Source: Lichina pygmaea
Taxonomy: Eukaryota; Ascomycota; Lichinomycetes; Lichinales; Lichinaceae
Assembly: GCA_963422465.1 (NCBI GenBank)
Contig: OY730173.1
Location: 1,364,001 to 1,428,000, forward strand
DNA length: 64,000 bases
Reading direction: 5' to 3'
The stretch's first letter is position 1; each line of letters opens with the position of its first letter. Positions 1 through 64,000 of this stretch are shown here, one piece after another. The position numbers and the translations under genes are program-made. Below the pieces are notes generated by a model. That model had not been told where the DNA came from, did no database searches, and saw only the letters and a list, made by a program, of their open reading frames with translations.

Positions 1-497
1 TGCCAGGATTCCCAGCCTCGACCGAGGGGGATCTGTTGGGACAGTTGCTCCGCAAGAAGCTCGAACCGAGGACGGAGGGCTGGGTGGACGAGGGTCGTCA
101 GGCCTCGCCGGGCCACGGCGCCGGCGCGCACCCGGCCGCTGCAGCCGCCGTGTGCTCGGAGCTGTGGGACTGGGCCGGCCGTGCCGCCAACGAGGAGGCG
201 CGCAAAAGAACATGGGGCGGCAACTACACCCTGGAGGAGAAGCAGCTAGGGATCGCGAACGTGTCGACCGGTCTACAGAGGACGTTGCCGCAGGACGAGG
301 ACGACGAGGACGACGCGGATGATCAGTCTTTCAACGGGGCAAAGCCAGACAGGGGCGCCGCAGGAACGACTCGTCGGCCGCGCGAACCGACGGGGCCGCC
401 GCCGTCGAACATCGAAGACGTTCTGCGCTTCATGTGTACCGGCATAGAGCCCGGGACGCCCGCTGGCATCGCAGCCGGGGCGCACTTGCGGCGCTGA
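1..497 (+). CDS. med8: Mediator complex subunit 8 (MED8), C-terminal part
   Basis: The reading frame is open from the first bases of the window, so the gene starts upstream; the stop is TGA at 495-497. MED8 is a head-module subunit of the nuclear Mediator complex, which links transcription factors to RNA polymerase II. The fragment shows features I recall from filamentous-fungal MED8: a LLGQLLRKKLEP segment followed by a charged W-V-containing helix, then a block with ELWDWA, ANEEARKR, WGGNYTLEE and GIANVSTGLQR, an acidic linker with runs of Asp and Glu, and a short C-terminal segment IEDVLRFMCTG near the end. Position 36 is a Leu codon within the frame, not a start. About 165 codons are visible, roughly the C-terminal half or more of the usual protein. 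The acidic linker is low complexity. The family call is confident; the N-terminus cannot be seen. Confidence 0.87.
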   Translation, partial: PGFPASTEGDLLGQLLRKKLEPRTEGWVDEGRQASPGHGAGAHPAAAAAVCSELWDWAGRAANEEARKRTWGGNYTLEEKQLGIANVSTGLQRTLPQDEDDEDDADDQSFNGAKPDRGAAGTTRRPREPTGPPPSNIEDVLRFMCTGIEPGTPAGIAAGAHLRR

Positions 498-2119
498 TGT
501 GTGATCCATGTGAGATGTGTCCGTCTCTTTTGAGTTCTATCAATACCCTTCTCCTTCTTCCTCTTCTCCCTACGGCTTTCCTCCTTCTCTCTCATTTTCT
601 CTCTCCCGTCATCTGATGCGCACTACGTAACAATGCCATCAAAACTTTTTGCCAACCAAGTCTTTCTTACAAGTCCCCAGGCACATGTCACACTGTGTGT
701 GTGTGTGTGTGTTCCTATTGGCATACCAATTGATTGATTGATTGAAGTCTCCCACTATTCTAAAGCTAGCTAACTAGATTATGCCAGAAGCAGCAAGAGT
801 GATTTAAAAGAATAAAGCTGTCTTCAGAGTAAAATCTGAACTCTTCCTTCTTCTCTATTCTGGAATCTCTCACTATGGATATCATGCCTGTGTGTACATG
901 TGTTGTAGATCTTGAACTCTACTCTTCTTCTGCAGTGTTTGGGTGATGTTGACCAGATTGCTAGTGTCCACATTCTTCGTATGAATGTTGTGGACTAGCA
1001 CTCAGTAATATCACTGGACTATCTGTGCTGACAGTGCAAGACAGGCCAACCAGCCACTATCCTCTGCTAGTCTCTGGCACCCAGCTTCTGTCTCCACCAG
1101 GACTGACATATCCCCGCTAGGGTGCTGGTACAATAAGAGTACACAGCTCCTATCTCCCCCTGTGAAACAACCAATTTGATCCAGCTGTTTCTTGAGTTGC
1201 TGCGGAGGGACAACCCAGAAGCCCGAAGCCTTCTCCGGGTCCTCGACTCCGGATTGGCACACCAATAGGAAAGAGATTGGCTACTACTATTCATACATAC
1301 AGTGGATGATGCATAAAGAAGACCCAGCTGGCCTTCTTGACAGATCTATCTCTCTGTGCGTCCCTCCATCTGTCTGTCTGTCCCTCCATCTCTCCTTCCA
1401 TCCTTCCATTCATGCGTTCATACCTCCATGCTTCCATGCGTCCAAGCGTCCATGCTTCCATGAGTCCATGCGTCCATGCGTCCATGTGTCCGTCTGTTCA
1501 TCACTCCATCCATCCATCTGTTCGTCCATCTGTCCGTTCATGCCTCTGCCCGTCCCTCTGTTTGTCCATCTGTCCGTTAATGCCTCTGTCCGTTCATCTG
1601 TGCGTTCATCCCTCCGTCTGTCTGTCTGTATGTCCCCCATTCACGGTACAGTAAAAAAAAAAAAAATGCCAGAAAAAGCCAGAAAAAAGACCGGGGGAGA
1701 CAAGAGGTGATGCCACTATGGACGCTGAAAATGCATCTTGAAAATGCAACGTTGTTAATAGACATTGTCAACAGACATTGTGTATAGATGTTGTAAATGC
1801 CGTTGGAAGATGCATCTTGTAAATAGACGTTGTAGATGGACATTGTCAAATGAAGATTGTAGATGGCGTTGAAAGATGCTCAAAACATATCCGGTACCAC
1901 GAGCACGTACAGTACAGAAAAGTACAGTACAGTACAGGAGTAAGGTAGCCGCGTGTTGTTAGCTAGTTGACGACGATTTGAAAAAGATCAGATAAAAAAA
2001 ATTAAAAAAGGCTGACAAGGGAGAGGGAAGGGCTCGCGCCCTCGCGCGCGGGCGATAGATCCCTTGGGTTGTTACATCTCTTGATCCTGCTCTGGCCCGT
2101 CCTGGCCTATCCCAGGGGT
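498..2119. other. Intergenic, microsatellite-rich
   Basis: I see no convincing gene here. After the MED8 stop there is a pyrimidine-rich 3' region, a (TG)n tract at about 694-712, an ATTG tetranucleotide run at about 729-744, a degenerate tetranucleotide array at 1340-1640, a 14-A run at 1653-1666, and at about 1720-1880 loosely repeated motifs of the kind CATTGT/GTTGTA. ORFs across the array are artefacts of the repeat. Confidence 0.6.
1340..1640. repeat. Degenerate tetranucleotide minisatellite
   Basis: About 300 bp of imperfect 4-bp repeats of the types TCCA, TCCG, TCTG and TGCG, with a loosely conserved 8-bp higher-order period (GTCCATGC variants). It opens all frames on both strands, which explains the Ser/Pro/Cys-rich and Asp/Arg/Trp-rich ORFs overlapping it. 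Confidence 0.8.
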
Positions 2120-2217
2120 AGGTCCAGGTCCCAGGTTCAGACGTACCTGGTCCAGGTCCAGGTCCAGGCGTGCCAGGTCCGAATCCAGGTCCAGGTTTGG
2201 GCCCGGTCGTGCCAGGT
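2120..2217. repeat. GGTCCA hexamer-rich repeat at the transporter 3' end
   Basis: Imperfect repeats of GGTCCA and CCAGGT run right up to the stop codon of the transporter gene on the minus strand and would form the start of its 3' UTR. Confidence 0.6.
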
Positions 2218-2233
2218 CTACTGATCATTATCG

Positions 2234-2294
<61 letters not shown>

Positions 2295-4502
2295 CGTCGT
2301 CGTCGTCCGCATCCCGCTCTGCGATCCTCTTGTACTCGGCGCCGCGGTCACCGTTGGCTCCACCTACGCCGCGCCGGCCTTGCTTGCCACCGACCGTGCG
2401 CGAGATCCATCCTCTGACGCGCTCGGCCGCGCCGTTTGTCTGGGAAGCGGCCGGCCCGCCGTCCGCCGCCGGCGTTGGCGGTTCAACGTCGAGGGCGTGA
2501 CCGTCATCACCACCACCACCAACCAGGGGCCGGGGAAGATCCATCGACGGCGGTGGCGAACCATAACGCCTCAAGGACGCGCGCTCGGGATCGGTAACCG
2601 GGATCGTGGCAGGGGTGGCGGCGGCGGTGGCGTCGCCGAAGAGCGCGTCCATGTCCTCGAGCCGGACGCCGGACGTCTCGGGGTACAGGAAGTATACTGC
2701 GGAGAGGCGACGTCAGCAACGAGGGCCCGCTCTCTCTCTCTCTCGGGAGCTCGCGTCGGCTCCCAGGGACGACGACTTGAGGGACATCAACACCCGCTTT
2801 ATGCTCACCGACGACGAAACTGACGGCGCAGAAGAAGGCATGCACGAGGTACAGCCGCCATTTGATCCACTGCTGCAGCACCGGCGTGACCTCGCCCACC
2901 AGCCAGTTGAAGGCCCAGTTCGTGGCCGTGCTGATGCTGGCACCCTTGGCCCGGATGCTCAGCGGAAGGATCTCGGGCGGGTAGAGCCACGGGATCGGAC
3001 CCCACGAGTAGCCAAAGGCGGCGTTGTAGATCATGACGAAGACGACGACGAGCAACGGCGTCTGACGAATGTCGATGTAGATGAAGTACGAGATCAGGGA
3101 CAGCGAGACGGCCGTCATGATGGCGCCCGACATCAGGATCAGGCGGCGGCCCCAGCGATCGACCAGATACCACGGCGGCACCGTGGACAGGAGGTAGGTG
3201 ATGCCGTTGATGCCCGTCATCAGGATCGCGTCCCGGCCCACCCAGCCGGCCTGCTCGAAGACCAGCGGCGCGTAGTACGAGATGACGTTGATGCCGTTCA
3301 GCTGCGCGAACGCCTGGGCCGACATGGCGATCATGATGCGCTTGGGGTAGCGTCTGAACATGTCACGGTAGGACCGTTCGCCCTCCTGCCGCTGCAGCAG
3401 CACGCCCATCTTGATGTCGCGGTACTCGTCGCGAGCCTTGGGATGGTGGACGTCACCGCCGCCGTACAGGTTCGCGATGACGGTCATGCCTTCCTCGTCG
3501 TGGTCGTTGTCCAAGAGCCACCTGGGCCGGGACCGGAGGTCGTCAGCAGACAGGGTAGGACGGGCGAGCGGGAGGGGTGCGCGCGCGGGCACACGCGCCG
3601 GCGCAGAGCCACATTACCTCGGTGACTCGGAGATGACGAGGCTCCCCGCGGCCAGCAGCGCGCCCATGACGCACTGCATCAGGAGCGGCAGGCGCCAGGC
3701 GTAGTCGCTTTCGATGTAGCTGCAGAAGTAGTCGACCCAGACGCTGGTGGCGTAGCCGGCGACGTTGCCGGTGAACTCGATGCACGCGAGCTTGCCGCGG
3801 TTGTGCGGCGGCGAGATCTCGGACTGGTACACGGGTACGATGGTCGACAGGGCCCCGACTCCGACCCCGGCGATGATGCGGCCCAACAGCATCATCGGCA
3901 TGCCGGTCGCGAAGGTCTGCAGGGCCCCGCCCACGAGGAAGATCATGGACCCGTAGAGGATCGTTCTGCGGCGCCCGATGATGTCCCCGACGCGGCCGAC
4001 GGTGAGCGACGCGACAAAGGCCCCGATCTCGAGGATGGCGACCATCGTCCCGATCTCGGCCCTGCTCGGCTGCTTCATGTAGTCCTTGAAATAGGCACCC
4101 CTGGGTCACGAACGTGAGCGTGCCGCACCTGCCGTCTGCGAATGCTCCATCCAGGGTCTTGTTCCTCGAACGTACGTGATGATGCCCGACATGACGCCCT
4201 GGTCGTACCCGAAAAGAAACACCCCCAACGACACGAAGACGCTCGTGAAGTACCTTCGAGGGCGCTCGCTCGTCAGCCAGATCAACCGACCAGCGATGCC
4301 GTCGCATCATCGACCAAGGGCAAGGAAGTTCTTACAGCAACGGCTTGCCGACCAGACCATGGCCTGCTTTCGCCTGGCCTCCGGCCATGACAGCGGCCAA
4401 GCTCTGCTCGAAACGGGACACCCGTCGCGGCCGCGGGACGGGTATCGATATCTGCTCTCTATCGAGGCCAGCGCGGGTTCTGTGGCGCCGGAGAGCCGCG
4501 CG

Positions 4503-4537
<35 letters not shown>

Positions 4538-5093
4538 TCTCCTCCTCCTCCCCCTCCTCCCCCTCCTCCTCAAAGCATACGCGCTTCGGCCGTTTCTCTC
4601 GACCGACGAGAGCCAGCTGATCCTCGGACGAAGGCCGTAGCCTCAACTGCAGCGTTTCGTCCCCGTGGGTGTGCCGCTCGGCGAGGTCGCCGCTGTCGCT
4701 CCACAGCGAGAGATCCGAGCGGGCCGAGTCGGCCGAGAGGCGCGACGACCGGGACGATCGTCGCTTGCGCAGAGGCTTCTCGTCAACGGAGCCGGAGGAC
4801 GACGAGGGTGGAGGATCGGACCAATGCGACGTCGGGAGGGTCCTGAGAGGGATTTGGGCCGAGTTGTTGGGCGCCGACGAGGACGGAATCGTGACGGGAG
4901 TCGGGGCTGAGAAACAGCAGCCCCTCTGTTCAGCGATCGATGGTTCGGCGGACGGCAATAGCTTGGGGGTGGTGACCGAGAACAGGTGTCGGGCGAATGT
5001 GTTCGGATCGTGGCGCTTGGCGCAGCTGATCTGGACTGGAGGTAGGCGTGGATGACCACCCGTGATCTCGGGATATCGACGGTCGTGTCCCAC
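2218..5093 (-). CDS. MFS sugar transporter with long acidic N-terminal extension
   Basis: Predicted plasma-membrane monosaccharide transporter of the Major Facilitator Superfamily, 836 codons in five exons: 5093-4336, 4253-4176, 4100-3618, 3521-2809 and 2696-2218. Introns 4254-4335, 4101-4175, 3522-3617 and 2697-2808 have GT and AG ends, and joining the exons restores sugar-porter motifs: FLFGYDQGVMSGII, GRVGDIIGRRR, PESPR-like SESPRWLLDNDHDEEG, NGINVISYYAPLVF and the final-helix YFLYPETSG. Before the first helix there are about 250 residues of Ser/Arg-rich sequence with an Asp run; filamentous-fungal relatives, as I remember them, also carry such an extension (SSRLSADSARSDLSLWS). The C-terminal tail ends in an Asp run and about 20 Asn encoded by a TTG/CAA microsatellite. 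The ATG at 5093 is the first in the frame but could be wrong, since an upstream intron is possible. The substrate is not readable from sequence. Confidence 0.88.
2232..2307. repeat. TTG/GTC trinucleotide tract encoding poly-Asn/Asp
   Basis: An uninterrupted TTG run followed by a GTC run on the plus strand. On the minus strand it encodes about five Asp followed by about twenty Asn just before the transporter stop, so its length probably varies between strains. Confidence 0.85.
4502..4569. repeat. GTC/CTC trinucleotide tract encoding poly-Asp and Glu-rich segment
   Basis: A GTC run followed by CTC-rich triplets; read on the minus strand in the transporter first exon it gives a Glu/Gly-rich stretch and then eleven Asp residues in the cytoplasmic N-terminus. 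Confidence 0.8.
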
Positions 5094-6235
5094 AAGATCG
5101 GCCTAAACAACCGCAGAGGAGCGATCTATGTCCGCACTTCAATCACCATTACTTCGTCGCCTCACTGGCATTCAGCAAGCTCTGGACTTACTGCACATGT
5201 GATGCAGCGTCTTCCGTCAGCGTCGGTATGATCTTACTGCAGTCACGTACGTTTTCTTCGTGGAAGTAGAGCTACGGTGCTGTGGGCGTTGCTTGACTTG
5301 TACGCTGATGTAGAAAATACAAGACTTCTCCGACAAGGCTAAAGGCTTACATACGTGTAGTTGAGGAACTCTGTCGATCAGGCATCAGGCTGCCAGTGAC
5401 TGCTTGTCCGTGTGGGGAGTCCGGCGTCGTCGTGATAATTGATTGAATAGATTCACGGCTCTCTCATTGTTCAGGATGTAACTGATCAGGCCAAATAGGC
5501 AAGTGATTAATACTCCTACAACGTGAAGGTCCTACTCTCACGTGACTCTAGATCCGGTGCGATAGCATGCTGGGACTGAATCTCTACGAGTATTGGGCTA
5601 TTTTAGATGCCCTTGGCTCAGAAGCCATGATACAGTATGTCTATAAGGTACGCTAGGCTTTTCGCACCAGTCCGAGAACGCAGGCACCAAGAACCGCCGT
5701 CGCGGCCAGATCTCGTGTCCAGGCCCCATGCCGATGCCGAGACGAGGTATCAGGTGGCAGCAGCGAGAGGGAAGACCGCTGCCTCTCGGGTTTTGCAACT
5801 CCACCGTGCTTTTTTGGGACTGGGACAGAGATGATGGAGTATCTGACGGACGAGATCTTCGACATGGCTCGGCCTGCGAGAAGTAGTGTCACGAGGCCTA
5901 CCCGATGCGACGACGACAGACACCTCGTCGACGGCCACCACCAGCCCTCGCATCGTTCCGAGGCCGACCAGAACCATTGCCGGCGAAACTGGACTGAGCC
6001 ACGGATGCCCCACCGACCAGGGAAGATGGCTTGTTGGACCGATAGGCTACCTGTCCCTGCGCCGTGGCTCGAGGAACGAACGAAAGCGATACGGGTCAGG
6101 TTCCGAGAGGACGTGCAAAGAAACGATCCGTGAGCGCACTACCACAGCCCGAACCACCTCAGCCCCTGGTCAAGCCCTGCCGCGACGAACGCCCCAGAGG
6201 AGGTCATGGAGAAGGTTGGCGCATGACGGCCAAAG
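5094..6235. other. Intergenic region between transporter promoter and MPDU1-like 3' end
   Basis: About 1.1 kb without a gene I can support. The 5094-5640 part is upstream of the transporter and is AT-richer. From about 5700 to 6235 it is GC-rich with several overlapping short ORFs but no recognisable domain, no clear splice structure and no start context that stands out. Confidence 0.5.
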
Positions 6236-7334
6236 TCAGGCTTTCCGTCTGCTCCTCAGCGCCCGCCCCTTCTTCTCGGGAGTGAGCAGCCTGTCGCTGC
6301 TGCTCGCATCGCTCGCGGTATACGATGCGTCCGAGGGCGGTTCCTTCTTGGCGCGGCGTTTGGTCCGACGTGGACGAGCTGGCGTACGCTTGCCGGCGAC
6401 ACGGGTGGTGGCGGTGCCGTTCCAGTAGTACACCATCTGCGCGGCAATGACGGCGTTGAGGAAGCAGGCGACGATGAAGCCCCATAATATCAAGGGGTCA
6501 TCGATCTCTTGAAGCGTTGTGAAGATGCGGAACAAGGAGCCGGCGAGGAAGTTGAACACCTATGCTCTCCACCTCGATCGTTAGCCGCCGACCTCTCTCT
6601 CTCCTATTCTATGCCTGTGTCACCCGTCTCCTCGTTCATGTTGGGCTTCTGGTCGTCACCACGGGCGACAACAGCAACCCCTCACCAACAGTCGCGAGAC
6701 AATGTCGCAGCCGCCAACGTTCTGGACTCACCGCGAACGCGCTCAGCTGTCCCGTGCCCCCCTCCCGGTAGATGGTCCAGATCTGTGGCAGCTTACTTGC
6801 GAGGTTGAGAACGCTGGCACCGGCCTGCAGCCAGCCAAGACCGTGCAAGTCCACAAACCGGTCGCCGGAAAACAGAACGGCGTAGAGGACCGCGGCCAGT
6901 CCGGTCACGAAGGCGGCCGCGGCGGCGCCCTGCCGCCGCAGATGCAAGACCAGGACGGCGATGACGATGTTCTGGACGGCGATGAACGCCGTCTCGCCAT
7001 ATGTACTGAAGGGGAAGCCCCGTCGCACGCTGTAGGCAAGTCCGATCACGTAGGAGGCCGTCTCGAGCGCGTAGCCCAAGGACGAGATGCCCGTGGCCTT
7101 GCCGGACGACACAAGCTTGAGGATCTGAGGGAGCTTGACCCCCGCAGACCCAACGACGATGCCCAGACCCAGGACCTTGCTGATGGCCAGCTTCAGGCAC
7201 GCTTGAGCGCGGAGGTCAGCGTCGAGGAGCAGCTTCCTGTGGCATTGTCGGCCCAGGAGCGCGATGGCACCCGAGTGTATCGGCGCGGGCAGACTGCGAA
7301 GCACAGGTCGGAGGGTCTGCTGTAGCGCATCCAT
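6236..7334 (-). CDS. MPDU1: MPDU1-type PQ-loop protein (dolichol-phosphate-sugar utilisation)
   Basis: Homologue of mannose-P-dolichol utilisation defect 1, an ER membrane protein needed for use of dolichol-phosphate mannose and glucose in N-glycan, GPI-anchor and O-mannose synthesis. Two exons, 7334-6732 and 6559-6236, with a GT-AG intron at 6560-6731 (172 nt), give 308 residues. Two PQ-loop repeats are visible: KLPQILKLVSSGKATGIS at about residues 70-90 and KLPQIWTIYREGGTGQLS near 185-200. The second continues across the splice into AVFNFLAGSLFRIFTTLQE, a block typical of the family, then a last helix ending IAAQMVYYWN. The C-terminus is a basic Lys/Arg-rich tail of about 60 residues, plausibly cytosolic. 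I chose the ATG at 7334 (MDALQQTLRPVL) because family members start there; an in-frame ATG at 7439 would add 35 residues unlike the family. Confidence 0.88.
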
Positions 7335-8277
7335 GGTGTTGTCGGTGTTGGGCTCCACCACAAGTACGGGGGTACTGGCAAGAAGACGTTTTCCCGCCAG
7401 ACCTGAAGAGGCAATTTTGGAGAGGCAAACACGTACCAAGTCAGGTGACCACAGAACTTTCTATCCCGTGACCTTGTTTGCCTCTCATACGTACGTAACG
7501 TACAGTACTACGAGTACTCGTAGGTCGCAATCACGTGAGCTGTTGCCACCTGTGGCTGTGAGTCAGCCACAGCACTGCCGCGCTCGTGGTCATGCCCCAA
7601 TAGAATGCGCGCAAAGGGAAGATTCGGTTGCGGAACTGTGGTCTCTTTCATGCCACACAATTACGTAACGTACGTGCGAGATTTAGTCTCGAGCGATCAA
7701 GTAGGTAGGACGTCAACCTGCAGTCAGGGGGACTTTCGGTCATATATATGAGGCTACACCACGCTCACAGGATCATCTAGAACCACCGCGGAATTTAACG
7801 GCTGCAATAGGTCTTTTTACCTACAAATCTTTTGGCGTTGTGCCTCAAGATTGACTGACCAGATGGCAATGACATGTATCAGAGCTTCCTAACCTCATCA
7901 ATTCTCACACTTCAAGTAGTGAGTACGGTTTGGTTACAGCCCTGGTACGTCAAATTGATGGCTAACGGTAGATCAGAGCGTTGGCCTGGGCAGTGTGCGG
8001 TACGGTATCAAGCTACGGACATTGCTACTTCACAGCCTGTCCACGCCCGACGCAAACGATTCACCTGCCGACAGGCAAACATAATCCCTGGGCTACTTTC
8101 CAGATTCAGACACACCCACAGGGTTCGTGCTGCGCTCCATCCGAAATAGTACGGAGTACGATATTTTGTTCTCAACAGCGTTCACTCGGAGTCCGGCGTG
8201 CCTTGGGTTGCAACCACCACCTCGCGCCGTCCTTTGAGGCCAAGAAGCGTCAGCTCAAACTTTTCCAATCTATCGAA
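7335..8277. other. Divergent promoter region, MPDU1-like / RING gene
   Basis: Shared upstream region of two divergent genes. It holds clustered GTAC words (about 7489-7525 and 7664-7676) and a TATATATA-like motif near 7742-7749. No gene seen. Confidence 0.5.
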
Positions 8278-9996
8278 ATGGCGGATTCGCCATCAGCACC
8301 GCGTGGGAACACTGTCTTCTGTCATGAATGCTATGCAGACTGGTCCAGATATGAACACAGTCTGACATGTCCACAATGTGGCTCTGAATTTACTGAGATA
8401 GTACGTGTCTTCGGCGTCCCTGCCTCGCTGACGTCCCTTTCCCGGTACCGGAGTGGCTGAGCGATGTGGTTGAATCTCCTTGGCTAAGTCTTGCAGATTG
8501 AGGAGGGAAACGATCCCCGAGCAGCAACACCTGGCTTTGCTCCGTCTCCTGGCGCTTGGCCCTCGACGGGTGATCCGCTGTCCGATGCAGAAGGCAGCAG
8601 AGACCGACGCGGATCTCAACCGCGCGTAACACATCATCATCACGACGGCCCTGGCGGATTACAGTTCACAAGCGTCATCTACCACTCTGGACCATCGGGC
8701 GGGGGCGGAGAAGACCACGGGCGTCAGGACGGCGTGCCGAACATCTACCACAGCTTCCAGACCATGCTCCAGAACATCATCGGACGACCAGGGTCGGACC
8801 TTCCCGATCCGCATCCTTCAACAGAGCCGAACCCGCGCGCAGAGCAGCTAGGACCGTTCTGGCAATCTGCTGGTACACTCGGAGCTTCGGGACCACATTT
8901 CACGGTGGAGAGTACGACTAGCAGAGACTCCATTCCGATTCTCGGTGCCAGATTCAGCTATTCTTCCCACACGACCCTTCACCCTCGTGAGGCCAACAGC
9001 GCCCAGCCGCCGACCCAGCCAGTGGATGACCTTGCAGGGTATGCCACATTCTCGGACATGGTACATCGTGGATCGGATGACTCTGACGGACTGAGCAGCG
9101 TTCTAAGATCGCTCGTCGCCGATCTGAGCGGAGGCGCAGACCAGAATCCTCACGCATTTCCTCCAGGCGAACATCCTCCCGGGATCAACCCCTTGCTTGG
9201 CCTCTTTTCCACACTCATCAATCCTCCGGGCGGCGTCCACGGGGACGCGGTGTACAATCAGGAAGCCTTCGACAGGATCATCTCACAGATGATGGAGCAA
9301 CACGCGGGGAGTAACGCGCCGGGTCCAGCCACCGACAACGCCATCATGTCTCTTCCGCGGAGGAACGTCGACGTGGGCATGCTTGACGATGCCGGCAAAG
9401 CCGAGTGCAGCATTTGCATGGACGAAGTCCCTGTAGGCCATGAGATCATGAGCCTCCCGTGCGGCCATTGGTTCCACGAGCAATGCGGGACGACGTGGCT
9501 GAGGGAACACGACACGTGCCCCATCTGCCGAGAGGGCATCATGCCGAAAGAGGGACCGTCGGAGGGACCACGGGCCCCAGAACAGGAAGCCCGGAACCAG
9601 GAGCCTTGGCGGACACGGCCAGCGGGGGGACGGCGAGGAACTGCCGATCAGTCCAGAAGAGATGTCTTTGATATGCCGCCACATTTTCAGCCTGGCAACA
9701 CGACCACCTCGACCTTTGGCCCTCCTCCTCCTCCTCCTTATTCCCCTCCTTCGCTATCGGCTGCTCCATCAAGACAGCGAGGACCGCTCGGTGTCAACGG
9801 GCGTGCCGCGACGCGCGCGGGACATGACGCGAACCGCCCCGGTTCAACCGGTGGCAGTAATAGCGGCTTGGGCAATTCATTGCGAGGGTGGTTCAGCGGT
9901 AGTAGCAGCGGTGGCGGTGGCGGTGGCGGTGGTGGTAGAGCAGGTGGAGGTAGGAGCGGAGACGGCAGCGGTCACGACAGCCATAGCTACCACTAG
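8278..9996 (+). CDS. RING-H2 E3 ubiquitin ligase, RNF126/RNF115-like
   Basis: Predicted ubiquitin-protein ligase of about 540 residues. Exon 1 (8278-8400) and exon 2 (8497-9996) are joined in phase 0 across a GT-AG intron of 96 nt. The start at 8278 gives MADSPSAPRGN followed by a small zinc finger, FCHECYADW...CPQCGSEF (residues about 15-40), the arrangement seen at the N-terminus of RNF126/RNF115-type ligases. The middle is disordered and rich in Ser, Gly and Pro. A RING-H2 lies near residues 345-390: CSICMDEV, then LPCGHWFHEQC, then TCPICREG, with all eight zinc ligands present (C3H2C3). The C-terminus has a poly-Pro stretch, a conserved-looking LRGWFSG and a Gly run from a GGT microsatellite. 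Likely role is protein quality control or receptor ubiquitination by analogy with the family; the actual substrates are unknown. Confidence 0.85.
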
Positions 9997-10963
9997 CTCG
10001 TATACCCTTGCATGTACAGTACGACATCGAGCGCGAACAGAAACTTTCTTGCTTTCTACTTCCTACAACAACCCTTTGGACCGTTGCAGAGACGCAGAGA
10101 TGGGAAAAGGTCTCATCTTGATCGATCCTGCTCGACGACTTTTCTCGGGCTTACCTTACCAGGTCGCTCCGATTGCACACGGTACCTCTACGAACGCTCC
10201 ATCCACGTCCCGTGCGACCGAAATCTTCTCTGGATCATGTAAGATCTGTCATCGCCCTGTCGATGCTCCGCCAAAGCTTCATCCAAGCCCCATCGACACT
10301 CCCTCGATGGCGCATCGCAAACTCCATCGGCAGTCGATCCAAACATACCGCAGCGTACGTAACGTGTTACGGAACTACTCTCCTGTCCCGTTCTACAGTT
10401 CCGTCCTGCATTCTCTCACCTGAATCTGGTGATATCGTAAATGAACTTCAGTCGATATTGGAAGACTCCCATTGGCTCCAAAGGCCACAGGGGGGGGGGG
10501 GGGGGTCATGGTGTAGTACGGTACCGTACAGGTTGAATCGGAGTTTGATGGCCTCTTGTATGCCCAAGTACCGTAAGGGAAAGGAGGAAAGAGGAGGAAG
10601 GAAGGAGGAAGATGACCCATGGGGATGGTTACGTATCCTGACTGGCAAGAGTGGACGACGAGGTCCCGTAACTAATTCGTTGATGAACGGCCCTGCCTAC
10701 GAGGAATCCTCTGGCGGACAGCATACGTATGGATACGTATCTGCGTGTCTATCTGAATTGCACCAGGCGACGGAAGTACTCAATACCAGTAATGTTCCCA
10801 TACGTAAGGGAGTGCGTAACGTACCGGTACGTCCATACTCACGGCGCTTTCGATAGCTAAGTATCTACAAGTTTTTACCAAGTCGCTCTGGCTGGTACGA
10901 TACTGCATCTCACCACGCTGGCCTCGACTCATTGATATATTACTTTGACCGGGATACTACCAA
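9997..10963. other. Intergenic with 16-G homopolymer
   Basis: Downstream of the RING gene. Holds a run of 16 G at 10490-10505, a purine-rich patch at 10570-10615 and several TACGTA palindromes around 10730-10830. A long frame at 10173-10856 has no recognisable domain and runs through the G-tract; I do not call it. Confidence 0.5.
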
Positions 10964-11090
10964 GTCTTGGTGGCCCAGTCGGTTAAGGCGTGAGTCTCAT
11001 AGTCCACCAACTCCGGATGCCGGCTCTGGCACCGAAGCGTGAGCATAACGGGAGATCTCAAGATCGCGAGTTCGATTCTCGCCCAGGACA
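10964..11090 (+). tRNA. tRNA with anticodon CAT (probably elongator Met), intron 11002-11054
   Basis: The ends pair as a 7-bp acceptor stem (GTCTTGG with CCAGGAC). Box A matches TGGCCCAGTCGG and box B lies in GCGAGTTCGATTCTCGC, which forms a perfect 5-bp T stem. The anticodon loop reads CTCATAA after removing a 53-nt intron that starts one base 3' of the anticodon, the normal eukaryotic nuclear position. Mature length is 74 nt without CCA. The anticodon stem has four good pairs and a U-U at its loop-proximal end. The short variable loop (AGATC) argues against Leu or Ser. Initiator versus elongator is inferred only from the intron and the T-loop TTCGATT. A T-rich patch follows within about 25 nt and may end Pol III transcription. 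Confidence 0.83.
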
Positions 11091-11269
11091 TTATCTGATC
11101 ATTAAAACTCATCTTTTGGTCTTTTGATACGACTTTTTGCATCAGGGCCACGGGTCGACGTCTTTTTTGGGTTCCATTCTTATTCTACATGATGGTATTT
11201 GTCTTGGTGTGAATTGCTTCGGGTGTGAGTGCTAATATTATGTGAATCCCGTTGCCACCTCCCCTGGCA

Positions 11270-11295
11270 CCCCCCCCCCCCCCCCCCCCCCCCCC
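11270..11295. repeat. 26-C homopolymer
   Basis: Uninterrupted C run between the tRNA and the dispersed repeat copy; read length through it should be treated as uncertain. Confidence 0.9.
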
Positions 11296-11357
11296 TCCGC
11301 CAAGCATGCGCAGATGCTTGACCCAGACGCCGCGGGGGGAAACAACTGGAAGCCTGA

Positions 11358-11640
11358 CAAGATGTCACACTGTCAGGGGGTCGATGACTAAACAGCCCTC
11401 GGAGCGGAAAAAACATTGCTCCGTAGGCGCACAAAAGCGATTTCGCTTCCTAGCCAGAAAACAATGGCGGGGTTCATCTCTGGAGATGGAGACGTACGTA
11501 TACTACGTACTGTAGGGAGCAATTTGATTGTCCTGCCGCCCTAGGAAGTTGTTCCATGCTCTGTAGGGGCTGCCCCCCCGTCACAGTTGAGTGTACTGTA
11601 GCCGTTACAGTAGTCGGCTTTGTCGTACGGTAATGTGGAT
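11358..11640 (+). repeat. Dispersed repeat family, copy 1
   Basis: About 280 bp that recurs in inverse orientation at 18400-18650. Shared blocks include GTCAGGGGGTCGATGAC, CGGAAAAAACATTGCTCCGT, CACAAAAGCGATTTCGCTTC and, further 3', CCGTCACAGTTGAG and TAGTCGGCTTTGT. Differences are scattered substitutions and a few small gaps, with a GTAC-rich insertion in this copy. It codes for nothing I recognise. It could be a solo LTR or a piece of a DNA transposon, but I found no clean duplication at its ends. Confidence 0.7.
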
Positions 11641-11700
11641 ATTACGGTCCGGTAGTTACGTACTGGCTGTTAGCGTCCTCCCTTTCTGCGGGGGTGGGGT

Positions 11701-11732
11701 GGGGGGGGGGGGGGTCCCCCCCCCCCCCCCCC
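11701..11732. repeat. G14-T-C17 self-complementary tract
   Basis: Fourteen G, one T and seventeen C in a row, followed by GCGGCTTTTCCCCCC repeats. The two halves are fully complementary, so this can form a hairpin, a quadruplex on one strand or an i-motif on the other. Confidence 0.9.
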
Positions 11733-12235
11733 GCGGCTTTTCCCCCCGCGGCTTTCCCCCACACCGGCTCGCGGCGGCTGTGGCGCATCGTGGGAGACTG
11801 GACTGCCAAGCAATGCGGTCTTGGACTGCCCCCCCCCCGCCTTCTCCGAGTACGTACAGTACAGCACCGTACGGCGAGGCCTGTGCGTCTACTCGTACTA
11901 CCGTACGGAGTACTGACTACAGTACGGGCGTACAGTACCAGGCGCTAATATCACTCCCGCGGCCCGCCCGCGGCCGTCACGTCATACATCCTCGGCCAGG
12001 GTACATACAGTACAGTATTCTTTCCGCAGTCAGTTCTGCTGGGCTCAGGAGCGGCTGGAAGCCGGCTGATAGCTCTTATTTTCTACAGTGCCTCGGCAGG
12101 ATAGCGCTGACTAGGCGGTGCAGGGAGAGAGAGAGGGGTTTTCGCCCCAGGGTTTCTTCCCTTGCCTACTTCTATAGTAGACCCAGCATCATAGCCTACT
12201 GGTTCACTACCGATGCTAGAAAGGTGTAGGAATTC

Positions 12236-12282
12236 AATCAATCAATCAATCAAATCAATCAATCAAATCAATCAATCGATAT
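12236..12282. repeat. AATC tetranucleotide repeat
   Basis: Imperfect (AATC)n with occasional extra A, in the intergenic region downstream of the secreted-protein gene. Confidence 0.85.
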
Positions 12283-12787
12283 TGTGTGGACTGTGATGTT
12301 TTCATACAACGGACCGGTTCACTGCGAGGATGAAGTATCCCAAGTTTGTGATGCCGATGCAGCTGATGGATCCACACTGCACTAGCTAGCCGGCTCGACT
12401 CATGGAAACACTCCCAGCATCGTCATGCCCCTCAGTCTTTCTCTGCCCGGTGTCCCGAGAGCAGATGCAGATGTGGAATCGCCGACGACTTTGGACCGTT
12501 GGAGGTAACGTGAGAAACGAGAGATGAGAGAGACGGCCGTAGCCATCGTACATTAATACCGGCTCATCCGAAACAAGTCGCACTACGCACGCTGCGTGCC
12601 AGACATGGCCCAACGTTTCTTGGGGACGTTCGAGCTCCGCCCCACAAACACCCCACCCAGATCGCATCCTCAAGCTCGCCAGAGATTGCACGGCCGAGTC
12701 CAAGCCATTTGTCGGCGGCCAGAGGTCGTCATCCGGCCCCCCTCAATCTCGAGTCGTGCAAAGATAAGGGGGGGCGGGGGGCGGCTC

Positions 12788-13232
12788 TCAGGCCTGGCAT
12801 CGGTCGTTGAAGGCGACTTCGCCGCAGACGTCGGTCCCGAAGGGGTTGTTGCAGAGCCTGTCGCAAGAAACGCCCGGGGCGACCCAGACCCGATGTTCGT
12901 GTCCGGGGATGTTCAGACGCCACTGCGCGCGGGTGTCCCACGGGTTGAAAAAGGTAGCCCGATATCCAGGGCGACTATTCTTCGGGTAAGCCAAGGCCCT
13001 TGCTCGGACTGAAATGTCGCCATCGGGCTCGTCGACGGGCAAAGACGACTCACCAGCCGCAGTAGGTCGTCCCGGCGATGGAGCTGCACGGGGCGGTGAT
13101 GTCGCAGTTGTTGGGGCTGGGAATGCACTCTTGGCAAGGACCGAAGGGAGGGATGCGGCTCTCCTCTTGAGGGGCGGCGAGGCCGGTGGCCAGAAAGGCG
13201 GCGAGGACGACGAGGATGGATTTCGCGACCAT
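12788..13232 (-). CDS. Small secreted cysteine-rich protein
   Basis: A 129-residue predicted secreted protein. The ATG at 13232 begins MVAKSILVVLAAFLATGLAA, a good signal peptide with likely cleavage after GLAA. The mature part has PCQEC, a run of Asn-Cys and Pro-Cys, and YC in exon 1 (13232-13054), and SCDRLC, DVC and DRC near the C-terminus in exon 2 (12998-12788), nine Cys in all. I chose a 55-nt intron at 12999-13053: the donor GTGAGT is good, but the acceptor that keeps the long downstream frame is AAG rather than CAG. A CAG eight bases upstream would frameshift to an early stop, so the splice site needs RNA evidence. I do not recognise the family. Small size, signal peptide and Cys content resemble fungal effector-like or cell-wall proteins, which is inference only. 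Confidence 0.68.
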
Positions 13233-16200
13233 GGTGACGTCTTTCGTCGGCGGTGGAGCGGTAGCAGATGGTGATATTAAGTGGGCAAGAGCGTATCGGA
13301 GCCGGATGCGGTGCGGTTGTCGGTGATGGAAGCGATGGTGAGAAGATGAGAGCGCGATGGACTCCCAACGCCGGGATCCAGACGGCTCTTTATCCTCTCG
13401 CCGGGCCATGGGCTCCCGGGCGGCAGAGTCCCATCGAGTCGCAACGCGGTGTGGAGGCTAGGCCTCACGCTGACAGAGCGTCATTCCCGCCGGGCCGGCC
13501 TCTCACGTTCCGGCCGCAGGTGCGCTGACGCCGGCAAGGTCGTGGTGCATCCGCCGACTCATGCACTTCCGAGTTGGACTCGTACGATCGAGACGTTCGA
13601 CACGGGTACCGTCGGTGTCCGACCGGGCTCAGCACCCGTACGCCTCGACCGCTCCGGTCTCACTGGGCTCGCCGAGCTGGGGTACTTGCGACATGTCAAG
13701 ATCGATCCCGGAACAGCCGGGGCAGCCAGAAAGAGTCCAGCCGTGACGACGTTGGCAACGCGTGACCGGGTACACCCTCCCCTCCGCCTCGACTCCGTGG
13801 TCATGCTCTGCCTCGCGCGGTTTAGTGCTGACTTCAACTTGCGCGGCTTGTGACGTCGTCGTCGCCGGTGATGCTGCGGGGTAGAGTGCCGGAGCTGCTG
13901 GCAGCGGCCGTCATCCTGTGGCTCTTGAGCCGTTTTCGTACGATATGCGCCTTGGATGCAGCTGAAAGCCGGCAGCGGGGGGCCGTCCTTCAGCGCTTTA
14001 CCCACCGCACATGTGCCGTACAGATTTAGACCCCCCCCCCCCCCCCCCCCCCCCCCACGGCGCGGGTACCTCGTACGAGCTGTCGTCTCTCTGTACTCGT
14101 ACCTTACCTACGACGTCGGCGAGCACAAACAACGGAATAATCACCGGTCGAACATGCCTTTTTCCAAGTCATCAGAAAGATCTGTCGAGGTATATTCCAC
14201 CGATGGTCTCTTGACAAGCAACGGCCCTACCGGTCGCTACAAAGCTCACTCGGTTTCGTGACTTGGGTCAGCTCCGGCTTGGAAACCTGGTAGGGTAGCG
14301 TACGAGAGGTGCGAGGGTACCACATGACCAGTAGAGCTAGTCAGCCCTAGGAGCGACGCTACACTTTAAAAAAACGGACGGTTATTTTTACTCTTACGAG
14401 TACTCGTACATACGTACATCCATCGCCCCCTCGCTTAGCTCAGTACCTGCACGTTGCCGGACCGTGCAAGCCACGCTGTATAAAGCTAGGTGGTTCTTGA
14501 GGCGCAGCATCTTAGTGGGTCATCAACCTTGACGACGCCACACAGCAAGTATTCCCGTCGTCGTCGCTCTTCTGGGTCTAAGTTACGGTGGGTCGACACA
14601 AGTTTGAACAGGCCGGTTCCTGCTTACAAAGCTGATGGTCATAAGTAGTAATGGTTCTGTGTGTACGAGTACGGGAGTACTTCCCCTACAATTATGGAAC
14701 ATACGGAAGTATGTTAGTTTGCAGTAGAAGTAAGTCAAGTTTGTATGTGTCGCGACTCTGTACATCTAATATCCAGCTCTAAAGCGATGTGGTTCGGTCA
14801 CCGCGTCGATGTCAGCTGTGACTTTATTTTGACGGGTAGAGACTCCATTCGCTGTGGCGCTCGAGTCGGTCAGGGGCTGATACCAGATGCTTAGAGTGCT
14901 TACCGTCAAGGGGGGTGCGGCAGAAATCGTCCGGAGGAAGGATGCTGAGGCGGGGAAGGAGGCGACCGTTCCGACACGCTACGGCCCAGGGGGTGAAGAG
15001 GGCCGGATGGGGCCAGCCGTGGCAGCCTAATTGTCAAGCTGCCATGGCGATGGAGCTCATGTCGACGGCTGTCAGCAGAACTGCCTCATTGTTCGCAGCG
15101 CCGTACACATCTATCGGTCATGGCCTTGGGAGATCTTTAGTGACACCATCTACGAGCGCTGCAGTGAATTCACCCGGAAGGTGGAAGTGTAACGGTGATG
15201 CCCAATGATCATGCCACCTGTACATACGTAGCAGGGCAATAGATAACCAATCATGGCAGGTGAGTAGTAAGGTAGATGAATCATCATTGTGGGGACGACG
15301 TCATGCTGTCGTAGGCCATCCAGCATCTAGTAGGCCTGTCGTATGACCAAGGTCGCGGTAGTCTACCAAATGCTCACCTCCGTACAGTGGCACAGCCGGC
15401 TATAAGGCTTATAAATCGGAACACGTGTGTGATTGCTACTGCTGGATGGAATCCCACTTGCCGTCGTCCTGCCATCGAGCCAGGGATCTCTCGACTCACC
15501 AAGACCACACTTGTCTTTGGCATGGGGATGATGAGTATGTCCAGACGTGCTTGGATCATTTGCATGGCACTAACATGTTCAATGCACAGGCCTGGCCTGC
15601 CAAAGCAGCTCTCGACCACTCGAACGGGCTTCGGTGCCGTATCGGCCTGAGGGCGATGTCCGAAGACGTCTGTCGTTGATCACCGACACGATGCGTCTCC
15701 ATCTGCGACCAGGCCCAGCGTCGAGGGTTGTGGCTGGCAAGACGAAGACTCGAGACACTTTGAACTTACCCTATACCGTAGTACATCTACTACGGTGCGA
15801 GGTGTGTTTTTGGCCTGCCTGAGCAGCTGCGTTGTTCGCACTCGTGGAAGACCGACGATGAGACGCCGAAGCACGACGGAAGAGCAGAAGCATGATGAAA
15901 GAAGGGCCAGAGCCCCATGCCCTCACGTCTGGCACGTGCACAAGAGACATTGGACGGCCAAGCGACCGAGCCAGTACGAGGATGATTGAGCTGGGAATGC
16001 CCACCGAACAATTCTGCAGTTGCGGTCTCTGCTGTGTGGTATGAGCCTTCTATTGCTATCGAATGCATCTCGGCTTCACCGGGATCTTACAGCCCGTACT
16101 ACAGTGGACTCTTGGTCAATTTATCTTTGTCCTGACGGTATTCGGTAGGACAACGAACGTGCTGTTTCAAAAGTGTGACGTTAGGATGATGATGACGACG

Positions 16201-16756
16201 ACGGCCATGATGATAACAATACCGACCAGAGGTTTTGGATGCAGACGCTACCGTGATAGGTGCAGTACGACGACACTGCACGTTGACATTGATTGTCGGC
16301 GTCCCGCCAAGACTCACACCTGGGCAGAGCTTGACTGGCAAACTACCCGCAACACCCCGGCAAACATCCCCGCTTCCATCCCCAACTTCGAGCAGGTACG
16401 AGGACACTGCAAGAGGTATATCATTCCTCTCTCCTTCACCAAGGAAACACGATGTACGTGTGGTACTGCATGAGAATCGATCGATTACTACGGTCTTTGT
16501 GATGGGTACATAAGAACTGATACTGTCGTGGTCGAGGCCTTACGGTCATGGCAGATGTGCTTGGAGAACGCAGGTCACGTCTCCAGCGTCTTGGACTGAG
16601 GTGGACCGGCGTTCCACGCTCCCCTTCCCACGCTGTCGCGAGCTCGTCTCCTACCGGCGTCCCCAGGCTGGACGTGACACGTGCGCATTGGAAGTCCTCG
16701 ACGCAGATCCCGACGGGGAAGAGCCGTTTGCGCCGCCGTCATCGGGGTGGATCCCG
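13233..16756. other. Large intergenic region, no supported gene
   Basis: About 3.5 kb. 13233-14000 is GC-rich and lies upstream of the secreted-protein gene. A 26-C run sits at 14031-14056. 14340-14760 is AT-richer with GTAC clusters at about 14396-14420 and a TATAAAG motif near 14479 that precedes no ORF I trust. Frames at 15387-15680 and 16063-16513 lack recognisable domains, and I leave them uncalled. Confidence 0.45.
14031..14056. repeat. 26-C homopolymer
   Basis: Uninterrupted C run ending in an ACGGCG context; same kind of tract as at 11270-11295. Confidence 0.9.
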
Positions 16757-17113
16757 TCACTTGGCCGCGTTGGCCCGCCGCTTCGCGAGCCACCGGCCAA
16801 GGATGATGCCGGCGATGATGACGATGATGACGACGACGATGGCGACGACGATGGCCCCGATGACTCCGCCGGACACGCGGACCTTCTTGCTGCTCTTTCG
16901 GCTCTTCCCGCTCTTCGACCCTTTTCGCTTCTCTAGGACGTGCCGGAAGTCCAATCGATCGGAGCTGTGGAGGGGCGAGGTCCAGCGCGCCGCCAGCGCA
17001 CGAGGGCCGGCCACGCTCAGCGGAGAAGCCTGCGCCGCGCTCGGAGCAAGCATGAGCGTGGCGACGAGAAGGAACAGCACGGTCGAGATCGTCGAGGCGA
17101 TCGAGGCACGCAT
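16757..17113 (-). CDS. Small membrane protein with signal peptide and one C-terminal TM helix
   Basis: Single-exon ORF of 118 residues. It starts MRASIASTISTVLFLLVAT, a hydrophobic signal sequence ending near ASPLS (about residue 29). A short lumenal or extracellular segment of about 40 residues follows, then a very basic Lys/Ser/Arg cluster (GSKSGKSRKSSKK), then a strong transmembrane helix of Val, Ile, Ala and Gly (about residues 82-107) and a short basic end, GRWLAKRRANAAK. The helix is partly encoded by an ATGACG-type repeat on the minus strand. The layout suggests a small single-pass protein of the secretory pathway or plasma membrane. I recognise no family. It could be a chance ORF, but signal peptide, TM segment and basic flanks occurring together make that less likely. 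Confidence 0.6.
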   Translation of the reverse strand: MRASIASTISTVLFLLVATLMLAPSAAQASPLSVAGPRALAARWTSPLHSSDRLDFRHVLEKRKGSKSGKSRKSSKKVRVSGGVIGAIVVAIVVVIIVIIAGIILGRWLAKRRANAAK

Positions 17114-18203
17114 CTTCTAGCCCGTCAGCAAGCCGGCCGCAAACCCGAGCTGGTGGCCCTATCAAGCCTTACCTTGCCTTGGTATGGATGTAGCGGACGG
17201 AAGATGTGTTTCTGATGACCGCAGAGGGTACGTGTTTCCTTGGCTCGACGGTGACGTCGCGCGCTGATGACCCCCAGATTATGAGATCTGTTGGAGCTGG
17301 GAGGCAGGGAAGAGCCGTTATCAATTTCTCTGGGAAAAAACACTCGCTATATACACGATTCAGCCTCTGTTCTGCAGCCTGCCGTGTCCTTCCCGAGATT
17401 AGACCTTGGCAGTGTTGCAATCCTAACAAGATCTGTAGCGATAGCCACGGAGCGTCGGGATGGATTTGCTATCCCGGAGGATGTCTTATCGTAGTCTCGA
17501 CGCAGCCTTCTCTTGTCATGTGGAGATTGACTTTGATCGCCAGCCAGCCCGCGGGGGCGGAGTGAAAACAGGCCATTGTCGGCGAAGGCTTGCTCGCGAC
17601 CATCGGGCTTAGAACCGGACGTGCCGGACACGTGTCGGGCATGGCCGGGCAGTGCCAGGGTCCTGGCTACTGCAGCCTCTACCCGCAATCTTAGGCTTAT
17701 CTAGCCGAGAGCTTCCACTGCCACGGCTCAGTACGTACGTACCTCGTACAGTGGGGCGACGATGATCCACGCCACCTCTCTGGTCGTGAATACCTGATCG
17801 CTTAGCTCCCTATCGAAAGTGGTGTGGCGTAGAGAGGGGCTGACCGTTGTCCAATCATCAGGCTGCTACTGCCAGTGAGCCGAGTGATCAGATACTTTCG
17901 ACCAGAGCCGGTGTGTAGATTTCGGTCGTCCCGCCGAGCAGAGGTACCGGTACTGTAGAAGGACACTCCAGAAAGATCGACAGATCAACATCCTTTTCCG
18001 AACGAGCTAGCTCCGCACAAGGGCCGTGACGAGTACGACCGAGCGGCTCCGAGAGGCGAGTGACGTGGGTGGGCAAACCAGTTTAGGTAAAGACCCATCA
18101 CGGTACTCCGTACTGTCAAGCCACAGTAGGAAGCCGCACCCTGAAGCCGAGCTACAGTAACGCCCATGCCAAGGTACCGCGGCAAGCGCACCACAACAAA
18201 GCA

Positions 18204-18250
18204 GCCAGCCACGGCCAGCCAGCCACGGCCAGCCAGCCACGGCCAGCCAG
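18204..18250. repeat. CCAGCCAGCCACGG tandem repeat
   Basis: Three to four near-perfect copies of a unit of about 15 bp rich in CCAG and CCACGG. Confidence 0.8.
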
Positions 18251-18399
18251 AGCCATCTCTACGTAGCTGAGCTTCCGTCTGGCGTGAGGGCTATAGTGAG
18301 GGGATAAGCAGGGCACAGCGGGAGAAAGAAGGTGGCACCACTGTAGGGAAAGTGAACACAGTCCTAGTCAGAGCACGCTAGAGCACAAAAGCCAGGAAT

Positions 18400-18650
18400 A
18401 TCCACACAGGCACAACAAGCCGACTACAATACGGCTACGCTCAACTGTGACGGGGGCACCCATATAGAGCACGGACAACTTTCTAGGGCAGCAAGACAGT
18501 CAATTGCTCCCTAGTACATCTCCATCTCAGAGATGAATCCCGCGAGCTTTTTAGCTAGGAAGCGAAATCGCTTTTGTGCGCCCACGGAGCAATGTTTTTT
18601 CCGCTCAGAGGGCTGTTTGGTCATTGACCCCCTGACAGTCCTGGCTGGAT
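18400..18650 (-). repeat. Dispersed repeat family, copy 2 (inverted)
   Basis: Reverse complement of the 11358-11640 repeat, matched by eye over about 250 bp, including the AAGCGATTTCGCTT palindrome-like core and the CATTGCTCCG block. It lies just outside the mariner element, whose left TA flank is at 18886-18887. Confidence 0.7.
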
Positions 18651-18887
18651 GAGGCGTCCATAGAAGAGAGCCTCAGCTGTACTAGTAATTACGGTAGGTA
18701 TTAGAGGAGCGCCCTCCTCACTTGCAGAAGAGCGCTCTTCATCTGTACGGTAGAGGAGATGGGGCAAGGAACACTCTGTTGACAGGTGCTCCAGAGGGAA
18801 GACTGTACGTACGTACGTATGTACTTCCGTAGTGATGATGGATCTAGAGTGCAGTTGATGCACGCAGGCGACCAGACACATACTGTA

Positions 18888-18916
18888 CCGAAGCCGGCGA
18901 CAAAAGTATTCGCAAT
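18888..18916 (+). repeat. Left terminal inverted repeat of the mariner element
   Basis: Starts CCGAAGCCGGCGACAAAAGT and pairs with 47093-47121 with one mismatch in 29 bp. Confidence 0.88.
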
Positions 18917-19077
18917 GATTTGTATGGGGGCAACAAAAGTCGCGAGACACCCCGCATTTCTCCTCCCAATCCGAGTCCCTGTCGCTATTGTTGCTGTTCC
19001 CCTTCTCCACCACCAGAATGTTCGAGTCTCGAGTCTTGTGACTAGTTGTCTTCCCAATCTGAGCTCTCGTCACTCTG

Positions 19078-19171
19078 CTACTCCTCCTCCTCCTCCTCCT
19101 CTTCTTCTTCTTCTGGTGCCAGTACATCCTCAGGTCCTCGAGTCTGACAATACTTGTTACCACCTTCCAGC
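19078..19171 (-). pseudogene. C-terminal piece of the mariner transposase
   Basis: Continues the transposase frame interrupted at 45800. It encodes LEGGNKYCQTRGPEDVL followed by a Glu run from a CTC/TTC microsatellite, then a TAG stop. The GGN-Y motif near the end is typical of Tc1/mariner transposases with a DDE_3-type domain. Confidence 0.8.
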
Positions 19172-19521
19172 TGTGAGAACATTACCAGCAGTGTGCTCAG
19201 GTGACTGCTTGGTGGGAAGGATCAAGTGTGTTGCTAGAATTGTTCGCTGGTCTCCAAAGAGAACAGTGAGAGTGGCTCTATATGCTATAGAGCTGAGAAC
19301 AGAGCATCTAGCTAAGTGACTCCAACCAATCTCTGAGCTACTGCACAGCTGTCTCAAGTAGCTGGCTGGTTGTGGCTGGTTGTGGCTGGCTTGTGTCAGC
19401 TATGCAAGTCAGAGCTGTATTCCTCTGTTGGTCACATGAGTAGAGCCACATCACATGGTCAACAGATGTGGGGCTGCCAGATGTGGGCTATTGTAAGTAG
19501 TTGTTGTGACAGGACCTTACA
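19172..19521 (+). repeat. Left (5') LTR of the outer element
   Basis: 350 bp, TG...CA ends, direct repeat of 45445-45794. Contains a short GGCTGGTTGTGGCTGGTTGT repeat. Confidence 0.88.
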
Positions 19522-19991
19522 ATTACCCCCCCTCTAAAATCACAGTCTCTCATGATGGTGGCTGTTTCCAGTGACAAAGAATCTTCAAACATCACTGTCA
19601 GTGGCAGTTGCCAGTGGTTTGTTTGGCAGTCTCTGTTGATTCCCCTATTTGTTGATAGTGGCAACATGTTGATTTTGGGTATAAAAGGTGGCAATCCCTC
19701 TTCTTTTGTTCTGTTCTTCTTCTTTTCTATACCACTTTGCTGACACCAGTCACCAATCTCTTCTTTGCTGATTTTTGCTGTCTGCTCTCAACAACTTCAC
19801 ACAAGTCTTTGCTTGCCTTACCACTTCTGATGTCATGTTGTTCCTTGTTTCTGTCAACTCAAATCTGTCAGTCAGGATTGCTGTGATGTCTGCATTGCTG
19901 TCACCACCTGCTCACCCCTTGTCACCCAGTCTTCAGACTGTTCTGTGTATCACCCTGAAGGAGAGTGGATCCTTGTCTGGGCAGTACTGTC

Positions 19992-20585
19992 TGTTACGAC
20001 CCAGGAGGAACACAGTCCTTATATACTCACAGAAAGCAGCAGACAGGATACTGGACGGAAGTACCAGACAGCGTGACACGGGAACCGGTCACGTGACCGG
20101 CGAGACAAACCAGGGGGTGCTCGCCGCAGCATGCATATGCACGAACAAGTGAGCAAAGTGAGCAGAGCTCACCCAGCTCGCCGCAGCGTGCATGAAAAGT
20201 GAGCAAAGTGAGCAGAGCTCACCCAGCTCGCCGCAGCGTGCATGAAAAGTGAGCAAAGTGAGCAGAGCTCACCCAGCTCACTGCAGCGTGCATGAAAAGT
20301 GAGCAAAGTGAGCAGAGCTCACTCTGCTCACGAACTGGGCACTATATAGTCCGGCGATAGTTCCCCTATGGAACGATCGTCTTCAACTCATGTTGTGATC
20401 CAGACAACTAGATCTACTTCAATACAATCCTTTTGTACGAAGCCGTTGATCAGGTGTCACCACCACCACGTTCCACCAAACCCCTTCGCGCTCCTTGACA
20501 CTCCTCTCCTGCGAGAACCAACCCGCCTTCCGCCTCTCGCCCTAATCCTATACTCGGATAGGACGGTACGGTACGGACCGCAACA
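19992..20585 (+). mobile_element. Solo LTR with internal tandem repeats
   Basis: 594 bp starting TGTTACGACC and ending CCGCAACA, flanked by the 5-bp duplication CTGTC (19987-19991 and 20586-20590). Four copies of a unit of about 48 bp containing GTGAGCAAAGTGAGCAGAGC and GCAGCGTGCATGAAAA lie at about 20140-20330. It sits inside the outer element and keeps many CpG sites, so it is probably a recent insertion reduced by LTR-LTR recombination. Confidence 0.82.
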
Positions 20586-20590
20586 CTGTC

Positions 20591-21365
20591 ATGTCCAGAA
20601 ACACAGTCAGGAGCCTGATGTTTGGTGTGCCTGGTGCCTCAAGCACTACTCCAGTGTGCAGGTGAACAACAATCAGATGCCACATGTCTGTGTGCTAATG
20701 CACACACACAACAGTGTGATGAAATGTGGCTGTTACATCAGCCTGTTGAAGGATTATGTCCAGGTGTGCCTAGTTGCCATCAAGTTGTGGAGTGTTGACA
20801 CTGACTTCTTATTAGGTGCCACCACACCTGCAGTTTCTTGTATGTAAGCTTCAGAGTGAGATGACAGAGCTGAACACTGTCTTCAAGGGCTGCACTATAA
20901 TGCTGACTGTGAAGGCCAAGCTTGTGCATCATGTGAAGCAGGATCAGGATGATTTCAATCAGCAGTACAAGCACTGGGCAAAAGACCACCACACAGACAC
21001 AGAGACTGTCACAAACCAGTCTTGCCTGTCAGTCAATCTCCCTGGCAGTGCCAGACCCCTGTTATTTGTTTCCACCTTTTTGTTGGTTGTCAGCAGCCTG
21101 ACCACTCCAACTTGCCACAGCACCACCTTGATATTTGGCTTGCCCTCACACCCTGCCAGCTGACCCATCATCAACTTGATCAACTGGTTATCCCAGATGA
21201 TGATGTGGCTAATCAAGCACTTCAACTCTTCCCAGTACCACTACGTTCAAGGACCATCACTTCTGATATTCACCGGACTTTGTCAGAAGTTCTGGAAACC
21301 AAGCGAGTATCTGTTGGGAACCACCAAAACCTTAAGGTGAAAACCCATCACTTTGGGTAACCCAG
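20591..21365 (+). pseudogene. Decayed internal region of the outer LTR element
   Basis: CpG-poor sequence continuing the outer element after the solo LTR. Frames are broken by stops; the first part encodes a Cys/His-rich segment (VWCAWCLKHY, then MKCGCY) that could be a zinc-finger remnant. I cannot assign it to gag or any other domain. Confidence 0.35.
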
Positions 21366-22070
21366 CCTGTTTGTCAAAAGTTGTGATCTCTGAATCTTCG
21401 ATCTTCAACTTCAACAACCAACAGACTACCTATAACAAGGCAGAGAGTGGCCAGTGGGATTCTGAAAGACTGGAGACAGGCCCCAATTACCTAGGAACAC
21501 TCAGTCTTGGGGTGTGGTCCCAGGATTGAGCAAGTACTCCCAGTCAGACAGAGATAACAGCTCGAACTTCTCTTAAGAGAAACATCTAGCATCAAGGAGA
21601 TCAGGGCTCCCAGGATAAGAGAAATAGTTTAGAGCTTGCCTCTAGTGCTGGTAGAGTTGAAAAACTCTAGGAAAGCTCAGGCAGAGAGTGTGGTCTCCAG
21701 CTTGAGTTAATACAGCCAGATTTCCCTAGAGTCTAGTTGGAAAAGACTGCCCAGGAAAGTACAGTCTTGGGGAGTGGTCCCAGGATTGTGCAATTACTGC
21801 TAGGAACCAGATGACCCTTTGTGAACAACCCACTGTGCAGGTTACCTACCCTATACCTGTCAAAAAGAAGAAACCAGACTTCTCCCAGAATACTACCAGA
21901 AAAACAACACCTTCTCCAACAATGCCAGCTTCCAGTTCTGCTGGTACTCAGCCTAGTTCTTCTACCCCCTATCCAGCTCTCCAGAATGACTACAACCTAC
22001 TGGACTCATGGCTCAAGACTCAAGCTACCCCAGAATCTGTACTGAAAAGCTGGGAGAATATTAAGAAAAA

Positions 22071-22566
22071 TGTTAAAGGCCGGGCCGGGTTCACACAGAA
22101 ACCGGTACGGTCTGTTGCTTCGTAGGGCGGATTCTAGACAGGGACTCGGTAGAGGAATAGACAGGTGGGGTAACTCTCCTGTGCTATTGTCTCAGTACGA
22201 TGGGTTCGTATTGTTTGTTCAGCCTGGAGAGCTAATCCCTCCGGGCCCTTTGGGGGTCTTTATACAGATGCCCCAAGGGGGGGGGTCTCCTCGAGGGGTA
22301 TCATCCTTTTGCGTGGACGAGCTCCTCGCTTAGCTCCTGCTCGTCCACCGGACAAGCTCCTCGCTTAGCTCCTGCTCGTCCACCAGACGAGCTCCTCGCT
22401 TAGCTCCTGCTCGTCCACCGGACAAGCTCCTCGCTTAGCTCTTGCTCATCCACCGGACAAGCTCCTCGCTTAGCTCTTGCTTGTCCACCGGATCAGTCGG
22501 ATGTTGTTCCGTATGACTAACACTCCTCCCTCACTTACCTGGGCTGTTCCGGCCTAGGCCTTAACA
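22071..22566 (-). repeat. 3' LTR of the Gypsy element, with five 35-bp hairpin units
   Basis: 496 bp. Positions about 22313-22492 hold five tandem units of 35 bp; each has arms close to GGACGAGC and GCTCGTCC that can pair as a hairpin. This copy keeps more CpG than the other LTR. Confidence 0.88.
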
Positions 22567-22690
22567 CTATCCCCTCTCTCCAAGGGTTCTGTCCCCAGAT
22601 CCTTATTGTTCCTGCTCCTCTTTTGTCATGAACCAAAGCCAGACAACTTGAACTTGTCGTCGCAGTTTTCTCTCTTGTCGTATTGGCAAA

Positions 22691-23200
22691 ATGGGCAAGG
22701 AATCGAAAATCGCATGCGGTGCTTGTCGTCACGACCACGCCAAGTGTGTTGTGAGCTCTGCATCATCTTTTTGTCGTCGGTGTGTTGAGAAGGGTTGTCG
22801 CTGCGACCTTCATCTCTCGGAATCAGAATGGAAGAAGATGGAACTTGAGCGTGAGCAGCTCGAGGCTCAGCTACGGAAGACTGATGACCAATTGTCAAAG
22901 TTGCTTCCCCGGCAGATCCACCTCCGCCGGCAACTGGGTCATCTCTCACAGAAGGAGGCTGATGCCATCTGTCGTGAGCTGTCAGCCATCGAGGATCAAG
23001 AGTCCCTTGATGCTCAGGAACAAGAGGCTCTCCGCGTTATCCGCAAACGGGAGGCCTGTCAGGCTGCTGCTCCACTGTCCTTTGAGGACGTCTTCTCTTC
23101 GGAGACTTTGGCTTCTCTTGCGCTGTTGTCTCCATCAGACCTGGTCGCTGTGGGTTTGCTTGGTGGTAATCCACCAGCTTCTGGTTCATCGCAGAGCTGA
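22691..23200 (+). CDS. Antisense Zn2Cys6 protein encoded inside the Gypsy element
   Basis: Intact ORF of 169 residues on the strand opposite to gag-pol, between the 3' LTR and the chromodomain, overlapping the latter's C-terminal end (23037-23200). Residues 9-37 fit the fungal binuclear zinc cluster spacing C-X2-C-X6-C-X8-C-X2-C-X6-C, with one further Cys two residues before the last (CGACRHDHAKC, then CRRCVEKGCRC). A Glu/Lys/Leu/Gln-rich coiled coil follows (about residues 45-105), then a Ser/Leu/Ala-rich C-terminus. The ATG lies 124 nt beyond the LTR edge, so antisense transcription from the LTR could serve it. The ORF has no stop although gag-pol in the same element has several. A DNA-binding or regulatory role is inferred from the cluster only. 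Confidence 0.66.
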   Translation: MGKESKIACGACRHDHAKCVVSSASSFCRRCVEKGCRCDLHLSESEWKKMELEREQLEAQLRKTDDQLSKLLPRQIHLRRQLGHLSQKEADAICRELSAIEDQESLDAQEQEALRVIRKREACQAAAPLSFEDVFSSETLASLALLSPSDLVAVGLLGGNPPASGSSQS

Positions 23201-23357
23201 AGTTCTCGGTTGGTTCCCACGAATTCTCCTCTTCGTCAAATCCTAACCACTTCACCAGGTACTCAGTTTTCCGTCTGTTTCTTCGACTATCCAGGATCCT
23301 TTCAACATTGTACTCTTCTTCATCATCCTCGAAGTTCCATTCTGTCTCAATCTCCAC
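23037..23357 (-). pseudogene. Gypsy chromodomain region (C-terminus of pol)
   Basis: Encodes YNVERILDSRRNRRKTEYLV followed by KWLGFDEEENSWEP, a clear chromodomain with the aromatic positions Y, W and the ENSWEP end. It would direct integration to marked chromatin, as in other chromoviruses. It is separated from the integrase frame by a stop or frameshift near 23477. Confidence 0.85.
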
Positions 23358-23477
23358 GTCACTGGGTGCTGGTTCAAGCAGTGAGACGTGGAATACTCGG
23401 TGTATCCTTGCTTTTTGTGGCAGTCTCAGTCGATAGTTGACCTTCCCAGTGCGCTTCTTGATTTCGAATAGTCTGAT

Positions 23478-24647
23478 TCATACGTGGTCCAGCTTTTTGC
23501 TTGGTCGCTTCAAGCACAGGTTTTTTATCGATAGGTAGACCTTATCCCCCTTTTCCAGGGTTGGTCCCTTCAACCTTTTGTTGTGTAATTGGCGGGTGGT
23601 GGCGTTCTGGGCATGGTCGATTGTTGTTTTCATCATCTCGTGTATAGCAGTGAGTTTGCTAACATCGACAACGTTGCCTCCTGCTGTTGCCTGCCATTGG
23701 GGGTTTCTTCCATAGTTCGCAAAGAACAGTGTCGTCCCTGTCATGCTGTGTTGCTGGTCGTTGTACACAAACTGGGCTATTGGTAGCAGTTCCACCCAGT
23801 TGTCCTGCTGGTGGTTGATGTAGTGTTGTAGATACTGCTCCATTGTCTGGTTTGTCCGCTCAGTTTGTCTGTCGGTTTGTGGGTGGTAGGCTGTTGACAT
23901 CCTTGTATCAATGCCAAGTTGCCTTGTCCACATGTTCCAGAATTTTGAGGTGAAGAGTTTGTCTTGATCTGAGATGATTGTCTTTGGTAGCCCTCGGTGG
24001 CTTACCAGCTCTTTGAGTAGGACGCTTGCGAGTTCGTTTGCAGTTCCTGACTCTTTCCACAGGACCAGGTGGGCGTATTTGGTGAGCTTGTCAACAACCA
24101 CCAAAATGCTATCATATACCACCTTTGTTGCTGGGTCTGTTGACTTTGGCAACTTGACCACAAAATCCATCGTGATAGTTTCCCATGGTGCCTCGGGTAG
24201 GTCCATTTGCTGTGCCTGCCTGTAGGGCTTATACCTTGATGGTTTGTTCTTTGCGCACTGTTCGCAGTTGCGGATGAACTCTGTCACCTTGCGCTTCATT
24301 CTGTCGAAGTGGTAGTTCCTTTGGATTTTCTCCAAGGTTTTATCTTGCCCGGGGTGTCTGTGCAAAGGCCTGTCATGGTGCCTCCAGATCACCTCCTCTT
24401 GTGCTCTTCCTGGCACAATTTCCTTTTCGTTTGCTGTCTTGTGGCCAAGGGTAAGGAGTGGACCCTTTGTTTCCGTTGTTGCCAGTTGGGGTTGGGCATA
24501 GACCAGAGTTTGTTCTTTTGTCGCTAGGATTGGGTGTTCCTCTGTTGTTTTCTCATCCATCAGGTCTGGTCGCCTGCTGAGAGCGTCCGCTCGAGCATTT
24601 TCGGTGCCCTTCCAGTAGAGGATTTGGAAGTTGTATGATGCTAACAA
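23478..24647 (-). pseudogene. Gypsy integrase
   Basis: Holds the HHCC zinc finger (H-X3-H, then CEQC), the catalytic core with D in MDFVVKLP, D in SDQDKLF and E in QTDRQTERTNQ, and the GPX-like region before the chromodomain (KGPTLEKGDKVYL). The start given is only the first Met after a stop in the RNase H region. Length and motifs are complete, so the integrase part itself is little damaged. Confidence 0.88.
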
Positions 24648-25529
24648 CTCTGCCCATCAAACTTGTCGTCAGTTTAGCTTCTTTGTCGTTGTGAAGTAAG
24701 CTAAGTTCTTGTGGTCTGAGTACATGTCTACTGTGTATTTTGCCCCCTCCAAGTAAGGCCTCCATTCTTGGAATGTGTTGACGATTGCTAACAACTCTTT
24801 GTCGTGAACATCGTACCTCAGTTCTGGGCCAGAGAACTTTCTCGATCAGTACACGACAGGGTGTAAGTGGTTGTCAGTGTCTGGTTGACACAAGCAGGAT
24901 CCCAATGCTTGGTCCAAGGCATCAGTCTCCAGAATAATCCTCTTCTCAGGGTCAAATAATGCCAAAATAGGTGCGGAGATGAATTTATCCTTCAACTCCT
25001 GGAAGGCCACTTGTTGGCTCTCCCCCCACCTGAAAGATTTGTTCTTTCTGGTTAACTCTGTCAAGGCTGCTGCTGTTCTTGAGTAGTCCTTGATGAATTG
25101 TCGGTAGAAGTTTGCAAATCCTAGGAAGGATTGTACTTCTTTGAGGTTTTTGAGTGTTGGCCAGTCTTGTACTGCTGCCGTCTTTGTGTCGTCCATTCGG
25201 ATTCCTTCTGTTGTCAGGATTGACCCCAAATATTCCACTTCTTTTGTGTGGAAAACACTTTTATCCAGGCGTAACCTCATTCCTGCTTCCTGGAGCGCAT
25301 GTAGGATCTTCTTGACATGCTGTTTATGCTTCTCCAAGGTTCCATTGGTGTATACCAAGACATCGTCAATATAAGTGGTGATAAATATGTCCAGGTATTG
25401 TCGGAGGACAGTGTTAATAAGTGATTGGAATGTCGCTGGTGCATTCGTAAGACTGAATAGCATCACAGTATACTTGTAGTGCCCATACCTCATACAAAAG
25501 GCTGTCTTCCATTCTTCGCCATCTTTCAT
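24648..25529 (-). pseudogene. Gypsy reverse transcriptase C-terminal half and RNase H
   Basis: RT with the catalytic YIDD box (TTYIDDVLVYTNG) and the thumb motif LGFANFYRQF, followed by the RNase H start (ILETDALDQALG). Stops after HPVVY (about 24846) and in the RNase H region around 24655-24670 are each explained by TGG to TAG or TGA changes, the G-to-A direction expected of RIP-type mutation. Confidence 0.85.
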
Positions 25530-25571
25530 CCTAACCAGGTTGAAAGTACCTCGAATGTTGAACTTGGTAAA

Positions 25572-26648
25572 CTATTTGGCTCCTTGGATCCAGTCTTGGA
25601 TTTCTGATATCAATGGCAGCGGGTAGTGGTTTTTCACTGTAATCACATTTAGCCGCCGATAATCAACACACAGTCGAAGTTTGCCATCTTTCTTCAGCAC
25701 AAACAATATTGGGTATCCAGCTGGTGATGTTGAAGGTCTTATGAACTCTTTCGCTAGGTTCTCGTCCAGGTAGTCTCTCAGGGCCTCAAGCTCTTTTGCT
25801 GACAGAGTGTAGATAGGGCTGTGTGTGGGTTTTTTTCTGTCTTCCAGCGGAATCTTGTGGTCCCACTCCTGATGTTCCAGTAGTGTCGTGATCACTGTTT
25901 CTTCGAACATCTCCTGGTATTCTTTATACTCACTTGGCAACTGCGGTGCCTGAGTCTCACCCACGGCGTCTTGTGTGGTGCAAAGTTGTTGTGTTCGGGG
26001 TTTCATCCAGGCTACACAGGCCTGCCCGCGCTGGTGGTATTTCTTCCACCGTGTCAGTGAGATTTCTTTAATCATCACCCCTGGTTCTGACGTGACCAGT
26101 GTTCTGTCCGGAAAGACTAGTTGCCTTCTTTTCCAGTCAATCCTTGGGTTTTGTTTTTCCAACCACAGAAGTCCCAATATAACTTTGTGTGGTATCTGGA
26201 CCAAGTCGAATTCCTCTGTTCTGATCGTCATGCCATGGACACTCAGTCTCAGACTCTTGGTCTCCTTCATCACTTGTCCCTTGTCTTTGGAGAGTGGTGT
26301 TCTGTCCACTACCATCAACTGGTAGGGGTCTTTCTTGCCTTGGACTGGAACCTTGTTTCTTCTGGCAAAGCTTTCTGACATGAAGTTGCCAGTCACACCA
26401 GAGTCGATCATGGCCTTAGCCAACCACCCATTGACTCTGATCTTGATGCGAAAGTGCAGGCTGCAGGCTGTTGTGTCAAGGCTCGGCTTGACTCCTTCCT
26501 CCTGGGGTGTTGTCTTGCCTGCTCTTCCGACCCCAGTTTTGAAGAGCGCTGCTAGTTTTTTGAGCCGCCTAGGCCCTGGGCCTGACACTCTACCACGTGT
26601 TGTTTGCATCATGTGGTGGTGCATCATTCCCCCAGGTCTTGGTTGCAA
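25572..26648 (-). pseudogene. Gypsy protease and reverse transcriptase N-terminal half
   Basis: Aspartic protease with [14 protein letters not shown] (DSG catalytic triad) and [12 protein letters not shown], then the RT fingers ([19 protein letters not shown]). The frame ends at a TAG where TGG is expected (AKW followed by FTKFN), separating it from the next RT segment. Confidence 0.85.
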
Positions 26649-27922
26649 TCATCAGCAATGTCTCTGACCTGTGTGATGCTGAGGGTATTGTCAACCCATC
26701 GTGGCACTTGCGCCTCCCCTATTTCTGATAGGGTTGTGTCCTGTTGTCGAAGGACAGTTTTGTCAGGAACTGGTGGTGGCTGGGGTTCTTTGTCATCGAC
26801 CTGTTCCTCCATATAGCCGGTTGTGTCAAACTTGGAGATCAGGTTGTCCTCCCAGTGGATTCTGTCGACCTTCCTTCAGACCTTGTCAAGGTGGTCCAAG
26901 GTTTCTTGGAGCATGTTCTTGAGTTTTTCGGCGTGTTGTCAGAGGTCGTCCTCCTCTCTGAGGAGTGCCACCTCAGGGTGATTGTGGGGCAGTGTGCCTT
27001 GGGGGGCCCTCTGGGGCTCCTCTGTCTCCCTGCCTTTCCAGGCACTTGTGGTGTTCAACTGCTTCCCTTTGCCCTTCTTGTTCTTCTTCTTGCTCCTGCA
27101 GTTCACCGCAAGGTGGCCCACTTTCTGACAGTTGTAACACTTCCGTGTCTCCTTCTTTTGTGGTTCCGCCACATTGATTTCCATGGGTACCAAGCCGTAG
27201 TTATCTTTGGCAGGTGTTGGCTTTTTCTTCACCCATAGTTTTGTCTGCTTGCCTCACTTCTCAAGCTCTCTCTCGAACTGTCAGTCGTCAATGCGAGCTG
27301 CAGTCTTGATCATTTTGTAGAGCTTGGTTGGTCAGTCTCCTCACGCGATGTCATCCTTGACTTGTTCCTTGAGGCCTTGGTAGAATAGTGCTGTTAGTGC
27401 ACTGTCCCCCCACTGAGTCCTCACTGCTAGTTGTTGGAACTTCGCTGCAAATTCCAATGCTGATCCAGTTTGCCGCAGTGCTTGGAGCTTTCGTTCCGCA
27501 TCCTTTTCCTTGTCAAGGATCCCAAACATCTTTCTCATAGCTGTCTTAAAGGTTTTCAAGCTTCCCATGACCTGTCGGGTATTGTCTTCTTGCTCCTTGG
27601 GGTCTGCCTGATTGTCTAGGTAATCCCTTAAGTAGATGTTGAACCAAGCGAAGGCTGGTCCTTCCAGGTAGGAGGCTGCAAATAGCACCTTCTCCTGGTC
27701 TGTTGGGAACTGGGCTGTGTTGAACCCATAGTAGAGCTCCAGCTGTGAGAAGAACAACTCCAGTCCTCCCCTGGATCCATCGTACCTCTTCAGGGCACCT
27801 ACCTTCAAGGGCTTCAGGGGTAGGTTAACAATAGGTGCTGCCTGGACAGCCTGGGCCTGAGCCGCCTGAGCAGTCTGGGCTTGGGCTGCCTGAGAAGGGG
27901 TAGGGCTTTGTGGATCCACCAT
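26624..27922 (-). pseudogene. Gypsy gag, with CCHC knuckle
   Basis: Starts at MVDPQSPTPSQAAQ (27922), then a retrotransposon gag domain (FFSQLELYYGFN, FAWFNIYLRDYL, ALEFAAKFQQLA). The frame stops at 27341, then continues with further stops through a CCHC knuckle CYNCQKVGHLAVNC at about 27120. Stops fall at positions where Trp is expected. Confidence 0.85.
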
Positions 27923-27960
27923 CGTATCAAGTCAGTGTCCTGTATGTTAGAGGCTGAAAC

Positions 27961-28456
27961 TGTTAAAGGCTGGGCCAGGTTCACACAGAAACTGGTACAG
28001 TCTGTTGCTTTGTAGGGTGGATTCTAGACAGGGACTCGGTAGAGGAATAGACAGGTGGGGTAACTCTCCTGTGCTATTGTCTCAGTACGATGGGTTTGTA
28101 TTGTTTGTTCAGCCTGGAGAGCTAATCCCTCCGGGCCCTTTGGGGGTCTTTATACAGATGCCCCAAGGGGGGGGGTCTCCTTGAGGGGTATCATCCTTTT
28201 GTGTGGACAAGCTCCTCACTTAGCTCCTGCTCGTCCACCGGACAAGCTCCTCGCTTAGCTCCTGCTTGTCCACCGGACAAGCTCCTCGCTTAGCTCCTGC
28301 TTGTCCACCGGACAAGCTCCTCGCTTAGCTCTTGCTCGTCCACCGGACAAGCTCCTCGCTTAGCTCTTGCTCGTCCACCGGATCGGTCAGATGTTGTTCT
28401 GTATGACTAACACTCCTCCCTCGCTTACCTGGGCTGTTCCGGCCTAGGCCTTAACA
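27961..28456 (-). repeat. 5' LTR of the Gypsy element
   Basis: 496 bp, same length as 22071-22566. Differences from it near the start (positions 27970-28020) all replace CpG by TpG or CpA. It also has the five 35-bp hairpin units (28205-28379). Confidence 0.9.
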
Positions 28457-28755
28457 AAAAACTCTTGTACTAATGAAGCCCAGTCCACCAAAACCCAGTC
28501 TCTCCCTACTGGTCTGACCAACAAGATTTTCCAGGAGCTGGAGAATATTAACAAGCGGCTAGACAAGCAAGAATCTAAGCCATCATATGCCCAGGCTGTT
28601 CAGAAACATATCCCAGCTCAAATCCCTCTAGCTCCAAGAATTCTGAAGGAAGTTCTTGTCCACCCTGGTAACCAGACACCTGATATAGCCAACAGGACCC
28701 ACATCCAGCTTTTTCAAGCTCTCCAAGACAGACTCCCCAGTCCCTATATTTTTAT

Positions 28756-31520
28756 TTTATTTTATTCTTACTCTGATTTGGCTGGTGAGCCATGCAGAAC
28801 TTCTAGATACATGCTTTTTTTTCCCAGAAAACCTTTGAAGGAATAAAAACTGAGACTTGGGTAAGACTAGGGAATTATCTGGAAGAATATGCAGTGTCTG
28901 GAGAAAATAAAATCACAGAGATGATAGGTTTTCTGGTAAGAGTTGGTGTGCTAAGTTAAACTGGTCTAGTCTTTTCAAAGACATAAACCAGAGAAGAAAT
29001 TCTTTAAGCACTTTAGGCTTTTGAAGTAAAGTAGAGAAATTGTAGGAAAGAAAAGTGGCTTGTTGTCTTTGAGTAAGAAACTTGTTACAAGAGAAAGTAA
29101 TATGTTGAGCAGTCTCTTCTCCAAAACCACAGGAACATAGAGGGGATTGGAAGTCAGGAACATTTGCTCTGAAAAGAAAGCTGGCTAGTCCTATCCTTGC
29201 TGATAGAATCTGCAAGTAAAGACTAGCTTCAGCTTTTCTCAAGTCTTTGAAAACTTTGAGATTTTTCTTTTGGGGTAGTCTGCAAAATAGCTCCCAGACT
29301 GAAGAACATTTCTGTCTGTTTGCCTGCCATCTGGCTTCCCACTCTTTCTGAAACACTTCTTGAAATTGTTTCTTAGAGTAATCTTGGTTAGTGGTTAGTT
29401 CTTCTAGCCATCTTGCTTTCCAGTTAGGTGTGATAGTAGACAGAGACTTTGGAGGTGTTCTCAGAGTAGAAACAAAAACAGTGATCTGGGAAAAGAGCTT
29501 ATAGAGAAGTGAGGAGAGAGGATTAGAAGAAGTATTGGAAAAATAGAAAGATTGTAGGAAAGTTGCTGTTCTAAATTTGAAATAAAGATCAAGAGGTGGT
29601 AGGAATAGTTCTCCTTCAATAAGAAATGTAGGAGTAGCTTTGAAGACACCTCCTATAGTTTTTAGACACTTAGTCTGGAAAAGATTTAGAGAAGAAATAT
29701 TAGAAGGTTTTTTGTGGGGATTGAACCAGACTCCTACTGTATAGCTGAGAAGTGATCTCAGTATTGCAGTGTAGACAAGTCTAGCAGAGAGAACAGGTAG
29801 ACCCCATGTAGAAAAAGTAGTTCTGGAAAGTGCTGAGAAAAACTTGGAAGCTTTCTGTAACATGATTTTCTGGTGTTTTTTCCAGAGAAGCTTGGAATCA
29901 TAGTGTAGTCCCAGAATACACACTTCTTCCTTAGGCTGTAGTACCACTTCTCCAAGTCTTAGACTGAGCTGAAGATTATCTGTTCTTCTTCTAGAAAAAT
30001 AGAGAAGTTCATACTTTTCAGGTGCAAACTTCATTCCATGTTTTCTTGCCCAGTCTAAACACTTGGAGTGAGTAGACTTTAGCTTCAGGAGATTGCTTTT
30101 AAGAGAAGGGGAAAATGCCAGAAGGTTTGTATCATCTGCAAAGCCCAGAGCTGATACACCTTTCTCTGGTGTATGAACAATATTATGAAGATCTGAAATA
30201 TAGAAAAGAAATAAAATAGGAGAGAGAGGTGAACCTTGAGAGACTCCACAGTGTACTGGGAACAAAGAAGACTCTGAATCATCAAAGACAAGAGAGGTTT
30301 TTCTTTGGGTAGTGAAAGAAAAGATCCAACTAACAAACCAGCTGGGGATTCCTTTTCTCTCCAGGATTTTCTTGAGAATTTCTGGCAGAACTCTATCATA
30401 AGCTCCTGAGATATCCAGAGAAAGAAGACTGGCTACCATTCCTTCCTTCCAGACTTTTTCAACTTGGGAAGTGAGTAGAAATAGTGCAGACTCAGTTGAT
30501 CTTCCTTTTCTGAAGCCCATCTGGATTTCTGGTAGCAGGTTTTCTTTCTCAGCCAGTTCACTTAGCTTTGTGGCTGCCAGAGCTTCCATCAGCTTCCCAA
30601 TTGTGTTGAGAAGTGCTATTGGCCTCCAAGCTTTGGCATAGCAATAGGATCCTTTGCTAGGCTTTCTCAAGCATATTGTTCTGGCTGCTTTGTATCTGTC
30701 AGGGAAATATTCTAGCTTCCAGCAGGCTTCCAGAACTTTGGCTATCTTTTCATTGAAAGAGTCTCCTAATACCTTTAGAAATCCATTGGGTAGAGTGTCT
30801 TTCCCAGAAGCTGTAAAAGGTTTTTTCTTTTTCAGAATATTGTGAAAATCTTCTTTGGAGATTTCCTGAGATAGCTGGTGTTGTTGGTGGTTGGCTAGCT
30901 GGTCCTTGGGTTCTGGTACTGGCTGGAAAGGTAGAGGGAAGAACTGGGTTTTGAATACTTCTACCTTTTCTGTGAAAGTTCTGGCAGTTTCTCCATCTTG
31001 CTTTGTGAGCTCTGGAACAATTGGAAGTTCTGGTGGTTTGCCAGCTTTTTCTTTACCCCACTTGGCTATTTTCCAGTGCTTTTGTGTTTCAGCCAGGTTC
31101 TGGAGTTGTTCTCTGAATATCTTTCTTTTAGCATTCTTGATCAGGTGTTTCTTTTCCTTTATTACTTTTTCAAGTTTGTAGACTGGTTCTTGGTTTTGGA
31201 AGACTTTTCTTCTTAGTTTTCTTTCCTCTTTAATTTTCTCTTTAATCTCTTGTTTCCACCAGGGAACAGTGTACTTTGAGTCTCTCAGAGGTCTTGTTGT
31301 CTTGTCAGCCAGTTCTTGAAGAGCTTTGTCCAGGTTCTCCAGATAGTTGTCCACTTCCTCTCTGTTAAGTAGTGGTGGAATAGGGGGAAGATTTTTAGCT
31401 TCTTTCTTGACTTGGTCCAGATCTAGTGTTCTCCAGTTTCTTTGGTGGGTTCTGTTGCATGACAACAAAGTGAGTACCTGGTTGAAGTCTGGCAACTTAT
31501 GATAAGTGTGTGGACTGACA
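28756..31520 (-). mobile_element. 5'-truncated LINE (Tad1-like), subfamily B
   Basis: Minus-strand non-LTR element. Its A-rich tail of AAAATA-type units appears at 28756-28775 as TTTTAT repeats. The 5' end is truncated inside ORF2, near where the longer copy at 34322 starts its RT domain; the exact boundary (about 31495-31525) is uncertain and I found no target-site duplication. Right of it lies the outer element's integrase. Confidence 0.8.
28913..31495 (-). CDS. LINE ORF2 protein, reverse transcriptase without endonuclease
   Basis: Uninterrupted 860-codon frame. It shows the full RT: RPIALLNTIGKLMEAL, FRKGRSTESALFLLTSQVEK, SLDISGAYDRVLP, GVSQGSPLSPILFLFYISDL, then the catalytic FADDTNLLAF. 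The C-terminus has a CCHC-like knuckle (CSCG, H, C around CSCGFGEETAQHITFSC). The apurinic endonuclease domain normally at the N-terminus is missing because the copy is 5'-truncated, so the Met at the start is probably not the original start. There is no RNase H domain that I can see. The open frame in a block otherwise full of stops suggests a young insertion. Confidence 0.83.
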   Translation of the reverse strand: MPDFNQVLTLLSCNRTHQRNWRTLDLDQVKKEAKNLPPIPPLLNREEVDNYLENLDKALQELADKTTRPLRDSKYTVPWWKQEIKEKIKEERKLRRKVFQNQEPVYKLEKVIKEKKHLIKNAKRKIFREQLQNLAETQKHWKIAKWGKEKAGKPPELPIVPELTKQDGETARTFTEKVEVFKTQFFPLPFQPVPEPKDQLANHQQHQLSQEISKEDFHNILKKKKPFTASGKDTLPNGFLKVLGDSFNEKIAKVLEACWKLEYFPDRYKAARTICLRKPSKGSYCYAKAWRPIALLNTIGKLMEALAATKLSELAEKENLLPEIQMGFRKGRSTESALFLLTSQVEKVWKEGMVASLLSLDISGAYDRVLPEILKKILERKGIPSWFVSWIFSFTTQRKTSLVFDDSESSLFPVHCGVSQGSPLSPILFLFYISDLHNIVHTPEKGVSALGFADDTNLLAFSPSLKSNLLKLKSTHSKCLDWARKHGMKFAPEKYELLYFSRRRTDNLQLSLRLGEVVLQPKEEVCILGLHYDSKLLWKKHQKIMLQKASKFFSALSRTTFSTWGLPVLSARLVYTAILRSLLSYTVGVWFNPHKKPSNISSLNLFQTKCLKTIGGVFKATPTFLIEGELFLPPLDLYFKFRTATFLQSFYFSNTSSNPLSSLLYKLFSQITVFVSTLRTPPKSLSTITPNWKARWLEELTTNQDYSKKQFQEVFQKEWEARWQANRQKCSSVWELFCRLPQKKNLKVFKDLRKAEASLYLQILSARIGLASFLFRANVPDFQSPLCSCGFGEETAQHITFSCNKFLTQRQQATFLSYNFSTLLQKPKVLKEFLLWFMSLKRLDQFNLAHQLLPENLSSL

Positions 31521-31524
31521 CTGT

Positions 31525-32040
31525 CAAGTCACAGACTTGCTGGTACAATAAGCACTATCTGTGACAGAAGTTTGCAAAAGGTGACATAGTTTGGTTGTTG
31601 ACAAAGAACATCCAGACAGAGCAGCCACACAAGAAGATGGACCACCAGTTCACAGGGCTGTTCAAGGTGCTCAAGTGGGTAGGCAAACAGGCCTACCAGC
31701 TCAAGCTGCTGGACACACACCACATCTATCCAGTCTTCTATATGTCCTTGCTGGAAGCCTACTAAGAATGTTCAGGGCAAGACCCAGACCATCCACCACC
31801 AATCCAGGTGGATGAAGAAGATGAATAGGAAGTTGATAGGATTCTTGATGTCAAGGAAATCTGGAGGAAGATCAGTTACAGAGTGCAGTGAAAAGACTAC
31901 AAGAACATATACCAGACATGGGAGTCTTGGGAGTATGTGGAGGATTGTGAGGTGCTAGATGTGTTCTACAAGAAGTACCCAGGGAAGCTGGAGGGGTCTG
32001 CACACAGAGGCAAAGGTAGTGGTACAGGGTGCTGCTAGGG
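31525..32040 (+). pseudogene. Integrase C-terminus and chromodomain of the outer LTR element
   Basis: Plus-strand remnant encoding KFAKGDIVWLLTKNIQT, a Pro-poor linker, HIYPVFYMSLLEAY, then a decayed chromodomain (VDRILDVKEIWRKISY, then KDYKNIYQTWESWEYVED). Stops replace expected Trp or Gln codons. The direction matches the 3' LTR at 45445-45794. Confidence 0.72.
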
Positions 32041-32335
32041 TAGTGCTGAGTTATCAACACTTTTTGCCATCATGTTTTTTCCTTACAAGGTTTTTTTACA
32101 GTTTTTAATAAGGTTGACGTGTGAAAGCAGCTACAGGTGAAGTGTTACTGCTGGGAACAGGTGTGTAGGCACTGGGAATAGGTATCAAATTGATGAAAGA
32201 AAACAAAAAGAAGCTGTCAAGAGTATATTGGCATGTTGTCCAAGCCTATGTCCACATCTATATCACTGCCTTCTTGTTGAGCCAAAGTCTCCAAGGCCAC
32301 CACACATGTCTTGAGATTGTTGAAGTGCTTGATTT

Positions 32336-34130
32336 TTTTTTGATTTGATTCTTACACTGTTTGTAGCTTTACAGCCATGCAGATCTTCCAGCTAATAGTG
32401 AACTTCTTCAGAAAACCTTTAAAGGAATAAAAACTGAAGACAGGGAGGTGACTAGAAAGTGTAGCAAAAGGAAATCTTATAGTGTCTGGTAGGAAAAGCT
32501 TCTAGATGTTGGAGTGTGAATAGTGAAGTTTGAAAGCCAGATTAAATTGGTTTAGTCTTTTCAAAGACATAAACCAGTACAGAAACTTCTGTAGAAGCTC
32601 TGGGTTTGAAATAATAGTAGTGAAATCTTGGGGGTTAAAGAGAGCATGTTGTCTTTGACTTGAGTAGAGAGAGCATGAAAAGGTAATATACTTTACTGCC
32701 TCTTCTGCTTGACCACACATGCATAGGGGGGTAGGAAAGTCAGAGACTCCAGCTCTGAAAAGAAAACTTGCTAGACCAATTCTCCCAGTTCTGGTTTGCA
32801 GTAGTAGACTTGCCTCAGCTTTCTGTAGCTCTTTGTAGAGCTTTAGGTTGTTGTCGTGAGGTTTTTGGCAAAACACCTGCCATCCAGCATAGCTTTTTCT
32901 TTTCTTCTCCTCCCATTGGTTTTCCCACTCTTTAGTAAAGAGTATTTGTAGTTCTTTCTTTGAACTAGCCTGGTTAGTAGTTATTTGACTTAACCAAGTG
33001 AACTTCCAATTAGACCACAGTTGTACTATGCCAGAACATAGTGTAGAGTTGGCACCCCCCCACAGGGTCTCTACCACACTTTCCCACAGTCCCGAGGTCT
33101 CTTGCACTCTGCTGTACGTGCTCACCCCTGGGATCCTGCTTCGGAGTGCTGGGTCACCAGCCCAGAGCCCACGCTCCAACTGTAGTTTACTTCCTGAGCT
33201 TGTTGTTTGCAGCCTAAGCCTGCACTCTGTACAAACTGGCATGCGCATCTGTTCTCTCAGGCCATATAGACAGTCTTGTAGTAGGCCCAGGCTCTAACTC
33301 CATCACTGCTATTATATGCCACACCTCGCAGTTGTTAACTGTTTTGTGTTACCTTCGCAGATCTCTTGTACAAAGGCTGACCATGCCTTGCAGGCCTTAC
33401 AGACCCTGCAGGCCGTGCCAGCACCTGCAGGACTGCTTTTCCAGCCCACTAACCAAGTAGGGAGGAGTTCTTCTTAGTCCACTGTTGCCTGTGGGGCTCT
33501 GGTTGCACCTGTTGGCCCACTGGATAACCTAGTCCCCTGGCCCCAGATTGTGGATTGTACAAAGAGACTTTGTGGCAAAGCCTTAGGCAAAACCATCAAG
33601 CCAGCACTTTGGCTATCACACAGCTCTTAGGCACTGGAGTGGTGATGTCTCCTTGTACAACCACTCTCCTTCTTTAACAGGTGGTCTCTGTTTGATTAAC
33701 AACACTGCGGTGCCAAGGCCACTCCCCCCCTAGCAGATCCTCACATGTTAGCTGGAGACTCTGCTAGAAGGGTGACATAATGAGAACTCCTCTCGACTAC
33801 TCCAGAGGTGCCCTATCAGACACCTAGACTTCACATTCACCAGCTGTGGGGCTGGCTTCAGGCTGTAGTGTACACGGTAGTCGTCTGTCAGGTGGTTTTC
33901 ATCTCCCAAGCTTGGTCGCAGTCCTCTGTTCTGCTGTAGCTGTTTCACAGGGGTGTCCAGGATGCCTGCGCAACACCTCCGGTGGCCTGTCACTCTGCAA
34001 CACCAGCAGCTTGACTGGTGACTTGATTAGCTCTCAGTGCAGCAACTACAAGCAGCCTGGGAGGCCACCCGCCATCGACTGCCCTGAGGTTCCCAGCCTG
34101 CACCACGTGGAGGTTCGAGTTGTTGCAGGC
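32336..34130 (-). mobile_element. Chimeric LINE: 1.1-kb module X fused to a LINE 3' end (copy A)
   Basis: Minus-strand chimera. 33015-34130 is module X (1116 bp, starts GGCCTGCAACAACTCG and ends ACTGTGG). It is joined directly to the last part of LINE ORF2 and 3' UTR (32336-33014), which ends in a CAAATCAAAAAA tail. The ORF2 piece (32502-33014) keeps the FCQKPH, SFLFRAG and CMCG...H...C segments. I could not find a duplication flanking it; it borders the outer element on the left and Gypsy 2 on the right, so a deletion may have accompanied or followed the insertion. Confidence 0.72.
33015..34130 (-). repeat. Module X, copy A
   Basis: Matches 42027-43143 over its whole length with mostly transition differences. 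Not LINE-like. No ORF on its sense strand that I trust, but a frame on the opposite strand is partly kept in both copies (MPEHSVELAPPHRVSTTLSH). Origin unknown. Confidence 0.8.
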
Positions 34131-35785
34131 CTTCTTCCAGGTAGAGTCTCTATTACTGGAATATGTTGACAATCACTAACAACTTCTTGTCATAAACATT
34201 ATACCTGAGTTCTGGGCCAGAGAACTTTCTTGATCAGTATGTGACAGAGTGTAAGCAGTTTTCAGTGTCTGGTTGACACAAGTAAGATCTAAGTACTTGG
34301 TCTGAGGTATCTGTCTCCATGTACCCCAATCTCCAGCTACATCTTTCTCTTTCTCCCAGCCACTCCCAGAGAGGAAAAATGTAAAACAGCTGAGCCAACC
34401 AGAAGCTCAGAGAGAATCAGAGGAAGCTGTCCAGAAGTACAAATTCTTGGGGCAAGATCAACAAATAATAAGGGAAAAGTATCAGCCAACCCTTTCAAGA
34501 TCTTTGAAGATAAGATGTCTACATGAAAGACTCAAAGCTCACACTTCTCCAGTATAACATGCAAAAAAGTCAATCAGTCCAAGAGCTACTTCTAGCAACC
34601 TCAGTTCTTCAAGAGGTGGATATTATTGCACTTCAAGAACTCTGGAAAAACCCTCACCTGGAGATAAGCACCTCTACTATTTTCTCTTCTTTTCTTTCTT
34701 TTTACTGTTCAGAGATTGGTAGAACACTTTTTCTTATTAATAAAAACCTGAAACTCTCTTCTCTTCATCTTACTTTCTGGAGTAAAGACTTTATTTCTCT
34801 TGAAATCTACTTGGAAAACTCTTCTACTTCTCTTTGGGTGCATAATCTTTACTTTACTCTATCAAGTCAAGAAAACTATACAGAGGCATCAGAAGCTCTT
34901 CTCTGTTTACTCCAAAATACTTTACAAGTACAAGGACAACATATTCTTCTCACAGATTCAAACCTCCACCACCCAGACTGGTCAAAGAAAAGAAGACTGT
35001 ACTCTGACACTGCAAACAAGTTCCAAGGTCTAATGAAAGATTTAAATCTGGATTTAGCTATTGCATCTTTTACTCCCACCAGAGCAAGATCTCTTTCAGA
35101 AAAACCATGTTCTGCAATTGATCTGTCTTTTATTTCTTCTTCTCTTCTAACTCCCTGATTTTCTCTAAAGTGGCTCTCCAGTTCTTTCATAGGTCTGACC
35201 ACAGATCTATACTAACTAGCCTGGACCTGGATCCTCCAAGGAAAACCTGGAAGCCAGAAAGGAACTGGAAGACACTGGACTCAAACCTTGCAAGAGTAGA
35301 GTGTGAGAAGCTACAGCTACCTTCCCACTTTCAAGACAAAGATGAAGTGGATAAGTACTTGGAGTATCTGGACAACTTTCTCCAAGAAGTGGCAAGCAAA
35401 TGTACACAGCTCCAGAAGCAATCTGGTCACTCAGTTCCCTGGTGGAACCAAGACATCTAAAACAAGGTTAGAGAGGAAAGAAGAGTAAGAAGACAAGTTC
35501 TCAGAGGACAGGCATCCCAAGAAGACCTTGAGCAAGCAACTAAGAACAAGAAAAAAGCAGTCAGAGAGGGAAAGCAGACCACCCTCAGACAACAAGTCCA
35601 TGAGCTAGCCAGTTCTTCAAAATTCTGGAAGCTTGCAAAGTGGGGAAAAACAAAAGCCAACAGGACTCCTGATCTTCCCCTAGTCCCAGATTTGGAAACT
35701 CAAGAAGGACTAGCTAAAACTTTTGAAGAGAAGACAAGCATTCTCAGCCCAGTTCTTCCCCAAAGGACTTGTTCCAGAACCAATT

Positions 35786-35998
35786 TTTATTTTTATTTTA
35801 TTTGATTCTTACACTGGTAGTAGCTTTACAGCCATGCAGATCTTCTAGCTAATAGTGAACTCCTTCAGAAAACCTTTGAAGAGATAAAAACTGAAGGCAG
35901 GGTGTGACTAGGGAATGTAACAAAAGAAATCTTGAAGTGTCTGGTAAGAGAAGAGAATCTAGGTATTGGATTGGGAATAGTGGAGTTTGAAAGCTAGA
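35786..35998 (-). mobile_element. 213-bp LINE 3' fragment inserted in the LINE
   Basis: Minus-strand 3' end of the same LINE-A family, with the A-rich tail at the left. It is bounded by a 13-bp duplication TCCAGAACCAATT (35773-35785 and 35999-36011), a normal product of target-primed reverse transcription with strong 5' truncation. Confidence 0.85.
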
Positions 35999-37237
35999 TC
36001 CAGAACCAATTACAGAGAGTTCCCAGAGTACTCCAGAAATCCAGCTCTCTCAGGAAGTTACTACTGAAGAAGTGGAACAAATCCTGAACAAAAAGAAACC
36101 TTTCACAGCAGGGGGAAAAGATAAGCTGCCAAATGGATTTCTGAAAGCTCTGGGTGCCAAGTTCTGCCAAGCTATAGCTGTTCTCACATCAATATGCTGG
36201 AGACTAGAATACTTTCCAGAGAGGTTCAAGAATGTAAAGACAGTCTGTCTAAGAAAACCTGGTAAAGGATACTATAACCAAGCTAAAGTCTGGCACCCTA
36301 TAGCTCTGCTAAACACAACTGGCAAGCTGATGGAAGCTATTACAGCAACCAGACTAAGCAAGGTAGCAGAAGAAGCTAGACTTTTGCCAGAAATCCAGAT
36401 AGGCTTCAGGAAAGGAAGATCAACTGAATCAGCACTCTTCCTACTAACTTCCCAAGTGGAAAAAGTCTGGAAGAAAGGCATGGTTGCATCTCTACTTTCT
36501 CTGGATATCTCAGAAGTCTATGACAGAGTTCTACCTAAGATCCTCCAACAAATCCTAGAGAGAAAAGAAATTTCTCTCTGGCTATCTTCCTGGATTCTCT
36601 CTTTCTGCACCAGTTGTTCTACCACTCTTGTGTTTGATGACTCTGAGTCTTCTGCTATTCCTATTCACTGTGGAGTTCCCCAAGGTTCCCCTTTATCTCC
36701 TATTCTGTTTCTATTTTACATCTCTGAACTTCATGAAACTGTACACTCTCCTTCCACTGGTGTTTCTGCTCTGGGATTTGCAGATGATACAAATCTGCTT
36801 GTATTTGGACACTCTCTAAAAAGTAACCTTCTGAAGTTGAAGAACACACACCTTAAATGTCTATCATAGGTTGCAAGACATGGAATAGTCTTCTCTCCTG
36901 AGAAATATAAAATACTTCATTTTTCCAGAAGAAGATCAGACAATCTTCAGCTTAAGCTCAGACTGGGGAATGTGATTCTAAGACTAAAAGAAGAAGTGCG
37001 AGTATTAGGAGTGTACCTGGATACAAAACTCCACTGGCATAAGCACCAGAGAATTATTCTTCAAAAAGCTCAGAAAGCACTTTCCTCTCTCTAGAACTTC
37101 ATATTCTACTTGGGGTTTTCCAGTCCTCACATCATGTCTTGTGTATACTGCAATACTCAGATCTTTACTGAGTTATGCTGTGGGGATCTGGTTCAATCCT
37201 CTAAGAAAATCTTCTAATATCTCTTCTCTTAGCACAT

Positions 37238-37676
37238 GGGGTGGCATGGTGTAGTGGGAAGCTGGTGAGAGTTTCCCACTACATGGCACCCATGACCCGG
37301 AACTAGTGGTGTCAGGCCTGGAGAACCTGACTAAACTAGTCGTCAGTTCGAATCTGACCCACCCCACATTCTGCCACAAAAAACCCCCGAGATTCATAGA
37401 ACTTGTCTAAGATGTACTTCTCGCAAGATGTATGAAAGCTCTCAAGAAATAGCTCACCCAATATCCGTCAAGATCCACAAACTCTCATTACTGTGGTTTT
37501 CCTATTTCCCCTACAGGGTTTGGGGTTTTCCCACGGTACGTACACTACAAACCACGGGGTGTACAGTAAATACGTGAGGCTCCTGAGTCAAGTCTACCAG
37601 AGACAAAAATTCCTTCAAGAAGTTCTGCATGGCTTAACAGCCGAATCAGTGTAAGAATCAAATCAAATCAAAAAAA
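37238..37676 (+). mobile_element. tRNA-derived SINE with a LINE-type 3' tail
   Basis: 439 bp between perfect 13-bp duplications TCTCTTAGCACAT (37225-37237 and 37677-37689). The head (37238-37366) folds like a tRNA: acceptor arms GGGGTGG and CCACCCC pair perfectly, a box A-like GGTGTAGTGGGAAGC follows, and a box B/T-arm GTCAGTTCGAATCTGAC precedes the acceptor 3' arm. A body of about 255 bp follows. The last 55 bp (TCTGCATGGCT, then AATCAGTGTAAGAATCAAAT) match the 3' ends of the LINEs in this window. The related LINE copy at about 43770-43790 lacks the insert, giving an empty site. The SINE keeps CpG sites, unlike its host. Confidence 0.88.
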
Positions 37677-38620
37677 TCTCTTAGCACATTCCAGAACAAA
37701 TGCCTGAGACTTATTGGAGGTGCCTTCAAAGCCACTCCATCTTTCTTATTAGAGAGTGAGCTTTTTCTTTTACCTCTAGATCTCTATTTCAAATTTTGCA
37801 CAGCCTGTTTTCTTTTTTCTATTCAAACCTTCTCTCTGAAAACACTTCTGGACAATATCTTTTCCAATATCTCCCACTATACCTCTTCTGTGAAGAAACC
37901 TTTAAAGGAATCCTTAACTATCTCCCTCTATTGGAAGTTCACTTGGTTAAACTAATTAGCTACTAACCAGACTAGTTCAAAGAAAGAACTACAGAAACTC
38001 TTTGTTAAAGAGTGGGAAAACTAATGGGAGGAGAAGAAAAGAAGAAGGTACTCTGGGTGGCAGGTGTTTTGTCAAAAGCCTCACCACAACAACCTGAAGC
38101 TTTTCAAAAAGCTACAGAAAGCTGAGGCAAGTCTACTACTACAAACCAGAACTGGGAGAATTGGCCTGGTAAGTTTTCTATTCAGAGCTGGAGTTCCAGA
38201 TTTTCCTATCTCTTTATGTGTCTGTGGTCAAGCAGAAGAGACAGTGAAACATATCACCTCTTCATGCTCTTTTTATTCAAGTCAAAGACAGCAAGCTCTT
38301 TTTAATTCTCAAGATTTCACTTCTATTATTTCAAACCCAGAGCTTCTACAGAAGTTTCTATACTGGTTCATGTTTTTGAAAAGACTGAACCAGGTTAATC
38401 TGGCTTTCAAACTCTACTATTCACACTCTAATATCTAGAAGTTTTCTTTCTACCAGTCACTACAAGATTTCCTTTTGCTACATCCTCTAGTCACCCCCAG
38501 TCTTCAGTTTTTATTCCTCTAAAGGTTTTCTGAAGAAAATCACTCTTAGCTAGAAGATCTGCATGGCTGAAAAGCTACTATCAGTGTAAGAATCAAATAA
38601 AAAATAAATAAAAATAAAAA

Positions 38621-41600
38621 ATCTGTCTCCATGATGATCCACTGTTCAGGATCAAATGATGCCAGTATAGGTGTGGAGGTGAACTTCTTTTTCAGCTCCT
38701 GGAACACTCTCTCTTGGCTATTCCTCTATGTGAAGATTTCTCTTTTTTTTGTGAGTTCAGTCAAGAGTGCTACTATTCTCAAGTACTTCTTAATGAATCA
38801 TCAGTAGAAGTTTGCAAATTCTAGGAAGGATTGGACTTCTTTGAGGTTCTTGGGTGTCAGCCAGTCTTGTACTGCTACTGTCTTTGAGTTGTCTATACAG
38901 ATTCCTTCTGTTGTTAGGATTGATTCCAAGTACTCTACTTTCTTTATGTGGAACACACTTTTATCAAGGTGTAACCTTATTCCTACTTCTTGGAGTGCAT
39001 GTAGAATCTTCTTAGTATACTCTTTGTACTTCTCCAGAGTTCTATTAGTGTAGACCAAGGTATTGTTGATATAAGCAGTAACAAATATATCCAGGTATTG
39101 TCAGAGGATAGTGTTAATAAGTGATTGAAATATCACCAGTACATTCATAAGACTGAATAGTATAACAGTATACTTGTAATACCTGTACCTTGTACAAAAG
39201 ACTGTCTTCTATTCTTCACTATCTTTCATCCTAACCAGGTTGAAAGCACCTCAGATGTTGAACTTGGTGAACCACTTGGCTTCTTGGATTCAGTCCTGGA
39301 TTTCCAATATCAACAGTAGTGGGTAGTGATTCTTAATCATGATCATGTTAAGCTGCCAGTAGTTGACACACAGTCAAAGCTTGCTGTTCTTTTTTGGTAC
39401 AAATAATATTGGGTATCCAGCTGGTGATATTGAAGATCTTATGAACTTTTTCACTAGGTTCTTGTCCAGGTAGTTTCTTAAGACCTTGAGCTCTTTTGCT
39501 GATAGAGTGTAGATAGGACTGTGTGTGGATTTCTTTCTGTCTTCCAGTGGAATTTTGTGATCCTAATCTTGGTGTTCTGGTAGTGTTATGACTACTTCCT
39601 CACCAAACATCTCCTGGTAGTCTTTATACTCACTTGGCAGCTGTGGTACCTGAGTCTTGCCCACAGTGCCATGTGTAGTGCAAAGTTGCTGGTTTTGGAG
39701 CTTCATCCAAGCCATATAGACTTGCCCTTGTCAGTGGTACTTCTTCCACTCTGTGTATAAGATCTCTTTGATTCTCACTTTCTCTGGCTCTGCTCAGGTT
39801 GCCAGGTTTTTCCTTGGAAAGACTAGGTGCCTTCTTTTCCAGTCAATCCTTGAGTTTTGACTTTCCAACTACAGAAGACTCAATATAACTTTGTGTGGTA
39901 TCTGGACCAAGTTGAATTCTTCTGATCTGATTGTTGTACTGTTAACACACAGTTGTAGGTTTTTGGTCTTCTTTGTTACTTGTCCTTAGTTTTTGGAGAG
40001 TGGTGTTCCATCCACTACTGTTAGTTGGTATAGATTCCTCTTCTCTCAGGTTGGGATTTTGTGCTTCTGGGTGAAACTTTCTGATATGAAGTTGCTGGTA
40101 GCTCTGGAGTCAATCATAGTGTTTGTTAGGTGCCTGTTAACTCTCATCTTGATGTAAAAATACAGACTGCAGACTGTTATGTCAAGGCTCTGCTTAACTT
40201 CTTCTTTCCAGAGTGTTGTCTTGCCTGCTCTTCCAACTCTGGATTTGAAGAGCACTGCTGGTTTTTTGAACAACCAAGACTCTGGGCCTGGTGTTCTGCT
40301 GCATGTCTTCTGCATTTCTCAGTGAAGTATAGCTCCCATGTGTCTTCTCCACAGTTGTCACATTTTTTCTCTTACTGGCTTAGCTGGTAGTTGATGCTCC
40401 AGACTTTCTTGTAGTATTCTGGGCCAGGGAAATATCTTCTTCTCCTTTTCTCTAGAAAGTGCTTCTTGCAGTGGTGGTCTTCACACTCTTTCCAATAGGG
40501 GTATCTACAGGCTGGTGTTGTAGTCTGGTGGAGGTTCACTTGTGCTGTGATGTCTTGGGGCTGTGAGATACTGATAGTGTTGTCCACTCATCATGTCACT
40601 CTTTCTTCACCAGTCTCCAACAAGATCATGTTCTGTTGTCAGAGTATTGGTGTCTTGGGAACTGGTGGTATACTGGCTATGTCAATCTTGTAGTCTGTTG
40701 TGTTGAATTCAGAGATTAGGTTATTCTCCCAATAGATCTTGTCAATCTGGTCTTGGACTGTGTGCAGGTTCTCCAGTGATCTCTGCAGATTGTTCTCCAG
40801 TCTTTTGATGTGCTGTTTGAGATTGTCCTCCTGTTCAAGAAGTGTTACTTCTGGCTGGTTCATGGGTAGTGTGCCTCTGGGAGCTCTTGGTGGCTTCTGA
40901 ATACTCTTGTCTTTCCAGGTGCCAGTGGCATTCAACTGCTTACTCTTGCTTTCTTCTTTTCTCTTGCTTCAGCAGTTGGCTGCAAGGTGGCCTACCTTCT
41001 GGCAATTGTAACACTTCTGTGTTTCCTTCTTCTTGGTTGCCTGTGGTGTTGTTGCATCAACCTCCATGGGTACCAGGCTGTATTTGTCCTGTACCAGCAC
41101 TGTCTTCTTAACCTATAGTCTCACATACTTGCCTTACTTCTTGAGTTCTTGTTTAAATTGTCAGTTGTTGATGTGTACTGCTGTATTGATCATGTTCTCA
41201 AGGTTGGTGGGTTGGTCTCTGTGTGTGATGTTGTCCTTGACTTGTTTCTTGAGAGCTTGGTAGAACAGTGCTGTCAATACACTATCCCTCCACTGTGTTC
41301 TCACTGATAGTTGTTGGAACTTCACCACAAAGTCTGATGCTGACTCTGTCTGCTGTAGTGCTTGGAGCTTTTATTCCACATCTTGTTCCTTGTCAATAAC
41401 TCCAAAAGTCTTCTTCATCTGGGTCTTGAAGATTGAGAAACTTCTGATGATTCCCTGTGTTATAGTTTCCATGTCTGAGGGACTTCCCCTGTTATCAAGG
41501 TAGTCTTGCAGATAGATGTTGAACTATACAAACATTGGTCTGTCCAGGTAGAAGACTGTAAACAGCACCTTCTTCTGTTCTGTCAGGAATTGTGTGGCAT

Positions 41601-41835
41601 TAAACCTATAATAAAGCTCAAGCTAAGAGAAGAACAACTCCAGTCCTTCTTGTGATCTATCATACGTCTTCAGTATACCTACCTTCAACAGCTTTGGAGG
41701 TAAGGTGAGGGTGGTAGTGACAGGTAGTTCCTGGGCTTATGCCTGGAGTGTAGTCTGGGCTTGTCCTACCTGTGAAGAGGTAGGGCTGTGTGGATCTGCT
41801 ATTATATTGAGCTGGTGTCCTATACATTAGAGGCT
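38621..41835 (-). pseudogene. Decayed gag-pol of Gypsy 2
   Basis: Parallel to the pol and gag of the first Gypsy element, with many stops. Recognisable: RT segment with KKILHALQEVGIRLHLDKSV (about 39000), the protease region around 40050-40315 (TMIDSRATSNFISESFTQ, where the catalytic Gly of DSG is now Arg), and gag pieces at 40639-41820. No frame is intact. Confidence 0.75.
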
Positions 41836-42026
41836 GAAACTGTTAAGAGCCAGTCCATGTTCACACAGAATGTGGGTGGTCCACACATCTGGGTAAAGAG
41901 GGCAGGGACTCAATAGATGAATAGCAAGTGGGGTAACTCTCTTGCTATTGTTGTTTGTACTTGTTGTTCAGCCTGGAGAGCTATTCTTCTCAGCTATCTG
42001 GGTTATCTTATATACAGAAGTCTGAG

Positions 42027-43143
42027 GGCCTGCAACAACTCGAACCTCCACGTAGTGCAGGCTGGGAACCTCGGGGCAGTCGATGGTGGGCAGCTTCCCA
42101 GGCTGCTTGTAGTCGCTGCACCAAGAGCTAATCAAGTCACTGGTCAAGCTGCTGGTGTTGCGGAGTGACGGGCCACTGGAGGTGTCACGCAGGCACCCTG
42201 GATGCCCCTGTGAAACAGCTACAGCAGAACAGAGGACTGCGACCAAGCTTGGGAGAGGAAAACCACCTGACAGACAACTACCGTGTACGCTACAGCCTGA
42301 AGCCAGCCTCACAGCTGGTGGATGTGAAGTCTAGGTGTCTGATAGGGCATCTCTGGAGTAGTCGAAAGGAGTTCTCATCATGTCACCCTTCTAGCAGAGT
42401 CTCCAGCTAACGTGTGAGGATCTGCTAGGGGGGGAGTGGCCTTGGCACCGCAGTGTTGTTAATCAAACAGGGACCACCTGTTAAAGAAGGAGAGTGGTCG
42501 TACAAGGAGACATCACCACTCCAGTGCCTAAGGGCTGTGTGATAGCCAAAGTGCTGGCTTGATGGTTTTGCCTAAGACTTTGCCACAAAGTCTCTTCGTA
42601 CAATCCACAATCTGGGGCCAGGGGACTGGGTTATCCAGTGGGCCAACAGGTGCAACCAGGGCTCCACAGGTGACAGCAGACCAAGGAGAACTCCTCCCTA
42701 CTTGGTTAGTGGGCTGGAAAGACAGCCCTGCAGGTGCTGGCACAGCCTGCAGGATCTGTAAGACCTGCGAGGTATGGTCGGCCTTTGTACAAGAGATCTG
42801 TGAAAGTAACACAAAACAGTTAACAACTGCGAGGTGTGGTATATAATAGCAGTGACAGAGGTAGGGCCTGGGCCTACTACGAGACTGTCTATATAGCCTG
42901 AGAGGACAGATGCACATGCCAGTTCGTACAGAGTGCAGGCTTAGGCTGCAAACGACAAGCTCAGGGAGTAAACTACAGTTGGAGTGTGGGCTCTGGGCTG
43001 GTGACCCAGCGCTCTGAAGCAGGATCCCAGAGGTGAGCATGTACAGCGGAGTGCAAGAGACCTCGGGACTGTGGGAAAGTGTGGTAGAGACCCTGTGGGG
43101 GGGTGCCAACTCTACACTATGTTCTGGCATAGTACGACTGTGG
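42027..43143 (+). repeat. Module X, copy B
   Basis: 1117 bp, same start and end as copy A at 33015-34130. Contains GGTATATAATAGC near 42838-42850 and a C/G-rich first half. On the minus strand a 200-codon frame (42528-43130) is open, but with no recognised domain. Confidence 0.82.
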
Positions 43144-43174
43144 CTCTTTCTGCACCAGTTGTTCTACCACTCTT

Positions 43175-44533
43175 GTGTTTGATGACTCTGAGTCTTCTGC
43201 TATTCCTATTCACTGTGGAGTTCCCCAAGGTTCCTCTCTATCTCCTATTCTGTTTCTATTTTATATTTCTGAACTTCATGAAACTGTACCTTCTCCTTCC
43301 ACTGGTGTTTCTGCTCTGGGATTTGCAGATGATACAAATCTGCTTGCATTTGGACACTCTCTAAAAAGCAACCTTCTGAAGTTGAAGAACACACATCTCA
43401 AATGTCTATCATGGGCTGCAAGACATGGAATAGTCTTCTCTCCTGAGAAATATAAAATACTTTATTTTTCCAGAAGAAGATCAGACAATCTTCAGCTTAA
43501 GCTCAGACTGGGGAATGTGATTCTAAGACTAAAAGAAGAAGTGCAAGTATTAGGAGTGTACCTGGATGCAAAACTCCACTGGCATAAGCACCAGAGAATT
43601 ATTCTTCAAAAAGCTCAGAAAGCACTTTCCTCTCTTTCTAGGACTTCATATTCTACTTGGGGTTTCCCAGTCCTCACATCACACCTTGTGTACACTGCAA
43701 TACTCAGATCATTACTGAGTTATGCTGTGGGGATCTGGTTCAATCCTCTAAGAAAATCTTCTAATATCTCTTCTCTTAGCACATTCCAGAACAAATACCT
43801 GAGACTTATTGGAGGTGTCTTCAAAGCCACTCCATCTTTCTTATTAGAGAGTGAGCTTTTTCTTTTACCTCTAGATCTCTATTTCAAATTTTGCACAGCC
43901 TGTTTTCTTTTTTCTATTCAAACCTTCTCTCTGAAAACACTTCTGGACAATATCTTTTCCAATATCTCCCACTATACCTCTTCTGTGAAGAAACCTTTAA
44001 AGGAATCCTTAACTATCTCCCTCTATTGGAAGTTCACTTGGTTAAACTAATTAGCTACTAACCAGGCTAGTTCAAAGAAAGAACTACAGAAACTCTTTGT
44101 TAAAGAGTGGGAAAACTAATGGGAGGAGAAGAAAAGAAGAAGGTACTCTGGGTGGCAGGTGTTTTGTCAAAAGCCTCACCACAACAACCTGAAGCTTTTC
44201 AAAAAGCTACAGAAAGCTGAGGCAAGTCTACTACTACAAACCAGAACTGGGAGAATTGGCCTGGTAAGTTTTCTATTCAGAGCTGGAGTTCCAGATTTTC
44301 CTATCTCTTTATGTGTCTGTGGTCAAGCAGAAGAGACAGTGAAACATATCACCTCTTCATGCTTTTTTTATTCAAGTCAAAGACAGCAAGCTCTTTTTAA
44401 TTCTCAAGATTTCACTTCTATTATTTCAAACCCAGAGCTTCTACAGAAGTTTCTATACTGGTTCATGTTTTTGAAAAGACTGAACCAGGTTAATCTGGCT
44501 TTCAAACTCCACTATTCACACTCTAATATCTAG
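43175..44533 (+). pseudogene. LINE ORF2 3' part in chimera B
   Basis: From the RT region GVPQGSSLSPILFLFYIS and FADDTNLLAFG through IGGVFKATPSFLLESEL to the C-terminal knuckle. Two TAA codons near 44048 and 44117 lie at the same places as in the LINE at 34322, where copy A at 32336 has CAA. Confidence 0.78.
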
Positions 44534-44882
44534 AAGTTTTCTTTCTACCAGTCACTACAAGATTTCCTTTTACTACATCCTCTAGTCACCCCCAGTCTTC
44601 AGTTTTTATTCCTCTAAAGGTTTTCTGAAGAAAATCACTCTTAGCTAGAAGATCTGCATGGCTGAAAAGCTACTATCAGTGTAAGAATCAAATAAAAATA
44701 AAAAAAATACAGGAGTCTGAGAGAGGAGGTTCTCCCCAAGAAGTATCAGCTTTCTGTGTGGTAGAGTTGGTGGAGATAGTTACATCTCTGCCACCTCTGC
44801 CACTAGGTTGGGTGAACATTGTTCTGTGTACCTCTGTACACTTGCTTAGGTTGGCTTGGCTGTTCTGGCCTGAGCCTTAACA

Positions 44883-45444
44883 CTAGGTTTGAAATCCTCT
44901 CTGTACATCTGGGTAGTTGATATCCCTGCCCAGGACAGTCCCACAACTACATCACTGTGGGCTGGCTTATTTACAGCCAGTCCTATGTATCTGCTGTCTC
45001 CCAGCTCCATGGCTTCAGTCATGACCTGGTGACTAAGCACCTGTAGTTCAACCCACTTTGCTATAAGGTTTGACTGCTTGTCAAGCACCTTCTTCCTACA
45101 CTTGAGCTTCTTGAGTTCCTCCATCAGTGATAAGAGAGTTCTATCACTATACCTGAGAGTGCTGTGTTTATCTGTGACAATCTCCTCTGACACACACTTC
45201 TGTCACATCTCCACTGTTGTGCAGTGGTGATACTGCCTCTCTGGTGAGAGATTGTCCCCCCCCTGCTGGAGGAAGTCTCTCTTCTGGATGGCTGGAAGGT
45301 GCTGGCCTTTGGTCAGCCAGATCTATCATTTTGTTGTCTTGTTGTGACAATTCACCAAAGTTCTCTTGCCATGAAGAGCTCTGCCCAAGCCAGTTATCAT
45401 GGACAGACTGCTTTTTTTTTCAGTGAGAGAAAAGTGAACAAAAC
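44883..45444 (-). pseudogene. Possible antisense ORF remnant in the 3' region of the outer LTR element
   Basis: Between the chromodomain and 3' LTR of the outer element, the minus strand encodes a coiled-coil-like stretch (LMEELKKLKCRKKVLDK, then QVLSHQVMTEAMEL) in one frame and a Pro/Glu/Gly-rich stretch in another. It is cut at 44883 by Gypsy 2; on the other side of the gap, minus-strand bases 32335-32225 read as a C-terminus ending in a TGA (VVALETLAQQEGSDIDVDIG). Position and orientation resemble the Zn2Cys6 ORF of the first Gypsy element, but no Cys cluster is visible. Confidence 0.35.
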
Positions 45445-45794
45445 TGTGAGAATGTTACCAGCAGTGTGCTCAGGTGACTGCTTGGTGGAAAGAATCAAGT
45501 GTGTTACTAGAATTGTTCACTGGTCTCCAAAGAGAACAGTGAGAGCAGCTCTATATACTATAGAGCTGAGAACAGAGCATCTAGCTAAGTGACCCCAACC
45601 AATCTCCAAGCCACTGCACAGCTGTCTCAAGTAGCTGGCTAGTTATAGCTGGTTGTGGCTAGCTTGTGTCAGCTATGCAAGTCAGAGCTGTATTCCTCTG
45701 TTGGTCATGTGAGTAGAGCTGCATCACATGATCAACAGATGTGGGGCTACTGGATGCAGGCTATTGTAAGTAGTTGTTGTGACAGGACCTTACA
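45445..45794 (+). repeat. Right (3') LTR of the outer element
   Basis: 350 bp direct repeat of 19172-19521, differing mainly by transitions; followed by the CCAGC duplication. Confidence 0.88.
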
Positions 45795-45799
45795 CCAGC

Positions 45800-47020
45800 A
45801 TGATAATCTGCTGAATATAGTGAGGAATCCACTCAATCCACCACTGAATCTGAGACTGATCTAGCTCTCTCCAAGCCTTCAGCTAAACTTTTGTCATCTT
45901 ATCTCTTGTCCTTGGTGCACAGAACTTTGTTGTTGTACACTTCAGAAAAGGCCAGTATAGCTTGATGGCATTAAGATCAGAGGAGTTGCCTGGCCATAGC
46001 AATTGCTGAACACTATAGCTGGAATAGATTACCTTCTGAGAATAGTGTGTGTGGGGGGAGGTCTTGTCTTCTTAGATGATTATGTTAGAACAAGATTGCT
46101 TGCACTCCTGAGCAAAAGGAAGAAGCTTTCCTGTCAGAATAACTTACTCATATTGATACCAGTCAATTCCTCCTGTTTTAGTTTGTTGTACAAGCTTGCC
46201 AGTCTGCTTTGTGAACTTCCAGACTAGTGCTTTGCCTGGCTTGTTGTGTAGACCTAGATGTTGTACACTAGTCACAATCTTCCACTGTGCTTGACACTCA
46301 GATTCTTGAGTAGTGTTTATCTCAGCTAGCTCTTTCTCTGCAGTCTTCTTCTCTTGTGTAGTCTCTGGTCTCCAGATATAGTATAGTTCTTTCTTGTTGT
46401 ACAAGAAAGATCCCCAGAACATGAACTCTGTAACCTCTTTCCAGTGTCACTGAATAACTGTCTTGTTGTAGTGTTCTTCTGGTGTCTGCCAGTCAAGTCC
46501 CACCCTGTTGATGACCTAGAACAACTCCTGTCTTATCTGTCTATATCACATTCTTCCAATCTTCTAGAGTCTTATCTTTGTGTTCCATCACAAACTACAA
46601 TCAAGCAGCTTTCATCACTAGAGATAGGATAGACTTCCATGTTGCCTTGAGCTTTCAGAAACAATTACAACAAAGGATTTACTGGACTGTACAAGCAGAC
46701 ACTGGAAACTTGTAGCTGATGTCAAGAGCAGACATTTCTTGTCTATGATGATCCTTCCTGACTAGGTCAAGAAGATCTTTGGTCTACTACTTATTTAGAG
46801 CTTTCAGTCAACCAGTTTGTCAAATGTCCTTGAAGAACTTGTCCTGGAAGACTGCATTGGTGACTGGATTGTAGCCACACTTGTACACAAGTTGATGAAT
46901 TTGATAGATAGTGCTGAAAGAAAGACCTGTGAGGTTGATGATATAATTCACAGGGACACCCTCCTCAAGAAGAGTAAATACACGTGCTTTCTGCAAGATG
47001 CTGATGGCTTTGCTACCCAT
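45800..47020 (-). pseudogene. Mariner transposase, N-terminal and catalytic part
   Basis: From MGSKAISILQKARVFTLLEE (47020) a helix-turn-helix region, then with stops a second HTH, a decayed first catalytic segment (TDKTGVVLGH where WTDETGVVLG is expected), FMFWG-type MFWGSFLYNKKELYYIW, and the C-terminal WPGNSSDLNAIKLYWPFLK. The frame then continues at 19171. Several TGG and CGA codons have become stops. The motif set is Tc1/mariner with DDE_3, not Fot1/pogo. Confidence 0.8.
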
Positions 47021-47092
47021 GGTGTTGGTGATGTGGGTGGTGTCGGTTGCAGATTTAGGTGGTGATCTCCAGTCTCATCACTTTTTGGAGGG

Positions 47093-47121
47093 ATTGCGAA
47101 TACTTTTGTCGCCGGCTTCCG
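47093..47121 (-). repeat. Right terminal inverted repeat of the mariner element
   Basis: Ends GTCGCCGGCTTCCG, followed by TA; inverse of 18888-18916. Confidence 0.88.
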
Positions 47122-48035
47122 TACTACGTATGTACATAACGTACGTCATGCCAGGCAAACCAGTAACGTCGCGCCACCTGCGCCACCCGCGCCACAGGCG
47201 CTGCCCTTGTCGGTCCGCCACCTGAATCATGCCCAGCCACATACCCCTACTTCGTACTATTCTACTCTAGCCACACTGGCCACACTAGGCTCATTGTGCC
47301 GGCTGCGCCACAGAAACCATACCAGCCACACCAGCCACACCAGCCACACCAGCACCAGAATTTTCCTTCATACATAATCTACCTCGGGTTGGTCCAGAGG
47401 ATCAATACATCATCAACTTGGTGCTGTCGCTGCGACTCTGATTCTGTCGCATTACTTAAGAAGATGGCAGCTGACCGGTCGTACCGGTGTACGCAGACTT
47501 GTGTCGCGACAATGTACTCCGTAGGTCCAGGCTCAGCAAATCCAACGGATGTGTCGATCCATACCGTACTGGTTCCATGCCTGCTGAACTATGACGGCTT
47601 CAAGGCCTCAACAGTTCTGTAAGCAAAGAGCGTGAACGCCAATTCATGTTTTTGTTCCTCTAGCCCGTCCTTACGTACAATCTATGCTCGATCTGCGCGC
47701 CTCTTTGACCACGCCTCTCGACCGAGCAGCTACGACCTCGACGCCAACGCCGCTGGCAAGACGATGCGTGGATCTGAGACGGGCTGCGAAAAGAGCAGAG
47801 CAAAGTCCCTGGGCCGTACACGCTAAGATGAAGCCCCACCGGACGCCGTGTCGGACAAAGAGCCAACGAGGTGAAGGCGTCGTCTACATCCGATACTTCG
47901 TAAAAAAAAAAAAAAAAAAAAGAAAAGGGGGTTGGGAGGGAGAAGAACTCATCATGTGTCGTTCGGTCGTTCGTCGTTCTCGGACGTGTCCTAGAGGGAG
48001 TTCAGCTGGCTTGACGATGACGGCGGTGCTCAGCG
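47122..48035. other. Intergenic, with tandem repeats and a 20-A run
   Basis: Host DNA resumes. Contains a GCGCCACC repeat (47171-47210), a CCAGCCACA repeat (47318-47352), and a 20-A run at 47902-47921 downstream of the ABC gene. No supported gene. Confidence 0.5.
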
Positions 48036-51011
48036 CTAACGTATACGTACGATCAATGTTGGTTCGGCCCCCGGCCCGGCCCCGGCCCCGGCCCTGGGCC
48101 CCTCCTCCTCCCCGGATTGCCGGGAAGCTTGCTTGGACCAGAGCTCGGTGTACTTGCCCTCCATGCGGATGAGCTCCTCGTGTCGTCCTCGCTCGACGAT
48201 GCGTCCGTTGTCGATGACGAGGATGAGATTGGCGCCCTGGATGGTGGAGAGCCGGTGCGCGATGACGATGGTGGTCCGGCCCGCGCTCAGCCGCTTGAAG
48301 GCCTTCTGGATCTGGGCCTCGGTGGTCGAGTCGACGGCCGAGGTGGCCTCGTCCAGGAGGACGATCTGCGGGTCTCGCAGGATGACGCGGGCGATGGCGA
48401 CGCGCTGCAGCTCCCCGCCCGAGAGCTTGACCCCGCGCTCTCCGACCTTGGACGCGTAGCCGTCCGGGAAGGTCATGATCTTATCGTGGATGGCGGCGGC
48501 CTTGCAGGCTTGCTGCACCTGCTCGTCGGTGGCGTCCAGCCGAGCGTATCGGACATTCTCCAGGATCGACTGGTTGAAGAGCGACGGGTCTTGCGGCACG
48601 AGGCCGAGGGACTCTCGGAGACTGCTGAGGGTGACATCTCGGACGTCCTGCCCGTCGATTCGAATCCGACCTTTGGAGACGTCGTAGAAGCGGAAGAGGA
48701 GCCTCAGGATCGCTGTCGGAGGAGAAAGAGAGAGTCAACGTCCGGCGCAGCGAGCGACGAGCCCCCCCCCCCCCCGTCTGCCGGCCGGAAAGAGGATGTG
48801 GAAGGGCAGAGCGATCTAGAAGGGCTCTCGGGATTGGGACGGTGGAAAGAACCTACTGGACTTGCCGCAGCCCGTTTCGCCCACGAGCGCGACGGTGCTA
48901 CCGGGTTCGGCCGCAAAGTCGACGTCGTCGAGGACCGTCTTGCGGGCGTCATAGTGGAAGGAAACGCCTTGGAACTCGACCCTGCCCTGCCCGAACACCA
49001 GCGGGTGCGCCCCGCCGCGGTCGACCACGCTGGGCGGCGTCTTCAGAAGCTGCAGCAGCCGCTCGGCGTCGATGAGGTTGTTCGACACGGCCCGGTACGA
49101 CCGCACGATGGTCGAGATCGGGGACATGATGGAGCTCCAGTACGTGATGAGGGTGATGAACGAGCCGACGGGCGCGTCCCCCCGCGAGATGCGATGCACG
49201 GCCAGGAACGAGACCGTCAGCAGCCCCAGGGTCATGATCAGCGACTGGACCGCCTGCACGAGGCTGACGCGCAGGTAGTACGCGAGCAAGGCGTCCATGT
49301 GGCCGGTCACGTGGTCGACCAACCGGCCCTCCTCGTACCGGTTGCGGTTGAAGTACGACACCGTCTCCCAGTTGGAGATGGACTCGCACTTGGCTCGGTA
49401 GTACTCCCGGCCCTTCTCCGTGTACAGACGCCGCTTCGGGGCGGACCAGGCCGTCAGCCTGAGGCCCGTCCCGACGTACAAGACCAGCACGACGACGACG
49501 GTGAAGGCGACGTAGACGTCGAACAGGTACGAGATGTACCAGAACGCGACGACAAAGTCGACGAGCACCGGGGCCGTGTCGAAGAGGACGTCGAGCAGGT
49601 CGTTCAGGGAGTAGGCGTCGTTGATGGCCCGGTAGATCTCGCCCGAGTCCTTGGAGTGGTGGAAGCTCATGGAGAGATTCATCACGTGCGAGAAGGCCAT
49701 GGTGCTGATGGCGCGGTAGGAGCATTGGCCGACGAGGACCGACATGAAGTGCCTGAGGCCGCCCAGACAGGCGGACGATGACAGAAACCTGAAGAGGAAC
49801 CACAGGAGGACCTCCGTCGACGGCATGCGACCTACGAAGCGTCAGCGGAGAGGGGCGCGGGGGAGAGGCGAGGGCGGGGCATCCCGCTCAGGAACGATGC
49901 GGTCATACCGCCGAGGCTCACCTGATCCAGCGCCATCGGCCAGCCTGTCGGTGATGATACCCAGCTGCCTCGGCGTCAAGACGTTCAGGAAGCGCTCGGC
50001 CACGATGCAGAAGAGGGTGATGGACATGGCAGCCCGGGCCCGCCGATCCTTGAGCGGGATGACGAAGGGGATGAAGAGGGCAAAGCCTTTCAGGTAGCCC
50101 CACCACCCGCCCTGCTCCTGCATGCGCTGGCGTTGCTGCTTCCTGGCTTCCTTATTGTTCTCGTCGACCATATGGTCGTCGTCGTCGTCCAGGTCGCACT
50201 CGACACCTGCGACATCCGTCGCCGTCGCCGTCGGTGCCGTGCCGTACTGCGTCGACCGAGCGGCGCCGGCCGTGAGCGCGTCCCCACTCAGGAAGGGTGA
50301 CGTCTCCCCCTTTGCCGCGACCCGCTCGTCCCGATGACGACGCGCCATGCGGAAGCAGACGGCGGAGAGCAGGCCGAGCAGAGCGACGCGAACGGCGCGG
50401 ACGGCGAGCTGCATGTCCTCGAACTGGTTCCAGGCCGGTACGACGGCAGCCGAGAGAGCACAGATGACGATCTCGGAAAGGCCGGCCGTCACGGTGGCGC
50501 CCAGGTAAGGCTGCCAGGCCGGGTGCTTGGAGTCCATGAGCAGCAGCGTAAGGGCGCCCCAGACCAAGATCGAGGCCATGACGTAGATCTGGCGCGCCGT
50601 CAACGATCCGGAGCGCGGCAGCCCGAGAACCGACCCGACCGAGGGAGGGAAGGCGGGGAAAGCACTCGACATACGATGGAGTGCTGTGCCGCCCACCAGC
50701 CACGATGCAGCAAGGCTCTGGCCAGGTACAGTCCCGCCTCGGTCACCTGCGATGTGCATCAGATCGGCCGGAACTGGCGACGTCGGAGCGCAAGCGCGCG
50801 GCCGATCACTCACGAAGCTGAGGACCACGGCCAAAAGCAGGCCCAGAGCGAAGTACGACCGGTTCGGGGTCTTGAGCCGCTTCGGCGGCGTTCTCGTGCA
50901 GACGATGATCGTGTACACGGCGACGAAACAGACGGCCTCCAACAGAGGTGAGAGATAGCCGACGGCCTTCAGGGCCGGCAGGGCAGCGTGGCTCTGGGTG
51001 CGCTGCTCCAT
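48036..51011 (-). CDS. hmt1: HMT1-type ABC half-transporter
   Basis: ABC transporter of the HMT1/ABCB6 group: an extra N-terminal membrane domain, one six-helix exporter domain and one nucleotide-binding domain. Relatives act at the vacuolar membrane in heavy-metal tolerance. Five exons, 51011-50814, 50746-50675, 50588-49922, 49831-48857 and 48712-48036, total 862 residues; introns 50747-50813, 50589-50674, 49832-49921 and 48713-48856 all have GT-AG ends. The last splice completes Walker A (GETGCGKST). Also seen: signature LSGGELQRVAIARV, Walker B IVLLDEATSAVD, H-loop IAHRLST, Q-loop VPQDPSLF. The first exons encode hydrophobic helices (EAVCFVAVYTIIV, ALGLLLAVVLSF). An in-frame ATG at 51077 would add 22 residues. 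It is divergent from SPT5. The metal or conjugate carried cannot be told. Confidence 0.87.
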
Positions 51012-52447
51012 CGGACGTCCGTCGATATCACCGGGGGAACTGTGCCTTCTACACACAGCGTCAGGACGACGTTCCAAGAGACACGGAGGGGGTTGGAGTA
51101 GGTAAGGGGAGGAAGGGGGGGGGGGGGGGGGGGGGGTCCTTCCTGCCTTTACGACAACCTGTTCAGTCCAGTCCTGTGTAGTACATGTGCCGGCATATGG
51201 CAGAGCTTCGCTTGGCGGGATGACTGCGGCTCAACGATATCTTGTGGAAACTCTTTTGGGCTTTTCGCACATCGGGCATCGCACATCGCAGGGTGACCCC
51301 CTGGATCGGGAGCACGACCTTGGACGGATGACTAGTATCTGGGCCTCTCTATACAGCTATACTAACCCTGTCGGCTATCACGTGGGGCAGATCTCGCCAA
51401 TCTTTCTTGTGCGCTGCACAAAGTGGGACTGCATGATATGCGACGCCGCCTAGAGAGCCGGCGCTGAAGGCGACGGCACTTCATCCGATCATTGGCGTCG
51501 GCGACGTGACGCCGGAGCAGTCGCCGTATGTGATCGACGAGCGATCACAGACTTCACGGGCCACAGCGGGCGCTACTAGATCAGACCAGTATCCTGACAT
51601 AAGTCGGTGTAGACTCCTACAGCCTCTCGGTCGAATTGGATATTCTCCGACACTGCAAGCGCACGACTAAACCCCAGACGGATCTACGCCCAGTCGATTA
51701 TATGTGGGGGCGTACAAAGACTTGTGTCGTGTCACCGTACGTACGTACGTGAGTACGTAGGGCCAGTAGACATCTGCAGGCAAGCCGAGCTGGAAGAAAC
51801 ATCGTATTGCTTCAGTCTTCTGTAAAGAAGGTGTATGGTTCAGAAGTTATGGGACTATGCATGTATCTGTTAGCCATGTACGGAAGTAATGATTGGAACA
51901 TAGTACGAGGGTGTACTTATCTTAAAGTGAGAAGACATGCCAAATTCTAAGTACACAGGTCTGTAGGGGTATGTCCCAGGAAGGAGGGAGCTTTGCGTAA
52001 GCGGGGTGTACCCGAGGTATTGTCCGAGAAAGAGATCGGCACACAGTAGAGGGGGGTACGGCAGTAATTGTCTTAAGACCGGCTGCACGTGAGACGGCTT
52101 ACGTACGTAAGTACTCCCGTATTTGCTGAGGGTTGAAGCCCGTACTGTAAGTCGCTGACTAATACCCTACTGATTAGTAAGGCTGGCTGGTGTCACGGAA
52201 CATGGTTTCTCCGGCCACGATACCGTGGCACGCCTGGATATGGCTTGCATTCGAATGGGGCCGACAATGAGGAGTTCAAATATCAAAGGGGACCAGCCTC
52301 CACCTTTTTCACTACCCTCCAGGTTGCCATTTCAACCTCCTCCACACTCACCCTGATGACATTCTGCGTTGGATCTGATCAACCATCGGCTTGGATACTC
52401 CCCGATTGCGTATCGGCTGCTTCGTGAGACCGTCATCGACCGTGATC
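51012..52447. other. Divergent intergenic region between the ABC gene and SPT5
   Basis: About 1.4 kb with a 22-G run at 51115-51136 close to the ABC start, a tandem GTAC cluster at about 51736-51760, and another at 52100-52112. No ORF with a recognisable domain. SPT5 transcription probably starts within the last few hundred bases. Confidence 0.5.
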
Positions 52448-55290
52448 ATGTCGACCGCCGCATTTCTCGACCAAGATTTCGGGGCCGAGTCTGACGACGA
52501 CGCCACCTTCAACCCCGCTCCTGGCGACGAGTCGGACAATGATCCGGGTGAAGAGAGTGACGGTACCCCGCCACCGGATCAGGATGCTAAGGGGCGCAAG
52601 CTGTCCGGGCAAGGAGGGAATGATTTAGCCGCGGCACAGTCCATTCCTGCCCAGGAAGCTGCCTCGAACGATGACGAGACGAGCAACGATGCATCTCGTG
52701 GTGGCAGAAGCCAGAAGAAGGGGAAGGTCAGGAAGGCCACCGAGGCCGCGAACGGTGATGGCGACGACCTGGCCGGGGACTACGAGGATGGTGAAGAGCA
52801 GACCGTGAACGAGGGAGGAGACGAGAAAGCTGAGGTGGATGACGACGAGCAGGAGGCCGATGAGGACGAGGACGCAGACGAGGAGGAAGACGACGAGGCC
52901 GAGGAGGACGAGGAGGACGAGGAGGAAGACGAAGACGAAGACGAAGAAGAGTTGAAGGTAGGTGTCGATCTGGGCCGGTTGATCCCCTGCGAGATGGCTG
53001 AATCGTGCGTTGGAACGTCTAGGGCCACCGCCGCAAGCGGCGCCGAGATCGACGTGTGCAAGGTCTCTTCGATGTCGAGGCTCAGGTCGAGGACGAGGAA
53101 GAGGAGGTCGATGACGAAGAGGACGAGCTACGAGAGGGCGACGGGTTCATCGCCGACACCCATCCGGACGATCTTGCCGACCTCCCTCCTGGCGGCGACG
53201 CTGACGATCGCCGTCACCGAGAGCTCGACCGCCGCCGCGAAGTCGAAGCCGGCCTCGATGCGGAACGGCAGGCCGAGGAGCTCAGGAAACGATACGGTCG
53301 CAATCGCGCCGCGCCGACGGACTCGATCGTCGTCCCCAAGAGGTTGCTCCTGCCCGGCGTCGACGACCCGAGCATCTGGGGCGTCAAGTGCAAACCCGGA
53401 AAGGAGCGGGACGTCGTGCTCGGCGTCATGAGACGGGCCGGCGAGCGCGCCCACGGCCGGTCGCCGCTGCTCATCACCTCCGCCTTCGAGCGAGGCGGCA
53501 CCATGTCCGGCTACGTCTACGTCGAGGCTCGCAAGCAGTCGGACGTGCTGACGGCCTTGGATGGCCTCAGCGACGTCTACCCGCGTACGAAGATGGTCCT
53601 GGTCCCCATCAAGGAGATGCCCGACCTGCTCCGGACCAAGAAGAACAAGGACATCGAGCCGGGCGCGTACGTCCGCGTCAGGCGTGGCAAGTATCAGGGC
53701 GACCTTGCCCAGGTCGACTCGATCGAGCAGACGGGCCTGGAGGTCGGCCTGCGTCTCATCCCGCGCCTGGACTACGGCTTGAACGAAGACGTCAACGCGC
53801 CGACGGCGGCCACGGCGGCCACGGCCGGCGCGCCGGGCGCCGCCCTCGCCAAACGTAAGCGGGGTGGGAGGGTCGCAACGACCGGAAAGCAGGCCGTTCG
53901 CCCGCCGCCCCGGCTCTTCAGCGAGGTCGAGGCGCGGAAGAAGCATTCGAGGTACGTGCAGCCGCTCGGGAGCGCCAAGAACACGTGGCAGTACCTCAAC
54001 GAGACCTACCGGAACGGCTTCCTCGTCAAGGACTTCAAGATCAACCTGATCCAGACCGAGAGCGTCAATCCGACGCTGGAGGAGGTGACCCGCTTCACGG
54101 CCGAGAACGAGGACGGCACCGAGATGCTCGACCTGAACACCCTGGCCGCGAGCCTCAAGGCCGGGATCACGGGCGCCGCCTACGTGCCCGGCGACGTCGT
54201 CGAGGTCTTTGAGGGAGAGCAGCAAGGCGTCTGCGGCCGGGCCACGTCGGTCCAGGGCGACATCGTCACCCTCGCCGTCACCGACGGCGCCCTGCGAGGC
54301 CAGAGCATGGACGTGCCGGTCAAGAGCCTCCGCAAGAGGTTCCGGGAAGGAGACCACGTCAAGGTCGTCGGCGGCAGTCGCTACCGGGACGAGGTCGGCA
54401 TGGTCTTGAGCATCAAGGACGACCAGGTCACTATCCTGAGCGACCAGGCCATGCAGGAGATCACCGTCTTCAGCAAGGATCTCCGCAAGGCCGTCGAGAC
54501 GGGAGGGGTTGGGTCCGTGGGCCAGTACGACCTCTTTGATCTGGTCCAGCTCGAGTAACGTTCCCCCCTCTCTACGTTCCCAACCCCCCCCCCCCCCCCC
54601 CCTCTCTCCCTCCGGGGGGGGGGCAGGGAAGGAGGTTGTATGCGCGCCCGCTAACCCAAACCTGTAGTCCGGCGACGGTCGGTGTCATCTTCAAGATGGA
54701 CCGCGAGCTGCTGCAGGTCCTCGACCAGAACGGCTCAACCCGGTCCATCCTGCCGTCGCGAATCTCGAACAAGCTCGAGAAACGGCGTCACGCGGTGGCG
54801 ACCGATCACCACGGCTCCGAGATCCGAGTCGACGACAAGGTCCGCGAGGTCCGGGGCGAAGGCAAGCAAGGCAAGATCATGCACATCCACCGGGCCTTCG
54901 TCTTCCTGCACAACCGCGAGCAGCACGAGGATGCGGGGGTCTTCGTCGCCCGGGCCACCAACGTCGCGACGGTGGCGGCGAAAGGCGGCCGGGTCGCCGC
55001 CACCGGCGGCGGCGGACCTGATCTCACCAAGATGAACCCGGCGCTGCAGAGGATCGGTGCGCTGAACGGGTCGATGCTGCCGCCGGCCATTCCGAGGGCG
55101 GGCGGCCGAGATCGCCTCATCGGGAAGACCGTGGTCATCCGCAAGGGCGGCCACAAAGGCTTGCTCGGCATCGTCAAGGACACGACCGACTTTGAGGCCG
55201 ACGTCGAGCTACACACGAGACGCGGCTTTGTGACTACGCTAAAGGAGAATCTCGCGATCAAGGAGTATGTATCTCTATACGGTCCCCCAT

Positions 55291-55337
<47 letters not shown>

Positions 55338-55934
55338 CCCCGCGTCGCTTTGCTGATGGTGTTTTTCTCTCTCAGTCAGCACACCGGCCAAACAATCAGC
55401 TACGGCGACTTGGCTGGGGGAACACGTGGAAGAGCCATGGGCAGAGGGAGCTTCCACGGAGCACCCCCGTCTCGAAGACCTGATGATTGGCAGGGAAGCC
55501 GGACGCCGATGGCGGCAAACCCTGAAGGATTCGGCGGCGCGACGCCGTCGATGCACGCGAGTCAACGCGGTGAGGCAGCGACACGGTTGCGTCATCGTTC
55601 GACGGCCAGCTGACGTAAAGTAGCGCCTGCGTGGTCATCTGAGCTAGGTTCTCGGACGCCCGCCTGGAAGCAACAGGGAAGTGGAACGCCGGGATTCGGC
55701 GCGGACCACGGTCGGACAGTCAACCCATACACGGACGGATCGCGCACACCATATGACCGTGGCAATGTGAGTCGACCGTCTCTGACCCTCTCGGCGTGTC
55801 CATGACGCTAACGTGAAATGTCAGAGAACCCCTGCGTACGTGATCACGACGACCTTGACCGAGGACTGTTGACGATGTGTACGGTGCTGACTATGCTCTG
55901 CAGGTGGAACACCACAAGCCATACGGATTACTAG
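52448..55934 (+). CDS. spt5: Transcription elongation factor SPT5
   Basis: Subunit of DSIF (with SPT4), which travels with RNA polymerase II. Seven exons: 52448-52957, 53023-54554, 54668-55264, 55376-55569, 55648-55766, 55825-55835 and 55904-55934; all introns are GT-AG, and the total of 997 codons stays in frame. Residues 1-170 are very acidic. The basic patch [11 protein letters not shown] follows, then the NGN domain from [16 protein letters not shown] (about 285-375), KOW domains at about 380 ([19 protein letters not shown]), 557, 611, 675 and 829 ([18 protein letters not shown]), and the CTR with RTPMA, SRTPAW, GRTVNPY, SRTPYD, RTPAW repeats. The end is read through an 11-nt exon. Introns carry a C-run with a G-run (54582-54622) and a long CT repeat (55292-55335). 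The intron set is my reading of splice signals and family similarity. Confidence 0.9.
54582..54602. repeat. C homopolymer in an SPT5 intron
   Basis: A run of about 20 C, followed 12 bp later by nine G; the two can pair within the intron 54555-54667. Confidence 0.75.
55292..55335. repeat. CT dinucleotide repeat in an SPT5 intron
   Basis: About 22 CT units inside the intron 55265-55375, just upstream of the acceptor; it may work as a very long polypyrimidine tract. Confidence 0.88.
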
Positions 55935-57596
55935 GGTTTGAGTTGAAGCAATTTGGCAAATCTGCAATCGGGAACTTTGGGGGGAGCCGGGGGGTGTTTG
56001 GAAGGGGGGATACTCGATCGCCGTCTCGCAGTCATGGCCTTGCGAATTTTCAGCGATGCTGCTCTCAGCTCTCAGGTCACTGTTGCTGTTGCTGTTGCCA
56101 TTGCCACTGCCACTGAAGTAGGATCGCAATACAGGGGAGGCGAAGAGAGTAGCATTGCCGGCGCAAGTGTATCATCAATCTCTCTGGCGTCTTGCGAATA
56201 GTTCCACGATGGCTGAGTCGGGGGTGCCGCGGTGGATTGGATCATGCCGGATTAGATGCGATCAACCGACTTTTCCTGTGTGTCCGTCTCCACAAACACT
56301 CACCAAAATACACAAAGCAGCTCAATGCATCCGCAGTCCTGTAGGGCCCACGGCTCAGTGCATCTGGAACCACAAGTACCTGTATCCTAGTTGACGTAAA
56401 ACACTAGTCTCTCGGTGCTAACGACACGTACTGAACTTCATTTCTCCCACCCTCACCAAGCCCACATACAGGACATCAATGGTCAGTCTTCTGGATCTCT
56501 TTACATGATCCATCATCTCCAATCATGACGACAAAAGTAAGAAGTTGTGTGGTATCGGTGCTGGGTGAGCCTGTGACACATCACTCTGCTTGTTCTATAG
56601 TATGACTATATCACAGACACCAAACAAATTGAAGCATGACTGGACTGGATTCGATCTCAGCTCTTACTCTTGATATTTAGCATGTCGGTACATCAGTACG
56701 GTATGCTCCACACCTACTGCAAGGCAAAGACAAACTTCACACCGACACCTCACAGTGTAAGTGAGCAGAAGTGGGGAAGATCCCAGCTGTTCTTTCTCTT
56801 TCTTCTCTTCTCTGCCTTCTTCCTTCCTTGAAGGGACACCTCCAACAAAGAAGTGATGTGTAGTGTATATCATGAGTGACTGAAAGTTTGGACAAAGATG
56901 CTGGGGACGAGACAAGGCAGAAGAAAGTAAAGAAAAGCCACCGCCTGTGGAGAATACTCTATCGTGTGTGCTTGTACTGGGAAAAGTCCCGGGCAAGATA
57001 CTGCAGAGAATATTGTCAATAGAGAGCACTGACTGTAGAGAGTACTTGTCATGGATTGTGAAGTGGGTTGTTATTTCCTGGGCTGTAGTACAGGTGGACT
57101 GTGAACAGTACGAAAAGAGAGGAGAAAGAGAAAGTGGAAAGAGAGTAGAAAGAGCAGAGAAGAGGAGAGGGAGAGAGGTGGAAGAAAGCACTCTTAATGC
57201 TGTACGATTTGTAAACTAGTCAACACGTCAACGTGTTTCTACATCTGTTGCCAAAAAGAAAGACTGCACACCAAGATTTTACAGCAAGAAACAGTAACAA
57301 CAAAAAGAAGGGAAAGAAAAAGAAACATGTACTCTCCCAAAACCAACACCTCCAACAACAGATGTGTGTAACATAGTGTAAACATACTTGATGGTGCAAG
57401 TGTACTTAGCAGCAAATAGAAACAGTTGGGAGAAGCATCCTGCGCCATCTCGCCAATGTGGATAGCTGCACGGAGACAGGGACTGGGATGGTAGCATCTA
57501 GAAGGAAGGTGGTCGAGGGAGATGATCGAGGAGGAGGAGAAGGAGGAGGGCGAGGAGTAAAAAAAGAGCTCCGGAAGATGAATCACACCAAGCCCC
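55935..57596. other. Intergenic between SPT5 and the F-box gene (convergent)
   Basis: 3' flank of two convergent genes, about 1.66 kb. The part from about 56400 to 57300 is AT-richer and CpG-poor, like the transposon block, and purine-rich at 57110-57190. It may be an old decayed repeat, but I see no element structure or domain. Confidence 0.5.
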
Positions 57597-59348
57597 TCAT
57601 TGATGCTCAGGACACCACGCCCTCTTCAACACCCACCTCTCCCACATCTTCCTCTGCCAATTATCCACCTCCCGGCCGTTGTCGCCCAGCTGGTCTGCGG
57701 TAAGCTCGCTCGTCGCGATCGAGCCCTGGCTCCTCCGTCGCGAGCAGTTGCACCACGGCACCGAGCTTGGCGTGTCCGGGTCCATGGACAGCTCGTGCGC
57801 GTCGGGCCCGTTCTCCTCGTCGTCGCCGTCGTCGTGGCCTTCGTCGTCGTCGTTGTCGAAGTAATCGTCGCCATCGTCGTCGTCGTCGCCGTCGTCGTCG
57901 TCAAAGTCGGTAGGAGGCCCCACCTCGCCTGGCTCGCTCTCGCCCGCCACCGGGAGCGAGCCCTCGTCGTGATCGCCCTCGTCGTGCGCGACCGCAACGT
58001 CCGGGTCGCCGTCGGTGCCGAGGTGGTTCGGAAACTCCTCGTCGTCGTCGCTCTCGCTGGCGCCGCCGCCGGGCGGCGGGTCCGGAAGGACCTCCATCGC
58101 GCCGGCAAAGTAGGCATCGAACGTGCGGGCGTAGCCGATCCGTCTCAGGCTGACCCAATCGAGATGGTCCATCTCGTCGCGCAGCATCTCGAGCACGTGC
58201 CGCCACCGGCTCGGGTCTTTGAGCAGCACGTCGCGTAGTCTGAGGCCGCGGAGCGTCTTGCGATGCCGGCGCACGAGCGCGATGATCTCATCGGCGTCGA
58301 GGCGCCAGGCCTGGATGCCAAAGGCGCGCAGGCGCTCCCAGTGCACGTGATGGAAGATGTCCTCGAGGGCAAGGCCGAGCGGGGCGCGAGACGGGAAGCC
58401 GAGGTGGACGGCCAGCATGCCCCTCGAGGCCGTGAAGACGTCCCGAAACATGCCCGACAGCGCTCGCATGTGCTCGTCGACGTTGATGCTCGCGTCGAAG
58501 TGCAGCTCGAGGCACGTGAGCTGATGCGCCAGGACCGGAATCTGGTACGGCGCCATCCTCTGGAGCTCGACCACGCTCTGGGGGTTCATCATCGGGCCCG
58601 AGAAGCGGCTGAAGGGCGAGCGGCTCGCCAGAAGGGCCTTGCCTAGCGTCCGGGCGCCGTGCGCGCAAGCCAGGGTCCATCGCAGATCGACGTAGCGCGA
58701 CGCCGTCTCGTACTCCTCCCGGATGTAGTCCAGCAGGACCCGGTCGGGCTCGTCCTGCAGACGAAGGATCTGCACATGCTGCAGCGAGCTGAAGGCCGAG
58801 AGCGCCTTGGTCAGCGACGCGAGATCCCGTCTCGACGTGACGATCATCCTCTGCTGGGCCGCCTTGCGGACGAAGTGACCGACGTCGAAGGTGGCGAGAT
58901 CTCCATGGAGGGCGTCGAACAGCTCCTCGAGCCGGTCCTTGCCTGGTTCCCAACGATCAGCCTGTCGCGGCGCCAAGCCTGCCCGCGTCGAGAGGGCGGA
59001 GGCGGGATCATTACCATCCAGGTAGAAGCATGGGATCATGTAGCTGAACTTCTTGACGTGCGGCACGATGTCGGCGCATGACGCAATCCTGTCCAGCCGG
59101 GCGAAGCCTTTCTCCGAGAACCTCGTCGTCACGCGAGCAAACTGGTACGGAACGCCGAGCGCGGCGAAACGCCTGCAGACGAGCCGAAAGCTTGCAAGGT
59201 CCTGCGCCTGCGCAGGCAACGGGGGACTCGGCGCCTTGAAGCTCTCGACCGACAAGTAGGCACGGCGGTCGACGCCGACGACCTTGTCGGGATCGGCCCG
59301 GATGAGATCGAGAATGTCACGTAGAAGCTCGTTCGACAGTCTCTCCAT
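57597..59348 (-). CDS. F-box-like protein
   Basis: Single-exon ORF of 583 residues. The N-terminus MERLSNELLRDILDLIRADP...LASFRLVCRRFAALGVPY has the pattern of an F-box (LP/SxELLxxIL, then hydrophobic-R-x-V-C-R-x-F), split by a loop of about 40 residues. Such proteins recruit substrates to SCF ubiquitin ligases through Skp1. The middle (about 100-400) has alternating Leu-rich helices and strands (LTCLELHFD, LRGLRLRDVLLKD) that resemble degenerate leucine-rich repeats, as in many fungal F-box proteins. The C-terminal third is an acidic tail dominated by Asp (about 440-530), encoded by a GTC-type repeat on the plus strand. The terminal segment is basic and Trp-rich. Substrate unknown. Confidence 0.75.
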   Translation of the reverse strand: MERLSNELLRDILDLIRADPDKVVGVDRRAYLSVESFKAPSPPLPAQAQDLASFRLVCRRFAALGVPYQFARVTTRFSEKGFARLDRIASCADIVPHVKKFSYMIPCFYLDGNDPASALSTRAGLAPRQADRWEPGKDRLEELFDALHGDLATFDVGHFVRKAAQQRMIVTSRRDLASLTKALSAFSSLQHVQILRLQDEPDRVLLDYIREEYETASRYVDLRWTLACAHGARTLGKALLASRSPFSRFSGPMMNPQSVVELQRMAPYQIPVLAHQLTCLELHFDASINVDEHMRALSGMFRDVFTASRGMLAVHLGFPSRAPLGLALEDIFHHVHWERLRAFGIQAWRLDADEIIALVRRHRKTLRGLRLRDVLLKDPSRWRHVLEMLRDEMDHLDWVSLRRIGYARTFDAYFAGAMEVLPDPPPGGGASESDDDEEFPNHLGTDGDPDVAVAHDEGDHDEGSLPVAGESEPGEVGPPTDFDDDDGDDDDDGDDYFDNDDDEGHDDGDDEENGPDAHELSMDPDTPSSVPWCNCSRRRSQGSIATSELTADQLGDNGREVDNWQRKMWERWVLKRAWCPEHQ

Positions 59349-62300
59349 CGGAGACGAGGGATCGGAGAGAGAGGACGCGGTCTAGACGGTCGAGCATCGA
59401 CGGTAGACGACCGGTCCTCGTCTGCCAGCTCTGGGCCCGGAAGTGTCTGGATCGAACGACGCAAGAAGGAGAAGCTGCCGCAGCGACCGCGTTCTCGAAG
59501 ACTTCCACACCGGACAGACAGGCAGGGTTAAAGTCAGCTGACGGCAGCGCAGTCCGAAAGAGCTTCCAGAAAGCGACAAGAGATGACGATGGGGAGTGGG
59601 AGAAGAGCGCAAAGGAGCCGAGGGAGCATGGCCGGACCCACGGCCGTCGTGGCCGGCCGCGACAGACGACCCAAGCAAGGCAGAGCGCTCGCCGCTCTCT
59701 TTCTCTCTCCCCTACGAGGGCTCCCCTCGAGCCCCCCCCACCCACCCAGGAATTGCGTCTTTGGCGACGAGAGCGCATTGGACCGGTGACGCTCGATTGC
59801 GCCAGGAGGGAGGGCCACGACGGCCGGTCGTTGGCCGGCTCTTCTCACGTGACCATCTGAGGATCCGAAGATGTGGTCCGGACACGGGTAGATATGCCGT
59901 TTCGTTCCGCCGCTGCAACGGCGGCAGCGAGCGTATCAGAACGAGGGCCGAGCCAGGACACCATTCGACGAGGCCGGAGCAGCATCTACCGTCGCGAACT
60001 GGACAGATTAGGAGATCGAGCGGAGAGCGCGGCGACGGGGGGAGGTGGGAGCCCACCAGACAGGCCACTGCAGTGGCCGAGGTTGCATATGCACGTCCAG
60101 ACGAGAGCCCGCATGACAGGGTTTCCGAAAGCGAAGAGCGGCGCGCATCGGCCGATGACGAGCCAGCCATGGTACGGCGCGAAAGCCGAGCGCGAGCGCG
60201 AGAGAGAGAAGACGCCCAGAAGAACGTCCAGGACCTCAGGGACGCACGTATGACGGAGGGCTAGAAAGCGCTCCGGGGGCGTCTAAGACCTTTCGCGACA
60301 CGGTGCCGGGACCCCTGGCCGTCGTCGTAGCCTCTTTCGTCTGACCATCGCCCCAATGTGGTGGGGGCTGGAGGGGGCGCCGGGCCAGGCGATGTCGCAA
60401 GCTGAGGCCTGACATGCGCCCCAAGCGGGTTTGATGCTCGGCAGATCGGTGTCTGTCGAAGGCGATTCTGTCGGCGCTCAAGCGGGGTCTAGTCCAATCA
60501 GAGCGCGTACGGCCAATAATTGAAAAGGCGAGGGGCTATGTAATCAACACCGTCGAGTTCGCCCGCGTAACAAAGGACGGACGACGCAATTGAAGATTGC
60601 GATTCCAAGCGCCTCAGCGTCGAGAGCACGAAACAGTGCCGCAACGTCGTACGAGCTCGCCAAGATACGGTATGGCCTGCACATGGCGGCAGCAGGTAGG
60701 AAGGCACGGCCGTGCAGATGCCGCGTTGATTCGGTCTCCATCGCATCGTTCCCCTCACCATCACCCTCTGAAGCAGTCAGCCTGCGTGGTCGAGCCGCCC
60801 AGAAGGACAAGGAGCGGTCTGCGCCGACGTGCATGGTGCTGTCGTGGCCCGTCTGTCGGACGACCACGATGTCCTATGTCCCACGGGCCAGAGAAGCAGC
60901 AGGCTCGGCGTCTCCGTTGCGCTCTCGTATCTCCACCCGGGTCACGGATGCTGCCCGCCGGAGAGCTTCCTCGGAGAGCAGCGGTGCGGCCAGCGGCCCC
61001 CCCCATCCACGCCCTGGCAATGTACGAGTACGTACATACGTACGTAGAGTTGCATTCGAGATGGTAGGGTATGTCGACATGAGATATTCATTGGCGCTTG
61101 ACTCCTCAGGTGACCGACAGTCCATGCGGGTCACCGTGCCGTGTTCATGCAGCAAGGAGCCCCGACAGCCAACCATCGACAAGTCCAGTTTAAGACGCTC
61201 CGTTGCATTATCGTTGCAGATGGCGCGAGCCGCAGATGTCACGCCGGGCCTATCCACCGTCGGACCACAAGAATCCGTCCTCCTTGGACACTGTTTGCGT
61301 CTTTCTTCGTCGTGATCATCCGGATCTTCGTGCTCCTAATCTCAGCGCCTACGTCCATGACATCCCTTGTGTAGCAAAGTCAGTCTGAATGTCTGCAGCC
61401 TTCCTTCTCACAACACTCGCTGTTGGACGACTTTACTTCTTCCTTTCCATGTCCTGGACCGCATATGAACGTGTCGAGGAGGGCATGTCGACGATGAACT
61501 ACGCCTCAAACTATAGTTCAGAGTGTCAGTGCGGTTCAGCCTCAATGTCTTGAAGATCCTCTGTCTAAACCATGGTACAGGCTGAGTCTCATAGATATCC
61601 ATCATCTTTTCCTACCTCACGAACCTCGACGTCTACTATGAATCTCGTACCAGACTCGGGCTGGTTAGCTGAACGCTTTAGTCAGCGATGACCAAGCAAG
61701 CCCCCCCCCCTTTGATGATTGATGAGTGTCCTCAATTACTCAGCATTAGAACACATCCCAGATCACCTGATCTCGAACTCTGTGACTAACAAGAAGAGGA
61801 AATTTTGCCGTAAACAACATTATCGACGATCGAAGACAAGGGACACAACCAGAGAACCAAAAGCACTTCTGCTACGTACGAGTACGAACTTGCCGTTACC
61901 GCCGTCTCTCGACCGAGACTTATCATGCTTACGTACTGTACTATGCCCCTGCGCAGGTGAGACTATGTGGGGCCCTCCGCAGTCCGGGGGGGTGGTTTCG
62001 ACTACTCGTACTGGTTGCACTCCGGCCCTCCGGCCCTCCGGCCCTCCGCAGGGGCCTCAGAGTGCACGTGATGGCTAGCTGCATCAAAGGTCCAAGAAGC
62101 ATCCTCTACTATAAGTTGCTGACCCGTGAAGTATAAATTTTGAAGCACTCTCGTAACCTAGTTACCTAATCCTGATTTTGAGGGCTGACTAAGAGAACTA
62201 ACCTGACGCAGTGCGGATTAGGCCTACAGTAGAGAGAACATTAGCGCCGACCCCGTACTTGGGCCTGTTGCACCTCCGAGTCGCTACTGTAGCTGTAGAA

Positions 62301-62936
62301 AATCTACATGTCGAGAACACACGATCATATGATACTTGTCACTGCACGTGTAGGTACGCACGGTACGAATGTACGTACCCAGGATGAGGTACATACGTAC
62401 CCGATAAACTCCGCTGAGTCACGCGGGTCAAAAGACTATGCTTAATAAGCGCCTGCGCGAGGGTCTGTACTCGTACGTATGTACATACGTACGTTACGTA
62501 AAGTATCTACGAATGTACGTACCTCCGTACTCGTATGTACCTCGTATTACATACATACTCGTACTGGTAGGTCGGAGCACATTGAGACCTCAGCTCACCA
62601 CGCTGACCTCGATAGCGACGCTGTCGCGGTTGAACCTCGAAGCTGGCGCGATGGGGGCCTAAGGTGTCTCTTCCCATTCGCTGAGAAGCGCTTGCTTCAC
62701 AGTCATCTCTAGGAATGTGATGCAACGGGCACCGTCCTAGCGCGATACGACACTCCCGGAGGAGTGCGTCTTACCTACAACCTCGCTGCATTATAGCATC
62801 CTTCTGAGCACCTTGGATCCCTAGGACCACTACCCCGCAGTTTTGAACTGTTGTGAGGTGCCATGTCTCTCGAGCCGTGCAACATTCTGCTGACAGGACT
62901 AGATCCAAGTCCATACCCTCTGGCGCTTCGGCCGCC
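59349..62936. other. Large intergenic region upstream of two divergent genes
   Basis: About 3.6 kb. 59349-60300 is GC-rich promoter-like sequence of the F-box gene. Frames at 59596-60264 and 60590-61315 are open by GC content but show no domain or splice structure I trust. GTAC clusters at 61019-61046 and densely at 62340-62570; a GGCCCTCC tandem repeat at about 62023-62052. Confidence 0.5.
62023..62052. repeat. GGCCCTCC tandem repeat
   Basis: Three to four copies of an 8-bp unit in intergenic DNA. Confidence 0.8.
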
Positions 62937-64000
62937 ATGGCGTTTCATAGACATCATCATTCGTCGTCCTCGTCGTCCCAACAGCAAGCGTCTGGAGACA
63001 ATGGCACTGCCAGTGGGATGTATCACGCGGCCCAGACGTTGGGCTCTATAGGAGCACCGACGGGCAACCTAAGAATTGCCACCGGGACCACAAGCGCCGG
63101 AACGGACACACTGTTTTTACCGGGTGGGACTACGTCGGTGCCGGGCAACGGGGGATACGCGCCGCCGTCCTCTGCCAACAGCGTGTCTGGCTCGAATTCG
63201 ACGACGATTGCCTCGCCACCATCGGCCGCGGGCTCCGGTCAGCCTCATCAGTTCGAAGTTCCAAGAAAGGCCACGCTTTACGCCCGGCAGCCCGAGGAGC
63301 TGCATTTGCAAGCTGCGCCTCTGACGCCAGGCCTCCATAATCCCCAGCAGCGGTCCCCTCGTGCGCAGCAGCAGCAGCAGCAGCAACAACAACAACAACA
63401 GCCAGCACAACCACCACCACAGTTACCGCAAGGCCTGACAGGTACCGGTCCTCCTCACCTCAATCTTCACCACGCAACGCCGCCCAGCGCAGCTTATGTC
63501 AAACCTTCGTCGGGTGGTGCAGTCCCCGGCGTTCTGCAGCCGGGCGGCTCAGTTCGGCCCGGACCGCTGTCGACGAACACCGCCCCTGCCGCCGTACCAA
63601 CGTTACTACAGATTCAGACTCAGTCACAGGGCCACATTTCCCCATCGAAATCGGTGACTATCGGTCATTCCCATGGTTACTCGCGCTCGAGCCCTTCCGG
63701 TGCGTTCGACAGCCAGAAGTATGTCCCTTATCCCGGCACGCCCGAAGCGGCCAAGTTCGCCTCGCCGGGTAGCGCCAAGTATACGCCAGGCCAGCATTCG
63801 CATGGTGGGATATCCCACTCCCCGCTAGGACTGGCAGATATCAGACCGGCTGGTTCGCTGTCTGATGGAACCACGAGCGCGAATCCATATCCGTTCGACG
63901 ACGAATCGTCCATTCCCTCAAACAGCAATTACCTCGCGCCTTGGGCCATCTACGCCTTTGATTGGTGCAAGTGGTCCGTTCCTCCACACGGAGGCGGTGG
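62937..64000 (+). CDS. DCAF7: WDR68/DCAF7-type WD40 protein, N-terminal part
   Basis: Frame open from the ATG at 62937, which has a strong context (GCCGCCATGG), to the window end; about 354 codons visible. The first about 330 residues are disordered: His/Ser run at the start, Gly/Thr/Ser/Pro-rich parts, a poly-Gln run at about residues 145-156 (CAG/CAA repeat), and a segment EVPRKATLYARQPEELHLQA that looks conserved. Near residue 333 the WD40 part begins with YLAPWAIYAFDWCKW, close to the start of the WDR68/DCAF7 beta-propeller (APW-x-hydrophobic-Y-A-x-x-W). The animal and plant proteins (TTG1) are adaptors for DYRK kinases and transcription factors. Filamentous fungi carry a long N-terminal extension, as here. 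Later introns and the propeller lie outside the window. Confidence 0.78.
   Translation, partial: MAFHRHHHSSSSSSQQQASGDNGTASGMYHAAQTLGSIGAPTGNLRIATGTTSAGTDTLFLPGGTTSVPGNGGYAPPSSANSVSGSNSTTIASPPSAAGSGQPHQFEVPRKATLYARQPEELHLQAAPLTPGLHNPQQRSPRAQQQQQQQQQQQQPAQPPPQLPQGLTGTGPPHLNLHHATPPSAAYVKPSSGGAVPGVLQPGGSVRPGPLSTNTAPAAVPTLLQIQTQSQGHISPSKSVTIGHSHGYSRSSPSGAFDSQKYVPYPGTPEAAKFASPGSAKYTPGQHSHGGISHSPLGLADIRPAGSLSDGTTSANPYPFDDESSIPSNSNYLAPWAIYAFDWCKWSVPPHGGG

Follow-up and report, generated by a model that had tools for sequence, protein, structure and literature searches.

Module X of Lichina pygmaea: a probable passenger of LINE reverse transcription, headed by a candidate HDV-like ribozyme

The genome of the ascomycete Lichina pygmaea carries a family of modules, here called X, that have fixed ends and are joined at variable points to the 3' parts of LINEs. 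The joints share a sequence motif, whole chimeras can be enclosed by target-site duplications (TSDs), and the X 5' start has the anatomy of an HDV-like ribozyme, with compensatory changes. It is probable that this is a system like MINE/WEIRD of Magnaporthe, in which a LINE reverse transcriptase jumps onto the 3' end of a non-coding RNA processed by a ribozyme. Template switching had been proposed from two chimeras in a first-pass annotation of the same DNA, and it gains support here from one fixed X end, 42 distinct joints and TSDs that enclose entire chimeras in 14 of 31 rows; 13 of these rows covered no more than 1.5 kb on the downstream side. The ribozyme candidate, the CT motif at the joints, a solo copy and a second subfamily, X2, are new here.

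Module X in the window and across the genome

The window is the whole 64,000-nucleotide stretch analysed (contig OY730173.1, positions 1,364,001 to 1,428,000, forward strand), and its own numbering is used below. A slash marks a joint or nick.

32329..33014, minus strand: LINE 3' part of chimera A, 5'-truncated, F1 type; joint ...ACTGTGG/TCTAATT
33015..34131, minus strand: X copy A, X1 subfamily, 1117 nt
34017..34131, minus strand: predicted HDV-like ribozyme heading X copy A, with a predicted cut between 34132 and 34131
34322..38620, plus strand: long X-free F1 LINE that contains a SINE and an inverted LINE fragment
42012..42026, plus strand: left TSD of chimera B, atacagAagtctgag, 15 bp
42027..43143, plus strand: X copy B, X1 subfamily, 1117 nt
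42027..42141, plus strand: decayed HDV-like ribozyme heading X copy B, aligned with other X starts (alignment A1)
43144..44707, plus strand: LINE 3' part of chimera B, 5'-truncated, F1 type; joint ...ACTGTGG/CTCTTTC
44707..44721, plus strand: right TSD of chimera B, atacagGagtctgag, 15 bp, one mismatch

Comparison of the window with itself gave a single inverted pair of 1120 nt, 93% complementary (33015-34134 against 42024-43143), and the two X copies are 93% identical. Both are complete and lie where the first-pass annotation had placed them, with the end of copy A moved from 34130 to 34131, and both run into LINE sequence through ACTGTGG, as it had described. The 15-bp duplication that it had reported around chimera B also stands, with one mismatch; a TSD search recovered 12 of the 15 bp, and all 15 were read directly. 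The first A of the right duplication is perhaps part of the A-rich tail. No TSD was found in the flanks of chimera A by the same search. The long F1 LINE is flanked by a TSD of its own, ATCTGTCTCCATG, at 34309-34321 and 38621-38633, and pieces of it match Pfam Exo_endo_phos_2 and RVT_1. In protein searches, named relatives of the LINE proteins include Histoplasma and Lachnellula. With this element plus positions 34300-34321 as the LINE query, the joints fall at query positions 3631 (copy A) and 2300 (copy B), or about 890 bp apart once the roughly 440 bp of a SINE inserted in the query are subtracted, close to the 880 bp first estimated.

Across the genome there are 121 X1-type 3' ends (0 with a reversed-pattern control) and 137 of X2 type, 258 together, along with 234 X 5' ends of both subfamilies at up to three mismatches. 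X2 is about 85% identical to X1. The 5' end is complete in 31 of the 39 X copies that have a 3' end and truncated in the other 8, and given these it is untrue that X is always complete. Among the 31, GGCCTG starts 29 and ACTGTGG ends all 31, although the fixity of the 3' end is partly a sampling effect, copies having been found by their 3' end or by best whole-length match. Independent support for the fixed ends comes from X2, where ribozyme starts and 3' ends located by separate searches define a length of exactly 1124 nt in 34 of 49 start-end pairs. Within X1, a sub-lineage marked 355A/594G is joined to F1-type, F2 and F4 LINEs, and several X1 source variants have been active.

Several candidate identities for X were set aside. 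A coding X was dropped, as one X1 copy compared with one X2 copy showed 11 indels, most not multiples of three, and substitutions by phase of 50/55/63; on this pattern X is non-coding. It resembles no LINE observed in this genome, and it does not have the shared 3' end of a SINE of these LINEs, as X ends in ACTGTGG and the LINE tails are A-rich. Viral contigs, scanned once, gave 0 matches to a 24-base X core. For a tandem or circular source, the pattern ACTGTGG N{0,28} GGCCTGCRA was matched once, across a 26-nt spacer; this was not counted as a tandem because more than 230 X starts make a chance ACTGTGG nearby expected at about this rate; a narrower pattern of X end plus X start gave no match.

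A candidate ribozyme at the X 5' start

X starts where an HDV-like ribozyme is predicted to cleave, and from its sequence the region looks like a self-cutting candidate of this class. In copy A, 34059-34133 matches Rfam RF00094 over model positions 1-89 of 89 with 28 bits (E 1.1 in 13 kb), and the corresponding region of copy B drew no Rfam hit with E values allowed up to 5. The genome holds 85 RF00094 matches, all covering model positions 1-89, and 71 of them can be linked to an X copy through their sequence or position. The best reaches 43.9 bits (E 6e-4), so that every score lies below the gathering score of 50 bits, and sub-threshold matches at E up to 10 also came from 4 of 14 control genomes. 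All 20 fetched X2-type starts sit at the predicted cleavage site.

The predicted anatomy is a nested double pseudoknot of P1, P2, P3 and P4, with a G.U at the cleavage site and a catalytic C in J4/2. In the named structure 95.4% of cells are paired, compared with 29.5-34.0% when it is slid, and 0 of 500 shuffles did as well. Compensatory changes are seen as 24 cells changed on both sides, a signal to be read beside the shuffles, of which 171 of 500 yield at least as many double-changed pairs and 488 of 500 at least as many pair types. Pairing in P2 reaches just 88.5% of cells, and a pair of this stem is broken in the majority of X1 copies, which CpG decay could explain. The Rfam alignment of X places an extra base between P2 and P3.

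Joints between X and LINEs

Fifty-six of the 59 X 3' ends that were read lead directly into sense LINE sequence from several families. Fifty-four joints could be mapped onto a homologue and fall at 42 distinct sites, nine joint sites being common to two or three copies. The remaining five (L036:1528, L040, L048, L052, L056) are covered by no homologue and stand outside the motif count, while the 54 include the solo copy L008 and the X1-X2 joint of L036, both with CT. A fixed X end with variable LINE ends was the outcome that the first-pass annotation had named as confirming its reading, and X is not tied to a single LINE position, which would have refuted it. CT stands directly before 41 of the 54 joints (background 0.107; binomial P 5e-29), and CC, TC or CT directly after 50 of them, giving the LINE motif CT/YC. 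No microhomology was seen at the joints, where the LINE bases are CT and the X end is GG. Docking of the X 3' GG on LINE CU was dropped as an explanation, since CC should serve equally yet precedes only 3 of 54. X-free LINE truncations, as a control for the CT context, gave three usable cases (AG, AA and TG; 0 of 3 CT), too few to weigh.

In the mechanism that we favor, X would be a non-coding RNA of about 1.12 kb, in subfamilies X1 and X2, with a 5' end generated by the self-cleaving ribozyme and a processed 3' end formed by the closing strand (ACUGUGG) of a folded 3' domain, at which the free RNA would stop. During target-primed reverse transcription of LINE RNAs from several families, the enzyme would in most cases quit the LINE RNA immediately ahead of CU, within a CU/YC context, and restart at the 3' end of the X RNA. 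It would then copy X up to the ribozyme-made 5' end, and completion of the insertion would leave TSD-X-LINE(3' part)-TSD. Rarely, X RNA may be primed directly at the target (L008, the one solo X among 41 rows tested, which lies within a LINE copy and has a 16-bp TSD), may itself be abandoned for another X (L036, X1 fused to X2), or may be preceded by a non-LINE template, as non-LINE sequence stands in the LINE's place after X in L052.

The joint motif is partly like the endonuclease nick context, which leaves some room for a DNA-nick origin of the joints. T at -1 is common to joints (45 of 54) and TSD nick contexts (19 of 22, a set that includes L044, whose TSD later proved doubtful). It could be that no template switch took place, and that X was target-primed into existing LINE copies at nicks, with later transcripts severed by the ribozyme where X begins and the released X-LINE RNA retroposed as a unit. 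L008 is exactly such a first-step product, and the shared T, the recurrent joint sites and a ribozyme that would release X-LINE RNAs also fit, but we judge this course unlikely. Random insertion should yield many solos outside LINEs, yet a single solo was found despite 42 distinct joints, and GT stands before 6 of the 22 nicks and none of the 54 joints (Fisher P 3e-4, treating copies as independent and with LINE base content, GT 0.035 versus CT 0.107, uncorrected). The contrast for CT is smaller (11 of 22 nicks, 41 of 54 joints; P 0.03, on the same footing). Alternatively, in a one-step variant of the favored mechanism, the endonuclease may nick nascent LINE cDNA or DNA at CT during integration, with X RNA primed there. 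The resemblance of the joint context to the TSD contexts, and the CT/TC at the solo X and at two SINE insertions, would agree with this, but GT is used at TSDs and absent from joints, and the cut is followed by A at chimera TSDs (which the A-rich tail makes ambiguous) and by a pyrimidine in nearly all joints; this too seems improbable. Least credible by far is an X that serves as the 5' UTR of a LINE family, with its copies derived from a single parent through internal deletion; in R2 and L1Tc/ingi the LINE 5' end does carry an HDV-like ribozyme, but here one fixed X end meets 42 LINE joints in several families, and the 355A/594G sub-lineage alone is joined to three LINE types.

Returning to template jumping, it is possible, and only tentatively proposed, that X is a mobile element that multiplies solely by serving LINE reverse transcriptases as a second template. 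Chimeras, or else X RNAs in tandem or circular form, would be transcribed, the ribozyme would free the X 5' end and the 3' domain would set the 3' end, with spread through template jumping instead of 3'-end priming of its own. This idea fits because X1 source variants have fused anew to different LINE families, and because both subfamilies have young copies while solo X is nearly absent.

Relation to other systems

The parallel drawn in the first-pass annotation was with MINE, the WEIRD-MGL chimeras of Magnaporthe. It holds for a complete module 5' of a truncated LINE, variable joints and TSDs, but fails for the joint motif, which is GCC/(A or T) in Magnaporthe and CT/YC here (PMC2104539). As far as the consulted portions of that account go, both systems have a non-coding 5' module, usually complete and of similar length (1113 nt for WEIRD, 1117 nt for X), fused directly onto 5'-truncated LINEs at many points with TSDs, and both have joint hot spots with a motif and one example of a double jump. 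These portions mention no ribozyme for WEIRD, unlike the one predicted on X, and report no solo WEIRD, where one solo X occurs here; one LINE and one SINE are involved rather than several LINE families, and 31 MINEs compare with 258 X 3' ends (PMC2104539). Two primers published for WEIRD fit X no more closely than their shuffled versions do. The same portions leave the origin and function of WEIRD open (PMC2104539). They also describe mammalian U6-L1 chimeras, which likewise place a full-length small RNA 5' of a truncated LINE in the same orientation within a TSD, although U6 is a known housekeeping RNA and X is long, with two subfamilies (PMC2104539).

HDV-like ribozymes are found at the 5' ends of the LINEs R2 (PMC3774820) and L1Tc/ingi (PMC4035085). 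There the retro-inserted unit begins at the cleavage site, as is predicted for X, but the ribozyme sits on the LINE itself and not on a separate non-coding module (PMC3774820, PMC4035085). In Drosophila, R2 template jumps to U12 snRNA and tRNA resemble the proposed use of X as a second template, and R2/R1 hybrid SIDEs join an HDV-like ribozyme at their 5' end to the 3' end of another LINE; the hybrids, however, derive from R2 itself and spread as set lineages, whereas X is unlike any LINE observed here and is re-joined at many sites (PMC3414825). Fungal HDV ribozyme variants place the class in fungi and share the extra base between P2 and P3, but X differs in its cleavage-site G.U and in lacking a clear loop E, and a link to retroelements is unstated in the part of that source drawn on here (PMC5640933).

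The strong CT/YC motif would be a genomic record of where LINE reverse transcriptase quits its template, with more joints in one genome than in the Magnaporthe study (33 chimeras; PMC2104539). A ribozyme heading a passenger RNA would supply a mechanism for the X 5' end, and it raises the question of whether WEIRD carries one too. Spreading only by template jumping is a transposon lifestyle that appears in no textbook known to us. Should X prove to be an element of its own, WEIRD would be the same kind of element, with a ribozyme at its start.

Copies of X in the window and the genome

The first-pass annotation had placed the same foreign module, X, beside two LINEs in the window, and its positions are borne out for both copy A (33015-34131, minus strand) and copy B (42027-43143, plus strand), which are 93% identical over 1120 aligned bases. 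It had also described separate LINE joints and a 15-bp duplication around copy B; the joints do lie about 890 bp apart, and the duplication is present with one mismatch in 15 bp. X starts with GGCCTG, immediately 3' of the left duplication of copy B. Between the two chimeras is a degenerate stretch (38634-42011) with a zinc-knuckle-like minus-strand reading frame (40639-40968) that is probably another retroelement.

The 32.5-Mb genome (8 contigs, the window being C5:1364001-1428000) was then searched. Among the best 40 of 304 candidates for whole X, all 40 scored matches span at least bases 3-1114 of 1116. The 3' end pattern of subfamily X1 occurs at 121 places (reversed control 0), that of subfamily X2 at 137 (control 0), and the 5' start pattern, allowing up to three mismatches so that X2 is admitted, at 234 (control 0). 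Contig C1 ends 1.6 kb away from one X2 3' end (C1:1636-1662, plus strand), which is possibly subtelomeric.

Among 28 X1 copies, most differences fall at 83 putative CpG pairs (1 to 76 of 166 CpG columns changed), while the remaining sequence differs by 0.1-2.0%. This is the mark of repeat-directed C-to-T decay, which has hardly touched some copies; these are therefore young. X1 and X2 are separated by 11 indels and by substitutions spread evenly across phase, so X is not coding. Energy folding of three sequences only pairs the terminal ACUGUGG with C(U)ACAGU, which lies some 165 nt to its 5' side, and forms a CUAUG-loop-CAUAG hairpin in the same 3' domain.

A putative HDV-like ribozyme at the X start

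Rfam model RF00094 aligns over its full length with the 75 nt at the 5' end of copy A, scoring 28 bits with an E of 1.1 over 13 kb, and with the same place in X at five of nine further loci (28.0-38.9 bits). Every match begins where the model predicts, 2 nt upstream of GGCCTG. Across the genome, with E up to 10, there are at least 85 matches among the best 86 of 1614 candidates scored, the best reaching 43.9 bits (E 6e-4) and none lying above the gathering score; matches also occur in 4 of 14 control genomes. By coordinates and sequence, and with 100 of the 137 X2 3' ends listed, at least 71 of the 85 are X starts: 17 are X1, 49 are followed at the right distance by the 3' end of an X2 (exactly 1124 nt in 34 of them), and 5 were assigned by fetched sequence.

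The structure was assessed on 36 distinct rows, comparing pairing with a slid alignment and with shuffles. The parts carry the names in use for the HDV class, applied to the Rfam alignment.

Predicted ribozyme elements in the alignment of 36 rows
P1: GGCCUGC/GCAGGCU, with G.U at the predicted cut
P2: GACUC(G/A)A/U(C/U)GAGUC
P3: ACC/GGU
P4: present in the same alignment

GCUAA, containing the putative catalytic C, is invariant across the rows. Paired cells make up 95.4% in the named structure versus 29.5-34.0% when slid, and 24 cells are changed on both sides of pairs, chiefly a P2 G-C to A-U exchange between X1 and X2 (15 rows). In two of five measures, shuffles match or beat the observed value (171/500 and 488/500).

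LINE partners and the joint motif

We read 59 X 3' ends, 39 from sampled genome loci and the window and 20 from a further set; in the sense of X, 56 pass directly into LINE sequence, as judged by nucleotide match or, for divergent LINEs, by protein match. The three exceptions are at L008 (a solo X), L036 (X1 joined to X2) and L052 (a partner unlike the LINE references). The LINEs fall into group F1, with a subfamily at 85-87%, group F2, at about 66-74% to F1 or among its own branches, and the GC-rich groups F3 and F4, with protein identity of 67-72%. At L041, a 446-aa frame without a Pfam match shares 35.5% identity over 200 aa with the LINE of the window. When C-to-T and G-to-A changes are set aside, groups of X1 copies still have variants in common, such as 355A with 594G (L032, L041, L047, L051 and L058). 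The LINE partners of this type include F1-type, F2 and F4, so several X source variants were active. CpG is nearly absent from F1/F2 LINEs while X retains many (window 34322-44700; L039-L058), and young X copies are joined to GC-rich F3/F4 LINEs and also to CpG-poor LINEs. At L052:1803-2700, an X truncated at its 5' side (from base 599) is joined to 344 nt that match none of the LINE references, and the insertion has a TSD of 12 bp (TCCACTTATCTT); this partner, which contains GGTAAG...TTTCAG, is perhaps unspliced host RNA.

For the 54 of 59 joints with a homologue spanning the site, CT precedes the joint in 41, against a background of 0.107 (binomial P 5e-29 with copies treated as independent), and it is followed after the joint by CC (22), TC (16), CT (12) or another pair of bases (4), counted over all 54. 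These joints occupy 42 distinct sites, nine of which recur in two or three copies each; one is common to X1 and X2 (L004, L051 and L043). The contexts of 22 TSD nicks (CT 11, GT 6, other 5) are similar to the joint motif, but not identical: GT is found at 0 of 54 joints versus 6 of 22 nicks (Fisher P 3e-4). Two other insertions lie in the F1 LINE of the window:

37238-37676, plus strand: tRNA-like SINE of about 440 bp, TSD TCTCTTAGCACAT
35783-35999, inverted: 3' fragment of an F1-type LINE, TSD AATTGGTTCTGGA

A relative of this SINE is present at L049, and both SINE insertions are in CT|TC context.

Formation of the chimeras

X might have entered LINE DNA first, with the X-LINE unit remobilised later. 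Solo X copies would then be expected about as often as distinct joints, and more commonly outside LINEs; by the TSD test, however, a solo was found in 1 of 41 rows, and we therefore favour formation of the chimeras in one step, during LINE integration. At L008 a solo X lies inside a LINE copy with a 16-bp TSD. At L036:410-2603, X1 is joined to X2 at position 49 of the latter, which is itself joined to LINE ORF1-like sequence; either an X2-LINE RNA served as template or two jumps took place within one event.

The closest known system is MINE, the WEIRD-MGL chimeras of Magnaporthe (PMC2104539); HDV-like ribozymes at LINE 5' ends (PMC3774820, PMC4035085) and R2 template jumps and R2/R1 hybrids (PMC3414825) are already known, and biochemical work has established that the R2 reverse transcriptase jumps between templates (PMC8857657). 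Our literature search returned no paper on Magnaporthe WEIRD together with a ribozyme and, judged by titles and the beginnings of abstracts, none on a ribozyme-headed passenger RNA. The first-pass annotation, which had proposed template switching from LINE RNA to a separate RNA, made a real observation, and its explanation is supported in outline. The present analysis enlarges it with features that are new here: a putative ribozyme head, a CT|YC exit motif and several LINE partners.
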